Shown one piece after another: positions 1 to 64,000 of a DNA stretch of 64,000 nt. The stretch is taken from positions 1 through 64,000 of the forward strand of contig JAGXLV010000007.1 of the NCBI GenBank assembly GCA_018334495.1. Reading direction: 5' to 3'. Within the stretch, counting starts at the first letter, position 1, and each line of letters starts with the position of its first letter. Under the pieces are notes generated by a model, which worked only from the letters and a program-made list of their open reading frames with translations, was not told the DNA's origin and did no database searches. The DNA comes from Oleiphilaceae bacterium. Its GTDB lineage: Bacteria; Pseudomonadota; Gammaproteobacteria; Pseudomonadales; Oleiphilaceae. A program made the position numbers and the translations under genes.

Positions 1-293
1 TCAGTCAATTCCCGCAGATCCGGCGTCAGACCGCCGGACATCGCCTGGATACCGTGACAAGCAGCACAGTTGCCGGCATAGGCACTTTCCCCAATCTCCA
101 CCGCCTGAGCATTTATATCGCCATGTTCGTTGCCCTCACGGAAAGGGTTCTGAGTCAAAGGCTCCTCACCCAGCTCCGGCAAGTTGCCGGTATCCACTGG
201 CTGCGGCGTGACATCGCCGTGGCTCATGGCAAAGCCAGCCGCACCGAGCATACCGGCCATCAGCAATGTTTTGAGCGAAAAAGAAACGGTCAT
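1..293 (-). CDS. pedF: Cytochrome c550 of the PQQ alcohol oxidation system (PedF/ExaB type), truncated at window edge
   Basis: This is the N-terminal 97 residues of a periplasmic c-type cytochrome; the rest lies beyond position 1. Residues 1-22 form a Sec signal peptide ending near GFAMS, followed by the segment HGDVTPQPVDT that is typical of the cytochrome c550 partner of quinoprotein alcohol dehydrogenases. The haem-binding motif CAACH is visible at about residue 79. In the known pathway this cytochrome takes electrons from the PQQ dehydrogenase and passes them to the terminal oxidase. The ATG at 293 is followed directly by the signal peptide. The gene is divergent from the Ped-type ABC genes. 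The dehydrogenase itself is not in the window. Confidence 0.85.
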   Translation of the reverse strand, partial: MTVSFSLKTLLMAGMLGAAGFAMSHGDVTPQPVDTGNLPELGEEPLTQNPFREGNEHGDINAQAVEIGESAYAGNCAACHGIQAMSGGLTPDLRELT

Positions 294-645
294 AATATTC
301 ACCTCGATTAATCTCTTATTTAACGGGACCGACCTGTTGCCGCGCCCGTCAAAGCCTCTATTTTTCCTATCGAGTAGTATGGGGAATGCGAGCACCAGTA
401 TCGAATGCCACTTTCGGGTCTTCGCCCTCGTCCCTTGGTAGTATGCGGACAGCGCCTGAGCCAGAGGTCGCACCCCAGGACTCGGAAAAAACCCGGCGCT
501 CACGGCCATTCTGCGGGAACATCAAGGACACTGAATGGTCCTTTAGTACTGGCGCTTTCCTACTTTCTGTATATTTCGGGTCTTCAGGCCCTTCTCTAAC
601 CTAGGGCCATCGTTTACTACCCCATCCCAGATTTCCGAGGTTTCC
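294..645. promoter_or_regulatory. Divergent intergenic region between pedF and the PQQ-associated ABC operon
   Basis: This 352-bp stretch holds no convincing gene and must carry both divergent promoters. Two near-identical 12-mers, GTAGTATGGGGA (374-385) and GTAGTATGCGGA (438-449), lie in the same orientation, and a third TAGTAC core occurs near 544 (TTTAGTACTGG). The same TAGTAC core sits inside an inverted repeat at 6892-6910 in front of the other ABC operon. A shared activator, plausibly the LuxR-type regulator at 7175, is an inference. A GAGG ribosome binding site lies 5 nt before the ATG at 646. Confidence 0.45.
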
Positions 646-1827
646 ATGCGATCATTCCACCTCAGCCCGGTAGCCGCAAAACTCATCGCTTTATTGCTGG
701 GTCTGTCAGTTCCGGCCACGGTTCAGGCACTGGACATACATATCGGTTACATCCAGTGGGTGCCGGAAGAAGGACCAGTGCTCTCGAATATTATTCCCGA
801 GCCTGGGGATGGCGGGCGCCGGGGAGCTGAACTGGGCGTGGCTGACAACAACACAACCGGGCGGTTTCTCGATCAAAACTACAAGCTTACCTCCGTAACT
901 GCCGGTTCTGCCCAGGAAGCGGAGCAGGCTTTGGCCACTATGAGAGATCGGGGCGTAGAGCTGTTTGTCCTTAACGTGCCGGCCGACACCCTCAATAACA
1001 TGGCGCAAACGACAGATAGTAACGCCCTGCTGTTCAACGCGGCCGCGAAAGAAGACAGGCTAAGGACACAAGAGTGCTCACCGCACGTACTGCACACCAT
1101 GGCCAGTTACAGCATGCTCACCGATGCCCTGTCCCAGTGGCTGAACAAACGGCGCTGGCAGGACGTCTTTCTTATCACCGGGCCCACCGATCAGGATAAA
1201 CAGTGGGCCGAGGGTTTCCGCAGAGCCAGCAAGCGCTTCAATATTGACATTGTAGCGGAAAAGCCCTGGACCTTTGACGGCGACCTGCGCCGGACCGCCT
1301 CCAGCGAATTGCCACTCTTCACCCAGGGGCCGGATTATGATGCCGTGGTGGTCGCGGATGTCCGGGGTGATTTTGGCGAATATGTGCCTTTCAATACCTG
1401 GCTGCCCAGACCCGTTATTGGCACTCAGGGCCTGACACCGGTGACCTGGCATCGCGTGGTGGAAGCCTGGGGCGCAGCGCAATTGCAAAGCCGTTTTCGC
1501 GATTTGGCGGATCGCGGCATGAACGACCTTGATTACGCGGCCTGGATCGCCGTGCGCTCCATTGGCGAGGCGGTCACCAGGGATAACTCGACTTCTCCCG
1601 AAGGAGTGCGAAGCTACCTGCTGTCCGACGCCTTTCAATTAGACGGTTTCAAGGGCCGCAAGCTAAGCTATCGCAACTGGAACGGCCAATTGCGCCAACC
1701 CATTCCGCTGGTGCAACCCAGAGCGCTGGTGGCGCAACCGCCTTTTGAGGCCTTCCTCCACCCCAGAACCGATCTGGACACCCTCGGTTACGACAGGCCG
1801 GAGAGCAAATGCCGAATCAGTGGGTGA
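646..1827 (+). CDS. ABC transporter substrate-binding protein of the PQQ alcohol dehydrogenase system
   Basis: The protein is a periplasmic binding protein of the branched-chain amino acid receptor fold (393 aa). Residues 1-28 are a signal peptide ending VQALD, and the mature part starts with IHIGYIQWVP, the opening typical of the binding protein that accompanies PQQ-dependent alcohol dehydrogenases. It is the first gene of a four-gene set with a beta-propeller protein, an ATPase and a permease. The equivalent PedA1A2BC set of Pseudomonas putida has been reported to support rare-earth-dependent growth, so a metal or metallophore ligand is plausible but unproven here. The ATG at 646 has GAGG 5 nt upstream and is followed directly by the signal sequence. 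Confidence 0.82.
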   Translation: MRSFHLSPVAAKLIALLLGLSVPATVQALDIHIGYIQWVPEEGPVLSNIIPEPGDGGRRGAELGVADNNTTGRFLDQNYKLTSVTAGSAQEAEQALATMRDRGVELFVLNVPADTLNNMAQTTDSNALLFNAAAKEDRLRTQECSPHVLHTMASYSMLTDALSQWLNKRRWQDVFLITGPTDQDKQWAEGFRRASKRFNIDIVAEKPWTFDGDLRRTASSELPLFTQGPDYDAVVVADVRGDFGEYVPFNTWLPRPVIGTQGLTPVTWHRVVEAWGAAQLQSRFRDLADRGMNDLDYAAWIAVRSIGEAVTRDNSTSPEGVRSYLLSDAFQLDGFKGRKLSYRNWNGQLRQPIPLVQPRALVAQPPFEAFLHPRTDLDTLGYDRPESKCRISG

Positions 1828-1895
1828 CCCGGGCGCCAGCGCAGGAAACAGAAATCCAGGTGGATAAAAACAGACAGCCAAAAGAGTTCTCGACC

Positions 1896-2870
1896 ATGAA
1901 AAACACATTTAAAACACTGGTAATGGTGACACTGGTCAGCGTTGCCTCTCCTCTTTGGGCCGAACTGGCCTACGTGTCCAATGAAAAAGACAACACCCTA
2001 TCGGTGATCGACATGAAGACGAGAGAAGTGGTGGACACGATTGATGTGGGCAAGCGCCCGCGCGGCATTCTGCTGTCGAAGGATCACAGTCTGCTTTACA
2101 TCTGCGCCAGCGACGATGACACCGTACAAATCATGGATCTGGCCACGCGCAAAATCATCGACACTCTGCCCTCCGGCGAAGACCCGGAGCAGTTCGCCCT
2201 GCACCCCAACGACCGGCACCTGTACATTTCTAATGAGGACGATGACATAGTGACCGTGGTGGATGTGCCCACCAAGGAAGTGCTGGCACAAATAGCTGTG
2301 GGTGTTGAGCCCGAAGGTATGGCCGTAAGCCCGGACGGACGCTGGGCGGTCAACACCAGTGAAACCACCAGCATGCTGCACTGGATCAACACCGAGACTT
2401 TTGAGATTGAGAAAAACATGGTGGTCGGCCAGCGTCCCCGCCACGTGGAGTTCACCAGGGACAGCAAGATCGCCTGGGCCTCCGCGGAAATCGGCGGCAC
2501 CGTCCACATCATTGACGTGGATAAATTGGAAGAGATCAAGACCCTGAATTTCAAGGTCCGGGGCGTGAACCAGGACCGTGTCCAGCCTGTCGGTATTGAA
2601 CTGACCTCTGACGGCCGCTATGCCTTCGTGGCCCTGGGCCCGTCCAATCACGTGGCGGTGGTCGACGCCCAGACTTATGAGATACTGGATTACCTGCTGG
2701 TGGGCAGCCGCGTCTGGCAGCTCGACCTGAATGCGGACGAATCGCTGCTGCTGTCCACCAACGGGGTCAGCGGCGATGTGTCCGTGATTGACGTTGAAGA
2801 CCTGAAAGTCACCAAATCCATCAAGGTTGGCCGTTACCCCTGGGGCGTGGTGATTGCCAATGACTCTTGA
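1896..2870 (+). CDS. YVTN-type beta-propeller protein of the PQQ alcohol oxidation cluster
   Basis: The protein has 324 residues with a signal peptide (about 1-20, ending PLWAE) and repeated YVTN/NHL-type blades: AYVSNEKDNTLSVID, LYICASDDDTVQIMD, LYISNEDDDIVTVVD and later copies, consistent with a seven-bladed periplasmic propeller. This family is found almost only beside PQQ-dependent alcohol oxidation genes and is part of the Ped-type transporter set. The ATG at 1896 is preferred to an in-frame upstream codon at 1809 because it starts the signal peptide and avoids overlap with the previous gene. Its biochemical role is not established; metal or metallophore binding would fit the context. 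Confidence 0.82.
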   Translation: MKNTFKTLVMVTLVSVASPLWAELAYVSNEKDNTLSVIDMKTREVVDTIDVGKRPRGILLSKDHSLLYICASDDDTVQIMDLATRKIIDTLPSGEDPEQFALHPNDRHLYISNEDDDIVTVVDVPTKEVLAQIAVGVEPEGMAVSPDGRWAVNTSETTSMLHWINTETFEIEKNMVVGQRPRHVEFTRDSKIAWASAEIGGTVHIIDVDKLEEIKTLNFKVRGVNQDRVQPVGIELTSDGRYAFVALGPSNHVAVVDAQTYEILDYLLVGSRVWQLDLNADESLLLSTNGVSGDVSVIDVEDLKVTKSIKVGRYPWGVVIANDS

Positions 2871-2924
2871 TGCACATTTCCTGATGGCTCATGAAATAAC
2901 AGCTGATGGCTCCTGAGGTATTAA

Positions 2925-3653
2925 ATGACCATTGAAGCCCGCCAGATCGGTTTCAGATACGGACACACACCGGTGCTCAAGGATGTCAGCTTCACTCTGG
3001 CGCCAGGGCAATTCCACGCCCTGCTCGGCCCCAACGGAGCCGGCAAGTCGACACTTTTCGGCCTGATGACCCGTTTGCTGGCGTTGCAGTCCGGCGAGCT
3101 TTTCATGGACGGACAGTCCCTGCGCAAGCAACCGGCCGACGCCATGCGCCATATCGGCGTGGTGTTCCAGCAGAATGCCCTGGATATGGATCTGACCGTG
3201 CGCCAGAACCTGATGTACCACGCGGCCCTGCACGGCCTGTCCCGACGCGAGGCCCGCAAGCGCGGGGACCGGGAGCTGGAACGCTTCACGCTGACTGAAC
3301 GGGCCAACGACCCGGTGCGTCAGCTCAACGGCGGTCATCGCCGCCGCGTGGAAATCGCCCGCGCCCTGTTGCACGAGCCCAGCCTGCTATTACTGGACGA
3401 GCCCACCGTGGGGCTGGATGTCGCCAGCCGCGCCAACCTCAATGCCCATGTCCGCGACCTCTGCGCCCAGGACGGCCTGACCGTGCTTTGGGCGACCCAT
3501 CTGATCGAGGAAGTGCGACCATCGGATCGCGTGCTGATCCTGCACCAGGGCGCCCTTTTGGCCAATGGCGAAGGCCATGCCATCTGCGAGGCCGAAGGTC
3601 AGCCGTCACTGGCCGATACGTTTCACGCCCTGACCGGAGCCGACCAATCATGA
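2925..3653 (+). CDS. ABC transporter ATP-binding protein, PQQ alcohol system
   Basis: A 242-residue cytoplasmic ATPase of the ABC-2 (CcmA/DrrA-like) class. It shows Walker A GPNGAGKST (about residues 36-44), a Q-loop in VVFQQNALD, a signature region LNGGHRRRVEIARA where the usual LSGG is LNGG, Walker B LLLLDEPTVGLD and the switch histidine in WATHLIEE. It pairs with the permease that starts inside its stop codon. TGAGGTA precedes the ATG by a few bases. The direction of transport cannot be read from the sequence: ABC-2 ATPases usually power export, yet the set includes a binding protein. Confidence 0.88.
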   Translation: MTIEARQIGFRYGHTPVLKDVSFTLAPGQFHALLGPNGAGKSTLFGLMTRLLALQSGELFMDGQSLRKQPADAMRHIGVVFQQNALDMDLTVRQNLMYHAALHGLSRREARKRGDRELERFTLTERANDPVRQLNGGHRRRVEIARALLHEPSLLLLDEPTVGLDVASRANLNAHVRDLCAQDGLTVLWATHLIEEVRPSDRVLILHQGALLANGEGHAICEAEGQPSLADTFHALTGADQS

Positions 3654-4462
3654 GACCCTCTCAGTACTGGCACTGTTTCGTCGGCATCCAGGCCCGCGAA
3701 TGGCTCAGATTCTGGCAACAGCGCACGCGGTTTTTCAGTGCCCTGGTCCGGCCGCTGCTCTGGCTGGTGGTCTTTGCCGCCGGCTTCCGGGCAGTGTTGG
3801 GCGTGTCTATTATTCCGCCCTACGAAACCTACATTACCTACGAGACCTACATCGCGCCGGGATTGTGCGGCATGATCGTGCTGTTCAACAGCATGCAGGG
3901 CGCCCTGTCGATGGTGTACGACCGTGAACTGGGCAGCATGCGGGTCTTGCTGATGAGCCCCCTGCCCCGGCCTTTTTTACTTCTCACCAAACTGCTGTCA
4001 ATGGGCCTGGTCTCCATCGGCCAGGTCTATGTCTTTTTGTTGGTGGCGCGCCTGCTTGATGTGGAGCCACCGGCCTGGGGCTATCTGGCGGTGCTGCCGG
4101 CTTTGCTGCTGGCCTCGCTGATGCTGGGCGCGCTGGGCCTGTTGATAGCCACCTGGATCAAACAGCTGGAGAACTTCGCAGGGGTTATGAACTTTGTCAT
4201 CTTCCCCATGTTCTTTCTGTCCTCCGCCCTCTATCCGTTATGGAAAATGCAGGAAGCCAGCCCCTGGCTCTACTGGATCTGCCAGTTCAACCCCTTCACC
4301 CATGCGGTGGAGGCCATACGGTTTGCCCTTTACCTTCAGTGGAATGGCCAGGCCTTTGGCATTACCGCCGGCGTGACGATCGTTCTGGCGATCCTGGCGA
4401 CCGCCGGCTTCCGGCCTCAGCGCACCCGTATCCTGTCTGTGCGCCCGGCGGGACCGGCCTAA
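3650..4462 (+). CDS. pedC: ABC-2 type permease, PQQ alcohol system (PedC type)
   Basis: A 270-residue inner-membrane protein with about six hydrophobic segments, opening with a long amphipathic N-terminus and carrying the family stretch APGLCGMIVLFNSMQG and MVYDRELGSMR. It is the membrane partner of the preceding ATPase; its ATG overlaps the ATPase stop as ATGA at 3650-3653, so the two are translationally coupled. A local duplication, ETYITYETYIA, is visible at about residues 53-63 and may be normal for the family. Its 3' end overlaps the last 4 bases of the convergent ATPase gene (4459-4462), leaving no room for a terminator. Confidence 0.85.
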   Translation: MRPSQYWHCFVGIQAREWLRFWQQRTRFFSALVRPLLWLVVFAAGFRAVLGVSIIPPYETYITYETYIAPGLCGMIVLFNSMQGALSMVYDRELGSMRVLLMSPLPRPFLLLTKLLSMGLVSIGQVYVFLLVARLLDVEPPAWGYLAVLPALLLASLMLGALGLLIATWIKQLENFAGVMNFVIFPMFFLSSALYPLWKMQEASPWLYWICQFNPFTHAVEAIRFALYLQWNGQAFGITAGVTIVLAILATAGFRPQRTRILSVRPAGPA

Positions 4463-5103
4463 AGCCACAGATCATGGGCCGGGCTGGCCCCGGCGGCGAC
4501 AGGCCGCTCCTGCCTCAGCTCGGCGGGCTTACCCTCGAGATACCACACCCGGTTAGCCAACGCCTGGGCGTCAGCGGCGTCATGGGTCACGCAGATCATA
4601 GCCATGGCCGGGTAATGATCCAACAAATTCCGGATCAACAGCCTCAACTCAGCGGCACGTTCAAAGTCCAGCGAAGCGAAAGGCTCATCCAGCAACAACA
4701 GGTCCGGCTTCACCGCCAGGCAACGGGCCAGGGCAGCGCGCCGGGCCATGCCCAGAGACAGCTGATCCGGCAGGTAGTCACCCTCGGCAGCCAGGCCCAC
4801 CTCTGCCAGCAGCCGGTCGATGTCGGCCTGGCTCGCACCGACAAGAGCCAGATTCTGGCGTACCGTACGCCAGGGCAGCAATCTATGTTCCTGGAACAGA
4901 TACCCCAGTCGAATCCTGTCGCGGCCCTCGATAGCGCTGGCCGGCACATGGCGGTCAAGACCGGCGATGGCATTGAGTAATGTGGTTTTGCCGACCCCGG
5001 AAGGTCCCTGCAGACAAATACGGTCACCCTTTGCCACGGAACCGAGGATGCGCCCCAACACGGGCTGACCGAGAAGCTGGCCGTCAATATGCAATTCAAG
5101 CAT
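4459..5103 (-). CDS. ABC transporter ATP-binding protein (NitT/TauT type)
   Basis: A compact 214-residue ABC ATPase of the nitrate/sulfonate/taurine importer class. Walker A is GPSGVGKTT, the Q-loop lies in YLFQEHRLLPW, the signature is degenerate (LSLGMARRAALARC instead of LSGGQ), Walker B is LLLLDEPFASLD and the switch His is CVTHD. It is the last gene of a three-gene operon with the permease (8-bp overlap) and binding protein. The ligand is unknown; similar transporters occur beside PQQ alcohol oxidation genes in relatives, so a role in that pathway is inferred from position only. Confidence 0.82.
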   Translation of the reverse strand: MLELHIDGQLLGQPVLGRILGSVAKGDRICLQGPSGVGKTTLLNAIAGLDRHVPASAIEGRDRIRLGYLFQEHRLLPWRTVRQNLALVGASQADIDRLLAEVGLAAEGDYLPDQLSLGMARRAALARCLAVKPDLLLLDEPFASLDFERAAELRLLIRNLLDHYPAMAMICVTHDAADAQALANRVWYLEGKPAELRQERPVAAGASPAHDLWL

Positions 5104-5878
5104 TCTGGAACTCCGTACGGCGCCAACGGGAGGCGCGGCGCTCCATGGGCTGCAGAATGGCCAGTTCGATCAGCTGGACCACCGCCACAAAGGCCAGGCT
5201 GTAAGCGAGGATCCCGGCCACATCAAAGACCTGAAACGCCATGTGTAACTGAAAGCCAATGCCATCGGAGCGGCCCAGGAGCTCCACCACCAGCACAATT
5301 TTCCAGATCAGCGCCAGGCCGCCCCGGGTGGCGGCCATCAGGTAGGGAAACAGCTGGGGGGTCCAGACGTGAGCAATGCGTTGACCCAGAGTGAAGTTAT
5401 AGACCTGGGCCATTTGTTCCAGCCGCGTATCCAGGCTGCGCGCACCCTCCCGCACGGTCACCGCGACGTTGGGCACCTTGTTGATGACCACCGCCAGCAC
5501 CGCGGCGGTTTCCACCAGACCAAACCAGACGTACAGCAGAATAATGACAACCAGTGCCGGCAGGTTGAGAAAAAGCACCAGCAGCGGGTCCAGCAGGGCG
5601 TTGGCCATCAATGAGCGACCCATCCAGACACCCAGAAGCGTACCCAGAGTCATGGCCAGCACAAAGGCGATCAGTACCCGGCGCAGAGTTACCCCCAGGT
5701 GATGCCAGAGTTCGCCGGAGCTGGCTTCCTGGGTCATGGTGGCCAGCACTTGAGCGGGGGAGGGCAACAGGGACGAGTCGATTATCCAGGCGATGACCCC
5801 CCAGACCAGCACCGCTGCCGGCAGCATCACCCAGTAAGCCCATCGCGGCGGTGCCATCAGGCTCTTGTCCGACCGCAT
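5096..5878 (-). CDS. ABC transporter permease (NitT/TauT type)
   Basis: A 260-residue inner-membrane permease of the SsuC/TauC type with about six membrane segments. The cytoplasmic EAA loop is recognisable around EGARSLDTRLEQMAQVYN and later LIWKIVLVVELLG. The ATG shares a base with the TAA stop of the upstream binding-protein gene (TAATG at 5876-5880), and the 3' end overlaps the ATPase by 8 bp, so all three genes form one operon. The substrate cannot be inferred from the sequence. Confidence 0.82.
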   Translation of the reverse strand: MRSDKSLMAPPRWAYWVMLPAAVLVWGVIAWIIDSSLLPSPAQVLATMTQEASSGELWHHLGVTLRRVLIAFVLAMTLGTLLGVWMGRSLMANALLDPLLVLFLNLPALVVIILLYVWFGLVETAAVLAVVINKVPNVAVTVREGARSLDTRLEQMAQVYNFTLGQRIAHVWTPQLFPYLMAATRGGLALIWKIVLVVELLGRSDGIGFQLHMAFQVFDVAGILAYSLAFVAVVQLIELAILQPMERRASRWRRTEFQNA

Positions 5879-6864
5879 TATTGCCTTTGCCGGTAGAACA
5901 GGCTCGCCGGCATCACCTCATCCTGAGGCGTACCGGTGAGCACCAGAAGCCGCTGCAGATCAGCAATGCGGTCCGTGTCCAGAGGCTGGGGTGTGCCGGC
6001 GACAAAGCCCTCGCGCAGGGCGCCGAACACTGACGGCTCGGGCGCGCGCATCAGAGGCCGAATGGCATCCCAGTGCGATTCATCAGCGCCCAGCTCGGTT
6101 TTGGCGGCTCGCAGGGCCCGGTCAAAACTGGCCAGCAAGTCGGAATTAGCCTCAGCCCAGTCGTCGCGGAATACATAACCCAGGACCGGCAGGTCGCGGT
6201 CGAAGCCCAGCTCATCCAGCAGGTCCGCCATCTGGAAAGCCGTGCGCCCGATACCCTCGGCCCGCAAGCGGGCGGCAAAATGCCAATAGGTAATCAGGAC
6301 ATCAAGCTGGCCTCGTTTCAACGCCTGACTTAACAGTGGCGGCGCAGCATACTGAACCTGGGCGCTTGCACTCAGGTCCAGGTCCTCGCGCGCAGCCACC
6401 TCCTGCAGCAGTATCCAGCCTTTACTGTCCGGTCCGCCGGCGACACCAATGCGTTTGCCGGCCAGCTCGCCGAGTTCCGTCACCGGTGAATCCTCCCGAA
6501 CCAGAATATCGCCAAGCTGGGACGAAAACGGCAAATATCGATAGCGCTCGCCCTCCGCGTATCGGGACTGCACCCACAGCAAGTCCGCCACCGCCCCATC
6601 AACGCCGCCACTGGACAGGGCCAGGCGCGAAGCGGGCAAATTCGCCACCAAACGGACCTCCAGGTCAAAGCCCTGTTCCTGGTCCAGGCCGCGGCGTTCA
6701 AGGTGGTCCAGCTCCCAGTGGGCGGTGCCAAACTGTAAAACGCTGACGGTCAGTTTTGGCAAATCGGCAAGCGTCGGCGAGGCCCAGGACAACAAAAGCA
6801 CCGCGGCCAGAGAGACCAAAGGTGAACGACGGATGAGAGCGGAATGCAAGCGGATGATTTTCAT
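5878..6864 (-). CDS. ABC transporter substrate-binding protein (NitT/TauT type)
   Basis: A 328-residue periplasmic binding protein with a signal peptide (about residues 1-33, ending SPTLAD) followed by the type II fold start LPKLTVSVLQFGTAHWELD. The GGVDGAVADLLWVQSRYAEG and GKRIGVAGGPDSKGW segments are typical of NMT1/SsuA-like receptors. It is the first gene of the operon and is transcribed from the divergent region shared with the response regulator at 7175. Its promoter region contains the inverted repeat at 6892-6910. The ligand is unknown; a small organic ion or cofactor connected with alcohol oxidation is only a guess. Confidence 0.8.
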   Translation of the reverse strand: MKIIRLHSALIRRSPLVSLAAVLLLSWASPTLADLPKLTVSVLQFGTAHWELDHLERRGLDQEQGFDLEVRLVANLPASRLALSSGGVDGAVADLLWVQSRYAEGERYRYLPFSSQLGDILVREDSPVTELGELAGKRIGVAGGPDSKGWILLQEVAAREDLDLSASAQVQYAAPPLLSQALKRGQLDVLITYWHFAARLRAEGIGRTAFQMADLLDELGFDRDLPVLGYVFRDDWAEANSDLLASFDRALRAAKTELGADESHWDAIRPLMRAPEPSVFGALREGFVAGTPQPLDTDRIADLQRLLVLTGTPQDEVMPASLFYRQRQ

Positions 6865-7174
6865 GCTTTCACGATACGAACCTCCGGCGCCCCAAAGAAT
6901 AGTACTTTGGTGCTTCTTTTTTTATGCCATGGTCGCATTCAAACACCGTCCCTCTTCCCGTGTAATGATCGGATCGCGGGGAACTGACGAGGTATCAGTG
7001 CGCCCAAGCTCTTTTGACCGCATTTGACGCTGATTTCGCAATGCATTGCCAAACGCAAGGGCATTTTGCACTATGAGCATGGAAAACCGAGTATGATTCA
7101 CAGATAAGTTAAAGTCTGCGCGTGATCCGCCAGGCCGGCTTTCAGGCCAATTCCAACAACAGGCGAGCAATTTC
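6865..7174. promoter_or_regulatory. Divergent control region between the NitT/TauT-type ABC operon and the response regulator gene
   Basis: No gene is visible in these 310 bp. The region should contain promoters for both flanking operons. A perfect 6-bp inverted repeat with a TAGTAC core lies 28-46 bp from the ABC operon start codon and is listed separately. Upstream of the regulator the sequence has no strong Shine-Dalgarno core; GGCGAG is about 10 nt before the ATG at 7175. Confidence 0.4.
6892..6910. promoter_or_regulatory. Candidate operator: inverted repeat CCAAAG-N7-CTTTGG
   Basis: CCAAAG (6892-6897) and CTTTGG (6905-6910) are perfect reverse complements around the 7-nt spacer AATAGTA. 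The arrangement and size suit a dimeric LuxR/NarL-type regulator. The core TAGTAC is shared with sites in the pedF divergent region, which supports co-regulation of the two ABC operons. No binding data can be inferred from the sequence alone. Confidence 0.4.
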
Positions 7175-7849
7175 ATGGAGCCGGTATACAAGATTTTGAT
7201 TGCAGATGACCACCCTCTGTTCCGCGAGGCGATAACCGGCGTTATCGAAGCCGGCTTTGGCGGCAGCGAGGTCATTGAGACCGCCGACCTGGATAGCGCC
7301 CTGGCCCTGACCCGGGAACACGATGATTTCGATCTGATCCTGCTGGATTTGAACATGCCCGGCATGCACGGGCTCAACGGTTTGATCTCCCTTCGCAACG
7401 AAGCTCCCACCATCCCGGTGGTCATTGTATCGGCGGAAGAGGACAAGCAGGTCGTATTGCAGGCCATCACCTATGGCGCCATTGGCTTTATCACCAAGTC
7501 GTCGCCGCGGGCCCAGATGACCGAGGCCATTCAGCAGATTCTCAATGGCAACGTCTACTTGCCGTCGGACATCATTCGTACCGGCAAGGAAGCACAGCGG
7601 CGCCACCGCAAAGATGATAACCCCATCTCACCGGAGTTACTGAGCTCCCTGACCCGGCGCCAGTTGCTGGTGCTGGAGCGCATGTCCAAGGGCGAGTCCA
7701 ACAAGCAGATTGCCTACAACCTCAACATTGCCGAAACGACCGTGAAGGCCCATGTGTCTGCCATTCTGCGCAAACTGAACGTTCATAACCGGGTACAGGC
7801 GATTCTGGCCGCAAGCGACGTGGATTTCAGCGATTACCTGAAGCGCTAG
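7175..7849 (+). CDS. erbR: LuxR/NarL-family response regulator (ErbR/AgmR type)
   Basis: A 224-residue response regulator. The receiver (about 5-122) has the acidic pair D11-D12, phospho-acceptor D58 in LLDLNMPG and the conserved Lys in FITKSSP; the C-terminal LuxR helix-turn-helix (about 157-218) contains [22 protein letters not shown] and [15 protein letters not shown]. Length and sequence match the ErbR/AgmR regulators that activate PQQ ethanol oxidation genes in pseudomonads. The gene faces the hybrid kinase and FIST genes, the same partners found in those systems. Its TAG stop lies inside the arm of a hairpin element (7844-8016). The gene symbol is assigned by similarity and neighbourhood. 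Confidence 0.82.
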
Positions 7850-8016
7850 CAGCCTGTCGGACTTAGGCGTTCGTAGCGAGGAAAAGTCCGGTTTGAGGCA
7901 GTTTTTAGTCTCTTTTGAGGCGAATAGTGGTTCTATTTAATGAAAAAGAGGCTGAAAAATGACCAAATCCGGCTTTTCCGCAGTAGGACAGACCTAAGTC
8001 CGACAGGCTGCTAGCG
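7844..8016. repeat. MITE-like hairpin element with 24-bp perfect terminal inverted repeats
   Basis: Positions 7844-7867 and 7993-8016 are perfect 24-bp reverse complements, each with the palindrome GCTAGC near its outer end (7845-7850, 8010-8015). Inside, GAAAAGTCCGG (about 7880) pairs with CCGGCTTTTC, and TTTTTAGTCTCTTTT (about 7904) pairs imperfectly with AAAAAGAGGCTGAAAAA, so most of the 173 bp can fold as one long hairpin. There is no transposase. The stop codons of both convergent genes (TAG 7847-7849 on plus, TAG 8013-8011 on minus) fall within the arms. It probably also acts as a two-way transcription terminator. I read it as a miniature inverted-repeat element; family membership is not proven. 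Confidence 0.75.
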
Positions 8017-10623
8017 TTGCATCAAATGATTGAGTGCGCTGCGTAGCTTCAAGGGCTTGACCGGCTTGTTCACCAACAGGTAGCCCTGATCACGGATGTG
8101 CTGTTTGAGTTCATGGCTGTAGTTGGCGGTAATCATCAGGACCGACGCCGGGACTGGCCGACGGCGATTCACCTCCGCTACCAGGTCCACGCCATTCTCA
8201 TCATTATCCAGATGATAGTCCGCCAGAATCACATCCACCGCAGCGGTCGCAACGTTCACTTTATTCTCCAGGTCTTCCAGCGACACCGCCGTCAGGACCT
8301 GGCAGCCCCAGCCCTGAAGCAGAATCTCCATGCCGCTGCAGATGGCGCGGTCATTATCCACCACCCAGACCCGCGCACTGTGAAGACCGCCGTCGTTATA
8401 GGCCAGAGCAGACTCTATGTTGGGCTTACTCGGCAGTAACCGGCCTTGCGGTACCTCTACACCGAAAACAGAGCCCCTGCCCTCAACCGAGTCAACAGTG
8501 ATCGGGTGGCCCAGCATACGGGCGATCTTGTCGACAATGGCAAGCCCCAGACCCAGGCCTTTGTCCGGCTGCGCACCTGCCGGCCTTATGCGTTTAAACT
8601 CCTGAAATATCTCCGTGAGCTTGTCGGAAGGAATACCAGGGCCTGTATCCCAGACCTGGAGCACTATGGCGTCGCCACGACGCCGGCAACCGAACAGAAT
8701 CCGGCCCTGGTCGGTATAGCGAATGGCGTTGGTCAGAAAATTCCGCAGAATCCGGGCCAGCAATTGAGAATCCGACAGCACCACGACCGACGACGGCACG
8801 AAGAGCAATTCCAGCCCTTTGGCCGCCGCCATTTCACGGAATTCACGGGCAATGTTGTTGATCAGGTCGCGCAGATCAAAGGCCGTGATGTCGGGTGTGA
8901 TCACACCGGCATCGAGCTTGGAAATGTCCACCAGTGTGCCCAACAGGTTTTCCACGTCATCCAGCGAGGTGCTCACCGAACGCACCAGGCTTTCGGCACG
9001 GGAACCAAAGGAATGCTCCAGCAGCGAACTGGTAAACAGACGGGCCGCGTTCAAAGGCTGGAGCAAATCGTGGCTGACGGCGGCAAGAAATTTGGTTTTG
9101 GACAAGTTGGCGCGGTCCGCCTCCAGTTTGGCGTCCCGCAAACGGGACTCGACCTCCGCGCGCTCGTCAATTTCCTGGCGCAGTTGGCTGTTCAGGTCCG
9201 TCAACGCTGAGGTGCGCTCCTTCACCCGTTGCTCAAGGTTGTCATAGGCCTGCTGCAAAGCCAGGGCTGTGCGCCGCCGGGCGGTGATGTCGCGAATCAT
9301 CACAAAGAAGCCGACAACCGTGCCCTCGTCATCGAGGTTGGGCACGTAGGATCTCAGCATGTAACGCTGCTCGCCATGCCGGTTGGACTCCTCGAACTCA
9401 AAGGTCACGCTCTGACCGGTCAGTACCTTTTCGATCGAAGGCACGAGACGTCTGTGGAGTTCCGGCGAGTGGATGTTCTCAAGGGCACGGCCAAGCAATG
9501 GCGAACCATCCGGGGCGCCATACCAGTTTTCATAGACCTTGTTGCAGAACTGCACTGTCATGTCAGAGCCGACATAAGCAATCAGAGCCGGCACATGATC
9601 GGTGACCACGCGAATCCAGCGCTCGCTTTCCTTCAGGGTTTCCGCGTAACGGTAGCGCTCGGTGATATCCGTGTAAGTATTGACAAAGCCACCATCCGGC
9701 ATGGGATGGGTCTTGATCTCAATGACCGCCCCATCGCGCTGCCGGCGAACTTCCTCCAGGGCCTGTGATTCAATGGGAACGCCCGCCGCCTTCGTGAGCA
9801 GGGGGACTTCCGACAGGGCCGTCAGCTCAAGGAACGGCCGCTGGGCACTGATCTGTTCGGGCGCCAGGCCGACCAGGCTGAGAAAACGATGATTCCAGAT
9901 TTCCGGATAGCCCTCCGGACTCACCAGCACTACACCCTGGGACAGGTTATCCACGGTCGCCTGCAACAGACGGGTTTTTTCCGCCAAGGCCTCCTCACGA
10001 CGGGCCGTTTCAGTATTCTTGACATCGGTGATGTCGGAATAAAGCACGACCAGACCGCCTTCACGGGTCGGACGCTCGGTTTTCTGAACCCAGCGTCCAT
10101 TGGAAAGCAGAAAAACAGAACCTTCGGCGCCCGGCTCGTTGTGCTCTTCGACAATCAGACCCGAAGTCACTGCCAGCGAGGAAATGTCCGCGATACTGGT
10201 GCCAGGCGCGATGTCCTGGCCGCTGCCTTCCCGCCAGAAACCCCGAAAACGGCTGTTGGCCTGAATCATCCGGTGGCTGTGGTCAAACAGGACGAACCCG
10301 TCGGCAATGCTTTCAATCGCATCACTGAGGCGCTGGCGGGTCGTTTCGGCTTCGTCTCGGGCCTTGTTCAGCGCCTTGTTGCTGGATTTGAGTTCCTCCA
10401 TGGCGACGTTAAGTGCCTCAGTCCGTTCACGCACCTGCTCGGCGAGAATAACCGAGTGCTCGAACGCGGCGTAGGGTTCGGGTTTGCGCGCAGTGCTGGA
10501 CTCGACTCGGGTAATCAGGGCATCCCGAATCCGGCGCAAGCGAGCGTTTTCGGCTTCCAGCTCCGCTATGCGACGGTCCCGCTCATCAGGCTCGGGCGCG
10601 TCATGGGGATCAGAGCGGGGCAT
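8011..10623 (-). CDS. nahK: Multi-PAS hybrid histidine kinase (NahK/ErcS' type)
   Basis: An 870-residue soluble hybrid kinase without membrane segments. Order of parts: N-terminal coiled coil (about 15-100), three PAS domains (about 105-215, 225-335, 340-455), a coiled coil, HisKA with phospho-accepting H518 in AVSHDLLQPLNAAR, HATPase with N box NFLTNAIRYTDQG and G boxes DTGPGIP and KGLGLGLAI, and a C-terminal receiver with D802 in ILADYHL. The ATG at 10623 is chosen because it begins a sensible N-terminus (MPRSDPHDA) and overlaps the upstream FIST gene by only 14 bp. Together with the FIST protein and the ErbR-type regulator it resembles the ErcS'/NahK module of Pseudomonas. The signal is unknown. 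Confidence 0.82.
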   Translation of the reverse strand: MPRSDPHDAPEPDERDRRIAELEAENARLRRIRDALITRVESSTARKPEPYAAFEHSVILAEQVRERTEALNVAMEELKSSNKALNKARDEAETTRQRLSDAIESIADGFVLFDHSHRMIQANSRFRGFWREGSGQDIAPGTSIADISSLAVTSGLIVEEHNEPGAEGSVFLLSNGRWVQKTERPTREGGLVVLYSDITDVKNTETARREEALAEKTRLLQATVDNLSQGVVLVSPEGYPEIWNHRFLSLVGLAPEQISAQRPFLELTALSEVPLLTKAAGVPIESQALEEVRRQRDGAVIEIKTHPMPDGGFVNTYTDITERYRYAETLKESERWIRVVTDHVPALIAYVGSDMTVQFCNKVYENWYGAPDGSPLLGRALENIHSPELHRRLVPSIEKVLTGQSVTFEFEESNRHGEQRYMLRSYVPNLDDEGTVVGFFVMIRDITARRRTALALQQAYDNLEQRVKERTSALTDLNSQLRQEIDERAEVESRLRDAKLEADRANLSKTKFLAAVSHDLLQPLNAARLFTSSLLEHSFGSRAESLVRSVSTSLDDVENLLGTLVDISKLDAGVITPDITAFDLRDLINNIAREFREMAAAKGLELLFVPSSVVVLSDSQLLARILRNFLTNAIRYTDQGRILFGCRRRGDAIVLQVWDTGPGIPSDKLTEIFQEFKRIRPAGAQPDKGLGLGLAIVDKIARMLGHPITVDSVEGRGSVFGVEVPQGRLLPSKPNIESALAYNDGGLHSARVWVVDNDRAICSGMEILLQGWGCQVLTAVSLEDLENKVNVATAAVDVILADYHLDNDENGVDLVAEVNRRRPVPASVLMITANYSHELKQHIRDQGYLLVNKPVKPLKLRSALNHLMQR

Positions 10624-11773
10624 CAGGCTGACCAATGACCACCCCCGTAAACGTCTGGTTGATATGCATACCTTCGAACTGCTCACCATAGGTATTAAAG
10701 CCGATCACCTTGTGCTCTCTCAGGAGATTCGACGTTTCCTCGGCAACACCGGTCAATTCCGCTTCCAGACGCCGTAAAAAACAATCGCAACCGATGGTCA
10801 CCAGCGGCGGTCCAACGGCCGCCTCGGCCTCCCGCAGGTGCTCCCGCAGATTGTCCAGCATGGGGCCGGGCTGCATGGAGGTCATCACAATGCCGGTTTC
10901 CACGGCGCAGTAAAAGGTCAGGCTTTTGTCGGCATTGACTCGCTGTATCGAACGCAGAAAATAATTATCCCCAATGCGCACCGCCAAGGGCCGCAATGCA
11001 AAAATCTTTCGATCCAGCTCATCAAAGGTTACGCCGACAGCCCGGGCATAAGCGTCTGCTGCCGGCTCGGCATTGAGTTCGAACACAGTCCGGCTGTCGC
11101 TGTCCGCGGCGGTCACAACAAGCTTCTCGTTAAGCTCAACCATGTGATGAGTGGAGAATACCCGAAAATCCAGCGACGTATTGATCAGCAGAAGAGTCGC
11201 GGCGCGGTCGTGAAACTGGCCCTTGTAAAACACGTGGGTGTTAGCCAGACGCTCGTCGTCGCCAGCAGAGCCGCCAAAATGGGGAATGGTGCCGAGAACC
11301 GAATTCAACGTGGCCAGTACCAGCTCTTCCCGGCTGGAAAGACCGTCGAGCAACGTAAGAGCAAAGGTGTTGCCCTTGATCGGTGCAATCTGTGGATCAC
11401 GACAGCGGCTCAGGAGGCGCTCAACCAGGGTCTGGGCATCCTGGAGGCGGAAATTTTCCAGCTCACTGATCAGGCCGCAGGCCACCGAAAAATACCGGCG
11501 GTCAAAGCCAATCGCGGTAATACAGCCGCGCCCGTAACCCCGGGGCGTGATCTCCCCTGCGGAGGTGCAACCGCATACCTCGGCATCAGGGAATACATGC
11601 TCCAGAGCAATACCAAGGCGGGCCAGATCGTACTCTGCCGAGCAAAAGAACAGAACAGAGCCCAGTTCACTATGATTTAACTGGCTGGCGAGGTCGGTGG
11701 CCGCCATCACGGCGTCCTTGGCATCGGAACTGGCCACACGCACAGCAGCCGTTGTAGTCGCAGGCTTGATCAA
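10610..11773 (-). CDS. FIST domain sensory protein
   Basis: A 387-residue cytoplasmic protein with FIST N and FIST C domains, a small-ligand sensing fold. The N domain includes LFFCSAEYDL and CGCTSAGEITPRGY; the C domain includes FALTLLDGLSSREE and the glycine-rich HFGGSAGDD. It starts with TTG at 11773, supported by GGAG 6 nt upstream; no ATG gives a complete N-terminus. It overlaps the hybrid kinase by 14 bp, so it is probably made and works with it, as in the PA1975-type arrangement of Pseudomonas. The ligand is unknown. Confidence 0.85.
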   Translation of the reverse strand: MIKPATTTAAVRVASSDAKDAVMAATDLASQLNHSELGSVLFFCSAEYDLARLGIALEHVFPDAEVCGCTSAGEITPRGYGRGCITAIGFDRRYFSVACGLISELENFRLQDAQTLVERLLSRCRDPQIAPIKGNTFALTLLDGLSSREELVLATLNSVLGTIPHFGGSAGDDERLANTHVFYKGQFHDRAATLLLINTSLDFRVFSTHHMVELNEKLVVTAADSDSRTVFELNAEPAADAYARAVGVTFDELDRKIFALRPLAVRIGDNYFLRSIQRVNADKSLTFYCAVETGIVMTSMQPGPMLDNLREHLREAEAAVGPPLVTIGCDCFLRRLEAELTGVAEETSNLLREHKVIGFNTYGEQFEGMHINQTFTGVVIGQPDAPL

Positions 11774-12017
11774 GGGAAGCTCCGGGCAACAGGATTTAAC
11801 TCTTCAATTTTACGATACCTGAGCGTTCTGCCAATGCGACTTCGGTCTCTCCGGATTAAGCCCCGTAACAACTGCACCGGTCTGATTTATATAAAGTTAA
11901 CGTCAAGGCCAAAAAAAGCGGACAGCGGCATGAGCCAAAAACGGCACTTTCGTCTTAGGCCGGGCCGACTTTCAGGCCGGCATGCCGCTCGGCACCGGCC
12001 CGTAACGTCGAAACCTG

Positions 12018-13391
12018 TCAGCTACTCGGAAACTGCTCAAGGGCTTCGAGGCAATGGTTGAGAAAATGCGCGGGCGCCGGCATGACCGCCTCATCGGCGA
12101 CAACCCCAAACTGAACCTGACCGGCATAACTGATGATGCTCACCCCCAGCCCGATGTCGCCGGCCTGGGGCACCCAGAACATTTGCTCTCGGATTTTACA
12201 GCCCGCCAGATAGCGGGGTTCGGCGGCACCCGGCACATTGGAAACCACGGCGCTGGCTTTACGGCAGAACATGTCCGCTATCGGCTCCCGCCAGCATTGG
12301 GGTACGAACCCCGCACTACCGGTCAAGCCCCAGGCGATCGCGGGCTGCCAGCTTTTCTTGAGGCGGCGGGTTTCATGCTTGACCCGGTAAAGCCGCTCCA
12401 GGGGGCTCTCACCATCGACCGGCAGGGGCACGAAGACGGTACCGAAATAATTGCCGAGCATGCAGGCCTCAGGCTGAATGCCTTCGGGCAGCCGGCTGCG
12501 GATATCGACCGGAACTGCGGCGTGGAGGATAGCCTGATCGGAAACCTCGCCTTGCTCTTCCTCCAAACACCTGCGCACGGCACCCGTCACACAGGCAAGG
12601 AGTACGTCGTTGATGGTACAGCCGGTCTGCTGGGCAATGGCTTGAAAAGACGCCAGAGCCACCGGATCGGACCAGCGGCAAACGCGGCGCCCCATCAGGG
12701 GAACCTTGAGATGAGACGCACTGTCCTCTGGCTCGAGCAGGAACTCGCTGACTTCATTGACCAGCCGCAACGCATTGGTAGCGGCTTTTTCCAGCGACGC
12801 CCCGGGCGCGGGCCCTTCCAGCTCATCAATGGTGCCGGTTTGGCTTCGATTTGCCGGGCTGGACGCAGCCTGCATAGCGGCAAACCACGACTGTGCCGCG
12901 TCCCGCCAGCGACCCATATCAGAGCGCTCAACGGCGCCATAGAGCACAGGCGGCTGCCTGGGTGAGGCCGTACAGATGTGCTGGAAAACCCCCATCAATG
13001 ACAGGCCATCGGCATAACAGTGATGGATTCGCAACACCAGGGCCGCGCCACCAACGGCGTGGGGTAGCAGCCAGAACTTCCAGCGTGGCCGGTAGTCCGG
13101 TAAAGGCTGATTCAGTCGTGCCGAGACCCAATCCTGCAACTCGCTTTCATTCAGCGCACCCGTATGGACTTCCAGGTGGTGCTGCAGGGAGAAAGTGGGG
13201 TCAGCCTCCCACCACCAGCCTGAGGACCGCTTCACCGGCTGTGAGCGAAAACGCTCCCAAGCCAGCCAATAAATGCTCAAAAATTCCCATAAGCGTTCCG
13301 TCGTGAGGCCTTCCACCCGCATAAGGACCGTTATTGTCATGGGGTTCGCGGGACGCTCCAGCGCAAGCCACGCTGAATCGGAAGGCAACAT
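12018..13391 (-). CDS. Wax ester synthase/diacylglycerol acyltransferase (WS/DGAT)
   Basis: A 457-residue bifunctional acyltransferase that joins acyl-CoA to fatty alcohols or diacylglycerol, producing wax esters or triacylglycerol. The catalytic HHxxxDG motif is seen as HHCYADG at about residue 122, and the C-terminal domain begins around FQAIAQQTGCTINDVLLACV. The start at ATG 13391 is preferred over a TTG at 13415: AGGA lies 10 nt upstream, and MLPSDSAWLALERPANPMT matches the family N-terminus. Storage of wax esters is characteristic of Marinobacter-like bacteria. It stands alone, divergent from an alpha/beta hydrolase gene. Confidence 0.87.
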   Translation of the reverse strand: MLPSDSAWLALERPANPMTITVLMRVEGLTTERLWEFLSIYWLAWERFRSQPVKRSSGWWWEADPTFSLQHHLEVHTGALNESELQDWVSARLNQPLPDYRPRWKFWLLPHAVGGAALVLRIHHCYADGLSLMGVFQHICTASPRQPPVLYGAVERSDMGRWRDAAQSWFAAMQAASSPANRSQTGTIDELEGPAPGASLEKAATNALRLVNEVSEFLLEPEDSASHLKVPLMGRRVCRWSDPVALASFQAIAQQTGCTINDVLLACVTGAVRRCLEEEQGEVSDQAILHAAVPVDIRSRLPEGIQPEACMLGNYFGTVFVPLPVDGESPLERLYRVKHETRRLKKSWQPAIAWGLTGSAGFVPQCWREPIADMFCRKASAVVSNVPGAAEPRYLAGCKIREQMFWVPQAGDIGLGVSIISYAGQVQFGVVADEAVMPAPAHFLNHCLEALEQFPSS

Positions 13392-13695
13392 TAAACGCGA
13401 TTCCTGGTAATTCAAATCCTGACTGCTCCGGATGCGTAAGTGTGATGTTGCCTTAGGAAGCCCGCATTGTGCCAGACAAGGGAAATCGGCTCCACAGAGT
13501 CCTCAGTTACAAAATTCTGTGTTCAGGGGGTGTGAGTCTTGCTAATGTTATTTGGAGAGACATGAACAGAGAATCTGGAGCCTATTCGTTCAGCTGTTTC
13601 AATTGCCATTACAATTGTTAGGTCACACGGAAGCGAGCCGCAGCAATAACCAATAATAATAGCCGTAGTCGCCCCGTACCGGCAGGAGAGTGGTT

Positions 13696-14622
13696 ATGAA
13701 AGCCAGCGATATCCGTAAGCTGATGAAACCGATAGACAATGCCTACTCCGAGATGTTCTCCGGTCGAGTCTATCGCATTGGCAGTGGTGCTGTATCCGTT
13801 CGCAATCACAGCGGCACGACGCGAAACACGGTTATTGGCGTCCATGGGTTTCTGAGCAATCACTGTTACTTCACCCAGTCCTACGAAGCACCGACCACGG
13901 AACTGATTCTCCTGTCCTGCAGCAACTACCATATCCCGGTAAACGGCGTGACGTCGGAAATTCCCGAATGGGCGGAGCCGATCAACCGTCTCGACGCCAC
14001 CATTGAATACGATGCCTGTATTCTGAACCAGGCCCTGGAAAATCTGCCGACCACGGACAATATTCGTATTCATGGCCACTCGAGGGGCGGCGCCGTCATC
14101 CTGCAGGCCTTGGCCGAGCGCCCGGACCTTTTCGAAAAAACCGAAGTGGTACTGGAATCTCCGGTGCTTCCCCAAGGCAATATTCACGCTCTGGTAACAA
14201 CCCTGCTGGAACCGGTCAGCCATGGCATGTGGCCCTGGATTATCCGGCTCATCAACAGCGCGCCTTCGTCTGCTTACGGGCAGACGTTTTTCGGAAAAAT
14301 GAACCCGCGCAAAAAACAGCTACTGGCGAAATTGTTCTCTGCCACTCAGGATCACCTCACCATCGTGCGCAACATCGAAAACATCATGGAGTGGATGCAG
14401 CGGACAGAAACCAGCCTGTATCAGCACCTGGAGGAAGGTACGATCCTGATACCACGAGTCGACCGCATCCTGGATCGCAACGCCATGCTGGCCAGTGCCC
14501 GCCAGAGCCAGAGCCGTGTCAAAATTGTAGAAACCGATGCGCCCAGCCACTTCATCACGCTGGACAACAAGGCCTGGATTCCGGACCTTGAGGCAGATCG
14601 GGCGCCAGGTCGCACGGCCTGA
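13696..14622 (+). CDS. Alpha/beta hydrolase, lipase-like
   Basis: A 308-residue hydrolase with no signal peptide. The nucleophile elbow is GHSRGG (about residue 128), preceded by the oxyanion-region motif GVHGF (about residue 50); the candidate catalytic His is in DAPSHFITL near the C-terminus. The substrate is unknown; its place beside the wax ester synthase suggests an ester or lipid, but that is inference. The ATG at 13696 has AGGAGAG 5 nt upstream; an in-frame GTG at 13690 would touch that site and is rejected. Confidence 0.75.
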   Translation: MKASDIRKLMKPIDNAYSEMFSGRVYRIGSGAVSVRNHSGTTRNTVIGVHGFLSNHCYFTQSYEAPTTELILLSCSNYHIPVNGVTSEIPEWAEPINRLDATIEYDACILNQALENLPTTDNIRIHGHSRGGAVILQALAERPDLFEKTEVVLESPVLPQGNIHALVTTLLEPVSHGMWPWIIRLINSAPSSAYGQTFFGKMNPRKKQLLAKLFSATQDHLTIVRNIENIMEWMQRTETSLYQHLEEGTILIPRVDRILDRNAMLASARQSQSRVKIVETDAPSHFITLDNKAWIPDLEADRAPGRTA

Positions 14623-14648
14623 CGACAAGCCTTCGGGTCCGGGACCAA

Positions 14649-14930
14649 TCAGGCGGTTTTTGACACCTCGACGAGCTTGTTCTTGATTTCGTCTTCGATC
14701 CGGGACTTGAAAGGCCGCAACATCAATCCGAGCTCGAGGTGGACGTGCAGCGTCTGCTCAGTGACGTCCATATAGCCCTTGGCGCCACTGCGCTTGAAAC
14801 GGATAACGTCGCCATCCCACTTGTAATCCACGTCAAACTCCTTGGCCAGATCCTGTGCCAGGAGTTCGGCCGCGTGGCGGGCGTGATCGTGGTCCAGGCT
14901 GTGGGGCTGACGGACATCAATGGTGGACAT
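14649..14930 (-). CDS. Polyhydroxyalkanoic acid system family protein
   Basis: A 93-residue protein of the small family often annotated as PHA granule-associated. It begins MSTIDVRQPHSLDHDHARHA and contains the core YKWDGDVIRFKRSGAKGYMDV. The ATG at 14930 has a strong GGAGG upstream (14936-14940 region); a longer reading from 14999 lacks support. In pseudomonads the homologue sits between the PHA genes and ubiE, as here, though no PHA synthase is in the window. Its molecular role is unclear; binding a hydrophobic surface is possible. Confidence 0.75.
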   Translation of the reverse strand: MSTIDVRQPHSLDHDHARHAAELLAQDLAKEFDVDYKWDGDVIRFKRSGAKGYMDVTEQTLHVHLELGLMLRPFKSRIEDEIKNKLVEVSKTA

Positions 14931-15102
14931 GGCATACCTCCGATTACGAGTTAATCGCCACAGTTTAGGGAAATGGGTATCGGACGCAAGGCTTACCACC
15001 GGCCCTATTGACCTATCCGCGGCAGCGAATACTCGACAACTGGCTTGTAGCCAGCCCCCTGAACGTTAGAATACACGGTTAAAACCCGGACAGGACCGAA
15101 AA

Positions 15103-15885
15103 ATGACCCAAGAGCGCACGCCACCGACCTCGTCTGAAACTCAGGACGACAACACCCATTTCGGTTTCCGCAAGGTCGCCAAAAGCCAGAAAGCCGGCCA
15201 GGTCGCCGATGTCTTCCATTCCGTCGCAGGCAAGTACGACTTGATGAATGACCTCATGTCGATGGGAGTGCATCGACTCTGGAAGCGTTTCACCATCGAG
15301 AGCAGCGGTGTCCGGCGCGGGCATCGGGTGCTGGATATCGCCGGTGGTACCGGCGATCTGACCATGAAATTTTCCGATCTGGTCGGCCCCGAGGGTCAGG
15401 TGGTGCTTGCCGACATCAATGCCTCCATGCTCGAAGTCGGCCGGGGCCGTCTGCTGGACCGGGGCTACGCCGGTAACATCGAGTATGTGCAGGCCGATGC
15501 CGAGCATCTGCCCTTCCCCGACAACAGTTTCAACGCCGTCAGCATTGCCTTCGGTTTGCGCAATGTCACGGATAAGGATCAGGCCCTCAGGGACATGACC
15601 CGCGTGCTCAAACCCGGCGGCAAGCTGCTGATACTGGAATTCTCCAAGCCCGCCAATGCAGTGCTGAGCAAGGCCTACGACCTGTACTCGTTCAACGCCC
15701 TGCCTTTCATCGGGCAGCTCGTGGCCGGCGACGCCAGCAGTTACCGTTATCTGGCTGAATCCATTCGCATGCACCCGGACCAGAACACCCTCAAAGCCAT
15801 GATGGAAAATGCCGGCCTGGTGAACTGCAAGTATCACGATATGACGGGTGGCGTGGTCGCCCTGCATCTGGGGATCAAGCCCTGA
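15103..15885 (+). CDS. ubiE: Ubiquinone/menaquinone C-methyltransferase
   Basis: A 260-residue class I SAM methyltransferase that methylates the demethoxy quinol ring in ubiquinone (and demethylmenaquinol) synthesis. Hallmarks are [24 protein letters not shown] motif [13 protein letters not shown] and the post-motif AFGLRNVTD. Length is normal with a slightly extended polar N-terminus. It leads the ubiE-ubiJ-ubiB operon: its stop overlaps the start of ubiJ (TGATG). AGGA lies 8 nt before the ATG. Confidence 0.95.
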
Positions 15886-16547
15886 TGTTGACCGGCCCTA
15901 CCCTGAGAGCGGCGTTGACCGGCGTGATTGAAATGGCCCTGAATCGCGCCCTGGCACTGGACCCCCACGGACGAAAGACGCTGCTGGCGGCACTCGGTGA
16001 CATCATCCAGTTCCGGATCAACGGCCCCGGCCGTCATTGCCTCACCTTGCAGCGCAGCGGCGAGCGGGTTCGGGTGGGCAGCGAATCGGTTGACGAGCCT
16101 ATGCTGGAATTGGCGGGGCCACCGCTGGCCTTCGCCGCCCTCGCACTCGGGGACAAGACGGTATTCAGTGACGGCCGCATCACCATCGATGGCGATACTG
16201 CGCTGGCGCATCAATTCCAGAGCGCTCTGGCTCAGCTGAATCCGGACTGGGAGGCCGCTCTGGCGGAGGTCACTGGTGACCTGCCCGCGCATTTTATGGG
16301 TCAGCGCGTGCGTGGCGCCGTGAACTGGAGCCGGCAGGCCTCCAACAGTTTAAGCGCCAATCTGGAAGAATATATACACGAGGAGAGCCGCCAGTTACCG
16401 GGCCGGCGGGAACTGGAAGCCACCTTCACCGATATCGACAACCTTCATCTTCAGGCCGAACGTCTGGCGGCACGCATTGACCGGCTCAAACGCCTGGCCA
16501 GTGAAGCCGATGGGAACACCGGGTCGTCCGGGCCGGAGTCATCGTGA
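15885..16547 (+). CDS. ubiJ: Ubiquinone biosynthesis accessory factor UbiJ (SCP2 domain)
   Basis: A 220-residue protein with an N-terminal SCP2 sterol-carrier-like domain (about 15-115: [36 protein letters not shown]) and a C-terminal coiled coil. UbiJ is a non-catalytic lipid-binding part of the aerobic ubiquinone complex. It is translationally coupled to ubiE before it and ubiB after it. The family is diverse in sequence, so the name rests on the domain plus its fixed position. Confidence 0.88.
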
Positions 16548-18187
16548 GACGCCTGCAACGCTTTTTCCGTATCGCCTGGGTCTTTTGTCGTTACCGGCTT
16601 GATGGCCTGATTCCGCTGTCCGAGCTGCCTCTGGGTCTGAAGCTCGTCTTTGTGCTGGCGCCCTGGCACCTCTTTCCCCAACCAAAACTGAGCCGTGGCG
16701 ACCGCCTCCGGGTGGCACTGGAAGAACTCGGGCCTATTTTCGTGAAATTCGGTCAGATTCTGTCCACCCGGCGGGACCTGCTGCCGGATGATATGGCGGA
16801 ACCTCTGCGCAACCTTCAGGACCGGGTGCCCCCTTTTCCCGGATCACAAGCCCAGGCCATCATCGAAAAATCCCTGGGCGCCCCCGTCAGCCAGCTGTTC
16901 AACGCTTTCGAACAAACCCCCATGGCATCCGCCTCAGTGGCCCAGGTGCATTCCGCGACCCTCCACAACGGCAAGGCCGTGGTGGTCAAGGTGGTGCGGC
17001 CCGGCATTGAGCGCACCATCCGCCAGGATATCGCCCTCATGTACCTGATGGCCCGAAGCCTGCAACGTTACTGGTCCGAAGGCCCCCGTTTGCGGCCCGT
17101 GGAGGTGGTTGAGGATTACGAAAACACCATCTACGACGAGTTGGACATGCAACGGGAAGGCGCCAACGCCAGCCAGTTGAAGCGCAATTTCGAAAACTCC
17201 GACCTGATCTATATTCCGGGTATCGAGTGGGATTACACCACCAGCAAAGTGCTGGTCATGGAGCGCATCTGGGGCGTGCCGATTGCCGACACAGAAGCCC
17301 TGACCGCCGCTGGCGTTGACATGAAGGTGCTGGCCGAAAAAGGCGTGGAAATCTTTTTCACCCAGGTTTTCCGGGACAGCTTCTTTCATGCCGACATGCA
17401 TCCGGGCAATATCTTCGTGGACGTGAGCAACCCGGCCAACCCCCGTTACATCGCCATCGACTTCGGCATCGTTGGCACCCTGGCCCCCGACGATCAAAGC
17501 TATCTGGCCCGTAATCTCCTGGCTTTCTTCAAGAGGGACTACCGCCAGGTCGCGCAACTTCATATCCAGTCCGGCTGGGTGCCGTCCCACACCCGGGTCA
17601 ACGAATTCGAAGCTGCCATACGCTCGGTATGCGAGCCCATTTTCGAGCGCCCCCTGAAAGACATTTCCTTTGGTCAGTTTCTGCTCCGCCTGTTCCAGAC
17701 CGCCAGGCGCTTCGAAATGGAAGTTCAACCGCAGTTGGTGCTCCTGCAAAAGACGCTTCTTAACGTTGAGGGCCTGGGCCGGCAGCTGTATCCGGACCTG
17801 GATCTGTGGAGCACGGCGCAACCCTTTCTGGAAAAGTGGATGCGTCAGCGAATCGGGCCGATCGGCCTGTTTCAGACGCTTCAGGCACAGTTACCGGCCT
17901 GGCTTGAGCAAACACCGGAAATGCCACAACTGGTTCATGACGCACTCCTGCAGATTCGCGGCACCAACCCGCTGATCGCCGAACACGCCAATACGCTGGC
18001 GCAAATGCAGGCCCGGCAGGCTCGCTCGGAGCGGCGCTGGCGACGAGCCACTCTGGCGGTGGTGCTGGTGGGCGGCGCCTGGCTGGCGGCCCGAAATGAT
18101 TTGATGACAGTGGCGGCAACATTGCCCGGTGAAAGCTGGGCACTGCTGGGCGCGGCGGCCTGGCTATTACTGCGCAACCCGCGCTGA
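16544..18187 (+). CDS. ubiB: Ubiquinone biosynthesis protein UbiB (ABC1/ADCK-type atypical kinase)
   Basis: A 547-residue protein of the UbiB/ADCK family, an atypical kinase-fold ATPase needed for ubiquinone synthesis. The KxGQ motif is seen in [19 protein letters not shown], the family Ala-rich loop in [11 protein letters not shown], and the catalytic-site stretch [12 protein letters not shown] is followed by IDFGIVG. Two C-terminal hydrophobic segments (about residues 500-545) anchor it to the inner membrane. It begins with GTG at 16544 in the overlap GTGA with the ubiJ stop. Confidence 0.94.
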
Positions 18188-18244
18188 GTTATCGCCGGCG
18201 CGATTGGCTGCTATTAAAAAACCAACGGTTCAGGATTCACGACA

Positions 18245-18679
18245 ATGCAGGATTCACACTCTGATACGGACTCTCCCGACTGGCTGGAAGCAATTCAGTG
18301 GACTGCCGACGGCCTGGTGCCCGCGATTGCCCAGGACGCCGGCAACGGCGATGTATTGATGATGGCCTGGATGAACCGGGAGGCCTTGCGATTAACCTTT
18401 CTCGAGGGCCATGCCGTGTATTGGTCCCGGTCACGGGGTAAACTCTGGCGCAAAGGTGAATCCTCCGGCCATGAACAGACTCTGGTCGACATCCGGCTTG
18501 ACTGCGATGCGGACGTTATTCTTTTAAAGGTGGAACAAAAAGGCGACATCGCCTGTCATACCGGTCGCCGCAGCTGTTTTTACCGGCGTCTGGACCGCAA
18601 CGGCGAATGGGTGAGCGCAGACCCGGTCCTGAAAGACCCGGATTCCATCTATGGTGCTGGAGGCAACAGCCATGAGTGA
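18245..18679 (+). CDS. hisI: Phosphoribosyl-AMP cyclohydrolase
   Basis: A 144-residue enzyme that opens the adenine ring of PR-AMP, the third step of histidine synthesis. Metal-binding residues are visible in [17 protein letters not shown] and the [11 protein letters not shown] segment. It is a stand-alone HisI, not fused to HisE as in enterobacteria; hisE follows with an 8-bp overlap. Length is normal for the single-domain form. Confidence 0.94.
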
Positions 18680-19004
18680 TGTACTGACCCAGCTGGCAGC
18701 GGTTCTGGAGACCCGCAAATCAGCCCAACCGGACAGCTCTTACGTTGCCAGTCTGCACGCCAAGGGGTTGAACAAGATCCTGGAAAAGGTGGGCGAGGAA
18801 TGCACGGAGACACTGATTGCCGCCAAAGACGCCCAGCGCAGCGGTAACAGCGACGAACTGGTCAATGAAACAGCGGACTTGTGGTTTCATTGCATGGTGA
18901 TGCTGTCCAACCTTGGTGTTGGCCCGGCGGAAGTGCTGGATGAACTGGCACGACGGTTTGATTTGTCCGGACTCGATGAAAAGGCTTCGCGACAGGACAC
19001 ATAA
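18672..19004 (+). CDS. hisE: Phosphoribosyl-ATP diphosphatase
   Basis: A 110-residue all-alpha pyrophosphohydrolase (MazG-like fold) that converts PR-ATP to PR-AMP, the second step of histidine synthesis. The metal-binding motif [15 protein letters not shown] and the distal ETADLWFH are clear. The ATG at 18672 lies inside the last codons of hisI, so the two enzymes are coupled. An upstream in-frame GTG at 18651 is rejected because it lies deeper in hisI and adds a non-family tail. Confidence 0.93.
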
Positions 19005-19086
19005 GCGTTGAACATGAGTATTTCCGATTTTGCGTCCAACTGGCGTACAATCAATCTTAATTAAACTGAATTATAAGGATTCCGTC

Positions 19087-19332
19087 ATGGGCATCAGTAT
19101 CTGGCAGCTGTTAATCGTACTGGGCATTGTCGTGCTGTTATTCGGAACCAAGAAGCTTCGCAACATGGGAACCGACCTGGGTGGCGCCATTCGCGGCTTC
19201 AAGAAATCCATGGGTGATGACGACGACACCAAGGATAAAACCACTGAAAGCCTTGAGAACAAATCCGAAGGCCAGGTCTACGAAGCCCGGGATGCTCAAA
19301 GCGAAAAGGCCAACGACAAGCAACACAGCTGA
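19087..19332 (+). CDS. tatA: Sec-independent protein translocase subunit TatA
   Basis: An 81-residue inner-membrane protein with one N-terminal transmembrane helix (about 2-20, [20 protein letters not shown]), the hinge and [14 protein letters not shown] amphipathic helix and an acidic tail. It forms the size-adjustable pore of the twin-arginine translocase, which exports folded proteins. First gene of tatABC. The ATG at 19087 follows AAGGA by 7 nt; a TACAAT box at 19046-19051 could be its -10. Confidence 0.94.
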
Positions 19333-19343
19333 GCACCGCCTGA

Positions 19344-19787
19344 ATGTTCGATATTGGCTTTCTTGAGCTTGTGATATGCGGCGTAATCGCCCTGTTGATA
19401 CTTGGACCGGAACGATTGCCCGGAGCCGCCCGAACCGCTGGGCGCTGGCTCGGACGTGGCCGGCGCATGGTAACCCAGTTCAGCTCGGAGCTTGACCGCC
19501 AGCTCAAAGCCGAAGAGTTACGGGAAGAACTGCGCAAAGCCGGTGATGTGGGCCTTGAGGATGTGGAAAAGAATGTTCGCAGCGCCCTCGACGAGGCCAA
19601 GAAATATCAGGATATGGTCGTACCCAATGACCAGGTCAAGGCGAACAAATCTCCGAAATCCGGCCCTCAAGTGCCGCCCAGTGGCAGAAAAAACACTGAG
19701 GAAGCTGTCAGCGGTGCGCATCCTCCTTCAGAGCGCGTTAATGAAAGCGCTCCCGACCGGAAAGCGGGGCCGGAAGATCGTTCATGA
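19344..19787 (+). CDS. tatB: Sec-independent protein translocase subunit TatB
   Basis: A 147-residue TatB with the diagnostic start MFDIGFLELVICGVIALLILG and GPERLPGAARTAGRW, one transmembrane helix, a long amphipathic/coiled region (LKAEELREELRKAG) and a disordered polar tail. With TatC it forms the receptor for twin-arginine signal peptides. It lies 11 bp after tatA and overlaps tatC by 4 bp. Confidence 0.94.
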   Translation: MFDIGFLELVICGVIALLILGPERLPGAARTAGRWLGRGRRMVTQFSSELDRQLKAEELREELRKAGDVGLEDVEKNVRSALDEAKKYQDMVVPNDQVKANKSPKSGPQVPPSGRKNTEEAVSGAHPPSERVNESAPDRKAGPEDRS

Positions 19788-20575
19788 CCGCTACTGATCC
19801 CCACGAAAAAACTGGCGGTGAGGCTTCGACCCAACCCGAAATGCCGCTGGTGGCCCATCTCCTGGAACTGCGTAATCGCCTGCTGAAGATGGTGCTGGCG
19901 GTGGCAGTGTGCTTTGCCGCGATTTACCCTTTTGCCAACGAGCTCTACCTCTGGCTGTCCGAGCCGCTGCGGGCACTGTTACCCGAAGGCCAGATGATGA
20001 TCGCCACCGATATTGCCTCACCTTTCTTCGCGCCCCTGAAGCTGGCCCTGGTGGTGTCTGTTTTCGCTGCAATCCCGGTTATCCTGTACCAGGTCTGGAG
20101 CTTCATTGCGCCGGGGCTGTACAAACACGAGAAGCGGCTTGCCTTCCCCTTGCTGGCCACGTCAGTGGTGCTGTTTTACGTGGGCGCGGCCTTCGCCTAT
20201 TTTGTGGTCTTCCCTCTGGTGTTCGGGTTTTTTACCTCGATCGGGCCGGAAGGTGTGGTTGAGTTACCGGACATCAGCAGTTATCTGGACTTTATATTGA
20301 AGCTCTTCTTTGCCTTCGGCGTGGCCTTTGAAATTCCTATTGCCACCATCCTGCTGATCCTCTCCGGCGCCACCACCGCTTCGGCGCTCGCCGCCAAACG
20401 ACCTTACGTGATTGTCGGCTGCTTTTTCATTGGCATGCTGCTGACCCCGCCGGACATCATTTCACAGACCCTGTTGGCCGTGCCCATGTGGATTTTGTTC
20501 GAGCTTGGCATCCTGTTCGGGCGTCTGGCCCAGCGACGGGCGCCGGTTGAAGCAGACGCAGCCGCCAGCGAATGA
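19784..20575 (+). CDS. tatC: Sec-independent protein translocase subunit TatC
   Basis: A 263-residue inner-membrane protein with six predicted helices. The signature PLVAHLLELRNRLLKMVLAV precedes the first helix, and FSFIAPGLYKHEK-type residues occur at WSFIAPGLYKHEKR. It recognises twin-arginine signals. Its ATG overlaps the tatB stop (ATGA), and its own TGA overlaps the start of rsmE, so five or more genes may be co-transcribed. Confidence 0.95.
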   Translation: MTATDPHEKTGGEASTQPEMPLVAHLLELRNRLLKMVLAVAVCFAAIYPFANELYLWLSEPLRALLPEGQMMIATDIASPFFAPLKLALVVSVFAAIPVILYQVWSFIAPGLYKHEKRLAFPLLATSVVLFYVGAAFAYFVVFPLVFGFFTSIGPEGVVELPDISSYLDFILKLFFAFGVAFEIPIATILLILSGATTASALAAKRPYVIVGCFFIGMLLTPPDIISQTLLAVPMWILFELGILFGRLAQRRAPVEADAAASE

Positions 20576-21294
20576 ACCTTGTCCTTTTGTTTGAGGACGA
20601 CTTCATCGCGCCGGACCGGGTCCGGCTCACCGGTCGCCGTCGTGAACACCTGATAGCGGTGTTAAAAGTTGAGCCGGGCGACGGAGTGACGGTCGGCCTG
20701 GTAAACGGCGATGTCGGTGTGGGACGGCTTCTGAGCCAGGACCGGGATTGGGTGGAGCTCGCCGTGGCCCTGACCGCCGGGCCGCCAGAGCCACTGCCAC
20801 TCACCCTGGTGATGGCCATGCCCCGGCCCAAAATGTTCCGTCGGGTACTTCAGACAGTGGCATCGCTGGGCGTCAAGGACATATGGCTGATCAACGCCTA
20901 CAAAGTGGAAAAAAGCTTCTGGCAGACCCCCTGGCTGGCGGAAAACAGCCTGCGTGAAAATCTGGCTCTGGGCCTGGAACAGGCGCGGGACACTCAGATG
21001 CCGCGGGTTCATATCCGTAAACTGTTCAAACCCTTTGTTGAAGATGAACTGCCGGCGTTAATGCAGGCGCGACCCGGCCTGGTGGCCCATCCAGGCGCAC
21101 CCCGGCCGTTGCCCTCGAACCTGGATACCGCCGCAACCCTGTGCATCGGTCCGGAAGGGGGCTTTATTGATTACGAAATCGCGAAGTTGGTCGAGGCGGG
21201 CGCACAGGCAATGCATCTGGGACGGCGAATCCTGCGGGTCGAGGTAGCGGTTCCCGTGCTGATTGGGCGTCTGTTTGACCCTTGTCGATTTTAG
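20572..21294 (+). CDS. rsmE: 16S rRNA m3U1498 methyltransferase
   Basis: A 240-residue SPOUT-class methyltransferase that modifies U1498 of 16S rRNA. The N-terminal PUA-like part (DRVRLTGRRREHLIAVLKVEPGD) is followed by the knotted domain with LCIGPEGGFIDYEI and the C-terminal MHLGRRILRVEVA, both diagnostic. It overlaps tatC by 4 bp, an arrangement also common in Pseudomonas. Confidence 0.93.
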   Translation: MNLVLLFEDDFIAPDRVRLTGRRREHLIAVLKVEPGDGVTVGLVNGDVGVGRLLSQDRDWVELAVALTAGPPEPLPLTLVMAMPRPKMFRRVLQTVASLGVKDIWLINAYKVEKSFWQTPWLAENSLRENLALGLEQARDTQMPRVHIRKLFKPFVEDELPALMQARPGLVAHPGAPRPLPSNLDTAATLCIGPEGGFIDYEIAKLVEAGAQAMHLGRRILRVEVAVPVLIGRLFDPCRF

Positions 21295-21314
21295 CCCAGA
21301 GAGTTTGTCGGCGA

Positions 21315-22541
21315 TCACAGCCCCATGGCTTCGGCGGCGACACGCCGCTTCAGCGGACCGGCACCATCGAGCCAACGCATGCCCGTGTTGCGCAACCAGC
21401 GCAACGCCGGCTCGTCCTGACCAAACAACGCCTTGAAACCGTCCATGGCCGCCATCATGGCAAGATTCTCGCCCTTGCGGCGGCGCTGGTAGCGCGCCAG
21501 TAACAGACTGTCGTCGGGCGGCAGGCCTTTGCTGAAGGCTTGCGCCAGTTCATCCAGCAGCACCCGCACATCGCTGTAGCCCAGGTTAGCGCCCTGCCCG
21601 GCCAAAGGATGGATACTGTGAGCCGCATCGCCGATCAAGGCCAGGCCCGGGCGCACATAATCTTTGGCATGGCGCTGGCGCAAGGGCACGGCAAGCCGTC
21701 GCGACACGGCAACCACAGCGCCCAGCCGGTGCTCAATGGCCTGACCCAGCGCGCTTTTGAACTCACCATCGTCCAACGCCGCCAGCCGGCGCGCTTCCAG
21801 AGTGTCCTGAGACCAGACGATAGAACTGAAATGGTCGCGCCTGGCGTCGTTATCCGCCAGCAGGGGCAGTAACGCCAAAGGCCCGGTAGGGGAAAAACGC
21901 TGCCAGGCGGTGGCTTGATGGGGTTGCGCAGTTTCGACTGTGCAAACGATCGCCTGTTGCTGGTAATCCCATTCCCGGGTGGGCAAACCCACCCATTGAC
22001 GCAGGCGGGAATTGGCGCCATCCGCGGCCACCGTCAGGCTGGCGCGAATACGGCGACCGTCGTCCAGCGTAATCCCCCGGCTGTTGCCCTCTTCCCACCA
22101 GGCGGTTACCCGAACGCCATCGAGCACCCGGACGTTGCTGGCCAGGGCCGCCTGGAAAAGCGTGCGCACCACCAGCCGGTTTTCCACAATCGTGCCCAGC
22201 GCCGGCACCTGCATTTCACCTGCATCAAACTCAATGCTGCCGGTGCCGTCACCATCCCAGACACACATGCGCAAATAATCGCAGTAACGCTGTGGTGCCT
22301 CCCGCAACGGCCAACATTCCAGATCAGCGAGCAAACGCTGGCTGGCAATGGACAGCGCGCTCACCCTGGGCTCGAATTCGTCAACGCTGGTCGCAGGCTC
22401 AGGTGTCGCAGTCAGGCTATTGCCGTCAGCGGCCTCAACCAGAATGACCTGCCAACCCTGCTTAGCCAGACCCAAAGCCAGAGCAGTCCCGGTCAAGCCG
22501 CCGCCGACCACCAGGATATCGCAATCCAGCGCAGCGCTCAT
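21315..22541 (-). CDS. ubiI: UbiH/UbiI/VisC-family FAD-dependent ubiquinone hydroxylase
   Basis: A 408-residue flavoprotein monooxygenase. The N-terminal FAD motif is DILVVGGGLTGTALALGLAKQG (GxGxxG variant), the middle motif is VAADGANSRLRQW, and the C-terminal motif GDAAHSIHPLAGQGANLG is typical of ubiquinone ring hydroxylases. The second gene after ubiH in a pepP-ubiH-ubiI operon, which identifies it as the VisC/UbiI member. It hydroxylates the quinone ring, most likely at C5. It overlaps ubiH by 4 bp (ATGA). Confidence 0.85.
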   Translation of the reverse strand: MSAALDCDILVVGGGLTGTALALGLAKQGWQVILVEAADGNSLTATPEPATSVDEFEPRVSALSIASQRLLADLECWPLREAPQRYCDYLRMCVWDGDGTGSIEFDAGEMQVPALGTIVENRLVVRTLFQAALASNVRVLDGVRVTAWWEEGNSRGITLDDGRRIRASLTVAADGANSRLRQWVGLPTREWDYQQQAIVCTVETAQPHQATAWQRFSPTGPLALLPLLADNDARRDHFSSIVWSQDTLEARRLAALDDGEFKSALGQAIEHRLGAVVAVSRRLAVPLRQRHAKDYVRPGLALIGDAAHSIHPLAGQGANLGYSDVRVLLDELAQAFSKGLPPDDSLLLARYQRRRKGENLAMMAAMDGFKALFGQDEPALRWLRNTGMRWLDGAGPLKRRVAAEAMGL

Positions 22542-23836
22542 GAGCCATGCTCCGGTGGCCCGCCCGGTGTCAGCATGGCCGCCTTTCTGCCACCCAGGCC
22601 CATCGCTTGACGGGCGAACATGCGCTTGGCGGCGGGCAGCATATCCAGCCCCATCAGGCCCATATCGCGACCGGCCGCCATGACGGGCGCGTTACTGCCG
22701 AAAATCCGGATCAACGAGTCAGAAAATCGTGCTGTCCGCTGCCAATCCGCCCGATGCACCGCCTGGTAGGCCTGAAGCACACCCATATCACCCAACGTTT
22801 GTTGATTCATGTCCGCCAGGCGGAACTGCTCCACCAGCGCCATCAGGCCTCTGAGGGCCAGATTGAAGCCCTGGCCGGCCACCGGGTGCAGCGTGTGAGC
22901 GGCGTTACCCACCAATACGACCCCTGGCCTCACAGCCTCTGTCACAGTATCCAGAACCAGCGGGTAATGGTGGCATGCCCCGACACGGGTGAAGCGGCCC
23001 AGGCGCCAGCCAAAACGGTGCTGAAGACGAGCGCAGCGTTGCTCATCGTTGCAGGCCAACAGCTCGTCCAGCTGGGCTTTGGCCAGAGTCCAGACCAGAG
23101 AGGCGGTATTGGCCGCCCGCCCTGGGCCGCCGGAGGGCAGCAACGCCATGGGGCCGGCGTCAGTGAAACGCTCGTAGGCGACAAATTCGTGAGGGTTGGC
23201 AGTGGACACATTGGCAATCAGGGCGTGCTGGTCATAGTCGCTGTGAGCCACCGTGAAGCCCAGACGCTCACGCAGGCCGGAGCGGCCGCCATCGGCCACC
23301 ACCAGGCATTGTGCGGTCATGGTCCGTGAGGCGTCGCCTTCACGCAGGGACACGGCAACGCCCGAGACCTGCGGCGCGACATCGGTGACTTGCGCCGGCG
23401 CCTGCCAGCTCAGACCGGGCTGGTTACGCAGGGCCGCCATCAGTGACAGCCCGAGCCAGCGGTTATCCACCACATAACCCAGGGCCTCCTGACCATGATC
23501 GCCGGCGGCCAGACGCGTGGCACCGAAACGGCCCCGGTCCGAGACGTGAATGTGCCGGATCGGCGTGGCATGCTCCGCCAGCCGCGGCCAGAGGCCGAGA
23601 TCCTGATAAATCAGTCTCGAGCCCCAGGCAAGGGCGGTGGACCGGGCGTCGTAGCTGGGTTGATAGTGCTCCGGTGGGGCTTCGGCGGACAGGGGATAAG
23701 CCTCAGCCACCGTCACTCGCAAGTGCGGCAGCGCCCGACCCAGGGCAAGCGCCAGGGTCGCCCCGGCAAGACCGCCGCCGGCGATCAGCACATCGGTGTC
23801 GAAGGCCTTTTTATGCTCGCCGCTTGCAGCCGTCAT
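22538..23836 (-). CDS. ubiH: 2-polyprenyl-6-methoxyphenol 4-hydroxylase
   Basis: A 432-residue FAD monooxygenase of ubiquinone synthesis. FAD-binding motif DVLIAGGGLAGATLALALG at the N-terminus, then VVADGGRSGLRERLG and GNAAHTLHPVAGQGFNLALRG. It follows pepP by 2 bp and is coupled to the next hydroxylase. Assignment as UbiH rather than UbiI rests on order (pepP-ubiH-visC is the usual gammaproteobacterial order) and on the HPVAGQGFNL motif; the two paralogues are similar. Confidence 0.86.
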   Translation of the reverse strand: MTAASGEHKKAFDTDVLIAGGGLAGATLALALGRALPHLRVTVAEAYPLSAEAPPEHYQPSYDARSTALAWGSRLIYQDLGLWPRLAEHATPIRHIHVSDRGRFGATRLAAGDHGQEALGYVVDNRWLGLSLMAALRNQPGLSWQAPAQVTDVAPQVSGVAVSLREGDASRTMTAQCLVVADGGRSGLRERLGFTVAHSDYDQHALIANVSTANPHEFVAYERFTDAGPMALLPSGGPGRAANTASLVWTLAKAQLDELLACNDEQRCARLQHRFGWRLGRFTRVGACHHYPLVLDTVTEAVRPGVVLVGNAAHTLHPVAGQGFNLALRGLMALVEQFRLADMNQQTLGDMGVLQAYQAVHRADWQRTARFSDSLIRIFGSNAPVMAAGRDMGLMGLDMLPAAKRMFARQAMGLGGRKAAMLTPGGPPEHGS

Positions 23837-23838
23837 AG

Positions 23839-25158
23839 TCAGCCCGCCATCAGGGTTTCAATGTCATCTGCGGTCTTGGGCACACCCGAGCTGAGTACCC
23901 GGCAGCCGTCGCGGGTGACCACCACATCGTCTTCGATGCGAATGCCGATGCCCCGCCATTGCTCGTCCACATCCATATTGCCGGGCGCGACATAAAGGCC
24001 GGGCTCAACCGTCAGCGCCATGCCGGGTTCCATGACACGCCAGGCATCGCCCACTTTGTAATCGCCGACGTCGTGCACGTCCATGCCCAGCCAGTGCCCC
24101 GTCCGATGCATGAAGAACGGTCGGTAAGCCTGATGCTCCATGGCCTCGTCAAAGCTCATCCTGACCAGGCCCAGGTCGATCAGGCCCTGGGTCAGTACTG
24201 CCAGAGCCGCCTCGTGGGGCTGGTTCCAGTGATTGCCGGGCCTGACCGCGTCGATAGCGGCGTACTGGGCCTTCAATACCACCTCATAAAGCGCGCGCTG
24301 GGGCTCGGAAAATTTGCCGCTGACCGGAAAAGTGCGGGTAATGTCCGATGCGTAGCATTCCAGTTCGCAGCCGGCATCAATCAAAACCAGGTCGCCTTCC
24401 TTCAGGGCCGCGCTGTTTTCGATGTAATGCAGGGTGCAGGCGTTGGCGCCGCTGCCGACAATGGAGGGGTAAGCGGTGGAACGGGCGCCGTGGGACATGA
24501 AGGTGTGAATCAGTTCAGCCTCCAGCTGGTATTCGTAGCCGCCTTTGAGGGCTCGTTTCATGGCACGGCAATGGGCCTCGGCGCTGATGTCTCCGGCCTT
24601 GGCCATGACCTTGATTTCATTGGCGCTTTTGTACAGGCGTAAATCGTGAAGCAGGTGCTCCAGAGCGACGAATTCGCCCGGTGGATGGGCGCCGGAACGA
24701 ACTTTCGAGCGAATCATCTGAACCCAGCCCATGACCCGGGCATCAAAGCCCGGGTCTTTGCCCAGCGGATAATAGACCCGGCTGCGGCCTTCGATCATTC
24801 CGGGCAGAATGTCGTCGATATCCGTGATGGGGAAGGCATCGTCCAGGCCAAAGCGCTCGATAGCGCCGTCCTGGCCGGCCAGAAAGCCGTCCCAGAGTTC
24901 TTTCTCGGGATTGCGTTCCTTGCAAAACAAAACCGCTTCACCGTGCTCGCGGCCGGGGATCAGCACCAGCACCGCGTCGGGCTCGCCAAAACCGGTCAGG
25001 TAATGAAAATCGCTGTCCTGTCGGAACGGGTGCAGGACGTCGCGGTTACGGACCCGCTCCGGGGCCGAGGCAAGGATAGCAATGCTCTCAGGCGCCATCT
25101 GATCCATCAGTCTGCGACGGCGCTCGGCGAATTCCTTAACGGGGATAGTCTGGCTCAT
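23839..25158 (-). CDS. pepP: Xaa-Pro aminopeptidase
   Basis: A 439-residue metallopeptidase of the M24B family that removes N-terminal residues next to proline. The N-terminal domain includes EFAERRRRLMDQM; the pita-bread catalytic domain holds ligands in LVLIDAGCELECYASDITRTFP (two Asp), HRTGHWLGMDVHDVG (His) and VEPGLYV and IRIEDDVVV (two Glu). AGGAG precedes the ATG by about 6 nt. It is the first gene of the pepP-ubiH-ubiI operon, probably with the UPF0149 gene 84 bp upstream. Confidence 0.94.
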   Translation of the reverse strand: MSQTIPVKEFAERRRRLMDQMAPESIAILASAPERVRNRDVLHPFRQDSDFHYLTGFGEPDAVLVLIPGREHGEAVLFCKERNPEKELWDGFLAGQDGAIERFGLDDAFPITDIDDILPGMIEGRSRVYYPLGKDPGFDARVMGWVQMIRSKVRSGAHPPGEFVALEHLLHDLRLYKSANEIKVMAKAGDISAEAHCRAMKRALKGGYEYQLEAELIHTFMSHGARSTAYPSIVGSGANACTLHYIENSAALKEGDLVLIDAGCELECYASDITRTFPVSGKFSEPQRALYEVVLKAQYAAIDAVRPGNHWNQPHEAALAVLTQGLIDLGLVRMSFDEAMEHQAYRPFFMHRTGHWLGMDVHDVGDYKVGDAWRVMEPGMALTVEPGLYVAPGNMDVDEQWRGIGIRIEDDVVVTRDGCRVLSSGVPKTADDIETLMAG

Positions 25159-25242
25159 GGTGACTCCTAATCAATGCTCTCATCAATTCGCGCCCTGGGT
25201 GAGCGGCGCCTGCAAGGCGCGCCCCATCCCAGCCACAGGGGT

Positions 25243-25842
25243 TCAGTGCAATGTGCTGTTTTTGGAGGCGCTGGCGGCCGTTTCGGGCGGATTGAACTCG
25301 GTAAAGACCGCCAGAGCGCCGAGGCGCACGTATTCGATCACCTCATTGAGCTGATACTCACCTTCTTCGCTGTCCTCTTCGCTCTCGCTGACCTGGCTGA
25401 TGGCGACCATATCCTCGATCAGTTCGCGGATCTCATCCGGCGCTTCGCCCAACGCCTCCGCACCCACGGCCATGCCTTCCAGAAAGCCACGCACCCAGGC
25501 CGAGAGCGCTTGCACCCGCTGATCCAGACTGTAGTCATCGTCCGGCAGCAGGGGCGTGAACGTCATGTCGGAAGCCTTCATCTGGGCCAGGGCCTGGTCG
25601 TAAGCTGCCGACATAAAGCCGGCCAGGGCCTCGGATTCATCAACCGCTGTCGTCGGCACACCCATGTTGTCACAGACCACCTGGAACCATTCGTCCAGAT
25701 TCATACGGGCGCCGGCGGCAAGCCGACCACACAGGCTGCCGTGAAGTTCCGAGGGGTGGCTGAAGGCCTTGTGGATGGCATAAATATTGGCCCATTGCTC
25801 AAAATCGGAGGCAGGGGCTTTTTCAGGCTCGGTGGAAGTCAT
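25243..25842 (-). CDS. UPF0149 (YgfB/YecA) family protein
   Basis: A 199-residue acidic all-helical protein of the UPF0149 family, with the characteristic LHGSLCGRLAAGARMN and LPDDDYSLDQRVQALSAWVRGFLEGM. In gammaproteobacteria it sits beside pepP, ubiH and zapA, as it does here with the zinc cluster inserted on the zapA side. In Pseudomonas a YgfB homologue influences antibiotic resistance through gene regulation, but the direct mechanism is not visible in the sequence. The C-terminal zinc-binding extension of YecA is absent. Confidence 0.87.
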   Translation of the reverse strand: MTSTEPEKAPASDFEQWANIYAIHKAFSHPSELHGSLCGRLAAGARMNLDEWFQVVCDNMGVPTTAVDESEALAGFMSAAYDQALAQMKASDMTFTPLLPDDDYSLDQRVQALSAWVRGFLEGMAVGAEALGEAPDEIRELIEDMVAISQVSESEEDSEEGEYQLNEVIEYVRLGALAVFTEFNPPETAASASKNSTLH

Positions 25843-25952
25843 TGGGCTGCAATTATCCTGTCGGATGCGGTTAAATTTGGCATTGCATCATTCTAACATT
25901 GGCGCCGCTCAAACACATCGAACGCACGTCCTGGCAGGCACTTTTCGGACGC

Positions 25953-25995
25953 TTGACCTGACAGAAATTCCGTGTAGATTGCGTTATAACATAAC
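25953..25995 (+). promoter_or_regulatory. Promoter with Zur box in front of the zinc cluster
   Basis: A sigma70-type promoter is visible as TTGACC (25953-25958), 16-nt spacer, TAGATT (25975-25980). Immediately downstream, 25983-25995 reads GTTATAACATAAC, an inverted repeat (GTTAT / ATAAC) that matches the known gammaproteobacterial Zur operator. Bound Zur would cover the transcription start, giving repression when zinc is plentiful. This regulates the DUF2796 gene at 26023. Confidence 0.78.
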
Positions 25996-26022
25996 ACTTA
26001 AGCCAGCAGCCGGAGCATTATC

Positions 26023-26637
26023 ATGATCGCCAAGACCTTCTTTAATTGCGGCCGGGAATTGACCGGAGCGCGACGCATGGCGCTGGCCGTCACTCTGGCT
26101 TCAAGCTTCGGTATCCAGGCGGCCGACAATCTGGCGGCCCATGCCCACGGCGAGGCCCAGCTTCAGGTTGCAGTGTCGGGGCAAACCCTGGACCTGATTA
26201 TGGAATCGCCTGCCGCTAACCTGATCGGATTCGAACACCGCCCCAGAACAAAGGCCCAGCAGGAGGCCCTGGACACAGCCCGGGACTGGCTCACCAACAC
26301 GGCCCTGATTGACACCGAAGATAAAGCCTCCTGTCGCGTCCTTGACGCAAGTGTCATGCACTCGCTCATGGCATCCGAAGACCGCCATTCGAACGACAAC
26401 CACGGTCATGAGGGACACAGCGAACACAAGGAGGACAAGCCCGGGACCAGTCACAGCGAATTTGTGGTTTCACAGAGCCTGGAATGCCAGGATCTGACCC
26501 CCGGCCGGACTCTCACCACACCCTTACTCGGGCGCTTCCCCGGCATTGAGCGCCTGCAACTGCAATGGGTCAGCGCCAAGGGCCAGGGCAGCGCGGACCT
26601 CAAAGCCGATGATAATCGCTTTCAGTTGCGCCAGTGA
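26023..26637 (+). CDS. DUF2796 periplasmic zinc-binding protein (ZrgA-like)
   Basis: A 204-residue exported protein with a signal peptide (about 1-34, ending FGIQAADN), an AHAHGEAQLQVAV motif right after it and a histidine-rich loop HSNDNHGHEGHSEHKED at about residues 124-140. Such features define the DUF2796/ZrgA family linked to zinc uptake. The Zur box directly upstream supports this. It is probably the first unit of a cluster equivalent to PA4063-PA4066 of Pseudomonas aeruginosa, with a DUF3299 protein and an ABC pair. Confidence 0.82.
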   Translation: MIAKTFFNCGRELTGARRMALAVTLASSFGIQAADNLAAHAHGEAQLQVAVSGQTLDLIMESPAANLIGFEHRPRTKAQQEALDTARDWLTNTALIDTEDKASCRVLDASVMHSLMASEDRHSNDNHGHEGHSEHKEDKPGTSHSEFVVSQSLECQDLTPGRTLTTPLLGRFPGIERLQLQWVSAKGQGSADLKADDNRFQLRQ

Positions 26638-26646
26638 GAGCCCGAA

Positions 26647-27162
26647 TCATTCTCCTTCATAAAGCTGCACATTCTGCGCCTTTATGGCATAGGAGGCGGT
26701 ACCGATATCATGCTCGGTCCGGCTGATGGTCAGATCCCCCTCAATCCAGTAAGGGTCGTACAGCACGTCCAGCTCAATGCCTTCCGGGTAGGTGACGTGA
26801 ATAATCTGGTTGGGCGGCGGTGGCGGCACGTGAATACAGGCGCCAAAATAAGGCACCAGAAAGAACTCAACGATGCGCTGGTTTCCCACCGTTTTAAGAG
26901 GCACGATGAAACCCGGGATTCGGGCGGCGGTGTTATCCATCTCAGGAACCACCCGGCCTGTCATGATCTCATCCGGCAAAGACATGGGCCCGTCGCCTTC
27001 GTGCTCGACTTCCGGCAGACTTTCCAGAAGCGCGAGATCGCTGGCAGGCATCAGCTCAATCCAGTCCAGTGTCCGCAGGTCTTTGCCCGCCGCAACCGGC
27101 AGCACTGACGCGGCCAGTACCACGACGACAAAAGGGACCACAAATCGGGTGAGTAATTGCAT
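26647..27162 (-). CDS. DUF3299 domain exported protein of the zinc cluster
   Basis: A 171-residue protein with an N-terminal signal peptide (about 1-25, ending LPVAAGKD) and a DUF3299 core: MDNTAARIPGFIVPLK, FFLVPYFGACIHVPPPPPNQ. The conserved single Cys and the FGACIHVPPP motif are visible. Its function is unknown; the family travels with zinc-regulated ABC transporters. Here it is turned around, convergent with the DUF2796 gene (9-bp gap) and divergent from the ABC ATPase gene (32 bp between starts). Confidence 0.8.
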   Translation of the reverse strand: MQLLTRFVVPFVVVVLAASVLPVAAGKDLRTLDWIELMPASDLALLESLPEVEHEGDGPMSLPDEIMTGRVVPEMDNTAARIPGFIVPLKTVGNQRIVEFFLVPYFGACIHVPPPPPNQIIHVTYPEGIELDVLYDPYWIEGDLTISRTEHDIGTASYAIKAQNVQLYEGE

Positions 27163-27194
27163 GCAAATTTCCGTCCTTTCAATGTCTTGAGTTT

Positions 27195-27920
27195 ATGATA
27201 CAGGAGACGAGCCGCACTAACATGACGCCTGTGACAGATTCAGCTACAGCCCCCGCTGCTATCGAGAGTCAGAAACTGAGCTTCTGCTGGCCCGGGGAGC
27301 AGAGCCCCATTCGCTATCCCGATGTGTTTCTTGAACCCGGCAAGCACCTGTTCCTGCAGGGCCCAAGTGGCAGTGGCAAGAGCACATTGCTGTCCTTGCT
27401 TTGCGGCCTGGCAACACCCACCGGCGGCCAGCTTCGGATAATGGGCGTTAATCTTGCCGCACTGTCCGGTGCCGGCCGGGACCGGTTTCGTGCCGACCAA
27501 CTGGGTGTCATTTTCCAGCAGTTCAACCTGGTGCCCTACCTTGACGTAACCAGCAATGTGACTCTCCCTTGTCGGCTCTCGGACCGGCGGCGAACCAGAG
27601 TCAGGACCTCCCCGGCAGAGGAGGCCCATGCCCTCCTGCAGGATCTCGGCATCGGTCCTGAGTACTGGCACCGGCCGGTAACCAGCCTGAGCGTGGGCCA
27701 GCAACAACGGGTTGCTGCGGCAAGAGCATTGATAGGCGCCCCGTCCGTCATTCTCGCGGACGAGCCGACCTCGGCGCTGGACACGGACAACCGCGACCGG
27801 TTCCTGGCCCTGTTGCTGACCCAGGCCCGGCTGCGCGGCACCTCAGTGGTGCTGGTCAGTCACGATCGCGCCCTGGCGAGCCGTTTTGACCAGACCATCC
27901 AGTTGCAGGCGACGCCATGA
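27195..27920 (+). CDS. ABC transporter ATP-binding protein, LolD/MacB type, zinc cluster
   Basis: A 241-residue ATPase with Walker A GPSGSGKST, Q-loop VIFQQFNLVPYL, signature LSVGQQQRVAAARAL, Walker B VILADEPTSALD and switch H in LVSHDR, which place it with the LolD/MacB ATPases that power FtsX-type permeases. The start is uncertain: ATG 27195 is given, but ATG 27222 is possible, with AGGAG 15 nt upstream of it. It overlaps the permease gene by 4 bp. The transport role in zinc shortage is not established. Confidence 0.83.
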   Translation: MIQETSRTNMTPVTDSATAPAAIESQKLSFCWPGEQSPIRYPDVFLEPGKHLFLQGPSGSGKSTLLSLLCGLATPTGGQLRIMGVNLAALSGAGRDRFRADQLGVIFQQFNLVPYLDVTSNVTLPCRLSDRRRTRVRTSPAEEAHALLQDLGIGPEYWHRPVTSLSVGQQQRVAAARALIGAPSVILADEPTSALDTDNRDRFLALLLTQARLRGTSVVLVSHDRALASRFDQTIQLQATP

Positions 27921-29188
27921 ACCCTGTTCGCCTGGCCCTGTCTTTGGCTATCGCCAGCCTCTGGCACCGGCGCGGCGTCATGGGCCTGATTACGCTGACC
28001 CTGACCCTCAGCATTACCCTGCTGCTGGGCATCCAGTACGCCCGCACGGAGGTCAAAGAGTCCTTTTCCAACACCATCGCCGGCACCGATCTGGTGGTAG
28101 GTGCCCGCAGTGGCCAGCTCAACCTGCTGCTTTATTCCGTTTTTCACATGGGTAACGCTACCAACAATATCCGCTGGCAAACGTACCAGGACCTACGGGA
28201 AGACAGCCGCATCGACTGGATAGTTCCCCTCTCTCTGGGCGACAGCTATCAAGGCTACCGGGTCGTGGGCACGAACGAGAACTATGGGAAACATTTTCGT
28301 TACGGTGACGGGCAACGCCTTGCATTGACATCGGGACGCTGGTTCAAGGGGGTTTTCGAGGTCACCCTGGGCGCCGAGGTCGCAAAACAACTGAAGCACA
28401 AAACCGGAGACGAAGTGGTGCTGGCCCACGGCACCGGGCGAGTCAGCTTTATGAACCACGACGCCCATCCGTTTCAGGTCACAGGCATCCTGGCCGCCAC
28501 CGGTACGCCGGTGGACCGGGCGGTCTATGTAAGCCTGCAAGGGCTTGAAGCCATACATATCGGCTGGGAATCCGGCGTTGCCATTCCGGGACGCACTATC
28601 AGCAAAGACAAGGCGCTGGCACGGGACCTGACTCCCGAGGCCATCACGGCGGCGCTGGTGGGCGTGGAACGCAAAGTGCTGACCTTTCAGGTGCAAAGGT
28701 CCATCAATCAATCCGATCTCGAACCACTCACGGCCATATTGCCCGGCGTCGCCCTGAGTGAGCTTTGGGGTGTCATGGGGCAGTTCGAAAACACCCTGCT
28801 CGGTATCACCGCCTTTGTAATTGTTACCAGCCTGATTGGCCTGATCGCCGTTCTGCTGGCCATGCAGGCCCAGCGCCGCCAGGAAGTGGCCATCCTTCGT
28901 GCCGTCGGCGCTCAGCCGCGACTTATCGCCCTCCTCTACATTCTGGAATGCGGCCTGCTGGCGACGGCAGCGTCCGTGCTGGCGGTGCTGCTGGGAGCCG
29001 GACTGGTTTCAGCCGCAGGGCCCTGGTTACTGGACAATTACGGCCTGCACATCAGCCTGAGGATGCTGGATAAAACCGAATGGCTTATGCTTGCCAGCCT
29101 ACCGCTAGCCGGCCTTGTGGTAGGCCTGATACCCGCCTGGCAGGGCTGGCGAAGCGGGCACCGCCAGAGTATACCAAGCGGTTTTTGA
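27917..29188 (+). CDS. FtsX/MacB-type ABC permease, zinc cluster
   Basis: A 423-residue inner-membrane protein with the FtsX layout: one N-terminal helix (about 18-38), a long periplasmic MacB-like domain (about 45-285), then three helices with the cytoplasmic loop LLAMQAQRRQEVAILRAVGAQ between them. MacB-like systems are mechanotransmitters rather than channels, so it may act on a lipoprotein or envelope factor. It is coupled to the ATPase by ATGA and is likely co-regulated with zinc genes. Confidence 0.84.
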   Translation: MNPVRLALSLAIASLWHRRGVMGLITLTLTLSITLLLGIQYARTEVKESFSNTIAGTDLVVGARSGQLNLLLYSVFHMGNATNNIRWQTYQDLREDSRIDWIVPLSLGDSYQGYRVVGTNENYGKHFRYGDGQRLALTSGRWFKGVFEVTLGAEVAKQLKHKTGDEVVLAHGTGRVSFMNHDAHPFQVTGILAATGTPVDRAVYVSLQGLEAIHIGWESGVAIPGRTISKDKALARDLTPEAITAALVGVERKVLTFQVQRSINQSDLEPLTAILPGVALSELWGVMGQFENTLLGITAFVIVTSLIGLIAVLLAMQAQRRQEVAILRAVGAQPRLIALLYILECGLLATAASVLAVLLGAGLVSAAGPWLLDNYGLHISLRMLDKTEWLMLASLPLAGLVVGLIPAWQGWRSGHRQSIPSGF

Positions 29189-29334
29189 CGGGCCGGCGGA
29201 ATCATCGGGCCGGTGCCGCCCGCAATGCGCGGCAGCAAGACAAATTAACGAAACCGGACTCCGGCGCCAATTGACCGCCCTGACACTCACACTTATAGTA
29301 GACTGCATCTCATTGCCACGACCCTGGATTCACC

Positions 29335-29541
29335 ATGGAACAGCCCGAACTCAAAGCCCTGGCGCAAAAGCTGGACCGCTTGCTGGAGCACTGCAAGAAG
29401 CTGGAAACAGACAATGCCGCCATGCGTGAGATGCAGGATGACTGGAATCGCGAGCGTGCCCAACTGATCCAGAAAAACGACCTCGCCAAGAACAAGATTG
29501 AAGCCATGATTAGCCGCCTCAGAGCCCTGGAGCAACACTGA
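29335..29541 (+). CDS. ZapB-like cell-division coiled-coil protein
   Basis: A 68-residue protein predicted to be one continuous coiled coil (LKALAQKLDRLLEHCKKLE, NKIEAMISRLRALEQ). This small family, resembling ZapB, stands directly before zapA in pseudomonads and relatives. Its stop overlaps the zapA start (TGATG). A divisome role is inferred from position and structure. Confidence 0.8.
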   Translation: MEQPELKALAQKLDRLLEHCKKLETDNAAMREMQDDWNRERAQLIQKNDLAKNKIEAMISRLRALEQH

Positions 29542-29834
29542 TGTCGAATTCCTCGACAAACGTCGAAGTCAACATCCTCGATAAAGATTACCTGGTCGCC
29601 TGCCCTGAGGGCGCACGGGACGCTCTGCGAGAATCCGCCCGCCATCTGGATGCGAAAATGCGCGAAATCCGCGCGAGCGGAAAAGTATTTGGCACCGAGC
29701 GTATTGCCGTGATGGCAGCCCTGAACATTACCCACGAAATGCTTGAACAAAGCACCATGTCGGACAGCGACGCGAACCTGCTCCGCACCATGGACTACAA
29801 ACTCGATGAGGCGTTGGGCGAAAATAAAGACTGA
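29541..29834 (+). CDS. zapA: Cell division protein ZapA
   Basis: A 97-residue FtsZ-associated protein that promotes bundling of FtsZ filaments. The N-terminal globular head has VEVNILDKDYLVACPEG and ALRESARHLDAKMREIR; the C-terminal part is a coiled coil (EMLEQ...LRTMDYKLDEAL). Slightly shorter than the E. coli protein (109 aa). It is followed by the 6S RNA gene and fthC, the usual order in gammaproteobacteria. Confidence 0.92.
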   Translation: MSNSSTNVEVNILDKDYLVACPEGARDALRESARHLDAKMREIRASGKVFGTERIAVMAALNITHEMLEQSTMSDSDANLLRTMDYKLDEALGENKD

Positions 29835-29860
29835 ATTCAGCCTGGGACTGTCGATCCCGC

Positions 29861-29891
29861 TTGCAAACCGCCCCCGTAAAACCCGTATAAT
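29861..29891 (+). promoter_or_regulatory. Promoter of 6S RNA
   Basis: A consensus TATAAT at 29886-29891 lies about 8 nt before the predicted RNA start, with TTGCAA at 29861-29866 as a candidate -35 (19-nt spacer, slightly long). Confidence 0.6.
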
Positions 29892-29898
29892 GAAATCA

Positions 29899-30074
29899 CT
29901 TCCTGGGCTGTTCGCTGGTCGGATACGTCCTCGAGCCGATGCTTAACTACTAGGTGGCTACTCCAGGGCATTGTGAGCACGTCCCCGTCAGGGGAAAGCC
30001 TAATATGCTACAGCGGCCACCACCTTGAACTTTGGGTTCAAGGGCTATATCCGATAACGGCAGCCCGGGAAGCT
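29899..30074 (+). ncRNA. ssrS: 6S RNA
   Basis: The sequence between zapA and the 5-formyl-THF cyclo-ligase gene is the standard place for 6S RNA. The 5' end CTTCCTGGGCTG (29900-29911 region) pairs with CAGCCCGGGAAG (30061-30072) apart from one wobble, closing the long hairpin, and the internal segment TTGAACTTTGGGTTCAAGGGCT (about 30027-30047, ending the 3' side) has the look of pseudomonad 6S RNAs. 6S RNA mimics an open promoter and sequesters sigma70 RNA polymerase in stationary phase. Ends are estimated from the promoter and the terminal stem and may be off by a few bases. Confidence 0.85.
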
Positions 30075-30080
30075 TTTTAC

Positions 30081-30716
30081 GTGACTCATATACCCTCCCC
30101 TGATTCTTTCCAACCGGAGCCGGACCGGCCTTCCCGCACCGAACTGAGAAAAGTGCTGCGCAAACGGCGCCGAGCCCTGACATCGCAACAGCAAAGACAG
30201 GCCGCCGAGCAACTGGCGCGGCAACTGTCCGGACACCCTGGACTTTATCGTGCGCGTCATATCGCAATCTATCTGCCTAATGACGGTGAGATCGACCCGG
30301 GTTATTACATGGAGCAGGCGCGCAGCCGGGGTGTGCAGTTCTACCTGCCGGTGCTGCATCCGATCCACAAGGGACGGCTGGTATTCCGCCCCTACAGCCG
30401 CAATACGCCACTACATCCAAACCGTTTCGGAATTCCGGAGCCGGCACTCATCGAACGCCAGACGCGACCGGCCTGGGCACTGGATGCGGTATTGATGCCG
30501 CTGGTGGGATTTGATCGGCACGGCGGAAGGCTGGGCATGGGCGGGGGTTTTTATGACCGGACCTTTGCCTTTGTCAGGCGTTTACCGGCCCTGGCGCCCC
30601 AGCTTATCGGTCTGGCTCACGAGATCCAGCGTATGAATCGGTTACCCGTGGCGCCCTGGGACATCCCGCTGGATTCCATTGTCACGGACAGGGCGCGCTT
30701 TAAAGCGACGCCCTGA
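30081..30716 (+). CDS. fthC: 5-formyltetrahydrofolate cyclo-ligase
   Basis: A 211-residue enzyme (YgfA) that converts 5-formyl-THF to 5,10-methenyl-THF with ATP. Motifs: LRKVLRKRRRALTSQQQ at the N-terminus, YLPNDGEIDPG, and the C-terminal VGFDRHGGRLGMGGGFYDR, the ATP-binding signature. The GTG at 30081 is chosen because it gives the family's N-terminal length; GGGAAG before it lies inside the 3' arm of 6S RNA. An in-frame GTG at 29973 would put 36 residues within 6S RNA and is unlikely. Co-transcription with 6S RNA is usual. Confidence 0.9.
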   Translation: MTHIPSPDSFQPEPDRPSRTELRKVLRKRRRALTSQQQRQAAEQLARQLSGHPGLYRARHIAIYLPNDGEIDPGYYMEQARSRGVQFYLPVLHPIHKGRLVFRPYSRNTPLHPNRFGIPEPALIERQTRPAWALDAVLMPLVGFDRHGGRLGMGGGFYDRTFAFVRRLPALAPQLIGLAHEIQRMNRLPVAPWDIPLDSIVTDRARFKATP

Positions 30717-30725
30717 GACGTTTGC

Positions 30726-30881
30726 TCAGTCGCTTGCCCGGGTGTTGGCTTGCAGCTCGGCAACCGCAGCGGCCGAGGTGGCGCTGTCTTCGGCTGACTG
30801 TATCGTCGTGAAACCACTGATAGCCAAGCCAATGACGAAGACAACCAGTATTGCCCGGATGTTGTCAGTTTTGCGTTCCAT
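30726..30881 (-). CDS. Small membrane-anchored protein (51 aa)
   Basis: A short open frame gives a 51-residue protein: a charged start MERKTDN, one hydrophobic segment IRAILVVFVIGLAISGF (about 8-24), then a polar, Ala-rich tail ending NTRASD. AGGA lies 9 nt before its ATG. It follows ilvA on the same strand after a 123-bp AT-rich gap and is convergent with fthC. I do not recognise it; single-span topology with the tail outside is likely. Good translation signals and clear protein-like composition support it, but no homologue could be checked. Confidence 0.55.
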   Translation of the reverse strand: MERKTDNIRAILVVFVIGLAISGFTTIQSAEDSATSAAAVAELQANTRASD

Positions 30882-31004
30882 TATTCTTATTCCTAAAAAA
30901 AATCTAAAACTACTTTAAATCAGAGGGTTAATTTGGTTTTCAGACAACCAATGGAAGCCTATCAGGCATTCGGGATTTTACAATTGTTGACGGATTAAAT
31001 TTGA

Positions 31005-32543
31005 TTAACTTTTCACCAAACCGTTGCCCTTCCCGAGAAACAGCCGATAAGCCTCATCGTCCGTGACATTGTCATAGCTGAAGCCGATTTTCTTCAGCAT
31101 GGCTTCGAACGGTTCCGTGTCCTCCTCCTCTATCTGGACGCCCATCAGTACCCGACTGTAGGCGGAGCCGTGATTGCGGTAATGAAACATGGAGATGTTC
31201 CAGCGGGTGCCCAGGGACATCAGGAATTTCATCAGTGCGCCCGGACGTTCGGGAAACTGGAACTGGTACACTTGTTCGTTCCCGACGTTAGGCGCATGGC
31301 CACCCACCATGTGGCGGATGTGTTGTTTGGCCAGGTCGCTGTCAGTCAGATCAAGCACCCCGTAGTCGGCATCCCGCAGCTCCTGCTGAAGCTCGTCACG
31401 GCCGAGCCCGCCATGCTGGATCTGCACACCCACGAATATGCTTGCCTGCTCGGTATCCGAGTAACGGTAATTAAACTCAGTAATGCTGCGCTTGTGGAGG
31501 GCATTGATAAAAGCTTTGAAGGCGCCCGGACGCTCCGGAATGGTTACGGCCAGGATGGCTTCGCGCTTCTCACCCACTTCCGTGCGTTCAGAAATATAAC
31601 GCAGCCGATCGAAATTCATGTTCGCGCCGCTCAAAGTACCAGCCAGGTTCAGGCCTTCTATCTTTTCCCGCTCGATGTATTTTTTTATACCTGCAACCGC
31701 AAGCGCGCCGGCAGGTTCGGATATGGACCGGGTATCCTCGAATACATCCTTGATGGCCGCGCAGATTTCATCGGTGGAGACGGTAATGACTTCGTCCACA
31801 TGGTCTTTACAGATTTCCCAGGGGTAGGCGCCGATCTGCTTGACCGCGACGCCATCGGCAAAAATACCCACCTCATCAAGCACCACCCGTTCACCGGCGG
31901 CCAAAGCCGCCTGCAGGCAGTTGGAGTCATCCGGCTCTACCCCGATTATTTTGATTTCCGGACGCAAGTACTTGATATACGCCGCCATGCCAGCAATCAG
32001 ACCGCCCCCGCCAACGCAGACAAAAACCGCATGCAAAGGTTTGGTGAATTGCCACATCAACTCCATGGCCACGGTACCCTGGCCCGCGATTACGTCAGGA
32101 TCGTCATAGGGTGGGATGTAGGTGTAACCATGCTTGGCAATCAGCTCCTGAGCATGAGCCGCGGCTTCATCGAAGGCATCGCCCTTGAGCACCACTCTGG
32201 CACCGTGCTCCCTGACCGAACGGACCTTTATTTCGGGCGTGGTCTGGGGCATCACGATGACAGCCTTGATACCCAGGGTTTTCGCCGACAGCGCCACGCC
32301 CTGCGCATGGTTGCCTGCGGATGCACAGATGACGCCTTTGGCTTTCTGCTCTTCGGACAGCTGTACGATACGGTTATAGGCGCCCCGGAGCTTGAACGAA
32401 AATACCGGTTGCAGATCTTCACGCTTAAGGAAAATATTGTTGCCAAAACGCCGGGACAGACTGCGGGCTTCGGTCAACGGTGTTTCGATGGCAACATCGT
32501 AAACCCGGGCGTTCAATATTTTTTTGATGTAGCGTTGTGGCAT
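31005..32543 (-). CDS. ilvA: Threonine deaminase (threonine ammonia-lyase), biosynthetic
   Basis: A 512-residue PLP enzyme that makes 2-oxobutanoate from threonine, the first step to isoleucine. The PLP lysine is in VFSFKLRGAYN, the phosphate-binding loop is GGGGLIAG, and two ACT-like regulatory repeats fill the C-terminal third (ERPGAFKAFINALH and ERPGALMKFLMSLG), so feedback control by isoleucine is expected. Start ATG 32543 (MPQRYIKKILNARVYDVA) matches the family N-terminus; a reading from 32609 would add 22 residues. It is divergent from rpiA. Confidence 0.94.
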   Translation of the reverse strand: MPQRYIKKILNARVYDVAIETPLTEARSLSRRFGNNIFLKREDLQPVFSFKLRGAYNRIVQLSEEQKAKGVICASAGNHAQGVALSAKTLGIKAVIVMPQTTPEIKVRSVREHGARVVLKGDAFDEAAAHAQELIAKHGYTYIPPYDDPDVIAGQGTVAMELMWQFTKPLHAVFVCVGGGGLIAGMAAYIKYLRPEIKIIGVEPDDSNCLQAALAAGERVVLDEVGIFADGVAVKQIGAYPWEICKDHVDEVITVSTDEICAAIKDVFEDTRSISEPAGALAVAGIKKYIEREKIEGLNLAGTLSGANMNFDRLRYISERTEVGEKREAILAVTIPERPGAFKAFINALHKRSITEFNYRYSDTEQASIFVGVQIQHGGLGRDELQQELRDADYGVLDLTDSDLAKQHIRHMVGGHAPNVGNEQVYQFQFPERPGALMKFLMSLGTRWNISMFHYRNHGSAYSRVLMGVQIEEEDTEPFEAMLKKIGFSYDNVTDDEAYRLFLGKGNGLVKS

Positions 32544-32716
32544 GACGTTGTAATCCAGTTGGCGGCGAAACGACTTGAAATCGGCCTGTCCGTGCGTAAG
32601 AAAACGCACAGTGTAGGAAGTTTGCAGAGGCCCCGTCTATAACCAGTCCGGCGTGGCCGGTACAATATCGCTAAAATGCGTGCTTTCCCCTAACTTTCGC
32701 GACATCGGAGCCTTGA

Positions 32717-33397
32717 ATGACTCAGGACGACTTGAAAAAAGCCGTGGCTAAAGCAGCCTTGGACTACATCACGCCCCGCCTCAATGACGACAGTGTTATC
32801 GGGGTCGGCACCGGCAGCACGGCGAATTTTTTCATCGATTTACTGGCGGATATAAAGACGAGCTTCGACGGGGCTGTGGCCAGCTCTGATGCGACGGCGC
32901 AGCGTCTCAAATCCCATGGCATTCCGGTCTACGAGCTCACGAATGTTCACGAACTTGAGTTTTACATTGACGGGGCTGATGAGATCAATGAGCGTCTGGA
33001 GATGATCAAGGGCGGGGGCGCGGCGCTGACTCGGGAGAAGATTGTTGCGGAGGTGGCGAAGACTTTTATCTGCATCGCGGATGAGTCCAAGCAGGTGGGC
33101 ATACTCGGGCAGTTTCCCTTGCCGGTGGAAGTCATTCCCATGGCCCGCAGTCATGTTGGCCGGGAGATCGTCCGGCTGGGTGGCGATCCGCAATACCGCG
33201 AAGGGGTCACGACGGATAACGGCAATATTATTATCGATATCCACAATATGGACCTGTCCCGCCCGATCAAGGTGGAGGAACGGCTCAATCATGTGGTGGG
33301 CACGGTCACCAACGGCCTGTTTGCGCGCCGGCCGGCCGATTTGCTGTTGCTTGGGACCAAAGAGGGCGTCAGGAGCATTCCCCGCAAGGGTGTGTAG
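32717..33397 (+). CDS. rpiA: Ribose-5-phosphate isomerase A
   Basis: A 226-residue isomerase of the pentose phosphate pathway. Motifs are [14 protein letters not shown], the active-site [26 protein letters not shown] (catalytic Asp/Glu/Lys) and [11 protein letters not shown]. Normal length. It is divergent from ilvA, an arrangement frequent in gammaproteobacteria, and is followed by a structured repeat. Confidence 0.95.
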
Positions 33398-33451
33398 GAC
33401 CTGGCAGGCGTGAAACAGGTGCAATAGAGAGTTGCCTGCCGTGCCGGCCAT

Positions 33452-33544
33452 GGGGAAGGCCTTTCCAGACACGCCCGTAAATACATCCATGTAGAGCTCG
33501 GGCGCAGCCATCCTTGGCTGCTCACGGTCTGGAAAGGCCTCCCC
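33452..33544. repeat. Structured intergenic repeat with nested inverted repeats
   Basis: Outer arms 33452-33470 and 33527-33544 are reverse complements except for one bulged A (core AGGCCTTTCCAGAC). Inside are two further hairpins: CGCCCG (33472-33477) with CGGGCG (33499-33504) around the palindrome ACATCCATGT, and GCAGCCA-TCC-TTGGCTGC (about 33504-33521). The whole can form a cruciform-like or three-armed fold. It sits downstream of rpiA and may stabilise or terminate the message. It resembles REP-type repeats of marine gammaproteobacteria; only one copy is seen in this window. Confidence 0.65.
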
Positions 33545-33590
33545 CATCACCGTCACTTAGCTGGTACCAGGCCGCCAATCATCGTTTAGT

Positions 33591-33618
33591 TTCGATTCGA
33601 CCATGATAACCGTATAAT
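33591..33618 (+). promoter_or_regulatory. Candidate promoter of ppa
   Basis: A perfect TATAAT at 33613-33618 is preceded by TTCGAT at 33591-33596 with a 16-nt spacer. This puts the start about 45 bp before the ppa ATG. The -35 match is weak. Confidence 0.5.
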
Positions 33619-33670
33619 CGGGCCTACTTTAATAACCCGATTTCACCCGACTACAGACAAAGGATCATCC

Positions 33671-34198
33671 ATGAACTTTGATCACATCCCCGCTGGCAAA
33701 AACCCGCCGGAAGACATCTACGTCGCCATCGAGATTCCGTGCAACAGCTCACCGGTCAAGTACGAGATCGACAAGGACATGGGTGCTCTGCTGGTTGACC
33801 GCTTCATGGCCACCCCCATGTTTTACCCGGCCAACTACGGCTTCATCCCCCACACCCTGGCAGACGACGGCGATCCCCTGGACGTACTGGTGGTCACGCC
33901 TTATCCGGTGCAGGCCGGTTCGGTGATCCGCTGCCGTCCGGTCGGTGTTCTGAACATGGAAGACGAAGCCGGTGGCGACGCCAAGCTGGTTGCTGTGCCG
34001 CACGACAAGCTGACCAAGGCCTACCAGGACGTTAAAGACATCCACGACCTGCCCCAGTTGCTGCGTGATCAGATCCAGCACTTCTTTGAAAACTACAAGA
34101 CCCTTGAAGCCGGCAAGTGGGTCAAGGTTCAGGGTTGGGACAACGCAGCGGCGGCCCGCAAGGCGATCGAAGACTCAGTGGCCAACTACAAAGGCTAA
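33671..34198 (+). CDS. ppa: Inorganic pyrophosphatase
   Basis: A 175-residue soluble family I pyrophosphatase, which hydrolyses PPi and pulls biosynthetic reactions forward. The signature [11 protein letters not shown] holds the metal-binding aspartates; [15 protein letters not shown] and [16 protein letters not shown]-type segments are typical. Normal length. It has its own promoter candidate and a strong terminator, so it is probably a single-gene unit. Confidence 0.96.
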
Positions 34199-34213
34199 GG
34201 TCGCACGACTGGC

Positions 34214-34251
34214 CAAAAAAAGCCGGGCAGTGAGAACTGCCCGGCTTTTTT
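34214..34251. terminator. Rho-independent terminator, bidirectional, after ppa
   Basis: An 11-bp stem AAGCCGGGCAG (34220-34230) and CTGCCCGGCTT (34237-34247) with loop TGAGAA, flanked by an A run before and a T run after. It serves ppa on the plus strand and the convergent DUF2333 gene on the minus strand. Confidence 0.93.
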
Positions 34252-34271
34252 GTCACTGCAACCCGGCTTCG

Positions 34272-35321
34272 TCAGCCTTGAGACAGCAAGCTGCGCAGGT
34301 CGCTGATCGCAGAGTTTGCCCGGGAAATGTAAGCCGCCATGGTCAGCGAATGATTGGCCAGAACGCCATAACCGCTGCCGTTGAGAATCACCGGGCTCCA
34401 CATCTCGCCCTGGGTTCCTTCAAGCTCGATGATGACCTGATGCGCACTGGCCAGGGCGTTTTTGTCGTTCAGTACCTTGCGAAAGTCCACCTCAATGGCG
34501 CGAAACAGGTGCAATACGGCCCAGGAAGTGCCGCGCGCCTCAAAAAACACGTCATCGATTTTGGTCCAGGGAGTCCGGACATCGTCCATTTCAATGGATT
34601 CGGTGAGCGGGTTCTCCAGCCCGGTCTGGGAAATCGAATCCTTGACTGACCCCTTGCCTACACTCTCACCAAGCGCACGGGACAGGCTGCCGAGACGGGT
34701 TTCAAGATCTGCCAGCCAGTTATTCAGATTGTCCGCGCGGGCAAAAAACTTGGCGTTCGGTGGGTCCTGCACGAGGCGGTCGCGGTAGCTTTTGAGTGCC
34801 TTGATGCCACTACGGTACTCAGTTTCGGTCGACGGCAAGGCCCAGCTGCCACTGTCAAAGTGAAACTGGGGTTCGGCCACAACCAGGTCCCGATCTTCCG
34901 ATGACTGGCTCTGGGACCGGCTGATATCCTTGCGCATAGCGCGGGACATATCCCGCAGCTGAACCAGCACGCCGTATTCCCAGGCGGGAATATTGTCGAG
35001 CCAGACACCGGGTAGTGTCAGGTCGTTGGACAGGTAGCCACCCGGCTTCTCCAGGATCGTTTCGGCCACCTTGATCAGTGTGGTCGCGGTGGTAAAGCCG
35101 GTGACTGGCTCAACCTGCATATTCTCCGCTACCTGATTGGAATGCCCTCTTACCGAGAATGTGTCCGGCTCGTCACTCCAGAAAAAACCCAGCACCAGCG
35201 CGACCAGAAAATAAAGCACAACCAGGGCGAGGATTACCTTGACGATCTTACGCCCGCCGCCGGCATAGTCATCCGCGTCCGCCTTGCGTTCCTGGAAAAA
35301 GAGTTTCACTCGATTCAACAT
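34272..35321 (-). CDS. DUF2333 family membrane-anchored protein
   Basis: A 349-residue protein with a positively charged N-terminus (MLNRVKLFFQERKAD), one transmembrane segment (about 27-48, VILALVVLYFLVALVLGFFW) and a long helical soluble part, presumably periplasmic. Conserved DUF2333 features include QVEPVTGFTTATTLIKVAE and AVLHLFRAIEVDFRKVL. The family is restricted mainly to gammaproteobacteria and has no established function. It stands alone between convergent ppa and the divergent cyclase gene. Confidence 0.82.
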   Translation of the reverse strand: MLNRVKLFFQERKADADDYAGGGRKIVKVILALVVLYFLVALVLGFFWSDEPDTFSVRGHSNQVAENMQVEPVTGFTTATTLIKVAETILEKPGGYLSNDLTLPGVWLDNIPAWEYGVLVQLRDMSRAMRKDISRSQSQSSEDRDLVVAEPQFHFDSGSWALPSTETEYRSGIKALKSYRDRLVQDPPNAKFFARADNLNNWLADLETRLGSLSRALGESVGKGSVKDSISQTGLENPLTESIEMDDVRTPWTKIDDVFFEARGTSWAVLHLFRAIEVDFRKVLNDKNALASAHQVIIELEGTQGEMWSPVILNGSGYGVLANHSLTMAAYISRANSAISDLRSLLSQG

Positions 35322-35600
35322 ACGCCGCTTACCTTATTGGATGCACTGCAGAGGGTGCACTCATGAATTCAGATGGCCAGGGGCCAGGTCAATAATTACG
35401 ACCAGATTGCCGCGATGATATCATTCTACGGCTAAAAACGAGGGGCTTTAAATCTCCGCGCTAGGGTAACCATTCTTTTCTTGCAAGCAAAGCCGCCGAT
35501 TTAACAAGCATTTGCAAAGTGTTACGCAGACCAACGCACTAGAACATTGTAAACTCTGAAAATTGACTAGAGTTAAAAATAAGAAAAACCAGGCAGGGAC

Positions 35601-37217
35601 ATGATGAACGACGTAGAGCAAAAAGAAAAACTCAGACAACATTTCGCTCGCCGGGTGACAACTCAAGCCAGGGTCGTGCTGGATACCTGGCAGAAACTCC
35701 GGGAAAAACCCGATGAATTGCCCACCTTTAGAACTCACTTGAGTTCGGCCGCAGAAAAACTCGTGCGCTATGCCGGGCGCTTCGATATGGATCGCCATGC
35801 CCAAGCCGGCCAGCTTCTGATTGATACCCTGGCGCATTTGCCTGAGGCGACAGAGATGACTCAGGAACAGGCCGAAACCATCCAAACGGCCATGGATGAA
35901 CTCGGGGAGAGCACCCTGCGCCGCTCCGACCAGGAAGCGGAATCGGCCCCGACCACCTTCCGGCGCACGCCTGTCTACGTTGCCCTCAGCAATGGCGAAC
36001 TGGGCAGCCGGTTAATCAAGCAACTGGAATTTTTCGGTTTCCGCGCGTCTGCGTTCGCCACGCCGCAAGAACTCATGTCTGCCTGCGGCCTGCACAAGCC
36101 TGAAACCATCCTGATGGACATTGACTTCGGCGGCGAGAAAAATGAAGGCATTGCAACCGTTGAAAAACTTCAGGAACGCCATGACACCCCTATCCCCGTT
36201 GTGTTCACAAGCGATGAGGACGGCACCATTGAAACTCGTCTTCGGGCATCCCGCTGCGGTGGTGAGGAATTTTTCTATCCTGCGGTTGATCCGGGTCAAT
36301 TGATCGAAAAAATCGAAACCTATACCCACGGCAACAGCGTCGATCCCTATAAAGTGTTGGTCCTGGATGATTCCCGAGCGCAGGCCAAGTATATGGAAAC
36401 CGTGCTGAAAAGAGCCGGCATGAATGCCTGCATCATTACAGACCCGATGGAAATCATTGATGCCCTGGAATCATTCGGGCCGGAAATCATTATCCTCGAT
36501 ATGTACATGCCAGGCTGCACCGGCATGGAGATCGCCCGCGTTATCCGTCAACAGGACCGCTTCCACAGCGTACCCATCATTTACCTTTCAGCGGAGGATG
36601 ATGTCAACAAACAGCTCCATGCCATGAGTCTGGGCGGCGACGATTTTCTGACCAAACCCGTCGACCCCAAGCATCTGGTTGCCACGATCCACAACCGGGG
36701 CCGGCGTGCGCGCTCGCTGCTGGCACTGATGATCCGGGACAGTCTCACGGGGCTGTTCAACCACACCCACACGCTGTATCTGCTGGACCAGGAAATCATC
36801 AAGGCCGGGCAAAAGGAGCAACCCCTGTGTTTCGCCATGCTTGATCTTGACTGTTTCAAACAGGTCAACGATACCTTCGGCCACCCCATTGGGGACCGGG
36901 TGCTGCGCAGCCTCTCCATGTTTCTCAAACAACGGCTTCGCAAGAGCGATCATATTGGCCGTTATGGCGGCGAGGAATTTGCCATCATTCTTCCCGACAC
37001 TGAGGAACCCGACGCCTGCGCCGTGCTGAACGAAATTCGCGAACGTTTTGCCGAACTGCTTCAGCCGGCCAGTAACCGCGAGTTCAACGTTACCTTCAGT
37101 GCCGGCATCGCGCGCTGGAACGGCGAACCCGCACAGGAACTGTGTCAAAGAGCCGACAGGGCACTGTACGAGGCCAAAGCCGCTGGCAGGAACTGCATTA
37201 TCGGCAGGATCGACTGA
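35601..37217 (+). CDS. Tandem-receiver diguanylate cyclase (REC-REC-GGDEF)
   Basis: A 538-residue cytoplasmic protein: an N-terminal helical region (about 1-110, Hpt-like in shape but without a clear phospho-histidine), a degenerate receiver (about 123-245; no acidic pair and no conserved Lys), an intact receiver (about 250-370; LVLDD, phospho-acceptor in IIILDMYMPG, Lys in FLTKPV) and a GGDEF domain (about 375-535). The active site is GGEEF and an RxxD inhibitory site (RKSD) lies five residues before it, so it should make c-di-GMP and be feedback-inhibited. It may feed the VpsR-like matrix locus at 57.8 kb, but that is inference. Two adjacent ATGs (35601, 35604) are possible starts. Confidence 0.88.
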   Translation: MMNDVEQKEKLRQHFARRVTTQARVVLDTWQKLREKPDELPTFRTHLSSAAEKLVRYAGRFDMDRHAQAGQLLIDTLAHLPEATEMTQEQAETIQTAMDELGESTLRRSDQEAESAPTTFRRTPVYVALSNGELGSRLIKQLEFFGFRASAFATPQELMSACGLHKPETILMDIDFGGEKNEGIATVEKLQERHDTPIPVVFTSDEDGTIETRLRASRCGGEEFFYPAVDPGQLIEKIETYTHGNSVDPYKVLVLDDSRAQAKYMETVLKRAGMNACIITDPMEIIDALESFGPEIIILDMYMPGCTGMEIARVIRQQDRFHSVPIIYLSAEDDVNKQLHAMSLGGDDFLTKPVDPKHLVATIHNRGRRARSLLALMIRDSLTGLFNHTHTLYLLDQEIIKAGQKEQPLCFAMLDLDCFKQVNDTFGHPIGDRVLRSLSMFLKQRLRKSDHIGRYGGEEFAIILPDTEEPDACAVLNEIRERFAELLQPASNREFNVTFSAGIARWNGEPAQELCQRADRALYEAKAAGRNCIIGRID

Positions 37218-37462
37218 TATAACTCGGAAGCTTCAGCCTGTGTAACGCTACAGGTGCCCGCATCAATAATACGCCTTCCTATGAAACCAACGTCTTATGG
37301 ACTCACCTGTCTGACTTCAAGACAATGACTTCAAGACAGTGTCTCTGCATCCTGTCCATGTTAGAAAATCTTGAATCTGAAAAAGTAAATGCTCACTATG
37401 ACTGGAATTTGTCGCTATTCTCGACGATCCTGTTCTAAACAACAGCAAGGCTTGAGTTAAGC

Positions 37463-37903
37463 ATGGCCACGATTCTTGTTCTTCATGGTCCTAACCTGAA
37501 TATGCTCGGTGTCCGCGAACCTCAGATATACGGTCACGAAACGTTAGCGGACATAAACGAACGATTGCAGCAACAGGCCACGGACCAGGGCCATCATTTG
37601 CTCTGTCTGCAGTCAAATGCAGAACATGAACTGATTGAACGGTTGCATGAAGCACGGGCGGAAAATGTGGACTACATCATTCTTAACCCGGCTGCGTTTA
37701 CACACACCAGCGTGGCGATGAGGGATGCCATCCTGGCTTCAGGCGTTGCCTTTATTGAGGTGCACCTGTCGAACGTGCATGGGCGTGAACCCTTCCGGCA
37801 CCACTCTTATTTTTCCGATATCGCCGACGGCGTTATCTGCGGCCTTGGCAGCTACGGCTATGACTTGGCCCTGCAAGCGGCAATTAAACGAATAAACCGA
37901 TAA
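37463..37903 (+). CDS. aroQ: 3-dehydroquinate dehydratase, type II
   Basis: A 146-residue dodecameric dehydratase of the shikimate pathway. It starts with the family motif [20 protein letters not shown]; the catalytic Tyr lies in this loop, the Asn in [11 protein letters not shown] and the His in [11 protein letters not shown]. It precedes accB-accC, the conserved aroQ-accBC order of pseudomonads and E. coli relatives. The 245-bp region upstream carries a 13-bp direct repeat (TGACTTCAAGACA at 37312 and 37326). Confidence 0.95.
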
Positions 37904-37923
37904 AAGACCAACGGGACTGATTT

Positions 37924-38394
37924 ATGGACATTCGAAAAATCAAGAAGCTGATCGAGTTGATCGAAGCATCCGACGTTGAGGAGCTTGAGATCCAGGAGGG
38001 TGAGGATTCGGTGCGCATCTCCCGGCGTCATGAACAACCTTCTGGCGGCATGATGATGTCCCAGTACGCACCGCAGCCGCAGTACCAGCAGCAACAGGCC
38101 CCTGCCCCGGCTCCGGCCGCGCCCGAGCCCGCCGCAGAGCCGGAGAAGAAAAAGCCGACGGGTCAGGAAGTCAAGGCGCCCATGGTGGGAACCTTCTACG
38201 AAGCGCCATCTCCGGACTCCAAGGCCTTTGCCGAAGTGGGGCAGAGCATCAAGAAAGGCGAGATTATCTGCATCATTGAAGCCATGAAGATGATGAACCA
38301 GATCGAGTCTGACAAGACCGGCACCATCACTGAAATTCTGGTAGAAAACGGGCAGCCGGTCGAATTCGACCAGCCACTGTTCATCGTCTCCTGA
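37924..38394 (+). CDS. accB: Biotin carboxyl carrier protein of acetyl-CoA carboxylase
   Basis: A 156-residue carrier with N-terminal helix [14 protein letters not shown], a Pro/Ala/Gln-rich flexible linker (about 45-77) and a C-terminal biotinyl domain with the biotin-accepting lysine in EAMKMMNQ. It carries carboxyl groups from AccC to the carboxyltransferase in fatty acid synthesis. Starts 20 bp after aroQ and 18 bp before accC. Confidence 0.96.
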
Positions 38395-38412
38395 GCGTAA
38401 GCGAGCACGGCC

Positions 38413-39756
38413 ATGTTAAATAAAGTACTAATCGCCAACCGGGGCGAAATTGCACTCCGGATATTACGTGCCTGCAAAGAGCTGGGCATCAAGACCGTCG
38501 CGGTTCATTCCCAGGTGGACCGGGAACTGATGCACGTTCGCCTGGCGGACGAAACCGTCTGCATCGGCCCCAACAGCGCAACTGAAAGCTACCTCAACAT
38601 TCCTGCCCTTATCAGCGCGGCAGAGGTCACGGATTCCGAGGGCATTCACCCCGGCTATGGGTTTCTGGCCGAAAACGCGGATTTTGCCGAGCAGGTAGAG
38701 AGATCGGGGTTCCGTTTTATCGGGCCACGGGCGGAAACCATTCGCCTGATGGGCAATAAGGTGTCCGCCATCAACTCCATGATCTCCGCGGGCGTGCCCA
38801 CGGTGCCGGGTTCTGACGGCCCCATCACCAATGACGACCAGGAGACCCTGAAAGTTGCCCGCAGAATCGGTTACCCGGTGATTATTAAAGCCGCTTCCGG
38901 CGGTGGCGGTCGAGGCATGCAGGTCGTGCACACCGAAGCCGCGCTCCTGAAGTCCATCCAGATCACTCAGACTGAAGCCGGCTCGGTATTCGGTGACAAG
39001 ACCGTGTATCTGGAGAAATACCTGGAGCAGCCTCGTCACGTAGAGGTCCAGGTTCTGGCTGACATGCATGGCAACTGCATCCACCTGGGCGACCGGGACT
39101 GCTCCATGCAACGCCGCCACCAGAAAGTTCTGGAGGAAGCGCCGGCACCGAACATCGACCAGGTTGCCCGCGAAAAGACACTGAAGGCCTGTGTCGACGC
39201 CTGCAAGGAAATTGGCTACGTCGGGGCGGGGACCTTCGAGTTCCTTTACCAGGATGGTGCTTTCTATTTCATCGAGATGAATACACGGGTCCAGGTCGAG
39301 CACCCGGTTTCGGAAATGGTCACCGGCGTGGATATCGTGCGGGAACAGCTCAGGATCGCCAGCGGCCTGCCCCTTGCGTACACGCAGGAGGAAATCAAGG
39401 TCAGCGGTCACGCCATGGAGTGCCGGATTAACGCGGAAGATCCCAAGACATTTGCGCCCAACCCCGGCAAGGTCACCCATTACCACGCCCCCGGTGGCAA
39501 CGGCGTTCGTGTCGATTCCCACCTGTACAGTGGCTACAGCGTGCCGCCCTTCTATGACTCCCTGATTGGCAAGCTGATCACCTGGGGAGATGACCGCGAG
39601 ATCGCACGACGTCGCATGAAAAACGCGCTGGATGAGCTGGTAGTGGAAGGCATCAAGACCAACCAGCCCCTCCATCGCAATCTGGTGAGGGATGGCGGCT
39701 TCAAGCAGGTCGACTTTACCATTCACTATCTGGAAAAATTGATTAAGGGCGGCTGA
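38413..39756 (+). CDS. accC: Biotin carboxylase subunit of acetyl-CoA carboxylase
   Basis: A 447-residue ATP-grasp enzyme that carboxylates biotin on AccB. Motifs: [20 protein letters not shown], the Gly-rich loop [14 protein letters not shown], and the catalytic [14 protein letters not shown]. Length is normal for the stand-alone subunit. Operon with accB; prmA follows after 3 bp. Confidence 0.97.
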
Positions 39757-39759
39757 ACA

Positions 39760-40656
39760 ATGCCATGGATTCAGCTTCAGATTCCGGCTGACTCGGAAAC
39801 TGCCGACCAGCTTGAGGATTTGCTCATGGAGATGGGCGCAGAGGCGGTCTCCATGGAGGATGCCGCCGACCAACCACTTTACGAGCCGGAGCCGGGCACG
39901 ACGCCATTATGGCATCAGACCCGGGTCATCGGTCTATTTGACCCCGCTCGTGATATCGAACAGCTTTGTGGCGAGGTCCACGACCAGTGGCACCGTCAGA
40001 CCCAGCAGGAATTGCCTGAGATTGAGGCCGGCCTGATTGAAGACAAAGACTGGGAACGGGCCTGGATGGAAGACTTCACGCCCATCCGCTTTGGCGAACG
40101 CCTCTGGATAGTGCCCACCTGGCATGAGGCACCTGACCCCTCAGCGGCGAATCTGGTGCTGGACCCGGGGCTTGCATTCGGCACCGGCACCCACCCTACG
40201 ACGGCCCTTTGCCTGGAGTGGCTCGACCGGCACCCAACCGAGGACCAGCAGGTTATCGATTACGGTTGCGGCTCCGGCATACTTGGCCTCGCCGCACTTG
40301 TGCTGGGCGCACGTCATGTAATCGGGGTGGACACGGACCCCCAGGCCTTGCAGGCCAGTCGTGAAAACGCCAGAAGAAATCAGATAGCCGATCACTGTCT
40401 TGACCTTTATCTGCCGGGCGACGAACCCGAGATTCAGGCCGATGTCCTGCTGGCCAACATTCTGGCCCAGCCATTGATCATGCTCGCCTCCCGTCTGGCC
40501 GATAAAATCAGGCCGGGCGGCGACATTGTGCTGTCCGGTATACTGTCGCATCAGGCCAGGGAAGTCATGGAAGCGTATGAGCCCTGGTTTGTCATGGACG
40601 AACCGGAACAGCGCGAAGAATGGGTCCGCCTCACCGGTCGTCGCCGGGACAGATGA
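39760..40656 (+). CDS. prmA: Ribosomal protein L11 methyltransferase
   Basis: A 298-residue SAM methyltransferase that trimethylates ribosomal protein L11. The N-terminal substrate domain is followed by FGTGTHPTTALCLEWLD, SAM motif VIDYGCGSGILGLAAL and the catalytic-site motif LLANILAQPLI. The accC-prmA order is conserved among gammaproteobacteria. Confidence 0.95.
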   Translation: MPWIQLQIPADSETADQLEDLLMEMGAEAVSMEDAADQPLYEPEPGTTPLWHQTRVIGLFDPARDIEQLCGEVHDQWHRQTQQELPEIEAGLIEDKDWERAWMEDFTPIRFGERLWIVPTWHEAPDPSAANLVLDPGLAFGTGTHPTTALCLEWLDRHPTEDQQVIDYGCGSGILGLAALVLGARHVIGVDTDPQALQASRENARRNQIADHCLDLYLPGDEPEIQADVLLANILAQPLIMLASRLADKIRPGGDIVLSGILSHQAREVMEAYEPWFVMDEPEQREEWVRLTGRRRDR

Positions 40657-40717
40657 CGAAGACCGCGTAAACCGCTAAACTCCCGCATTACTGCAATGTC
40701 CTTGTACAGGAACACCG

Positions 40718-41911
40718 ATGACCGAAACCAACCTCCTGACGCGCTGCCCTCACTGCCAGACCCGTTTCAAGGTCAGTGCAGAGCAACTGGGTATTGCCAA
40801 AGGCAGGGTCCGTTGCGGCAACTGCATGAACGTATTCCACGCGGTTGAAAACAAAGAGTCGGTAGCTGAAACACCGCCCCCTCAAGACCTCGGTGACGGT
40901 GCCTCGCCTGAGAAAAAAGAACTCGAGGCGGCCTCTATTGAAGATTTTGTTTTCCAGGATAACCCCGAGGAAGACGCTGCCGAAGGCAAATACATCGACG
41001 CCGAATCCAGTTTCCCGGATGACGAGTTGAGCGACAGCTTTCGAGGCTTTGATGATCAGGCAGCCGACGGATTTGGCGTCGGCGACGACAAAGCGCCGGA
41101 AAGTGCGGATGAGAGCTGGGCAGAGGACATGCTCAATGAAGAGCGCCAGCAGGCCGGCATACCCCTCTCTGATGCACCTCCCCAGGCAGCAGCACCCGAA
41201 AAAACTGGGCCGGCGTCATCTTCAGCGCCGGGTCCGGGCGAGACGCCAGAGCGGATAGATCTGGAGGCCGAGTCCGACACCCAGTCACAGGGCCAACCGG
41301 GCGCGGATGTCCACGACGCCTGGTCGATTGGTGAAGAGGCCGACATACCGACTGAGCCCAAAAGGCGGAAAAGCGATTATCAGGACCTTGGCCACGAGCC
41401 GATTGCCATAGGTGGGTCACGAAGTGGCAATGGCGGTCGCAAGACACTCTGGACGCTGGTTGTGGTCGCCCTCTTGGGCTTGTTGATTGCGCAGGTTGCC
41501 TATTTCCAGTTCGACCGCCTGTCATCGATCCCCGAGCTGCGCATTTTTTATGAAAAAGCCTGCGAATTGGCCGGCTGTGAGCTTGAGCCACTGGTGGCCA
41601 TTGATCAGATTGAAAGCCGGAAGCTGGTAGTCAAGACAGACCCCAATGACCGCCAATCGCTGATTGTCGATGCGGTTATTGTAAATAAGGCTGACTTCGA
41701 GCAACCCTTCCCCGCCATCGGTCTCACGTTTTCCAATCTCAACGGAGATGTCGTCGCCCAAAGCCTGTTCACACCGGAAGAATATCTGTCGAACAAAGCC
41801 CTGGAGCTTTCGGCCATGCCGCCGGAAACGCCCATCCAGATCAGAATCCGCATTCGGGACCCCGGCCGGGACGCCGTCAATTATAATATTTTGTTTCAGC
41901 CACAGGGATAA
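40718..41911 (+). CDS. Zinc-ribbon and DUF3426 domain membrane protein
   Basis: A 397-residue protein. The N-terminal MJ0042-type zinc ribbon has two CxxC knuckles (CPHCQTRFKV and CGNCMNVFHA, about residues 9-43), then an acidic disordered region rich in Asp, Glu and Pro (about 45-225), one transmembrane segment (about 247-268, TLWTLVVVALLGLLIAQVAYF) and a DUF3426 domain to the end. The domain set is common next to prmA in gammaproteobacteria; its function is unknown, although the layout suggests a cytoplasmic sensor linked to a periplasmic domain. Confidence 0.85.
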   Translation: MTETNLLTRCPHCQTRFKVSAEQLGIAKGRVRCGNCMNVFHAVENKESVAETPPPQDLGDGASPEKKELEAASIEDFVFQDNPEEDAAEGKYIDAESSFPDDELSDSFRGFDDQAADGFGVGDDKAPESADESWAEDMLNEERQQAGIPLSDAPPQAAAPEKTGPASSSAPGPGETPERIDLEAESDTQSQGQPGADVHDAWSIGEEADIPTEPKRRKSDYQDLGHEPIAIGGSRSGNGGRKTLWTLVVVALLGLLIAQVAYFQFDRLSSIPELRIFYEKACELAGCELEPLVAIDQIESRKLVVKTDPNDRQSLIVDAVIVNKADFEQPFPAIGLTFSNLNGDVVAQSLFTPEEYLSNKALELSAMPPETPIQIRIRIRDPGRDAVNYNILFQPQG

Positions 41912-42080
41912 CACCGGCCCCTGACCTGGCCCAACTGTGCGAAAGTCAACCAGAAAGAGCGAAAAATAATCAGATTTTTCACCCTTCGCCCTCTTCAATA
42001 CCGAAGGCACCAGCGGTATCATTATCGACCCTTGCGAAGAGGCGATCACTTATTAACCAGCTTTGATCCGGAATGACACC

Positions 42081-43079
42081 ATGATGCCAACGGCGAAAAT
42101 CGGGCCTTATACGCTCCCAAACCCGTTAATTGTGGCTCCCATGGCTGGTGTAACCGATCGACCTTTTCGCCAGTTGTGCCGGCGGATGGGTGCCGGTCTG
42201 GCCGTGTCGGAAATGGTTACCGCCGACAGCAGCCTCTGGCACACGCGCAAATCAAAACTGCGGCTTGATCACGCCGGAGAGCCGGAACCCAGATCAGTGC
42301 AGATTGCCGGCGGCGATCCCGACATGCTGGCTCACGCGGCGCGATTCAACGCAGCGCACGGGGCGCAGATCATAGACATCAATATGGGCTGCCCCGCCAA
42401 AAAGGTCTGCAACAAGGCCGCCGGTTCGGCCCTGATGAAAGATGAAGCCCTGGTAGACAGCATCCTCAGGGCCGTTGTTGGCGCAGTCGACGTACCCGTT
42501 ACGCTGAAAATGCGCACCGGCTGGGACCGCGACAATCGCAACGCCCTCACAATAGCCCGCATGGCCGAAGATGCGGGTATCCAGGCACTGGCCATTCATG
42601 GCCGAACCCGGGCCGACGCCTACCGGGGTGAAGCGGAGTACGACACCATTGCGGAGGTGAAATCCCGGGTGAGCATTCCGGTATTCGCCAATGGCGACAT
42701 CATCACGCCAGAAGCCGCTCGGCAAGTACTGGCCCACACCGGTGCCGACGGCTTGCTGATTGGCCGGGCGGCTCAGGGCAGGCCCTGGATTTTCCGGGAA
42801 ATCCTGCATTTTCTGGAAACAGGCAAGTCCCTGGAATCGCCGCCGCTGGCGGAGGTCGAACGAATTCTGATCGGTCACCTGGAAGAACTCCACGGTTTTT
42901 ATGGGGATCTCATGGGGGCCCGGATCGCGAGAAAGCACGTGGGCTGGTATCTACAGTGCCACGACCCGGACAAACAGTTCCGTAGACGCTTCAACAGGAT
43001 TGATGATCCGCTGGAGCAGAAAATCACTATCCAACGGTATTTCGCTGGCTTACGAAATCAAGAGGTATTCGCCGCATGA
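42081..43079 (+). CDS. dusB: tRNA-dihydrouridine synthase B
   Basis: A 332-residue FMN enzyme that reduces uridines in the tRNA D-loop. Motifs: [36 protein letters not shown] with the catalytic Cys, and TLKMRTGWD and [15 protein letters not shown] 42081 (or 42084) is chosen over an upstream TTG at 42063. It overlaps fis by 4 bp; the dusB-fis pair is a classic operon. Confidence 0.95.
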
Positions 43080-43393
43080 GCGCTGAGACACTGGCAAACG
43101 ACAACCTGGCCCCGCCGGCCAACGACGACATTCATCAGCTGCAGACCCTGAACAGCAGCGGTACGGCGGTAACCCTTCGCGACAGCGTCGAGGTCGCACT
43201 GAAAAACTACATCGCACAACTGGACGGCGCTCCGGTCACCGAGGTTTACCAACTGGTGCTATCGGAAGTCGAGGCGCCCCTGCTTGAGCAGGTGATGAAG
43301 TACACCCGCAACAACCAGACCAAGGCGTCCACCATGCTGGGGCTGAACCGTGGCACCCTGCGCAAGAAGCTCAAACAGTACGGTTTGCTCTAA
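43076..43393 (+). CDS. fis: Nucleoid protein Fis
   Basis: A 105-residue DNA-bending protein that organises the nucleoid and activates rRNA promoters. The C-terminal helix-turn-helix [19 protein letters not shown] and [16 protein letters not shown] is diagnostic. Its ATG lies in the dusB stop overlap (ATGA). Fis-type HTH regulators are related, but the size and dusB context fix the identity. Confidence 0.95.
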
Positions 43394-43410
43394 ACCATTC
43401 CTGCTTTCAG

Positions 43411-43442
43411 CAGGGCCTGCGGCCAACCGTCGCCAGGCCCTG
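43411..43442 (+). terminator. Hairpin between fis and purH (possible terminator or attenuator)
   Basis: CAGGGCCTG (43411-43419) and CAGGCCCTG (43434-43442) form a perfect 9-bp stem with a 14-nt loop. No T run follows, so a classical intrinsic terminator is not supported; it may be a stabilising or attenuating structure. Confidence 0.35.
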
Positions 43443-43464
43443 ATTCGTTCATGAACAACGAAAA

Positions 43465-45054
43465 ATGGCTCCCATGGCAACTCAGGTTACTACTCCCGTC
43501 CGTCGCGCTTTGATCAGTGTTTCCGACAAAACCGGCATCGTCGATTTCGCCCGTAAGCTCACTGAGCAGGGTATTGAACTTCTCTCTACCGGGGGCACCT
43601 TCCGCCTGCTCCGCGAAAACAGCCTGCCGGCTACGGAAGTCAGTGATCACACCGGCTTCCCCGAAATGATGGCCGGGCGCGTCAAGACCCTTCACCCGAC
43701 GATTCATGGCGGCATCCTGGGCCGGCGCGGTATCGACGACGCGGTCATGACAGAGCACGGCATCGCCCCGATCGATCTGGTGGTCGTCAACCTTTACCCT
43801 TTCGAGACAGCCGTCGCTGACCCGGATTGCGATCTGGAAACCGCCATCGAAAATATCGATATTGGCGGCCCCACCATGGTTCGGGCTGCGGCCAAGAATC
43901 ATAAAGATGTGGCCATTGTGGTCAATGCCTCAGACTACGGCCGCATTCTGGCCGAACTCCAGGACAATGACGGCCAGCTCAGGCACCAGACCCGTTTCGA
44001 CTTGGCGGTCAAGGCCTTCGAGCACACTGCTGGATACGACGGCGCCATTGCCAACTACCTGGGTGGACGCGTTGAAGACAAGGTCGATCCGGACTTCCCC
44101 CGGACCTTCAACACCCAGTTCGTAAAAGTCCAGGACATGCGTTACGGCGAAAACCCCCATCAACGGGCCGCCTTTTATGCCGAGCGCAGCCCCCGGGAAG
44201 CCTGCGTTGCCACGGCCCACCAGCTTCAGGGCAAGGCTTTGTCTTTTAATAACGTCGCCGATACCGATGCCGCGCTGGAATGCGTCAAGCCCTTCGCCGA
44301 CCCGGCCTGCGTGATCGTCAAGCATGCCAACCCCTGCGGTGTCGCCATCGGTGCCGATATACACCAGGCCTATGACCTGGCTTTCGCCACGGACCCCACC
44401 TCGGCCTTTGGCGGCATCATCGCCTTCAACCGGGAACTGGACGCCCAAACCGCAAAAGCCATTGTTGACCGGCAGTTCGTGGAGGTGATCGTTGCGCCTT
44501 CGGTCGACCCCGAGGCCGCAAAACTGATCGCCGCCAAGAAAAATGTACGCCTGCTGGCGTGTGGCGAGTTTGATGAAGCCCGCGCCCCGGCCATGGACTT
44601 CAAACGCGTCACCGGCGGCCTGCTGGTGCAGGACCGCGATCTGGGCATGGTGGCCATGGCAGACGTCAAGGTGGTCACCAAACGCCAGCCCAGCGAGGCC
44701 CAGCTCAATGACCTGCTGTTCGCCTGGGAAGTGGCCAAATACGTTAAATCCAACGCCATTGTCTATGCCCGCGCCGGCCGCACGATCGGCATTGGCGCCG
44801 GCCAGATGAGCCGGGTTTACAGCGCCCGCATTGCCGGCATAAAAGCCGCCGACGAAAACCTCGAGGTCAAGGGCTCCGTGATGTCCTCGGACGCGTTCTT
44901 CCCTTTCCGCGATGGCATTGACGCCGCTGCAGCGGCCGGCATAACCGCCGTCATACAGCCGGGGGGTTCCATGCGCGACCAGGAAGTCATCGATGCCGCC
45001 GACGAACACGACATAGCCATGGTCTTCACCGGCATGCGCCACTTCCGCCACTGA
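43465..45054 (+). CDS. purH: Bifunctional AICAR formyltransferase/IMP cyclohydrolase
   Basis: A 529-residue enzyme for the last two steps of IMP synthesis. The N-terminal cyclohydrolase domain has [17 protein letters not shown] and [10 protein letters not shown]; the C-terminal formyltransferase has [14 protein letters not shown] and [11 protein letters not shown] with the catalytic Lys-His. ATG 43465 is given; ATG 43474 (MATQVTTP) is equally possible since neither has a clear Shine-Dalgarno. It is followed by purD after 25 bp. Confidence 0.96.
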
Positions 45055-45079
45055 GCCGACCGCAGAGGACACAGTCATC

Positions 45080-46378
45080 ATGAATATCCTGATTATCGGT
45101 AACGGCGGGCGCGAACATGCCCTGGCCTGGAAAGTCGCCCAGTCGCCCCGGGCGGAACGGGTCTTTGTCGCGCCGGGCAATGCCGGCACGGCCCTGGAGC
45201 CCGATCTGGAGAACGTACCGCTGGATGCCACGGACCTGAACGGCCTGGCGGATTTTGCCGCCAGCAATCAGGTCGGGCTGACCATTGTCGGACCGGAAGC
45301 GCCCCTGGTGGCCGGTATCGTGGACCTGTTCCAGAACCGGAACCTGGCTGTTTTTGGTCCTTCCCGAGGCGCGGCCCAACTGGAAGGCTCGAAAGCCTTC
45401 AGCAAGGACTTCCTGGCGCGGCACCAGATTCCCACCGCCGCTTATGGCAACTTTACGGATATCGATGACGCCCTGGCCTATATCCGGGAACAAGGCGCGC
45501 CCATCGTCGTCAAGGCCGATGGCCTGGCGGCGGGCAAGGGTGTCATTGTCGCCATGACACTGGCGGAAGCGGAAACGGCGGTCCGGGATATGCTGGCGGG
45601 TAACGCCTTTGGTGAGGCCGGCAGCCGGGTGGTGATTGAAGAATTTCTGACCGGCGAGGAAGCCAGTTTCATTGTCATGGTGGACGGCGAGAATGTGCTG
45701 CCCATGGCCACCTCCCAGGATCACAAACGCGCGGGCGATGGCGACACTGGCCCCAACACCGGCGGCATGGGGGCTTATTCACCGGCGCCGGTGGTCACGG
45801 ATGCCGTGCACCGGCGCATCATGGAGGAGGTGATTTACCCCACGATCCAGGGCATGGCGGCGGAAGGGCATCCCTATACCGGCTTCCTGTACGCCGGCCT
45901 GATGATCGACCCGCAAGGCGCGCCCAAAGTGATCGAATTCAACTGCCGTTTTGGCGACCCGGAAACCCAGCCGATCATGCTGCGCATGCAGTCGGACATG
46001 GTTGAGCTTTGTCAGGCCGCCACCCGGGGCACTCTCGATCGATGCCAATCCCTCTGGGACGATCGCGCCGCCGTCGGCGTGGTTCTGGCCGCCGGCGGTT
46101 ACCCCGGCAGCTACCGCAAGGGCGATGTCATTGAGGGTTTGCCACAACAGGAAGCCCCTGGTGAAAAGATTTTTCACGCCGGTACACGCCTGGAAGACGA
46201 ACAGGTCGTTACCCATGGCGGTCGGGTACTCTGCGCCACGGCCTTGGGCAAGACCGTGACAGAGGCGCGGGACCGCGCCTACCAGCTTGCCGGTAAGGTA
46301 CACTGGGACGGGGTGTATTATCGTCATGATATTGCTTACAGAGCCATCAGCCGGGAGCGACCCGATCTGGCGGATTGA
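45080..46378 (+). CDS. purD: Phosphoribosylamine-glycine ligase
   Basis: A 432-residue ATP-grasp enzyme (GARS) of purine synthesis. Motifs: MNILIIGNGGREHALAWK, the ATP-grasp loop IVVKADGLAAGKGVIVA and GGMGAYSPAPV; the C-terminal part has EFNCRFGDPETQPIM. It is a single-domain enzyme, as in E. coli, and forms an operon with purH. Confidence 0.96.
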   Translation: MNILIIGNGGREHALAWKVAQSPRAERVFVAPGNAGTALEPDLENVPLDATDLNGLADFAASNQVGLTIVGPEAPLVAGIVDLFQNRNLAVFGPSRGAAQLEGSKAFSKDFLARHQIPTAAYGNFTDIDDALAYIREQGAPIVVKADGLAAGKGVIVAMTLAEAETAVRDMLAGNAFGEAGSRVVIEEFLTGEEASFIVMVDGENVLPMATSQDHKRAGDGDTGPNTGGMGAYSPAPVVTDAVHRRIMEEVIYPTIQGMAAEGHPYTGFLYAGLMIDPQGAPKVIEFNCRFGDPETQPIMLRMQSDMVELCQAATRGTLDRCQSLWDDRAAVGVVLAAGGYPGSYRKGDVIEGLPQQEAPGEKIFHAGTRLEDEQVVTHGGRVLCATALGKTVTEARDRAYQLAGKVHWDGVYYRHDIAYRAISRERPDLAD

Positions 46379-46543
46379 GCTCTGTGGTGACACCCCGAAA
46401 ACGCCCCGCCTACTTGAAACTCAGCACGCCTGCGTCCTGTCCTCGCCTCACCGCCGGACAGGACGTTCTGTTTCAGAGCGCCTGCAAGCCTCTGCCTTAA
46501 GCCCTTTCCCCGCTTCCTCCGACTCACAGCCTGATTTCTCTTC

Positions 46544-46606
46544 TTGACTTTATAATTACAGCAACGTAACTTCCTTTCTTATCGTTAATGCGAACAATTA
46601 TCGTTG
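46544..46606 (+). promoter_or_regulatory. Promoter and Fur box of the TonB-dependent receptor gene
   Basis: TTGACT (46544-46549), a 17-nt spacer and TAACTT (46567-46572) form a plausible promoter. Just downstream, 46586-46606 contains TGCGAACAATTATCG, whose right half ATTATCG matches the Fur 7-1-7 operator and whose left half matches in part. A Fur repressor there would cover early transcribed DNA and make the receptor iron-regulated. The surrounding DNA is AT-rich, typical of Fur sites. Confidence 0.6.
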
Positions 46607-46642
46607 TAGTTAATATTAAAATTAAGAATGGAGCCAAGATAC

Positions 46643-48784
46643 ATGTTCAAGCAATCCCCACTTTCGCTCGCCATCGCCCTGAGCCTCGCGCCCGCTGCGG
46701 CCTGGTCAGCCGACGAGGCCCAGCCACAAGCTCTTGAACCGATCGAGATCATCGGTGAATCGTCCGCCGCCCAGACGCTTCCGGGCTCAGGCTATGTGGT
46801 CAATGAAGAACAAATGGAGACCGAGGTCGTTACAGACATAAACCAGGTACTTAAAACCGTGCCCGGTGTCTACGTTCGCGAAGAGGAAGGCCACGGCCTG
46901 CGCCCCAACATCGGCATCCGTGCCGCGACCGCCTCGCGCAGTAGCAAAGTGACCCTGATGGAAGACGGCGTACTCATCGCCCCTGCCCCTTATTCGAACC
47001 CGGCGGCCTATTACTTTCCCACCATGAAACGGATGTCGGGAGTGGAAGTGCTCAAGGGCGCGCCGCTTCTGCGCCACGGCCCGCAAACCACCGGCGGCGT
47101 GGTCAACCTGATGTCCACACCGATTCCCGACCAGAGCCAGGGCAGCATCGAGGCGGTGACCGATGAGCGCGGCGGAACGGACCTGCACGTTCATTACGGC
47201 GATGCCGTCGGAGACTGGAGCTATCTGGTCGAAACCGTGCAACGCTCCGGCGACGGCTTCAAGGACATTGACCGCAGCAACCGCGATACCGGTTTCGATA
47301 TCGAAGACTACGTGGGCAAACTGCGCTGGCAGGGCGACCGGCAGAGCCTGACGCTGAAACTGCAGTATTCCGAGGAAACCTCCAACGCCACGTACCTCGG
47401 CCTCACCGATGACGATTTCGACGCTGACCCCAACCGTCGCTACGGTCTGTCCAGCATTGACCAGATGAACAACGAACACAAAGGCTACACCCTGACCCAC
47501 CAGTTCGACTGGACCAACACCGTCAGCAGCACGGCCACTGTTTACCGGAATGAATTCGAAAGAAACTGGTTCAAGCTCTCCGGTGGCGGAGACTTCGTAG
47601 AGGATGCCAATGACGGCGACACCACGGCCCAGGGCATACTCGACGGCACCGTCGACACCACTGATCTCGATTACAAAAACAACGCCCGCGAATACGTGTC
47701 GGAAGGCCTGCAGGTTAATTTCGATATCGACTTGGGCTCACACCAGCTGGCCCTGGGCGGCCGCTACCATGAAGACGAGATGGACCGCTTCCAACCGGTC
47801 GACGTCTACGACCAGGTGAATGGTTCACTGGTCTTTCAGGAAACCGAAGCGCCTACCGGCGGCAACAACCGCCTGGAAACCGGCGAAGCCATCAGCTTCT
47901 GGGCGATCGACACCTGGCAGGCCACCGATAAACTGAAGGTCAACCTGGCATTGAGGTACGAAGATGTCGAAACCAGCCGGGAACAGTTCGGTGACCCTGG
48001 CCGTAACGTCATAGACGGCACCAAATCCAACAAAAGCGATGAGCTTCTGCCTGGCGCCTCCTTCACCTACGACCTGTCGGACCAGTGGCAGGCGCTGGCG
48101 GGCGTTCACAGAGGCTTCTCACCTGTGGGCGGTGGCGCGTCTGCAAACGAAGAGCCTGAAACCAGTGACAACTGGGAACTGGGCGGCCGTTACTTCGGCA
48201 ACGTTTTCTTCGCCGAGCTGATCGGCTTTTACAGCGACTTCTCCAACAAAACTGAAAACTGCTCGTTCGGCTCGCCTTGCAGCAACGGCGCCACCTCCGG
48301 TACTTTCAATACCGGCGAAGCTGAAGTGGCGGGGGTTGAGTTCCAGCTGGCAACCGGCACCGATGCCGGCGAGTTCTACGTTCCAGTTAACCTGACCTAT
48401 ACCTATACCGAGGCGGAAGTCAGCGAAGACAATGCCACCGCAGGCGTTCAGGACGGTGATCGACTCAAGGATATCCCGGAAAATCAGTTAAGCCTCCGGG
48501 TCGGACTGGAACACGCCAGCGGCTGGGACAACTACGCGGTTGCAACCTATCTTGACGAGATGTGCGTGTCAGCGGGCTGTAACAACACGTCTACCGATTT
48601 CGACGAAACGGAATCCCTGGTGGTGGTCGATCTGATCAGCCGTTATACGCTGAAAAGGAACACAGAAGTCTTCCTGAAAGCACAAAACGTCTTCGACCAG
48701 CAGCGTATCGTGTCTCGCCTGCCGGACGGCGCACGCCCGAACAAGCCACAGACCGTCTCAGTGGGCATTCGTCACGATTTCTGA
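46643..48784 (+). CDS. TonB-dependent outer-membrane receptor, FecA-like
   Basis: A 713-residue receptor. Signal peptide about 1-25 (ending AAWSADE), TonB-box region near LEPIEIIGE, plug domain about 45-160 with the FecA-like stretch YSNPAAYYFPTMKRMSGVEV and LLRHGPQTTGGVVNL, then a 22-strand barrel ending in RHDF with a C-terminal aromatic. FecA relatives take up ferric dicitrate or other iron chelates, but the ligand cannot be read here. There is no FecA-type N-terminal signalling domain and no FecI/FecR pair beside it, so control is probably by the Fur box. ATG 46643 follows GGAG by about 9 nt. Confidence 0.87.
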   Translation: MFKQSPLSLAIALSLAPAAAWSADEAQPQALEPIEIIGESSAAQTLPGSGYVVNEEQMETEVVTDINQVLKTVPGVYVREEEGHGLRPNIGIRAATASRSSKVTLMEDGVLIAPAPYSNPAAYYFPTMKRMSGVEVLKGAPLLRHGPQTTGGVVNLMSTPIPDQSQGSIEAVTDERGGTDLHVHYGDAVGDWSYLVETVQRSGDGFKDIDRSNRDTGFDIEDYVGKLRWQGDRQSLTLKLQYSEETSNATYLGLTDDDFDADPNRRYGLSSIDQMNNEHKGYTLTHQFDWTNTVSSTATVYRNEFERNWFKLSGGGDFVEDANDGDTTAQGILDGTVDTTDLDYKNNAREYVSEGLQVNFDIDLGSHQLALGGRYHEDEMDRFQPVDVYDQVNGSLVFQETEAPTGGNNRLETGEAISFWAIDTWQATDKLKVNLALRYEDVETSREQFGDPGRNVIDGTKSNKSDELLPGASFTYDLSDQWQALAGVHRGFSPVGGGASANEEPETSDNWELGGRYFGNVFFAELIGFYSDFSNKTENCSFGSPCSNGATSGTFNTGEAEVAGVEFQLATGTDAGEFYVPVNLTYTYTEAEVSEDNATAGVQDGDRLKDIPENQLSLRVGLEHASGWDNYAVATYLDEMCVSAGCNNTSTDFDETESLVVVDLISRYTLKRNTEVFLKAQNVFDQQRIVSRLPDGARPNKPQTVSVGIRHDF

Positions 48785-48873
48785 AAACAGGCGTATAGGG
48801 CACTCCGGCCCTTCGGGCGCACTCCGTCCGAAGGCGTCGGGGACACGCCCGTTTTGATAGCTTTCCACATTCA

Positions 48874-48897
48874 GCCCGGCCCTTGCCGGGCTTTTTT
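48874..48897 (+). terminator. Rho-independent terminator after the TonB receptor gene
   Basis: GCCCGGC (48874-48880), loop CCTT, GCCGGGC (48885-48891), then six T residues (48892-48897). It lies 90 bp after the stop codon. The remaining bases up to 49080 hold no recognisable gene. Confidence 0.9.
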
Positions 48898-49080
48898 ATG
48901 CCCTGTGATCGCTTTTCACCGCGTGCCGGCAAGGTGCGGTCGTTGCAAGGCAGCCCTCCGGGGGAAAGGCCACGCCATTGGTGGCAATCGCGATCTTTTC
49001 CGGAATGTCTCAGCGGACAGGCGGGGCCCGGGGCTGGTATGCTGCTGCTTGCTTGACTGTTCACAAACGCGGTTAGTGCC

Positions 49081-49692
49081 ATGACCATGATGACCCAAAT
49101 GACCTCGCTCCACGAAGCACGCCTCAATTCTGTTTTGTCGGCGCTCAAAGCAACGGGTGCCAAATCGGTGCTGGATCTGGGTTGCGGTTCCGGCTCCCTG
49201 CTGTACCGGCTTGCGCAGGAACCCCAGTTCGAGCGTATCATCGGCCTTGAGCAGTCCGGCCTGTCATTGCGGCAGGCCCGGGAAATGTTGGCGTCGGTGC
49301 CCGGCAGTGAGCGTTTGTCGCTGATCAGTGGCTCTTATATGGATGTCACCCAGCCCTTGACCGGCTTTGATGCAGCGGCCATGGTCGAGACCATAGAGCA
49401 CGTTCGCCCCGAACAACTGTCCCGGGTCGAGCAAGCCGTATTCGGTCATTACCGGCCCGCCACCCTGCTCATGACCACTCCCAACCGGGAGTACAACCCG
49501 CTTTTTGATCTGGCACCCGGCGAATTCCGGGAAGAAGACCATAAATTCGAATGGGACCGGCCCAAATTCCAGCGCTGGGCCCGGGGTGTCGCGCAACGCA
49601 ATCGCTATCAGGTAGTATTCAGCGGTATCGGCGACTTTCATCCCGATCTTGGCCAGCCCACCCAGACGGGGCTGTTTACCCGTCAGGATTAA
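49081..49692 (+). CDS. hen1: Hen1-type RNA 3'-terminal ribose 2'-O-methyltransferase, standalone
   Basis: A 203-residue SAM methyltransferase that resembles the catalytic domain of Hen1/HENMT1. SAM motif I is VLDLGCGSGSLLYRL (about 30-44). The hallmark metal centre is complete: ETIEH (about residues 102-106, the ExxEH motif) and the later His in EEDHKFEWDR (about 160); TTPNREYNPLF between them is the Hen1 signature. Hen1 enzymes methylate the 2'-OH at RNA 3' ends, protecting small RNAs in eukaryotes and repaired tRNA in bacteria with Pnkp. Here there is no N-terminal bacterial Hen1 domain and no Pnkp gene nearby, so the substrate is unknown. Several Met codons (49081, 49090, 49099) could start it. 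Confidence 0.85.
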   Translation: MTMMTQMTSLHEARLNSVLSALKATGAKSVLDLGCGSGSLLYRLAQEPQFERIIGLEQSGLSLRQAREMLASVPGSERLSLISGSYMDVTQPLTGFDAAAMVETIEHVRPEQLSRVEQAVFGHYRPATLLMTTPNREYNPLFDLAPGEFREEDHKFEWDRPKFQRWARGVAQRNRYQVVFSGIGDFHPDLGQPTQTGLFTRQD

Positions 49693-49749
49693 ACTTCATT
49701 CGGGCGCGGCCCCAGGGCGAAAAATAACAACGAGCAGGGAGTTTTGCCC

Positions 49750-51309
49750 GTGTACGAAATCATCTGGATTCTTTTTGCCTTTTCCATGGGGCTTGTGGCC
49801 AAAGCCGTCAAACTGCCACCGCTGGTGGGCTATCTGGTCGCCGGTTTTGCGCTTAGCGGTCTGGCTGTCTATACCCCGCTGACGCTGGATAATGGCGAAG
49901 CCCTCGACCACATCGCCCATCTGGGCGTCTTGCTGCTGCTCTTTACCGTCGGGCTCAAACTCAAGGTCCGGTCGATTCTGCGCCCCGAGGTCATTGGCGG
50001 CAGCCTGCTGCACTTTGCCATCACCTGCCTGATCTTTACCCCCGGCATCCACTTGCTGGCCGATCTCGATTGGCAAACCTCATTCCTGCTGGCCGTCGCC
50101 CTGTCGTTTTCCAGCACGGTGCTGGCGGCCAAGGTTCTGGAAGCCAAACGGGAACTCCGGGCGTTTCACGGCCGTGTCGCCATCGGCATTCTGATCATGC
50201 AGGATCTGATCGCCCTGCTCGTCATGAGTGTCGCGGCCGGCAAAACCCCGTCGGCCTGGGCGCTCCTCGTGTTCGCCCTGCCGCTGCTGCGGCCTATGCT
50301 GTTCCGGTTACTGGACGCCAGCGGTCATGACGAGATGCTGGTGCTGTTGGGTTTGCTGCTCGCCCTGGTTCTCGGTGGCTCCGGCTTCGAGGCAGTAGGG
50401 TTGAGTTCGGAGCTGGGTGCGCTGATCTTCGGCGCCATGCTGGCCAACCATCCCCGCGCCGAGGAACTGGGCAGGTCGCTCTGGTCCATCAAGGAAGTCT
50501 TCCTGGTGGGTTTTTTCCTGCAGATCGGTATCGGCGGCCTGCCCGACAGCCAGGCCCTGATGTTCGCCCTGGTCGCTGCCATCGCCCTGCCACTAAAGGG
50601 GATACTGTTCTTCTTCCTGCTGCTGCTTTTCCGCCTGCGCGCCCGCAGCGGCTTTCTGAGCAGCCTGTCGCTGACCAACTACAGCGAGTTCGGCCTGATC
50701 GTCGCCAGCGTCGCCCTGCCCGAATGGCTGATTCCTCTGGCCATCACCGTTGCCCTTTCGTTTGTCGTATCGGCCCCGCTCAACCGGATGGCGCATCCGC
50801 TATACGAGCGACTGTCCAGACGCCTGGTGCGTTTTGAGAGCCAGAAGCACCATCCCGACGAGCAGCCGGTGTCTCTGGGCAATACGCGGGTGCTGGTCAT
50901 GGGCATGGGGCGCACAGGCACCGCGGCCTATGACCAGCTTGCGCGCACCGAAACCAGCCTGCTCGGGATGGATTCGGACCCGGCCAAAATGGAAAAACAC
51001 ATTGCCGCCCAACGCAACGTTCTGTTTGCCGATGCCGAAGACACCATGTTCTGGGAAGGGCTTCATATGCCGGACTTGAAAGCCGTTATCCTGTCCATGA
51101 ACGACATTGAGGGGAAAGTCATCGCGGCCCGGAAACTTCGCCAGAAAGGCTTTAGCGGTTACATCGTAGCCCACACCATGTACCCCGATGAAGCCGCAAA
51201 AATCAAGGCCGCCGGCGCCGATGAGGCTTACCTGACCATGAGTGAAACCGGCGTCGCCCTGGCCAGCCACATCACCGATTTCACTCTGCACCCGTTGCCG
51301 ACACCCTGA
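49750..51309 (+). CDS. Monovalent cation:proton antiporter-2 family protein with TrkA-N domain (KefB-like)
   Basis: A 519-residue protein: a sodium/hydrogen exchanger domain with about 12 membrane helices (about 1-365, including VKLPPLVGYLVAGFALSG) and a C-terminal Rossmann RCK/TrkA-N domain (about 375-500, VLVMGMGRTGTAAYDQL). KefB/KefC relatives export potassium under electrophile stress, but the quench-loop residues cannot be confirmed and the ion is uncertain. GTG 49750 has AGGGAG 8 nt upstream; the TTG at 49744 is too close to it. It begins 57 bp after the hen1 stop. Confidence 0.83.
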   Translation: MYEIIWILFAFSMGLVAKAVKLPPLVGYLVAGFALSGLAVYTPLTLDNGEALDHIAHLGVLLLLFTVGLKLKVRSILRPEVIGGSLLHFAITCLIFTPGIHLLADLDWQTSFLLAVALSFSSTVLAAKVLEAKRELRAFHGRVAIGILIMQDLIALLVMSVAAGKTPSAWALLVFALPLLRPMLFRLLDASGHDEMLVLLGLLLALVLGGSGFEAVGLSSELGALIFGAMLANHPRAEELGRSLWSIKEVFLVGFFLQIGIGGLPDSQALMFALVAAIALPLKGILFFFLLLLFRLRARSGFLSSLSLTNYSEFGLIVASVALPEWLIPLAITVALSFVVSAPLNRMAHPLYERLSRRLVRFESQKHHPDEQPVSLGNTRVLVMGMGRTGTAAYDQLARTETSLLGMDSDPAKMEKHIAAQRNVLFADAEDTMFWEGLHMPDLKAVILSMNDIEGKVIAARKLRQKGFSGYIVAHTMYPDEAAKIKAAGADEAYLTMSETGVALASHITDFTLHPLPTP

Positions 51310-51399
51310 AAAAGACCCCTCAGGCACCCTTTAAAAGCTGTCGGGGTTGGGGGAAGCGTCGGGGTTCGGCGTGGCCAAGTCGCCGCAGAGGGGATCGTT

Positions 51400-52143
51400 T
51401 CAGCGGATTCTGCGCCAGGCCGTGAGTTCGGCAATGGTGTGCTGAAACTTGCGGGCGGTTTCCCTGATCACAAAGGGTACGTCCACCGGTTCGGCAATCA
51501 GCTCGAAGTGCCCGGACAACGCCTCTTTCATACCCTCAAGCACGGTCACCGGCGTTCCGTTTCGTTGATAGCCGCCAATCCAGTTGGCGCGGGGCGTGTA
51601 GTCTTCCATCAAGGTATAGGGCGAGCTGATCACCAGCGTGCCGTCGTCCGCCAAATGCTGGTGAATCGAACTCAGAAATGCCCTGGGGTCTTCCAGACGG
51701 TCAATCAGATTGCCGGCGAAGATGAGATCGTAACCGGCGTAGTCCTGGCCAAGATTGCAAGCATCGGCGACGGCGAACCTGACTTTGCTTCCCGCCCGAT
51801 CAAGACCCAGATCCGTCAGACTGGCTTTACCCGTGTGTCCAAGCTCGCCCTGGTCCCGCACAAAGTATTCAAGCTCACCCTTCTGAACCAGTTGACTGGC
51901 ACTCTCAATGAAGCGGTTGGACAGATCCAGACCGTCCACCCGCTCGAAAACCCGGGCCAGTTCCAGGGTGCTGCGGCCCACCGCACAACCCAGGTCCAGG
52001 GCGGATCGTTTATCTCTCCCCGCCATCAGCTCCTGGCAAATGCCGGCGCAGCGAGCCGGATAATTACCCACTCCGAAGTAACTCTCGCCAAAGTGAAAGG
52101 CCATGTACTGGCCAAGAAGTTCGTCGGTTTCATACAGATTCAT
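51400..52143 (-). CDS. Ovothiol biosynthesis methyltransferase (OvoA C-terminal domain as a separate protein)
   Basis: A 247-residue SAM methyltransferase matching the C-terminal domain of OvoA (4-mercaptohistidine N1-methyltransferase). It opens with NLYETDELLGQYMAFHFG and YFGVGNYP, then SAM motif SALDLGCAVGRSTLELAR and FAGNLIDRLEDPRAFL. It should place the methyl group on the imidazole nitrogen of 5-mercaptohistidine to give ovothiol A. It lies 14 bp after the sulfoxide synthase gene. In most described OvoA proteins this domain is fused; here it is a separate gene. Confidence 0.85.
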   Translation of the reverse strand: MNLYETDELLGQYMAFHFGESYFGVGNYPARCAGICQELMAGRDKRSALDLGCAVGRSTLELARVFERVDGLDLSNRFIESASQLVQKGELEYFVRDQGELGHTGKASLTDLGLDRAGSKVRFAVADACNLGQDYAGYDLIFAGNLIDRLEDPRAFLSSIHQHLADDGTLVISSPYTLMEDYTPRANWIGGYQRNGTPVTVLEGMKEALSGHFELIAEPVDVPFVIRETARKFQHTIAELTAWRRIR

Positions 52144-52157
52144 GGTAAAGCGATTCC

Positions 52158-53504
52158 TTAAAGGGCGCAGGTTCGAAAGCCGGTATACACATCATTACGC
52201 AGCGGCAGATAGGCCTGGCGATAGGTGCCCCGGATTAATAACGACGAGGTGGCGCAACTGCCACCCTTGGTGATCTTGTGGTCGCCGAATTGCAGCGTCG
52301 ACATATAGGGGTAGATATCAACGGCAAAGCCGTCGTAGGGCAGGAACTGATCGGTGGTCCATTCCCAGACCGTGCCCAACATCTGCCGACAACCAAAGGG
52401 GCTGTCGCCGTCGGGCAAAGCGGCAACCGACTGCTGCGCCATGGCGCCGGCATCCATATCGACTCTGTCCGGGTGCAGCGTGTCGCCCCAGGGGAATCGG
52501 TTGAAGGCTTCTCCCGCCCGATTGTTCAACGCCGCGGCCTCCCATTCATGTTCTGTGGGAAGGCGCCGCCCGGCCCAGTGGCAATAGGCTTCCGCTTCCC
52601 AGTAGGTGACGTGGGTAACGGGGTAATCCGGCTGCAGGGGCTGCCAGCGGTCAAACAGGCGTTCCTGCCACTGGCCCTTCTGGTAGCGCCAATACAGCGG
52701 ATGCCTGGGGGTGCGCAATACCCTTTCCTTCAAGCCGTGGACCAGGGCCACATCGACCTCGGTGTCGAGCCACTTGCGGCCGCCGAAAGACCAGAGATCC
52801 CGGCGCTTGTAGCCGTCGTCTTCAACAAAGGCCATAAACTCGGCGTTGGTGACCAGCGTCCGGGAGATGTCAAAACCGGCCAATTCCACTTCAAACCGCG
52901 GCTTTTCATTATCAAAAGCGAAGTCCCGTCCGGCATAGTCCGCAGAGTTCGCGGGCATGCCAACGGCGTAAGCGCCTGCCGGTACCCGAGCGTCCCCCAG
53001 ATCGACCGGTAAATGCCCGGCTGGCGCTTCGGGGTCCGGCAGGCGCGTGTCTGGGGGCGCTTCGTAACCGGCGGTCTGACGGCACCAGATCATGGACTCA
53101 ACGTGCATGTTCTGGTGGCAGATCGCATAACGGTAGAGGTACCTGGCCCAATCCGTCAGAGGCTGGGTGCGCATACGCTCCTCTATGCGATCATATATTG
53201 TCGTGAAATAGCGGCGTGCGTCATCACGGCCGGGAAACAGGCCGGGCTGCCAGCGGTCCTTGTGGTCGATGTGGAAAGAATCCCAGAGATCGTCCATGGC
53301 CGGATCGTAACTGGGACGCTGGTCGAGTTCCGCCAGCACAAACACCTCGTAAAAGAACGCGGCATGGCCGAGCTCCCACAAAGGCGGGTTAACACCCGGA
53401 TGATAGGGTACGACCAGTTTATCCACCGGCAGACTGTCGATTAACGCCAGTGTTCGGGCCCTGGTCTGATTCAATGCCTGAATGAGGCTGTCTTTATCTT
53501 CCAT
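52158..53504 (-). CDS. ovoA: 5-histidylcysteine sulfoxide synthase (OvoA N-terminal part)
   Basis: A 448-residue non-haem iron enzyme that joins cysteine and histidine with oxygen, the first step to ovothiol. The DinB-like iron-binding part has one ligand in WELGHAAFFYE and the HxxxHxE motif in HQNMHVESMIW; the FGE-sulfatase/C-type-lectin part follows with WAGRRLPTEHEWEAA and GTVWEWTTDQF, ending TGFRTCAL. ATG 53504 has AGGA just upstream; a TTG at 53549 is less likely. The PLP lyase OvoB that completes the pathway is not in the window. Confidence 0.87.
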   Translation of the reverse strand: MEDKDSLIQALNQTRARTLALIDSLPVDKLVVPYHPGVNPPLWELGHAAFFYEVFVLAELDQRPSYDPAMDDLWDSFHIDHKDRWQPGLFPGRDDARRYFTTIYDRIEERMRTQPLTDWARYLYRYAICHQNMHVESMIWCRQTAGYEAPPDTRLPDPEAPAGHLPVDLGDARVPAGAYAVGMPANSADYAGRDFAFDNEKPRFEVELAGFDISRTLVTNAEFMAFVEDDGYKRRDLWSFGGRKWLDTEVDVALVHGLKERVLRTPRHPLYWRYQKGQWQERLFDRWQPLQPDYPVTHVTYWEAEAYCHWAGRRLPTEHEWEAAALNNRAGEAFNRFPWGDTLHPDRVDMDAGAMAQQSVAALPDGDSPFGCRQMLGTVWEWTTDQFLPYDGFAVDIYPYMSTLQFGDHKITKGGSCATSSLLIRGTYRQAYLPLRNDVYTGFRTCAL

Positions 53505-53604
53505 ACGGTCCTGTTCCTGATACTGCGGATAAGCCAATTGGGTTATCAAGACATACGTTTACGTTAAGCCTAACACAGCGGATTAAAGCGCCAGAGGATC
53601 CCGG

Positions 53605-55452
53605 TCAGTTCCAGACCCATAAAATCATCGGCACGGCGGTAGCAACCACGAGGGCGGAAAGCGGCAGGCCCAGACGCCAGTAGTCGCCAAATCGATAGCC
53701 CCCCGGCTCCATCACCAGCGCGTTGGACTGGTGCCCGATGGGTGTCAGAAAAGCGGAAGAGGCGGCGATCGCCACGGCCATCAAAAGCGCATCGGCGGTA
53801 ATCGGCAACTGTTCCGAGAAACTGATGGCAATGGGCGCCAACAGGATCGCAGCAGCAGCGTTGTTGATCAGGTTGGACAACAGCATGGCGATGACCATGA
53901 GCATAGCCAGCACCAGGGCAGGCGACAGGGTGCCCCCTGCCATCAGCAACTGATCGGCAATAAAGCCGGCGCCGCCCGTTGTCTCTAAAGCCTGGCCCAC
54001 CGGAATCATCGCCCCCAGCAACACGATTACCGACCAGTCAATGCTGCGATAGGCTTCCGAGGGGCTCAGCAAGCCGGCGATCACCATGGCCAGCGCCGCG
54101 CCCACCAGCGCCGTCGCAGCCTGCACCAGCCCCATCATCAGAACCACAATGGCGACGACGAAGATGCCCGTTGCCAGAGCCGTGCCACGGGAGCCGCCGA
54201 GGCGCAGGCCGCGCTCTGCCAGCGGCAGACAGCCCAGAGCCGACAGGGATTCCCGCAACGCAGACTCCCGGCCCTGGACAAGGAGAATGTCGCCGGCCTT
54301 GAAGCGTATATTGCCCACTCTCTGTTTTACCCGCTGGCCCTGGCGCGCCACGGCCACGACATTGATGCCATAACGTTCACGCAGGCTCAAACGATGGGCG
54401 CTGCGACCGATCAGACGGGAATCGACGCTGACGATGACTTCCATCAGGTCGACGTCACCTTTGCCCAGCCGTCGCCTGATGTTTTTGGTTCGTTTTCCCC
54501 CTTTGTTTTTCTTGTCCTGCTCCTGCTCCTGGTCCTGCTCCTCCTCTTCCTCCCGTTGATCCGCCTGCAGTCGCAACTCCGCTGTATCAAGCAGGCGCTG
54601 AAGACTTTCCGTTCCTGCCTCCACCAATAGAATATCCCCTGTCTGCAGGATCTCGTAGGTGGAGGGCACCAGTTCGCGTTTTTCATCTCTTATCAGGCCC
54701 AACACCACAACGTCAGCATCGTCTTCAACCCTGGACAGTACCCCGTGAAGCGTACGTCCGGCTGAGTCGGAACCTTCCGGCACCTGAACTTCAGTGATGT
54801 AATCACTGATTTCAAAGAGTTCGTCCTCGTCGCGGGCCTGTTTGCGCTGGGGGGTGAATCGCCAGCCCACCAGCGCAATGAAAATCAGACCAACAAGCGC
54901 GACTGCAAGGCCTACGGGCAAAAAGTCGAACAAACCAAAAGGCTCGGCACCGGTTTGCTCCCGATAAGACGCGATGATGATATTTGGCGGCGTCCCGATC
55001 AATGTCATGGTGCCACCCAGCAAAGACCCGAAGGCCAATGGCATCAACAGCAAGGAGGGCGAGTGCCCGCCCTTACGGGACAGCCAAATGGCAACCGGCA
55101 TCAGCAACGCCAGGGCACCGGTGTTATTCATGAAACCGGAACACAGAGCCACCACCACTGTCAGGGTAGTAACCTGAGCCACCGGATTCGTCCCCACCCG
55201 ACCAATCACCCGGGCTATGCTATCGACCACGCCAGCATTGATCAGGCCACGGCTCACGACAAGCACGCCGGCGACGGTAATGACCGCCGGGTGGCCAAAA
55301 CCGGCAAACACCTCTTTCTCAGGCACCAGCCCAAGCAGCGCGACAACCAAAAGCGCAAGCATGGCCACCACATCGAACCGCAGGCGCCCCCACACAAAAA
55401 GGACCAGGGTGACACCCAGTACCGCAAAGACAATGGCTTGATCAACAGTCAA
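53605..55452 (-). CDS. SLC13/DASS-family permease with two RCK-C (TrkA-C) domains
   Basis: A 615-residue membrane protein: about five helices, two cytoplasmic RCK-C domains (about 215-295 and 330-405), then about six helices with the SLC13 motif LSNLINNAAAAILLAPIAIS and a matching N-terminal SGFMNNTGALALLMP. Between the RCK-C domains is a highly charged linker (REEEEEQDQEQEQDKKNKGG). Relatives move divalent anions such as sulfate or dicarboxylates; the substrate here is unknown. It starts with TTG at 55452, supported by GGGGGAG 5 nt upstream. Confidence 0.83.
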   Translation of the reverse strand: MTVDQAIVFAVLGVTLVLFVWGRLRFDVVAMLALLVVALLGLVPEKEVFAGFGHPAVITVAGVLVVSRGLINAGVVDSIARVIGRVGTNPVAQVTTLTVVVALCSGFMNNTGALALLMPVAIWLSRKGGHSPSLLLMPLAFGSLLGGTMTLIGTPPNIIIASYREQTGAEPFGLFDFLPVGLAVALVGLIFIALVGWRFTPQRKQARDEDELFEISDYITEVQVPEGSDSAGRTLHGVLSRVEDDADVVVLGLIRDEKRELVPSTYEILQTGDILLVEAGTESLQRLLDTAELRLQADQREEEEEQDQEQEQDKKNKGGKRTKNIRRRLGKGDVDLMEVIVSVDSRLIGRSAHRLSLRERYGINVVAVARQGQRVKQRVGNIRFKAGDILLVQGRESALRESLSALGCLPLAERGLRLGGSRGTALATGIFVVAIVVLMMGLVQAATALVGAALAMVIAGLLSPSEAYRSIDWSVIVLLGAMIPVGQALETTGGAGFIADQLLMAGGTLSPALVLAMLMVIAMLLSNLINNAAAAILLAPIAISFSEQLPITADALLMAVAIAASSAFLTPIGHQSNALVMEPGGYRFGDYWRLGLPLSALVVATAVPMILWVWN

Positions 55453-55534
55453 ACTGGCTCCCCCGGGCGTTTAGGCGACAGAGACAATGTAGTAAGCTGA
55501 GGCCCCGGTACATTTACAAGGCAATCAAACGACC

Positions 55535-55768
55535 ATGGCCCAAAAGAACGCAAAACCCGTCTCGGCATCTGCCATAGAGAACCACGTTTACAAGGTTTTT
55601 CCAAATGACATGAACGCCCAGAACACCGTATTTGGCGGCATGATCATGGCCAAGTGCGATCGCCTGGCGCTGGTGGTTGCGGAACGCCATGCCCGGATTC
55701 GGCGCGAAGCCCGTCTCGCCATGCGCAAGGAATTATCCGACGCCAAGCCGGGTGATGATCAGCAATGA
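55535..55768 (+). pseudogene. Acyl-CoA thioesterase remnant with in-frame internal deletion
   Basis: The 77-residue frame begins like a full YciA-type hotdog acyl-CoA thioesterase ([41 protein letters not shown], about residues 1-52) and then jumps to what looks like its C-terminal tail ([16 protein letters not shown]). The family is usually around 160 residues, so about 80-90 residues covering most of the hotdog fold and the catalytic region's second half appear to be missing without a frameshift. Start and stop remain, and the stop overlaps the exporter gene (ATGA at 55765-55768). It may still serve to couple translation. Loss of enzyme activity is inferred. Confidence 0.72.
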
Positions 55769-57555
55769 GAGGCATGTCCATGGCTCCGGACCAGGAGCCG
55801 GCCCAACTCAGCTGGAAGACCCTGCGCAGCCTCTGGCCCTACCTCATGGAGTATCGTGGCCGTATCGTTATCGCCATGCTGTGCCTGGTGGGCGCCAAGG
55901 CCGCTACCGTCGGCGTGCCGTTCATTCTCAAGCATATTGTTGACGGCCTTGATAACAAGGCCACGCCGGACCTGGCCATCGCCCTGCCCCTGGGTCTGCT
56001 GCTGGCGTACGGCGCTGCCCGATTGGCCACCACTCTGTTTGGCGAATTGCGGGATACTGTATTCGGCCGTGTAACGGAAAGAGCCATGCGTCGAATCGGT
56101 TTACAGGTTTTTGAGCATCTCCATGCCCTGGAGTTGAACTTTCACCTTAATCGACGCACCGGCGGTCTGTCCCGTGATATCGAGCGGGGCGTCAGCGGGG
56201 TCGGTTTCCTGCTGCGCATCATGGTGTTCAACATCGTGCCCACTCTGGTGGAACTGGCCATGGTGACGGGCATACTGTTGCTCAATTACAACATCGGTTT
56301 TGTGCTTATTACCCTGACGGCCGTGGTCAGCTATATCCTGTTCTCGGTGCTGGTCACCAACTGGCGCCTGTCCTTTGTGCGCGAAGCCAATCTCGCCGAC
56401 TCCACCAGCAATACCCGCGCTGTCGACAGCCTGCTGAACTACGAGACCGTCAAATACTTCGGCAACGAAGCCTTCGAGGCCAGTCGCTACGACGAAGACC
56501 TGGCTCACTGGGAGCAGGCCCGGCGCAAGAACCGTCTGTCGCTGTTCATGCTCAACGGCGGCCAGGCCCTGATTATTGCGGTTGCGGTAACCGCCATGAT
56601 GGTGTTGGCCGCCGATCAGGTTCTCACCGACAAGATCACCATCGGCGATTTCGTGCTGATCAACGCCTTTACCATGCAGCTGTTCATTCCCCTGGGCTTT
56701 CTCGGCTTTGTCTATCGCGAGCTCAAGAGCGCCACCGCCAACATTGAACGCATGTTCGAGCTGCTCAACCAGGCACCGGCAATCAAGGACGAGCCCAGTG
56801 CCAGACCACTTGTGATTACCGACGGGGCCATTGAGTTTGATCACGTCAGTTTTGGCTATTCCGAGCGCCGACCGATCCTCCATGACGTCAGTTTTCGGGT
56901 CCGGCCGCGACAGAAAGTCGCTGTCGTGGGCAGCAGTGGCGCCGGCAAGTCCACGCTGGTGAAACTGCTGTTCCGTTTCTACGATGTCACCGGCGGCAGC
57001 ATCCGTATTGATGGCCAGGACATTCGTCAGGTCACCCAGGAATCCCTGCGCCAGGCCATCGGCATAGTGCCCCAGGACACCGTGCTGTTTAACAGCACCC
57101 TGTATGAGAACGTGCGCTATGGCCGGATAGACGCCACCGAAACGGAGGTCATGGAAGCGATTCGGATGGCCCACCTGGACGAGTTCATCAAGGACTTGCC
57201 CGATGGCGTGGAAACCCTGGTGGGTGAGCGCGGCCTTAAGCTGAGCGGAGGCGAGAAACAGCGGGTCGCGATTGCCCGCACGATCCTCAAACGCCCGCCC
57301 ATTCTCGTCTTCGACGAGGCCACATCCTCGCTGGACAGCGAATCCGAGCAGGGGATTCTCCAGGCCATCCGCGAAGTATCCCGGGGCCAGACCAGTCTGG
57401 TCATCGCTCATCGCCTGTCCACCATCGTCGATGCTGACGTCATTCTGGTAATGAGCCAGGGCCGGATCGTGGAAGAGGGCAGTCATGAAGCCTTGCTGGG
57501 TCGGGCCGGCACCTACGCCAACCTCTGGCAGATCCAGCAACGGGAAGACAAGTAA
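55765..57555 (+). CDS. Atm1-type ABC exporter (fused permease and ATPase)
   Basis: A 596-residue half-transporter working as a homodimer. The N-terminal membrane domain has six helices (about 25-325) with [17 protein letters not shown], and [15 protein letters not shown], a stretch seen in Atm1/HMT1 exporters for glutathione-linked metals or persulfides. The ATPase domain has Walker [10 protein letters not shown], signature [13 protein letters not shown], Walker [13 protein letters not shown] and switch H in IAHRLS. The start at 55765 overlaps the remnant thioesterase stop; ATGs at 55774 and 55780 are alternatives. Confidence 0.88.
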
Positions 57556-57827
57556 GAAAGCCAGGCACGACCTGAACAGTGTCAAGAAATATTACGCAAG
57601 GCGCTAATCAATTAAACACAAGTTTCTCAACTGATTGTTTTATATGTAAATAACAAAAAATGGCACGACCTGTGATTGACAATCCTTGCTGCCTCATTTG
57701 CATCGACCGCTAAGTGACATAACCACGGCTACAAGGCAGTAGCCGGCTGACGAAAAAGACCAGCCGCCGCGGAACACAAGACAACACGCAGTCATACCTG
57801 AAGGCCGTTATCTCTCGGGAATCCGCC

Positions 57828-59195
57828 ATGAAGGACAAAAGACCGCTTGTTTGGCTGTCGTCGGCGCCCTGCCGTTCCAAACACAGTATCGAACTGGGAT
57901 CACACTGGCATGTCCACCCACTGGACATGACCCAGCCGCCTGTCAATTCAGCTGTCATACCGAATTCCAGGGTGGGTATCCTCGATTTCAGCGAATATTC
58001 CGCAGCGTCCGACCTGACCCGCCTTGATCAGTGGTTCGACACTCTCAGGCTGCCCCACTGGGTCGGGATTCTTGCATCCCCACCCCAGGAGGATAAACAA
58101 CTCCGGGCGCTGGTGTCACAGTATTGCTCTGACTACCACAGGCTGCCAATTGACTGCGAACGGCTGAATACCATATTGGGCCATTTGTGGGGAATGGCAG
58201 AATTGCAAATGCCGACCCACAATCCAACAATCGACAGTTACCAGCCTTTTGCCCTTGAGGGCCCATCGACTGCAATTTCCCGAACCCGCTCCCTGTTAAG
58301 GCGCTTCGGCCAGACTCATGAGCCGGTTCTCATTCACGGTGAGAGCGGCACTGGAAAAGAAGCCGCCGCCAGATTTATACATACCAACTCACCACAGCGG
58401 CATGCGCCATTAATCACCATTAACTGTGCGGCATTGCCCCTGTCACTCACTCAGAGCGAACTTTTCGGCTATGAAAAAGGCGCGTTTACCGGCGCGACCA
58501 CTGGCCGGCCGGGACGGCTGGAGGCTGCCGACGGCGGCACACTCCTGATCGCCGGCATTGACGAACTCAAGCCCGAACAGCAATCGGCACTGCTGTTATT
58601 CCTGCAGGAGGGCCTGGTGGAGCGAATCGGCGCGGTCACCCCGCGAAAAGTCACCGCCCGTGTCATAGCCACCAGCACAGCGGCCCTTGATAGAGAAGTT
58701 GCAGCAGGGCGTTTCAGAGGGGACGTGTATTACCGGCTGGGAGAGCTGGAAATCCAGATGCCGGCCCTTAGAAATCGCCGCGAGGATATCCTGTTCATTC
58801 TGAAAAACATGATCGCCGGCAAAAAAACCACCCTGAACATAAAAAACCTGAGCCTGGACAGCATGCATTGCCTGCTTCAACACGACTGGCCCGGTAATCT
58901 CCAGGAGTTGCAGAATCGTCTCGCCAAAGCCTTTTTGCTGGGCGACCGGCCGCTGCTTGAGCCCTGGGACTTTGGACTTGCCGAAAACATCGCGGCCATG
59001 CCCCCGTTAACCGAGCTTCGCCTTGAGCGATACCGTGACCTGGCGGAGCAAGAGGCTTTGTCTTACAGCCTTACGCTAAGCCATCAGAATGTTTCAGCGG
59101 CGGCACGACTGCTGGGAATCTCGCGGGTTTCCTTTTATCGGCTGATGGCAAAACACGATCCCAGGAAAGCGCTGGAAAAGCCGAAGCAGACTTGA
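57828..59195 (+). CDS. VpsR-like sigma54-type enhancer-binding regulator with altered Walker B
   Basis: A 455-residue regulator: an N-terminal degenerate receiver-like domain (about 1-125; VGILDFSEY without a phospho-acceptor set, as in VpsR), an AAA+ domain (about 145-375) and a Fis-type HTH (about 405-450, NVSAAARLLGISRVSFYRLM). Walker A GESGTGKE and the sigma54-contact loop GAFTGA are intact, but Walker B reads GGTLLIAGIDEL, so the usual Asp-Glu pair is A242-G243. The arginine-finger region RGDVYYRLGELEI is present. It shares an operon with the FapF-like porin and probably controls the facing matrix operon. Whether it uses ATP hydrolysis is doubtful. Confidence 0.82.
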   Translation: MKDKRPLVWLSSAPCRSKHSIELGSHWHVHPLDMTQPPVNSAVIPNSRVGILDFSEYSAASDLTRLDQWFDTLRLPHWVGILASPPQEDKQLRALVSQYCSDYHRLPIDCERLNTILGHLWGMAELQMPTHNPTIDSYQPFALEGPSTAISRTRSLLRRFGQTHEPVLIHGESGTGKEAAARFIHTNSPQRHAPLITINCAALPLSLTQSELFGYEKGAFTGATTGRPGRLEAADGGTLLIAGIDELKPEQQSALLLFLQEGLVERIGAVTPRKVTARVIATSTAALDREVAAGRFRGDVYYRLGELEIQMPALRNRREDILFILKNMIAGKKTTLNIKNLSLDSMHCLLQHDWPGNLQELQNRLAKAFLLGDRPLLEPWDFGLAENIAAMPPLTELRLERYRDLAEQEALSYSLTLSHQNVSAAARLLGISRVSFYRLMAKHDPRKALEKPKQT

Positions 59196-59222
59196 TAACA
59201 ATCGATACATGAGGAAGCAACC

Positions 59223-60272
59223 ATGCAAAACTCAAGAATCCTACCGTTTTTGATCGGTTCGTTTCTTTACACTAATCCGTTGACCGCGCAGGAACAGAAT
59301 GTCAGCCCGAACCCGTCATCCGAACAGGCAGGCGACAGGGCCACGGAGATCGCGTCGATAACAACTGATCGCGGCATAGTGACTCAGCCGGGGCAGTTTA
59401 CTATTGAACCCTCCTTGTCTTATGCCCACAGCAATTCCACCCTCGTCGCCATTGAAGGCTTTACCATCATACCCGCCCTCGTGATCGGCCTGATCAACGT
59501 CTCGGAAGTACAGAGAGATATTTTTGTCGGCGCCCTGTCTTTTAAATACGGGTTCACCAGCCGTTTTGAGATGTCAGTCCGCGCGCCTTACCTGCGCATC
59601 GAAGAAGACCTTCGCGAACGCCAGGCTTTCGAGGGAACCCCCATAGACACCCTGCGAGAGTCCACGGGCGATGGCCTGGGCGATGTGGAATTATCCCTGC
59701 GTTATCAGGTCAACGACGGGCTCGATGGCTGGCCTTATCTGATCAGCGAGCTCAGGGTAAAAAGTCCCACTGGGGAAAGCCCTTTTGACGTACCTCAGCG
59801 GATCGTCCGTGACACTGAGGGCAACCCGATAGGCGTGGAACTCAGCGAACGACCGACCGGTTCGGGCTTTTGGTCCTTCGAACCGGGTTTGTCGTTTATT
59901 TACCCTTCCGAGCCAGCCGTCCTGTTTGGCAACCTCAGTTATGTCTGGACACAGGAAGAGGATCAGGGTGGCAACAACGGCAGGATCGACCCCGGCAATG
60001 TCGTCAGGTTCGGGTTTGGAATGGGGTTTGCGTTCAACGAACGCACCTCTTTCAGCCTGAGCTACAGCCATTCCGTGATTGGCGACACCTCCTTTGAGCA
60101 AAACAACAGCCTGACTGACTCCAATTTCGAGCGAATCCAGGTCGGGTCCCTGGCATTTGGCCTGTCCCAGCGCTTGAGCCCAAGCACCAGTTTGAGCCTG
60201 ACGGTCAGCGTTGGGGCGACGGATGAAGCGCCAGATACCGAAATAACGCTCAAATTACCGATGAGGTTCTGA
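59223..60272 (+). CDS. FapF-like outer-membrane beta-barrel protein
   Basis: A 349-residue exported protein with a signal peptide (about 1-22, ending PLTAQ), a short polar N-terminal region and a beta-barrel with alternating strands to a terminal Phe (KLPMRF), as needed for BAM insertion. Segments TDRGIVTQPGQFTIEPSLSY, GFTSRFEMSVRAPYL and GDGLGDVELSLRYQ are typical of the FapF / phenol-degradation MetA-like barrel family. FapF exports amyloid subunits in Pseudomonas. Here it follows the regulator by 27 bp and faces the putative cargo genes. The N-terminal coiled coil of FapF is short or missing. Confidence 0.75.
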   Translation: MQNSRILPFLIGSFLYTNPLTAQEQNVSPNPSSEQAGDRATEIASITTDRGIVTQPGQFTIEPSLSYAHSNSTLVAIEGFTIIPALVIGLINVSEVQRDIFVGALSFKYGFTSRFEMSVRAPYLRIEEDLRERQAFEGTPIDTLRESTGDGLGDVELSLRYQVNDGLDGWPYLISELRVKSPTGESPFDVPQRIVRDTEGNPIGVELSERPTGSGFWSFEPGLSFIYPSEPAVLFGNLSYVWTQEEDQGGNNGRIDPGNVVRFGFGMGFAFNERTSFSLSYSHSVIGDTSFEQNNSLTDSNFERIQVGSLAFGLSQRLSPSTSLSLTVSVGATDEAPDTEITLKLPMRF

Positions 60273-60314
60273 CGCGAGGCCCGGTCCGGCGGAGCCTCTG
60301 CGCTGGCGAGCGTT

Positions 60315-60803
60315 TCAGCGCCCCAGGTATTGCAGCATTTGATCATCCAGGTTGAAAGGCAGCCGCTGGCCAGGGCCCAGATTATTCACTTCAATGTCAA
60401 GTTGCCGAAGATTCTGTATCACCGCACTGTCAAGGCGATTCTGAACAAAACTGGAGAAGCTCGAGCCATCGCCGGCGCTGCCGGACACGATCGTGCCCGC
60501 TTCCTGGCCAACGCCTCCTCTGTGAATCATATTTTCAATCTGGTGAGTAATGACACCGCCGTTGAGCGGCCCGTTCAGATTGGGGATGGTCAGCCGATTG
60601 ACCACCATGTCCTCGCCGTTGATAGAGACGACCTGCTCCAGCCCGATGGCAATTTCCAGATCGCCTACCTGAAACCCGCCCCGACGGGACTCAAGCGCCT
60701 GGTCATCCAGGGGCGGGACAGGCAAGGCCAGGCTGGCGGCTACTGTTGGGGCCGCGCCCACGATTAACACCGTCACACAAATTGGAAAGAAGTAAGTCTT
60801 CAT
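60315..60803 (-). CDS. Exported protein with double-glycine-type motif and QN module
   Basis: A 162-residue protein with a Sec signal (about 1-23, MKTYFFPICVTVLIVGAAP) followed by LDDQALESRRGG (residues 32-43), which matches the LSxxELxxIxGG leader of C39 substrates at most positions. After it comes FQVGDLEIAIGLEQVV and near the C-terminus QN-x5-VIQ-x3-Q (from residue 121), the module shared with the two other secreted proteins of the operon. I do not recognise a named family; FapE may be its positional counterpart. ATG 60803 begins the signal peptide and lies 5 bp after the C39 gene. Confidence 0.72.
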   Translation of the reverse strand: MKTYFFPICVTVLIVGAAPTVAASLALPVPPLDDQALESRRGGFQVGDLEIAIGLEQVVSINGEDMVVNRLTIPNLNGPLNGGVITHQIENMIHRGGVGQEAGTIVSGSAGDGSSFSSFVQNRLDSAVIQNLRQLDIEVNNLGPGQRLPFNLDDQMLQYLGR

Positions 60804-60808
60804 TGGCG

Positions 60809-61501
60809 TTACCATTCCTGTGTCGAGGGCCAATAAGGCAGCGTGTGACCCACGGGGGGTTCTACCAACCCCTCCTGTAACGGAGCCCTGGTGACCTGAG
60901 CCCAGTCCTCTTCCGTTGAAAATGCACGTCGCCCTGTTTCAAGGTGGTTACGGATGACAAAGGCGGTACCGTCCCAGGACTCCTCAAACTCCTGATGAGA
61001 GTAGGCGTTCACACCACGAGCGGGATCGCCCACCAATACTTCTTTGTCATTGATGCCCTTGATGACAACAAAATGCCGAAAGCCATTCAGATTCAACAGG
61101 ACAATCGTGGGCAAACGAACCTGCTCGCGCAGCCCCTTCAAGGGCAAGCGAATGCCATCCGCCTGATAGCCCTCGGCCCCCAGAAAATTCTTCATGTCGA
61201 GCATCGAAAAGCCTTCCTGCCGCACTTTGCCCGCATCGGCCAGGGCAAGCATGGATTCAAACACTTCCCGCTCGCTGAATTCGTCGTCATAGTGGAAAGT
61301 CAAAAGCGAAGCTACCGCCGCGGAGCCGCAGCTGAAGTCGTATTCTTGCTGAAAAATACGGTCGAACCGGCGTTCCTGAAAACTGGTCACCGGCACGGAA
61401 AGACTGCCCGCAATACCCGGAATGGTCACCGAGCCGGCAAAACCGGTGGACCATACCAGGCTGGCACCTGCGCCTAAGACAGCAAGCCGCCATCCTTTCA
61501 T
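60809..61501 (-). CDS. Periplasmic C39-family peptidase (FapD-like)
   Basis: A 230-residue protein with a signal peptide (about 1-22, ending GFAGS) and a stand-alone C39 cysteine peptidase domain without the ABC transporter part. The catalytic set is visible: Q52 and C58 in QQEYDFSCGSAAV, H143 in GFRHFVVIKG and D159 in VGDPARG. The FSMLDMKNFLGAEGY stretch is typical of FapD-like proteins. C39 enzymes cut after double glycine; the neighbouring protein with RRGG is a candidate substrate. GGAGGT lies 4 nt before the ATG. Confidence 0.85.
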   Translation of the reverse strand: MKGWRLAVLGAGASLVWSTGFAGSVTIPGIAGSLSVPVTSFQERRFDRIFQQEYDFSCGSAAVASLLTFHYDDEFSEREVFESMLALADAGKVRQEGFSMLDMKNFLGAEGYQADGIRLPLKGLREQVRLPTIVLLNLNGFRHFVVIKGINDKEVLVGDPARGVNAYSHQEFEESWDGTAFVIRNHLETGRRAFSTEEDWAQVTRAPLQEGLVEPPVGHTLPYWPSTQEW

Positions 61502-61513
61502 GGCCCACCTCCG

Positions 61514-61864
61514 TTATTGGTTAATAAGAATGTTGACCTGAGTGCTGTCCTGAATGACCACCTGGTTTCCAGTGTTCTGGATAACTGTGGCAATTCCGCT
61601 CATGTTGCCAAACGCATTGTCAGAGATCGTGTTATCCCCTGTAGCCACATTGCCCGACAGCACATTATCGGAAACACTGCCAGTCTGTTGATTTTCGTTT
61701 AATTGCCACTGCATCGGTATACCTTGCCGGCCGCTTGAGTCTGCCAGTTGGTCCGGCGACAGTCGCGCCGCCTCCAACCATTCCTCAGCGACTGAAGGAG
61801 ACACCCACCCAAACATCAACAGCAACAAGGCAACTCTCAACTCCAATCTGATGACGTCACCCAT
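61514..61864 (-). CDS. Small secreted amyloid-like protein (QN module)
   Basis: A 116-residue protein with a signal peptide (about 1-28, ending SPSVAEE), a short helical part (EEWLEAARLSPDQLADS) and a C-terminal Asn/Gln/Thr/Val-rich half: NENQQTGSVSDNVLSGN and ISDNAFGNMSGIATVIQNTG. This ends in QN-x5-VIQ-x3-Q (from residue 96), reminiscent of curlin or Fap amyloid strands. It is 12 bp before the C39 gene, so it is part of the same operon. A role as nucleator or minor fibre subunit is inferred. ATG 61864 is preferred with GGGAG 7 nt upstream. Confidence 0.75.
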   Translation of the reverse strand: MGDVIRLELRVALLLLMFGWVSPSVAEEWLEAARLSPDQLADSSGRQGIPMQWQLNENQQTGSVSDNVLSGNVATGDNTISDNAFGNMSGIATVIQNTGNQVVIQDSTQVNILINQ

Positions 61865-61929
61865 GAGATTTCTCCCGGAAAACCCGGCCACACCGGAAAA
61901 ACCTCTTCCCGATGCGGCCCGACATTTCC

Positions 61930-62823
61930 CTAGTTGCCAGTGGACAGATTGGACTGAACACTGACATTGGCCTGGGTAACACTGGCGTTACCGGCGTTCT
62001 GGGAGATAGCGCCAACGCCGGTGAAGTTCGCTGAACCTCCGGAGATCTCATTGGTATGATTCACAGCGGTATAGGACCCTTCGCCCCTCGCATCCGCATA
62101 GGTTGTGGTGACTCCGGACACGGCGCCATCCAGTTCAGCGCTGTTCAGGAATGAGGTGGTTTCAAACGAATTGTTGCTGTCTGAAACGTTGTTGCTGTCG
62201 GATACACTGTTGTCTGTGTCTGTATCGACACTGTTATCTATATCGGTGTCGGAGTTGTCGTTATTGCTGTCAGCAACACTGTTATCGGTCTCAGAGTTGT
62301 CATTATTACTGTCGGCAACACTGTTGTCGGTGTCGGTATCGACACTGTTATCGGTTTCAGAGTTGTCGTTATTGCTGTCAGCAACACTGTTGTCGGTGTC
62401 AGTATCGGTCGCAGAGTTGTCGTTATTGCTGTCGGCAACGCTGTTGTCGGTGTCGGTATCGGTCTCAGAGTTGTCGTTATTGCTGTCGGCAACGCTGTTG
62501 TCGGTATCGACACTGTTATCTGTGTCGGTATCAGTCTCAGAGTTGTCGTTATTGCTGTCGGCAACACTGTTGTCGGTATCGACACTATTGTCGGTATCCG
62601 TGTCAGTGTCAGTGTCAGTGTCCGTGAAAACACTGTTGTCCGTGGAATTGTCATTACCGGAATTCGTGTTGCCTGACTCATCAGTGTTCGCAGTTGACGA
62701 GGCATTGGCATTGGTATTCGGGTCTCCGTCGCCGCCCTGGGTCACGTCCTGGGCGTAGGCGCCCCCGGAAAGTCCCAGTGCCAGTGCAACAGCTGCTGCC
62801 AATAAGCTTTTTTGAGTTTTCAT
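61930..62823 (-). CDS. Secreted Asp/Asn/Ser/Thr repeat protein, putative matrix or amyloid cargo
   Basis: A 297-residue protein with a clear signal peptide (about 1-24, ending GGAYAQD), then about 190 residues of low-complexity repeats (six copies of DNSVADSNNDNS separated by TDTDT or NSVDT spacers), and a C-terminal part (about 225-297) with GEGSYTAVNHTNEISGG and the QN module (from residue 275). The repeat is strongly acidic and could bind calcium. First gene of the minus-strand operon; a sigma54-type promoter candidate lies about 100 bp upstream. I read it as an extracellular matrix component; it could also be an adhesin. ATG 62823 starts the signal peptide. Confidence 0.78.
   Translation of the reverse strand: MKTQKSLLAAAVALALGLSGGAYAQDVTQGGDGDPNTNANASSTANTDESGNTNSGNDNSTDNSVFTDTDTDTDTDTDNSVDTDNSVADSNNDNSETDTDTDNSVDTDNSVADSNNDNSETDTDTDNSVADSNNDNSATDTDTDNSVADSNNDNSETDNSVDTDTDNSVADSNNDNSETDNSVADSNNDNSDTDIDNSVDTDTDNSVSDSNNVSDSNNSFETTSFLNSAELDGAVSGVTTTYADARGEGSYTAVNHTNEISGGSANFTGVGAISQNAGNASVTQANVSVQSNLSTGN
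62180..62640 (-). repeat. Tandem coding repeats in the Asp/Asn-rich secreted protein
   Basis: On the plus strand the words GTTGTCGTTATTGCTGTC and GTCGGTATCGACACTGTT recur many times. They encode DNSVADSNNDNS units (six copies, plus a degenerate seventh) and TDTDTDNS spacers. Spacing between copies varies, which points to unequal crossing-over or slippage. This DNA is a likely site of length variation between strains and of assembly errors. Confidence 0.9.
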
Positions 62824-62919
62824 GGTTACCATTCCCTTCTTGCATGATTGTCGATGTGGGGACAGCCGACCAGCCTGCATTCCTGCAGGCACGTCCCGGT
62901 CGTTTCCCACGGATATAGC

Positions 62920-62935
62920 TGCGATTACCATGCCA
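62920..62935 (-). promoter_or_regulatory. Candidate sigma54 (-24/-12) promoter of the matrix operon
   Basis: Read on the minus strand, 62935 to 62920 is TGGCATGGTAATCGCA, matching TGGCACGN4TTGCA at all but two positions and keeping the essential GG and GC dinucleotides 10 nt apart. Transcription would start about 85 nt before the ATG at 62823. A neighbouring sigma54-type activator with intact GAFTGA makes this credible. Confidence 0.5.
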
Positions 62936-63113
62936 TGCTGACACCCTGAATCTCATGTGACTGATAATATTAGATTTTTATTTATTTTAGAGAAAACGGG
63001 GAAACGTCAGGGCAGCCGGCAATGTTGCATATCTGATACAGGTTTTACCGATTACGGAAGGGTTTTTTAAAATTTAATAGTTAATTCAGAGGCATACGAG
63101 AAAATCAGGTGTC

Positions 63114-63143
63114 AAAAAAAACCCCGCCGAAGCGGGGTTTTTG
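63114..63143 (-). terminator. Rho-independent terminator of aceA
   Basis: ACCCCGC (63121-63127), loop CGAA and GCGGGGT (63132-63138), with A residues before and T residues after. On the minus strand this is a TTCG-looped GC stem followed by a U run, 43 bp after the aceA stop. The DNA from 62936 to 63113 is AT-rich and shows no gene. Confidence 0.9.
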
Positions 63144-63185
63144 CTGGCCCGGAACAGGTCCGGGGCAATCGATCAGCCTGATGCT

Positions 63186-64000
63186 TTAGAACTGATTCAT
63201 GGTGTTGTCACTACCACCGGCCTTCAGGGCCGCATCACCGGCGAAGAACTCCTTGTGGTCGTCACCGATGTTGGAGCCGGCCATGTCCTGATGCTTAACC
63301 GTGGCGATGCCCTCACGGATTTCCTTGCGCTGGACGCCTGCCACGTAGGCCAGCATGCCTTCGTCGCCGAAGTAGCCTTTCGCCAGGTTATCGGTCGACA
63401 GCGCGGCTGTGTGGTAGGTCGGCAGCGTGATCAGGTGATGGAAGATACCCGCTTCACGAGCGGCGTCACGCTGGAAGTTTGCGGTCCATTCATCGGCCAG
63501 TTGCCCCAGCTCCGTATTGTCGTACTCTTCGCTCATGAGCTTGGCGCGGTCGTAGGCGGACACGTCCTTGCCTTCTTCTTTCCAGGCGTCGAACACCTGT
63601 TGGCGGAAGTTCAGGGTCCAGTTGAAAGACGGGCTGTTGTTGTAAACCAGCTTGGCGTCAGGCACGACAGCCTTGATGCGGTTAACCATACCGGCGATCT
63701 GGCCGACGTGGGGCTTCTCGGTCTCGATCCACAGCATGTCGGCGCCGTTCTGCAGGCTGGTGATGCAGTCCAGAACCACACGGTCTTCACCGGTGTCGGG
63801 TTTGAACTGGAACAGGCCGGAGGCCAGGCGCTTGGGCTTGACCAGTTTGCCATTCTGCTTGATCACCACGTCGCCGTTGTTGATGTCCTCGGCTTTGGCG
63901 ATTTCGTCGCCGTCCAGGTAGCTGTTGTACTGGTCGCCCAGATCGCCCGGCTCTTCGGTCACGGCGATCTTCTGGGTCAGGCCAGCACCGAGCGAATCGG
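63186..64000 (-). CDS. aceA: Isocitrate lyase, C-terminal part (truncated at window edge)
   Basis: The frame continues upstream of 63962 to the window edge (residues DSLGAGLTQKIAV before TEEPGDLGDQYNS), so this is the C-terminal 270 or so residues of a longer protein. It matches the large isocitrate lyase of pseudomonads (about 530 aa), with TEKPHVGQIAGMVNRIK, LVYNNSPSFNWTLNFR and TLPTYHTAALSTDNLAKGY. The enzyme cleaves isocitrate to glyoxylate and succinate in the glyoxylate shunt, which fits growth on alcohols, fatty acids and wax esters. The N-terminal part with the KKCGH motif lies outside the window. Confidence 0.93.
   Translation of the reverse strand, partial: DSLGAGLTQKIAVTEEPGDLGDQYNSYLDGDEIAKAEDINNGDVVIKQNGKLVKPKRLASGLFQFKPDTGEDRVVLDCITSLQNGADMLWIETEKPHVGQIAGMVNRIKAVVPDAKLVYNNSPSFNWTLNFRQQVFDAWKEEGKDVSAYDRAKLMSEEYDNTELGQLADEWTANFQRDAAREAGIFHHLITLPTYHTAALSTDNLAKGYFGDEGMLAYVAGVQRKEIREGIATVKHQDMAGSNIGDDHKEFFAGDAALKAGGSDNTMNQF

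Follow-up and report, generated by a model that had tools for sequence, protein, structure and literature searches.

In curli, the major and the minor subunit (CsgA and CsgB) both carry Q/N-rich repeats. For the Fap system of Pseudomonas (FapABCDEF), the repeats of FapB and FapC follow the pattern X15GX4NX3GX6NX7 (PMC3792158), and the available text of PMC12392863 describes related repeats in the two proteins, mostly three in each. Secretion of FapC requires the catalytic cysteine of FapD, and the N-terminus of FapE was absent from the mass spectrometry data (PMC5557850, available portion); in their available portions, the same source and PMC6173800 call the substrate of FapD unclear or undetermined and say that canonical C39 sites are absent from Fap proteins. 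The C39 consensus is given as L(-12)xxxE(-8)L(-7)xxxxG(-2)G(-1), with L-12 and L-7 required for binding, and the narrow cleft of PCAT1 is said to explain its specificity for glycine (PMC6959990, available portion).

The locus considered here lies in a 64,000-nucleotide stretch of an Oleiphilaceae contig (the window). It is quite likely a divergent Fap-type functional-amyloid export system, in which a C39 peptidase would cut a FapE-like leader and a shared module would stack into a fibre.

Genes and promoter of the locus

The candidate for a FapC-like fibre subunit is a repeat protein (ORF at 61930..62823, minus strand; a family of 19 C-terminal rows), in which a signal peptide, read by eye, is followed by a long TDTDTDNS/DNS linker and a single module at the C-terminus. 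Its composition is biased, and Pfam returned nothing for it at E<=1. A small protein (ORF at 61514..61864, minus strand) is the candidate for a FapB-like nucleator and bears a leader of the FapE/FapA type; its start was set at the ATG of MGDV, the longest ORF being opened by a GTG at 61891, and 2 of its 57 relatives at E<=1e-8 are long repeat-type ORFs. The FapD-like C39 cysteine peptidase (60809..61501, minus strand; Pfam PF03412, E 3.4e-19) has a signal peptide, again read by eye, and matches both the NCBIfam FapD model NF058616 (E 3.9e-41; 140.7 bits, missing the cut-off of 330) and PDB 6mpz (E 3.4e-8); all 16 aligned sequences keep its catalytic residues Gln52, Cys58, His143 and Asp159. 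The RRGG protein (ORF at 60315..60803, minus strand; 46 relatives) runs from a signal peptide (by eye) through a leader to a mature part that contains the module. It is equated with FapE because gene position, leader and enzyme context agree. A Pfam scan was uninformative for the small and RRGG proteins, and no NCBIfam model matched either at E<=10.

Convergent to this operon is a gene for a FapF-like outer-membrane barrel (59223..60272, plus strand), which matches the NCBIfam FapF model NF058560 (E 1.6e-44; 152.4 bits against a cut-off of 700) and PDB 5o67, FapF (E 2.8e-35), and at whose N-terminus a long coiled coil was not seen by eye. A sigma-54-dependent activator with a VpsR-type N-domain (57828..59195, plus strand; Pfam PF00158 and PF20161) is conserved alongside the locus in 18 of 20 regions. 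A candidate promoter of the sigma-54 type, TGGCATGGTAATCGC (62921..62935, minus strand), lies 112 nt upstream of the repeat-protein ATG; of 18 relatives examined, 13 allowed the repeat gene to be called, and 11 of these share such a candidate with the window, where shuffled sequence would give 0.45 of 13.

No window protein scored above the cut-off of an NCBIfam Fap equivalog model. The FapE model had no match at E<=0.001 in the window's own genome, the RRGG protein included, and matched 26 of 26 control FapE proteins. FapA had no match in the six proteins of the locus, nor at E<=0.001 in that genome, which is 91.5% complete, in a search whose controls likewise gave no match; absence of fapA is the commonest Fap variant according to the available part of PMC6173800.

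The QN module

As judged by sequence comparison, the repeat protein, the small protein and the RRGG protein have in common a C-terminal module of about 42 residues, the small protein serving as the bridge. The sequence-only reading had set the three in one QN register, and QNAGNASVTQ (repeat), QNTGNQVVIQ (small) and QNRLDSAVIQ (RRGG) were indeed found as quoted, as was the extension past the second Q (QVNILIN in the small protein and QLDIEVN in the RRGG protein). The module spans 61939..62055 in the repeat protein (E 6.2e-10), 61517..61642 in the small protein (E 2.4e-17) and 60375..60500 in the RRGG protein (E 9.1e-13), all on the minus strand, with E-values from a module HMM of which each window row forms part. 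The module end in the repeat protein, at 62055, falls slightly beyond the 62010 at which the span of that reading had closed.

Non-redundant module families (24 small, 26 RRGG and 19 repeat rows) were compared by hhalign against a column-permutation null, the RRGG rows having been excised by a pattern that contains QN and the small and repeat rows being the last 44 and 50 residues. Small and RRGG modules scored 33.5 (null maximum 12.2) and small and repeat modules 39.8 (null maximum 16.6), values reached in 0/200 permutations each; RRGG and repeat modules compared directly scored 1.9, which 146/200 permutations reached and which is not significant. The fetched loci, nearly all of which surround C39 genes, supplied 6324 ORFs, and single-family HMMs were run on these with a limit of E<=0.05: the small-only HMM recovered 36 RRGG proteins (best 7.7e-7) together with repeat proteins, the RRGG-only HMM 44 small proteins (best 1.1e-7) and zero repeat proteins, and the repeat-only HMM 54 small proteins (best 2.2e-8). 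Because these matches run through the small protein, the module is common to the three only via that bridge. The Q and N that give it its name are invariant in 30/30 aligned RRGG proteins.

It might be argued that Q/N-rich sequences resemble one another by chance, given the biased composition of the repeat protein and the lack of direct RRGG-repeat similarity. However, the permuted nulls keep composition and still stay below the small-RRGG and small-repeat scores in all 200 permutations, the HMMs match across families, and the module HMM finds exactly three places in the window's own genome, all at the present locus. Chance similarity is contradicted on these grounds and was dropped as very improbable. 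An iterative HMM, run on the ORFs of the fetched loci only, wandered off into repeat proteins of low complexity and was set aside as evidence.

The refuting condition set by the sequence-only reading, an HMM that matches random proteins with no link to gene context, was put to the test, and the outcome did not refute that reading. In 369 genomes the module occupies 51 places, and for 47 of them a C39 gene lies no more than 3 kb away; the other four are all in one genome (G528), where module proteins sit on contigs without C39 and no C39 match was found. At class level 16 genomes have the module, the window's own included, and in 15 of these no match is farther than 3 kb from a C39 gene. The association is non-reciprocal, C39 loci being often without the module: C39 matches occur in 56/369 genomes, 15 of them with the module and 41 without, and among 80 named C39 loci 55 have the module and 25 show no match.

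On sequence, the module is best read as a variant Fap imperfect repeat. FapB repeat 3 aligns in register over about 40 residues with the small (18.1) and repeat-protein (22.2) modules (0/100 each), and the FapC repeat aligns more weakly with the repeat-protein module (11.5, 1/200 permutations) and not significantly with the small module (4.6, 50/200). Comparisons of small with FapE, FapE with FapB and FapE with FapC repeat modules gave 0/100 each, the FapB, FapC and FapE rows being picked by pattern and the similarity among those three partly built in; the RRGG module was not significantly similar to FapE (35/100), FapB (98/100) or FapC repeat modules (196/200). The published pattern X15GX4NX3GX6NX7 fits 0/24 small, 1/19 repeat and 0/25 RRGG modules, and 13/13 copies of FapB repeat 3, a set itself chosen through a similar pattern. 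Anchor spacing is retained in the small modules, with both G positions kept in 24/24.

Of the two roles that had been suggested for the module, the amyloid strand gains by homology (FapB repeat 3 in register, the weaker FapC repeat, and four tandem module copies in the large subunit of the related genomes L074 and L076), and for a signal recognised by the barrel nothing positive emerged beyond the shared presence of the module. If it were mainly an export signal for the FapF-like barrel, with any amyloid property incidental, one could account for its single, C-terminal occurrence in the three presumed cargos of the window and for its closeness to a C39 gene (3 kb at most) in 14 of the 15 further genomes that have a match at class level. 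This seems rather improbable in view of the tandem copies in L074 and L076, the related repeats that occur mostly three times in FapB and FapC (PMC12392863, available text) and, by profile comparison, also inside FapE, the G528 proteins on contigs without C39, and the named C39 loci without a module match; a pure C-terminal signal is disfavoured because copy number runs from 1 to 4 and the module is internal in tandem repeats. Taken as a Fap-type repeat, each QN module would form one cross-beta layer per copy outside the cell, and a single fibre could then hold the large subunit, the small nucleator and the FapE-like protein stacked together. In a predicted structure of a four-module protein (alignment of 3, mean pLDDT 31.5) strands recur once per module; this model was excluded from the evidence.

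The C39-type leader

In the RRGG protein the signal peptide is followed by a C39 leader of the form L(-12)xxxxL(-7)xxxxG(-2)G(-1), placed by alignment of relatives at 60675..60710 on the minus strand (LDDQALESRRGG, then F), in which L, L and GG are kept and A stands at -8. Among 29 non-redundant relatives L-7 and GG are each present in 29/29 and E-8 in 23/29, and the L, R, G, G and F are invariant across 30 aligned proteins. The same stretch, ending in G-R/K, was found by motif comparison in the small protein (LSPDQLADSSGR, 61727..61762, minus strand) and in 26/26 FapE examined, all of which match the NCBIfam FapE model and in whose alignment Arg-Gly is invariant. Glycine is not the usual residue at position -1 in either group, the counts being R29 K3 G2 Q1 of 35 small proteins and R13 K7 of 21 FapE, where the remaining row is a wrongly picked site. 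R/K at -1 in FapE and most small proteins runs counter to the glycine specificity of PCAT1.

A strict leader motif occurs in 21/26 FapE, 38/46 RRGG and 42/55 small proteins (shuffled expectations 0.14, 0.41 and 0.19) and in 1/317 controls (C39 0/127, FapF 1/133, repeat 0/31, FapB/C-like 0/26). Among FapA phmmer matches a leader-like stretch is seen by eye in 10/14, absent in 3/14 and not visible in 1/14. Because the blocks were anchored on the motif, the 0/100 obtained when leaders were compared with leaders is to some extent a built-in result, and weight is placed instead on the residue counts, alignments and motif surveys; mature blocks were not significantly similar (RRGG N-block with FapE 38/100, small with RRGG 92/100, small with FapE 33/100). 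The AF2 model of the RRGG protein (mean pLDDT 63.4) places a helix at residues 34-40, which are leader positions -10 to -4; Foldseek found nothing in the PDB at E<=0.001 (best 0.047).

In named loci recruited by C39 alone, a leader-bearing ORF stands immediately up- or downstream in 75/80; 10/1163 control ORFs, which include non-gene frames, bear the motif. This survey covered all candidate ORFs with a motif that was looser in part, admitting A at -12 and at -2, but required R at -3, so that Marinobacter small proteins (SGR) go uncounted. It repeated a first count on the longest ORF beside C39, which often took the wrong frame and gave 48/76 downstream and 42/78 upstream (6.8 and 5.4 expected). 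Of the 13 loci that the survey over all candidate ORFs scored without a downstream leader, six show one by eye.

Since the window leader fits the C39 consensus, since a leader-bearing neighbour stands beside C39 in 75/80 named loci, and since 26/26 FapE carry the leader, FapE and the RRGG protein are likely substrates of FapD, as far as sequence can indicate. A literature search for the FapE leader as FapD substrate matched PMC5557850 only. There is some reason to think that the leader might instead go uncut, as a docking helix of the kind bound by substrate-binding-only peptidase-like domains, while FapD acts on some other protein, such as FapF or FapC. FapE has R/K at position -1, the available part of PMC5557850 saw FapA-D unprocessed despite the leader-like stretch in FapA and proposed processing of the FapF linker, the available part of PMC10638192 draws a model in which FapD modifies FapC, and one of the 133 FapF ORFs has the strict motif. 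We nevertheless consider such a role unlikely given the invariant catalytic residues, the need for the catalytic cysteine and the lack of N-terminal FapE peptides (PMC5557850, available portion), the invariance of RGGF in the 30 aligned RRGG proteins, and the FapE-like proteins of L096 (by eye) and L255, in which a membrane helix, as an anchor, and a coiled coil precede the leader.

Under the preferred reading, in which the leader is cut, the repeat, small and RRGG proteins would reach the periplasm via Sec. There the FapD-like C39 would recognise the helical double-glycine-type leader with which the processed RRGG (FapE-like) protein starts, with the leader of the small protein as a probable second target, and would cut after RGG (or RGR), which should free the mature parts for export by the FapF-like barrel. 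What the sequences show is the module with its network of homology, the leader with its specificity, and the gene context; the cut, the sequence of steps, export, fibre assembly and the role of each protein are inferred.

Relation to known systems

The leader is a second shared element, which the sequence-only reading had missed; it went beyond the focus of that reading and is judged the more valuable result, pointing to the target of the C39 protease. The clean RGG of the window reveals a leader register that then becomes visible in 26/26 FapE ending in G-R/K, and this register yields one exact cleavage prediction for FapD. Candidate cargo genes can likewise be named for FapD-FapF pairs that lie apart from the canonical operon, in genera that we take to belong to the Gamma-, Beta-, Alpha- and Deltaproteobacteria. 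We lean, with somewhat less assurance than for the locus itself, towards a wider reading in which FapD-family C39 peptidases outside the cytoplasm define a general export route with two signals in Proteobacteria. A Sec signal would come first and then, on proteins of the FapE type (and on nucleators), a double-glycine-type leader with the ending R[GA]G or RG[RK]; removal of this leader would license repeat-bearing amyloid subunits to pass a FapF-type barrel. Many such systems would have a variant Fap repeat invisible to Fap-specific models.

Curli resembles the locus in having Q/N-rich repeats in more than one subunit and differs in its exporter; membership was rejected, with no Pfam curlin match among the six proteins at E<=1. 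Literature matches for Marinobacter and functional amyloid were unrelated by title. The putative Fil pilus system (FilA, FilB, FilC; NCBIfam names) likewise pairs a C39 (FilB) with a FapF-like FilC, and FilA-type proteins carry MTDTAMSNATGQ / MDESAMSDVSGQ in the leader register after a signal, but with GQ instead of GG, and the two genomes with these FilA-type proteins (G169, G372) have no module match. Fil membership was rejected on FilB at 103.5 of 475 bits and FilC at 56.1 of 630 bits, and no literature combining FilA, FilB and FilC with an Acinetobacter pilus was found. PCAT and bacteriocin exporters (CtA/PCAT1, LahT) share with the window the RRGG leader spacing L(-12), L(-7), G(-2)G(-1), the E(-8) of most RRGG relatives, the C39 catalytic residues and the helix at -10 to -4 of the RRGG model; unlike theirs, the window leader follows a Sec-type signal and position -1 is often R/K, and the C39 is stand-alone and secreted, with no ABC transporter.

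Fap itself differs in that the window has one module per protein with other residues where the Fap repeat has its anchor Asn, a convergent barrel gene without the long N-terminal coiled coil, and a leader ending RGG rather than RG[RK], and in that all Fap equivalog cut-offs are missed. Both nevertheless combine a C39 peptidase (FapD) with a FapF-family barrel, a sigma-54-type activator adjoining the locus (by eye in L161 and L167 for Fap), a leader-bearing protein directly after fapD (FapE, and likewise the RRGG protein), and several secreted subunits that share Q/N repeats.

Gene order and a module bridged by the small protein

Four genes follow one another on the minus strand, namely the repeat protein (61930-62823), the small protein (61514-61864, the longest ORF starting at 61891), the C39 peptidase (60809-61501) and the RRGG protein (60315-60803), and a FapF-like barrel gene (59223-60272, plus strand), preceded by that of a sigma-54 activator (57828-59195, plus strand), runs convergent to them. 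The C39 protein matches the NCBIfam models FapD (E 3.9e-41) and FilB (E 1.2e-29) and the barrel matches FapF (E 1.6e-44), all below the model cut-offs, and the closest PDB sequences are the double-glycine protease 6mpz (E 3.4e-8) and FapF 5o67 (E 2.8e-35), respectively. Regions from family relatives, 20 in all (L031-L050), always include the small, C39 and FapF genes; the activator is found in 18 of them and the RRGG gene, by BLAST, in 17. In the other three (L046, L047, L049) its position is occupied by a gene bearing a leader, the C39 double-glycine-type stretch behind the signal peptide. A TGGCAYGGNAATCGC-like candidate sigma-54-type promoter (62921-62935, minus strand) lies 112 nt ahead of the repeat-protein ATG, fitting the activator encoded next door. 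Of 18 relatives inspected, 13 have a repeat gene that can be called, and in 11 of these a similar site lies 81-117 nt ahead of its ATG (0.45 of 13 expected). In one relative the small-C39-RRGG cassette is tandemly duplicated alongside two repeat-gene modules (L034, 5924-10370).

The sequence-only reading held that the repeat, small and RRGG proteins share one C-terminal module, here taken as about 42 residues, and the QN strings it quoted are correct, as is their register. Small and RRGG families (57, two of them long repeat-type ORFs, and 46) were gathered by phmmer with the window proteins as queries and the repeat family by C-terminal pattern and by hand, and non-redundant modules were compared by hhalign against column-permuted nulls. 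Small and RRGG modules score 33.5 (null maximum 12.2; 0/200) and small and repeat modules 39.8 (null maximum 16.6; 0/200), and these two links of the claim stand; RRGG and repeat modules show no significant direct similarity (1.9; 146/200 nulls). Single-family HMMs run against 6324 ORFs at E<=0.05 agree with these scores: the small-only model matches 36 RRGG proteins (best 7.7e-7) and repeat proteins, the repeat-only model matches three FapB/C-like proteins (best 4.7e-5) as well as 54 small ones, and the RRGG-only model matches 44 small (best 1.1e-7) and zero repeat proteins. The small protein is the bridge linking the RRGG and repeat modules.

An HMM of 45 modules (A1) matches three places in its own genome, all at this locus, and 47 places in 15 of 38 relatives, each adjoining an orthologous C39 gene; ten same-genus genomes among the 38 have zero matches, nine of them with low-scoring C39 genes only and one without C39. 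Across 369 genomes of the class A1 matches 51 places in 16 genomes, many of which supplied rows to the model (G188, G439, G174, G302, G369 and G528 did not). Adjacency to C39 holds at 47 of the 51 places (<=3 kb) and breaks at four, all in G528 (L207, L208, L209, L210), where proteins that look secreted, paired ones of 177 aa or one of 154 aa, carry the module on contigs without C39; G528, an assembly of about 670 contigs, is itself absent from the set of genomes in which C39 was matched. The converse fails: C39 is matched in 56 genomes of this set of 369, and 15 of them have a module. A further 80 named loci were recruited by C39 alone; a FapF-like barrel is present in 72 and a module match (E<=0.01) in 55, and the 25 without such a match at that threshold include many from Halomonas and relatives.

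A leader in RRGG, small and FapE proteins

Behind its signal peptide (such peptides were assigned by eye) the RRGG protein reads LDDQALESRRGG-F. The published C39 consensus is L(-12)xxxE(-8)L(-7)xxxxG(-2)G(-1), with a helix spanning -10 to -4 and weak binding upon changing L-7 or L-12 (PMC6959990). The leader is found in 46/46 RRGG proteins (45 within residue 110, L019 at 115), in 49/55 small proteins by pattern and in all 26 FapE proteins, which were gathered by phmmer with three kinds of seed, all match NCBIfam FapE and align with an invariant leader Arg-Gly. The 29 non-redundant RRGG proteins have L-7, GG and F+1 throughout and E-8 in 23; the 35 small ones have L-7 and G-2 throughout, with R29 K3 G2 Q1 at -1; and the 21 FapE have R13 K7 at -1, while the one remaining row reflects a mispicked site in L117, where the true leader stretch is LSESRLSNIRGK. 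A strict motif occurs in 21/26 FapE, 38/46 RRGG and 42/55 small proteins against 0.14, 0.41 and 0.19 expected by shuffling, and among controls in 0/127 C39, 0/31 repeat, 0/26 FapB/C-like and 1/133 FapF proteins.

The 80 named loci serve as an independent set: C39 has a leader-bearing ORF downstream in 67 of them, upstream in 41 and on at least one side in 75, against 10 of 1163 control ORFs. Thirteen of these loci are Marinobacter and non-independent; the other 67 give 55 downstream and 41 upstream, and six more downstream leaders were recognized by eye (L247, L254, L255, L269, L289, L291). The segment ahead of the leader is highly variable, and two FapE-like proteins carry a membrane helix and long coiled coil there (L255, 5692-6843, plus strand; L096, 4472-5683, minus strand, by eye, with a coiled-coil model match); in Pseudomonas a coiled coil has been located on FapF (PMC5557850). 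An AF2 model of the RRGG protein, at a mean pLDDT of only 63.4, places a separate helix at residues 34-40, which correspond to -10 to -4, and module strands at 115-124 and 127-141. Six loci of Halomonas and relatives (L231, L233-L236, L239), without a module match, have leaders ending RAG, not RGG, before F. In L047, L049, L173 and L174 a Gly/Asn-rich repeat-protein linker replaces the DNS-rich one, and the leader stays while the linker chemistry changes.

A proposed substrate of FapD-type enzymes

Published work places FapD in the periplasm, reports that FapC secretion requires its Cys, that FapA-D looked unprocessed and that N-terminal peptides were missing from FapE alone, and calls the FapD target unclear, canonical C39 sequences being said to be absent (PMC5557850); a second source calls the substrate undetermined and finds co-localised fapD-fapF pairs in five further phyla (PMC6173800). 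FapD and FapF models match far outside fap operons (PMC3792158), and a double glycine in FapF has been remarked on (PMC5135000). We propose the leader of FapE and RRGG proteins, and probably that of the small protein, as the place where FapD-type enzymes would cut, a reading that differs from the drawing of FapD as a FapC modifier in PMC10638192. The FapE leader ends RG[RK], so trypsin would yield the identical terminus, which may have hidden the cleavage end. We found no mention of this leader in the Fap and C39 literature covered, a body that takes in few subscription journals and parts of individual papers. The proposed equivalence of the RRGG protein with FapE is based on gene position and leader, not on mature-domain homology.

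Leader-like stretches were also seen by eye in 10 of 14 FapA-like proteins (L097, L118, L120, L161-L165, L167); given the reported lack of processing, could FapA be a pseudo-substrate of FapD? In L167 the genes resembling fapB, fapC, fapD and fapE occur twice in tandem, with a leader in both FapE but only one fapF seen. FilA-type proteins (L091, 8512-9474, minus strand; L092, 284-1762, plus strand) show the residues M(-12)..M(-7)..G(-2)Q(-1) in the register of the leader, and in L092 a weak FilA match (residues 54-85, E 0.0018) spans this stretch.

Relation to Fap repeats

The module is best read as a Fap-type repeat. Small and repeat-protein modules, whose rows were chosen without patterns, unlike the Fap rows, score 18.1 and 22.2 against FapB repeat 3 (each 0/100 nulls), and the small module scores 15.8 against that of FapE (0/100). 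Scores of 36.5 for FapE and FapB repeat 3, 39.1 for FapB and FapC and 18.0 for FapE and FapC (each 0/100) are partly built in, because the Fap rows were picked by patterns. RRGG modules lack significance against FapE (35/100 nulls) and FapB repeat 3 (98/100). Against the FapC repeat the repeat-protein module scores 11.5 (1/200), the small module 4.6 (50/200) and the RRGG module 0.9 (196/200).

The NCBIfam FapB and FapC models have zero matches among window proteins at E<=1. Four tandem module copies, about 70 residues apart, occur in a large subunit of about 300 aa (L074, 17-922; L076, 41-952, the same as L211, 3593-4504, plus strand), and the L211 protein matches FapB at E 0.081. The full published pattern, with anchors G-4-N-3-G-6-N (PMC3792158), fits 0/24 small, 1/19 repeat and 0/25 RRGG modules: the anchor spacing is kept, with both glycines in 24/24 small modules, but the Asn positions are mostly substituted. 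Each FapC repeat forms one Greek-key cross-beta layer (PMC12392863), and we infer that the module serves as such a layer.
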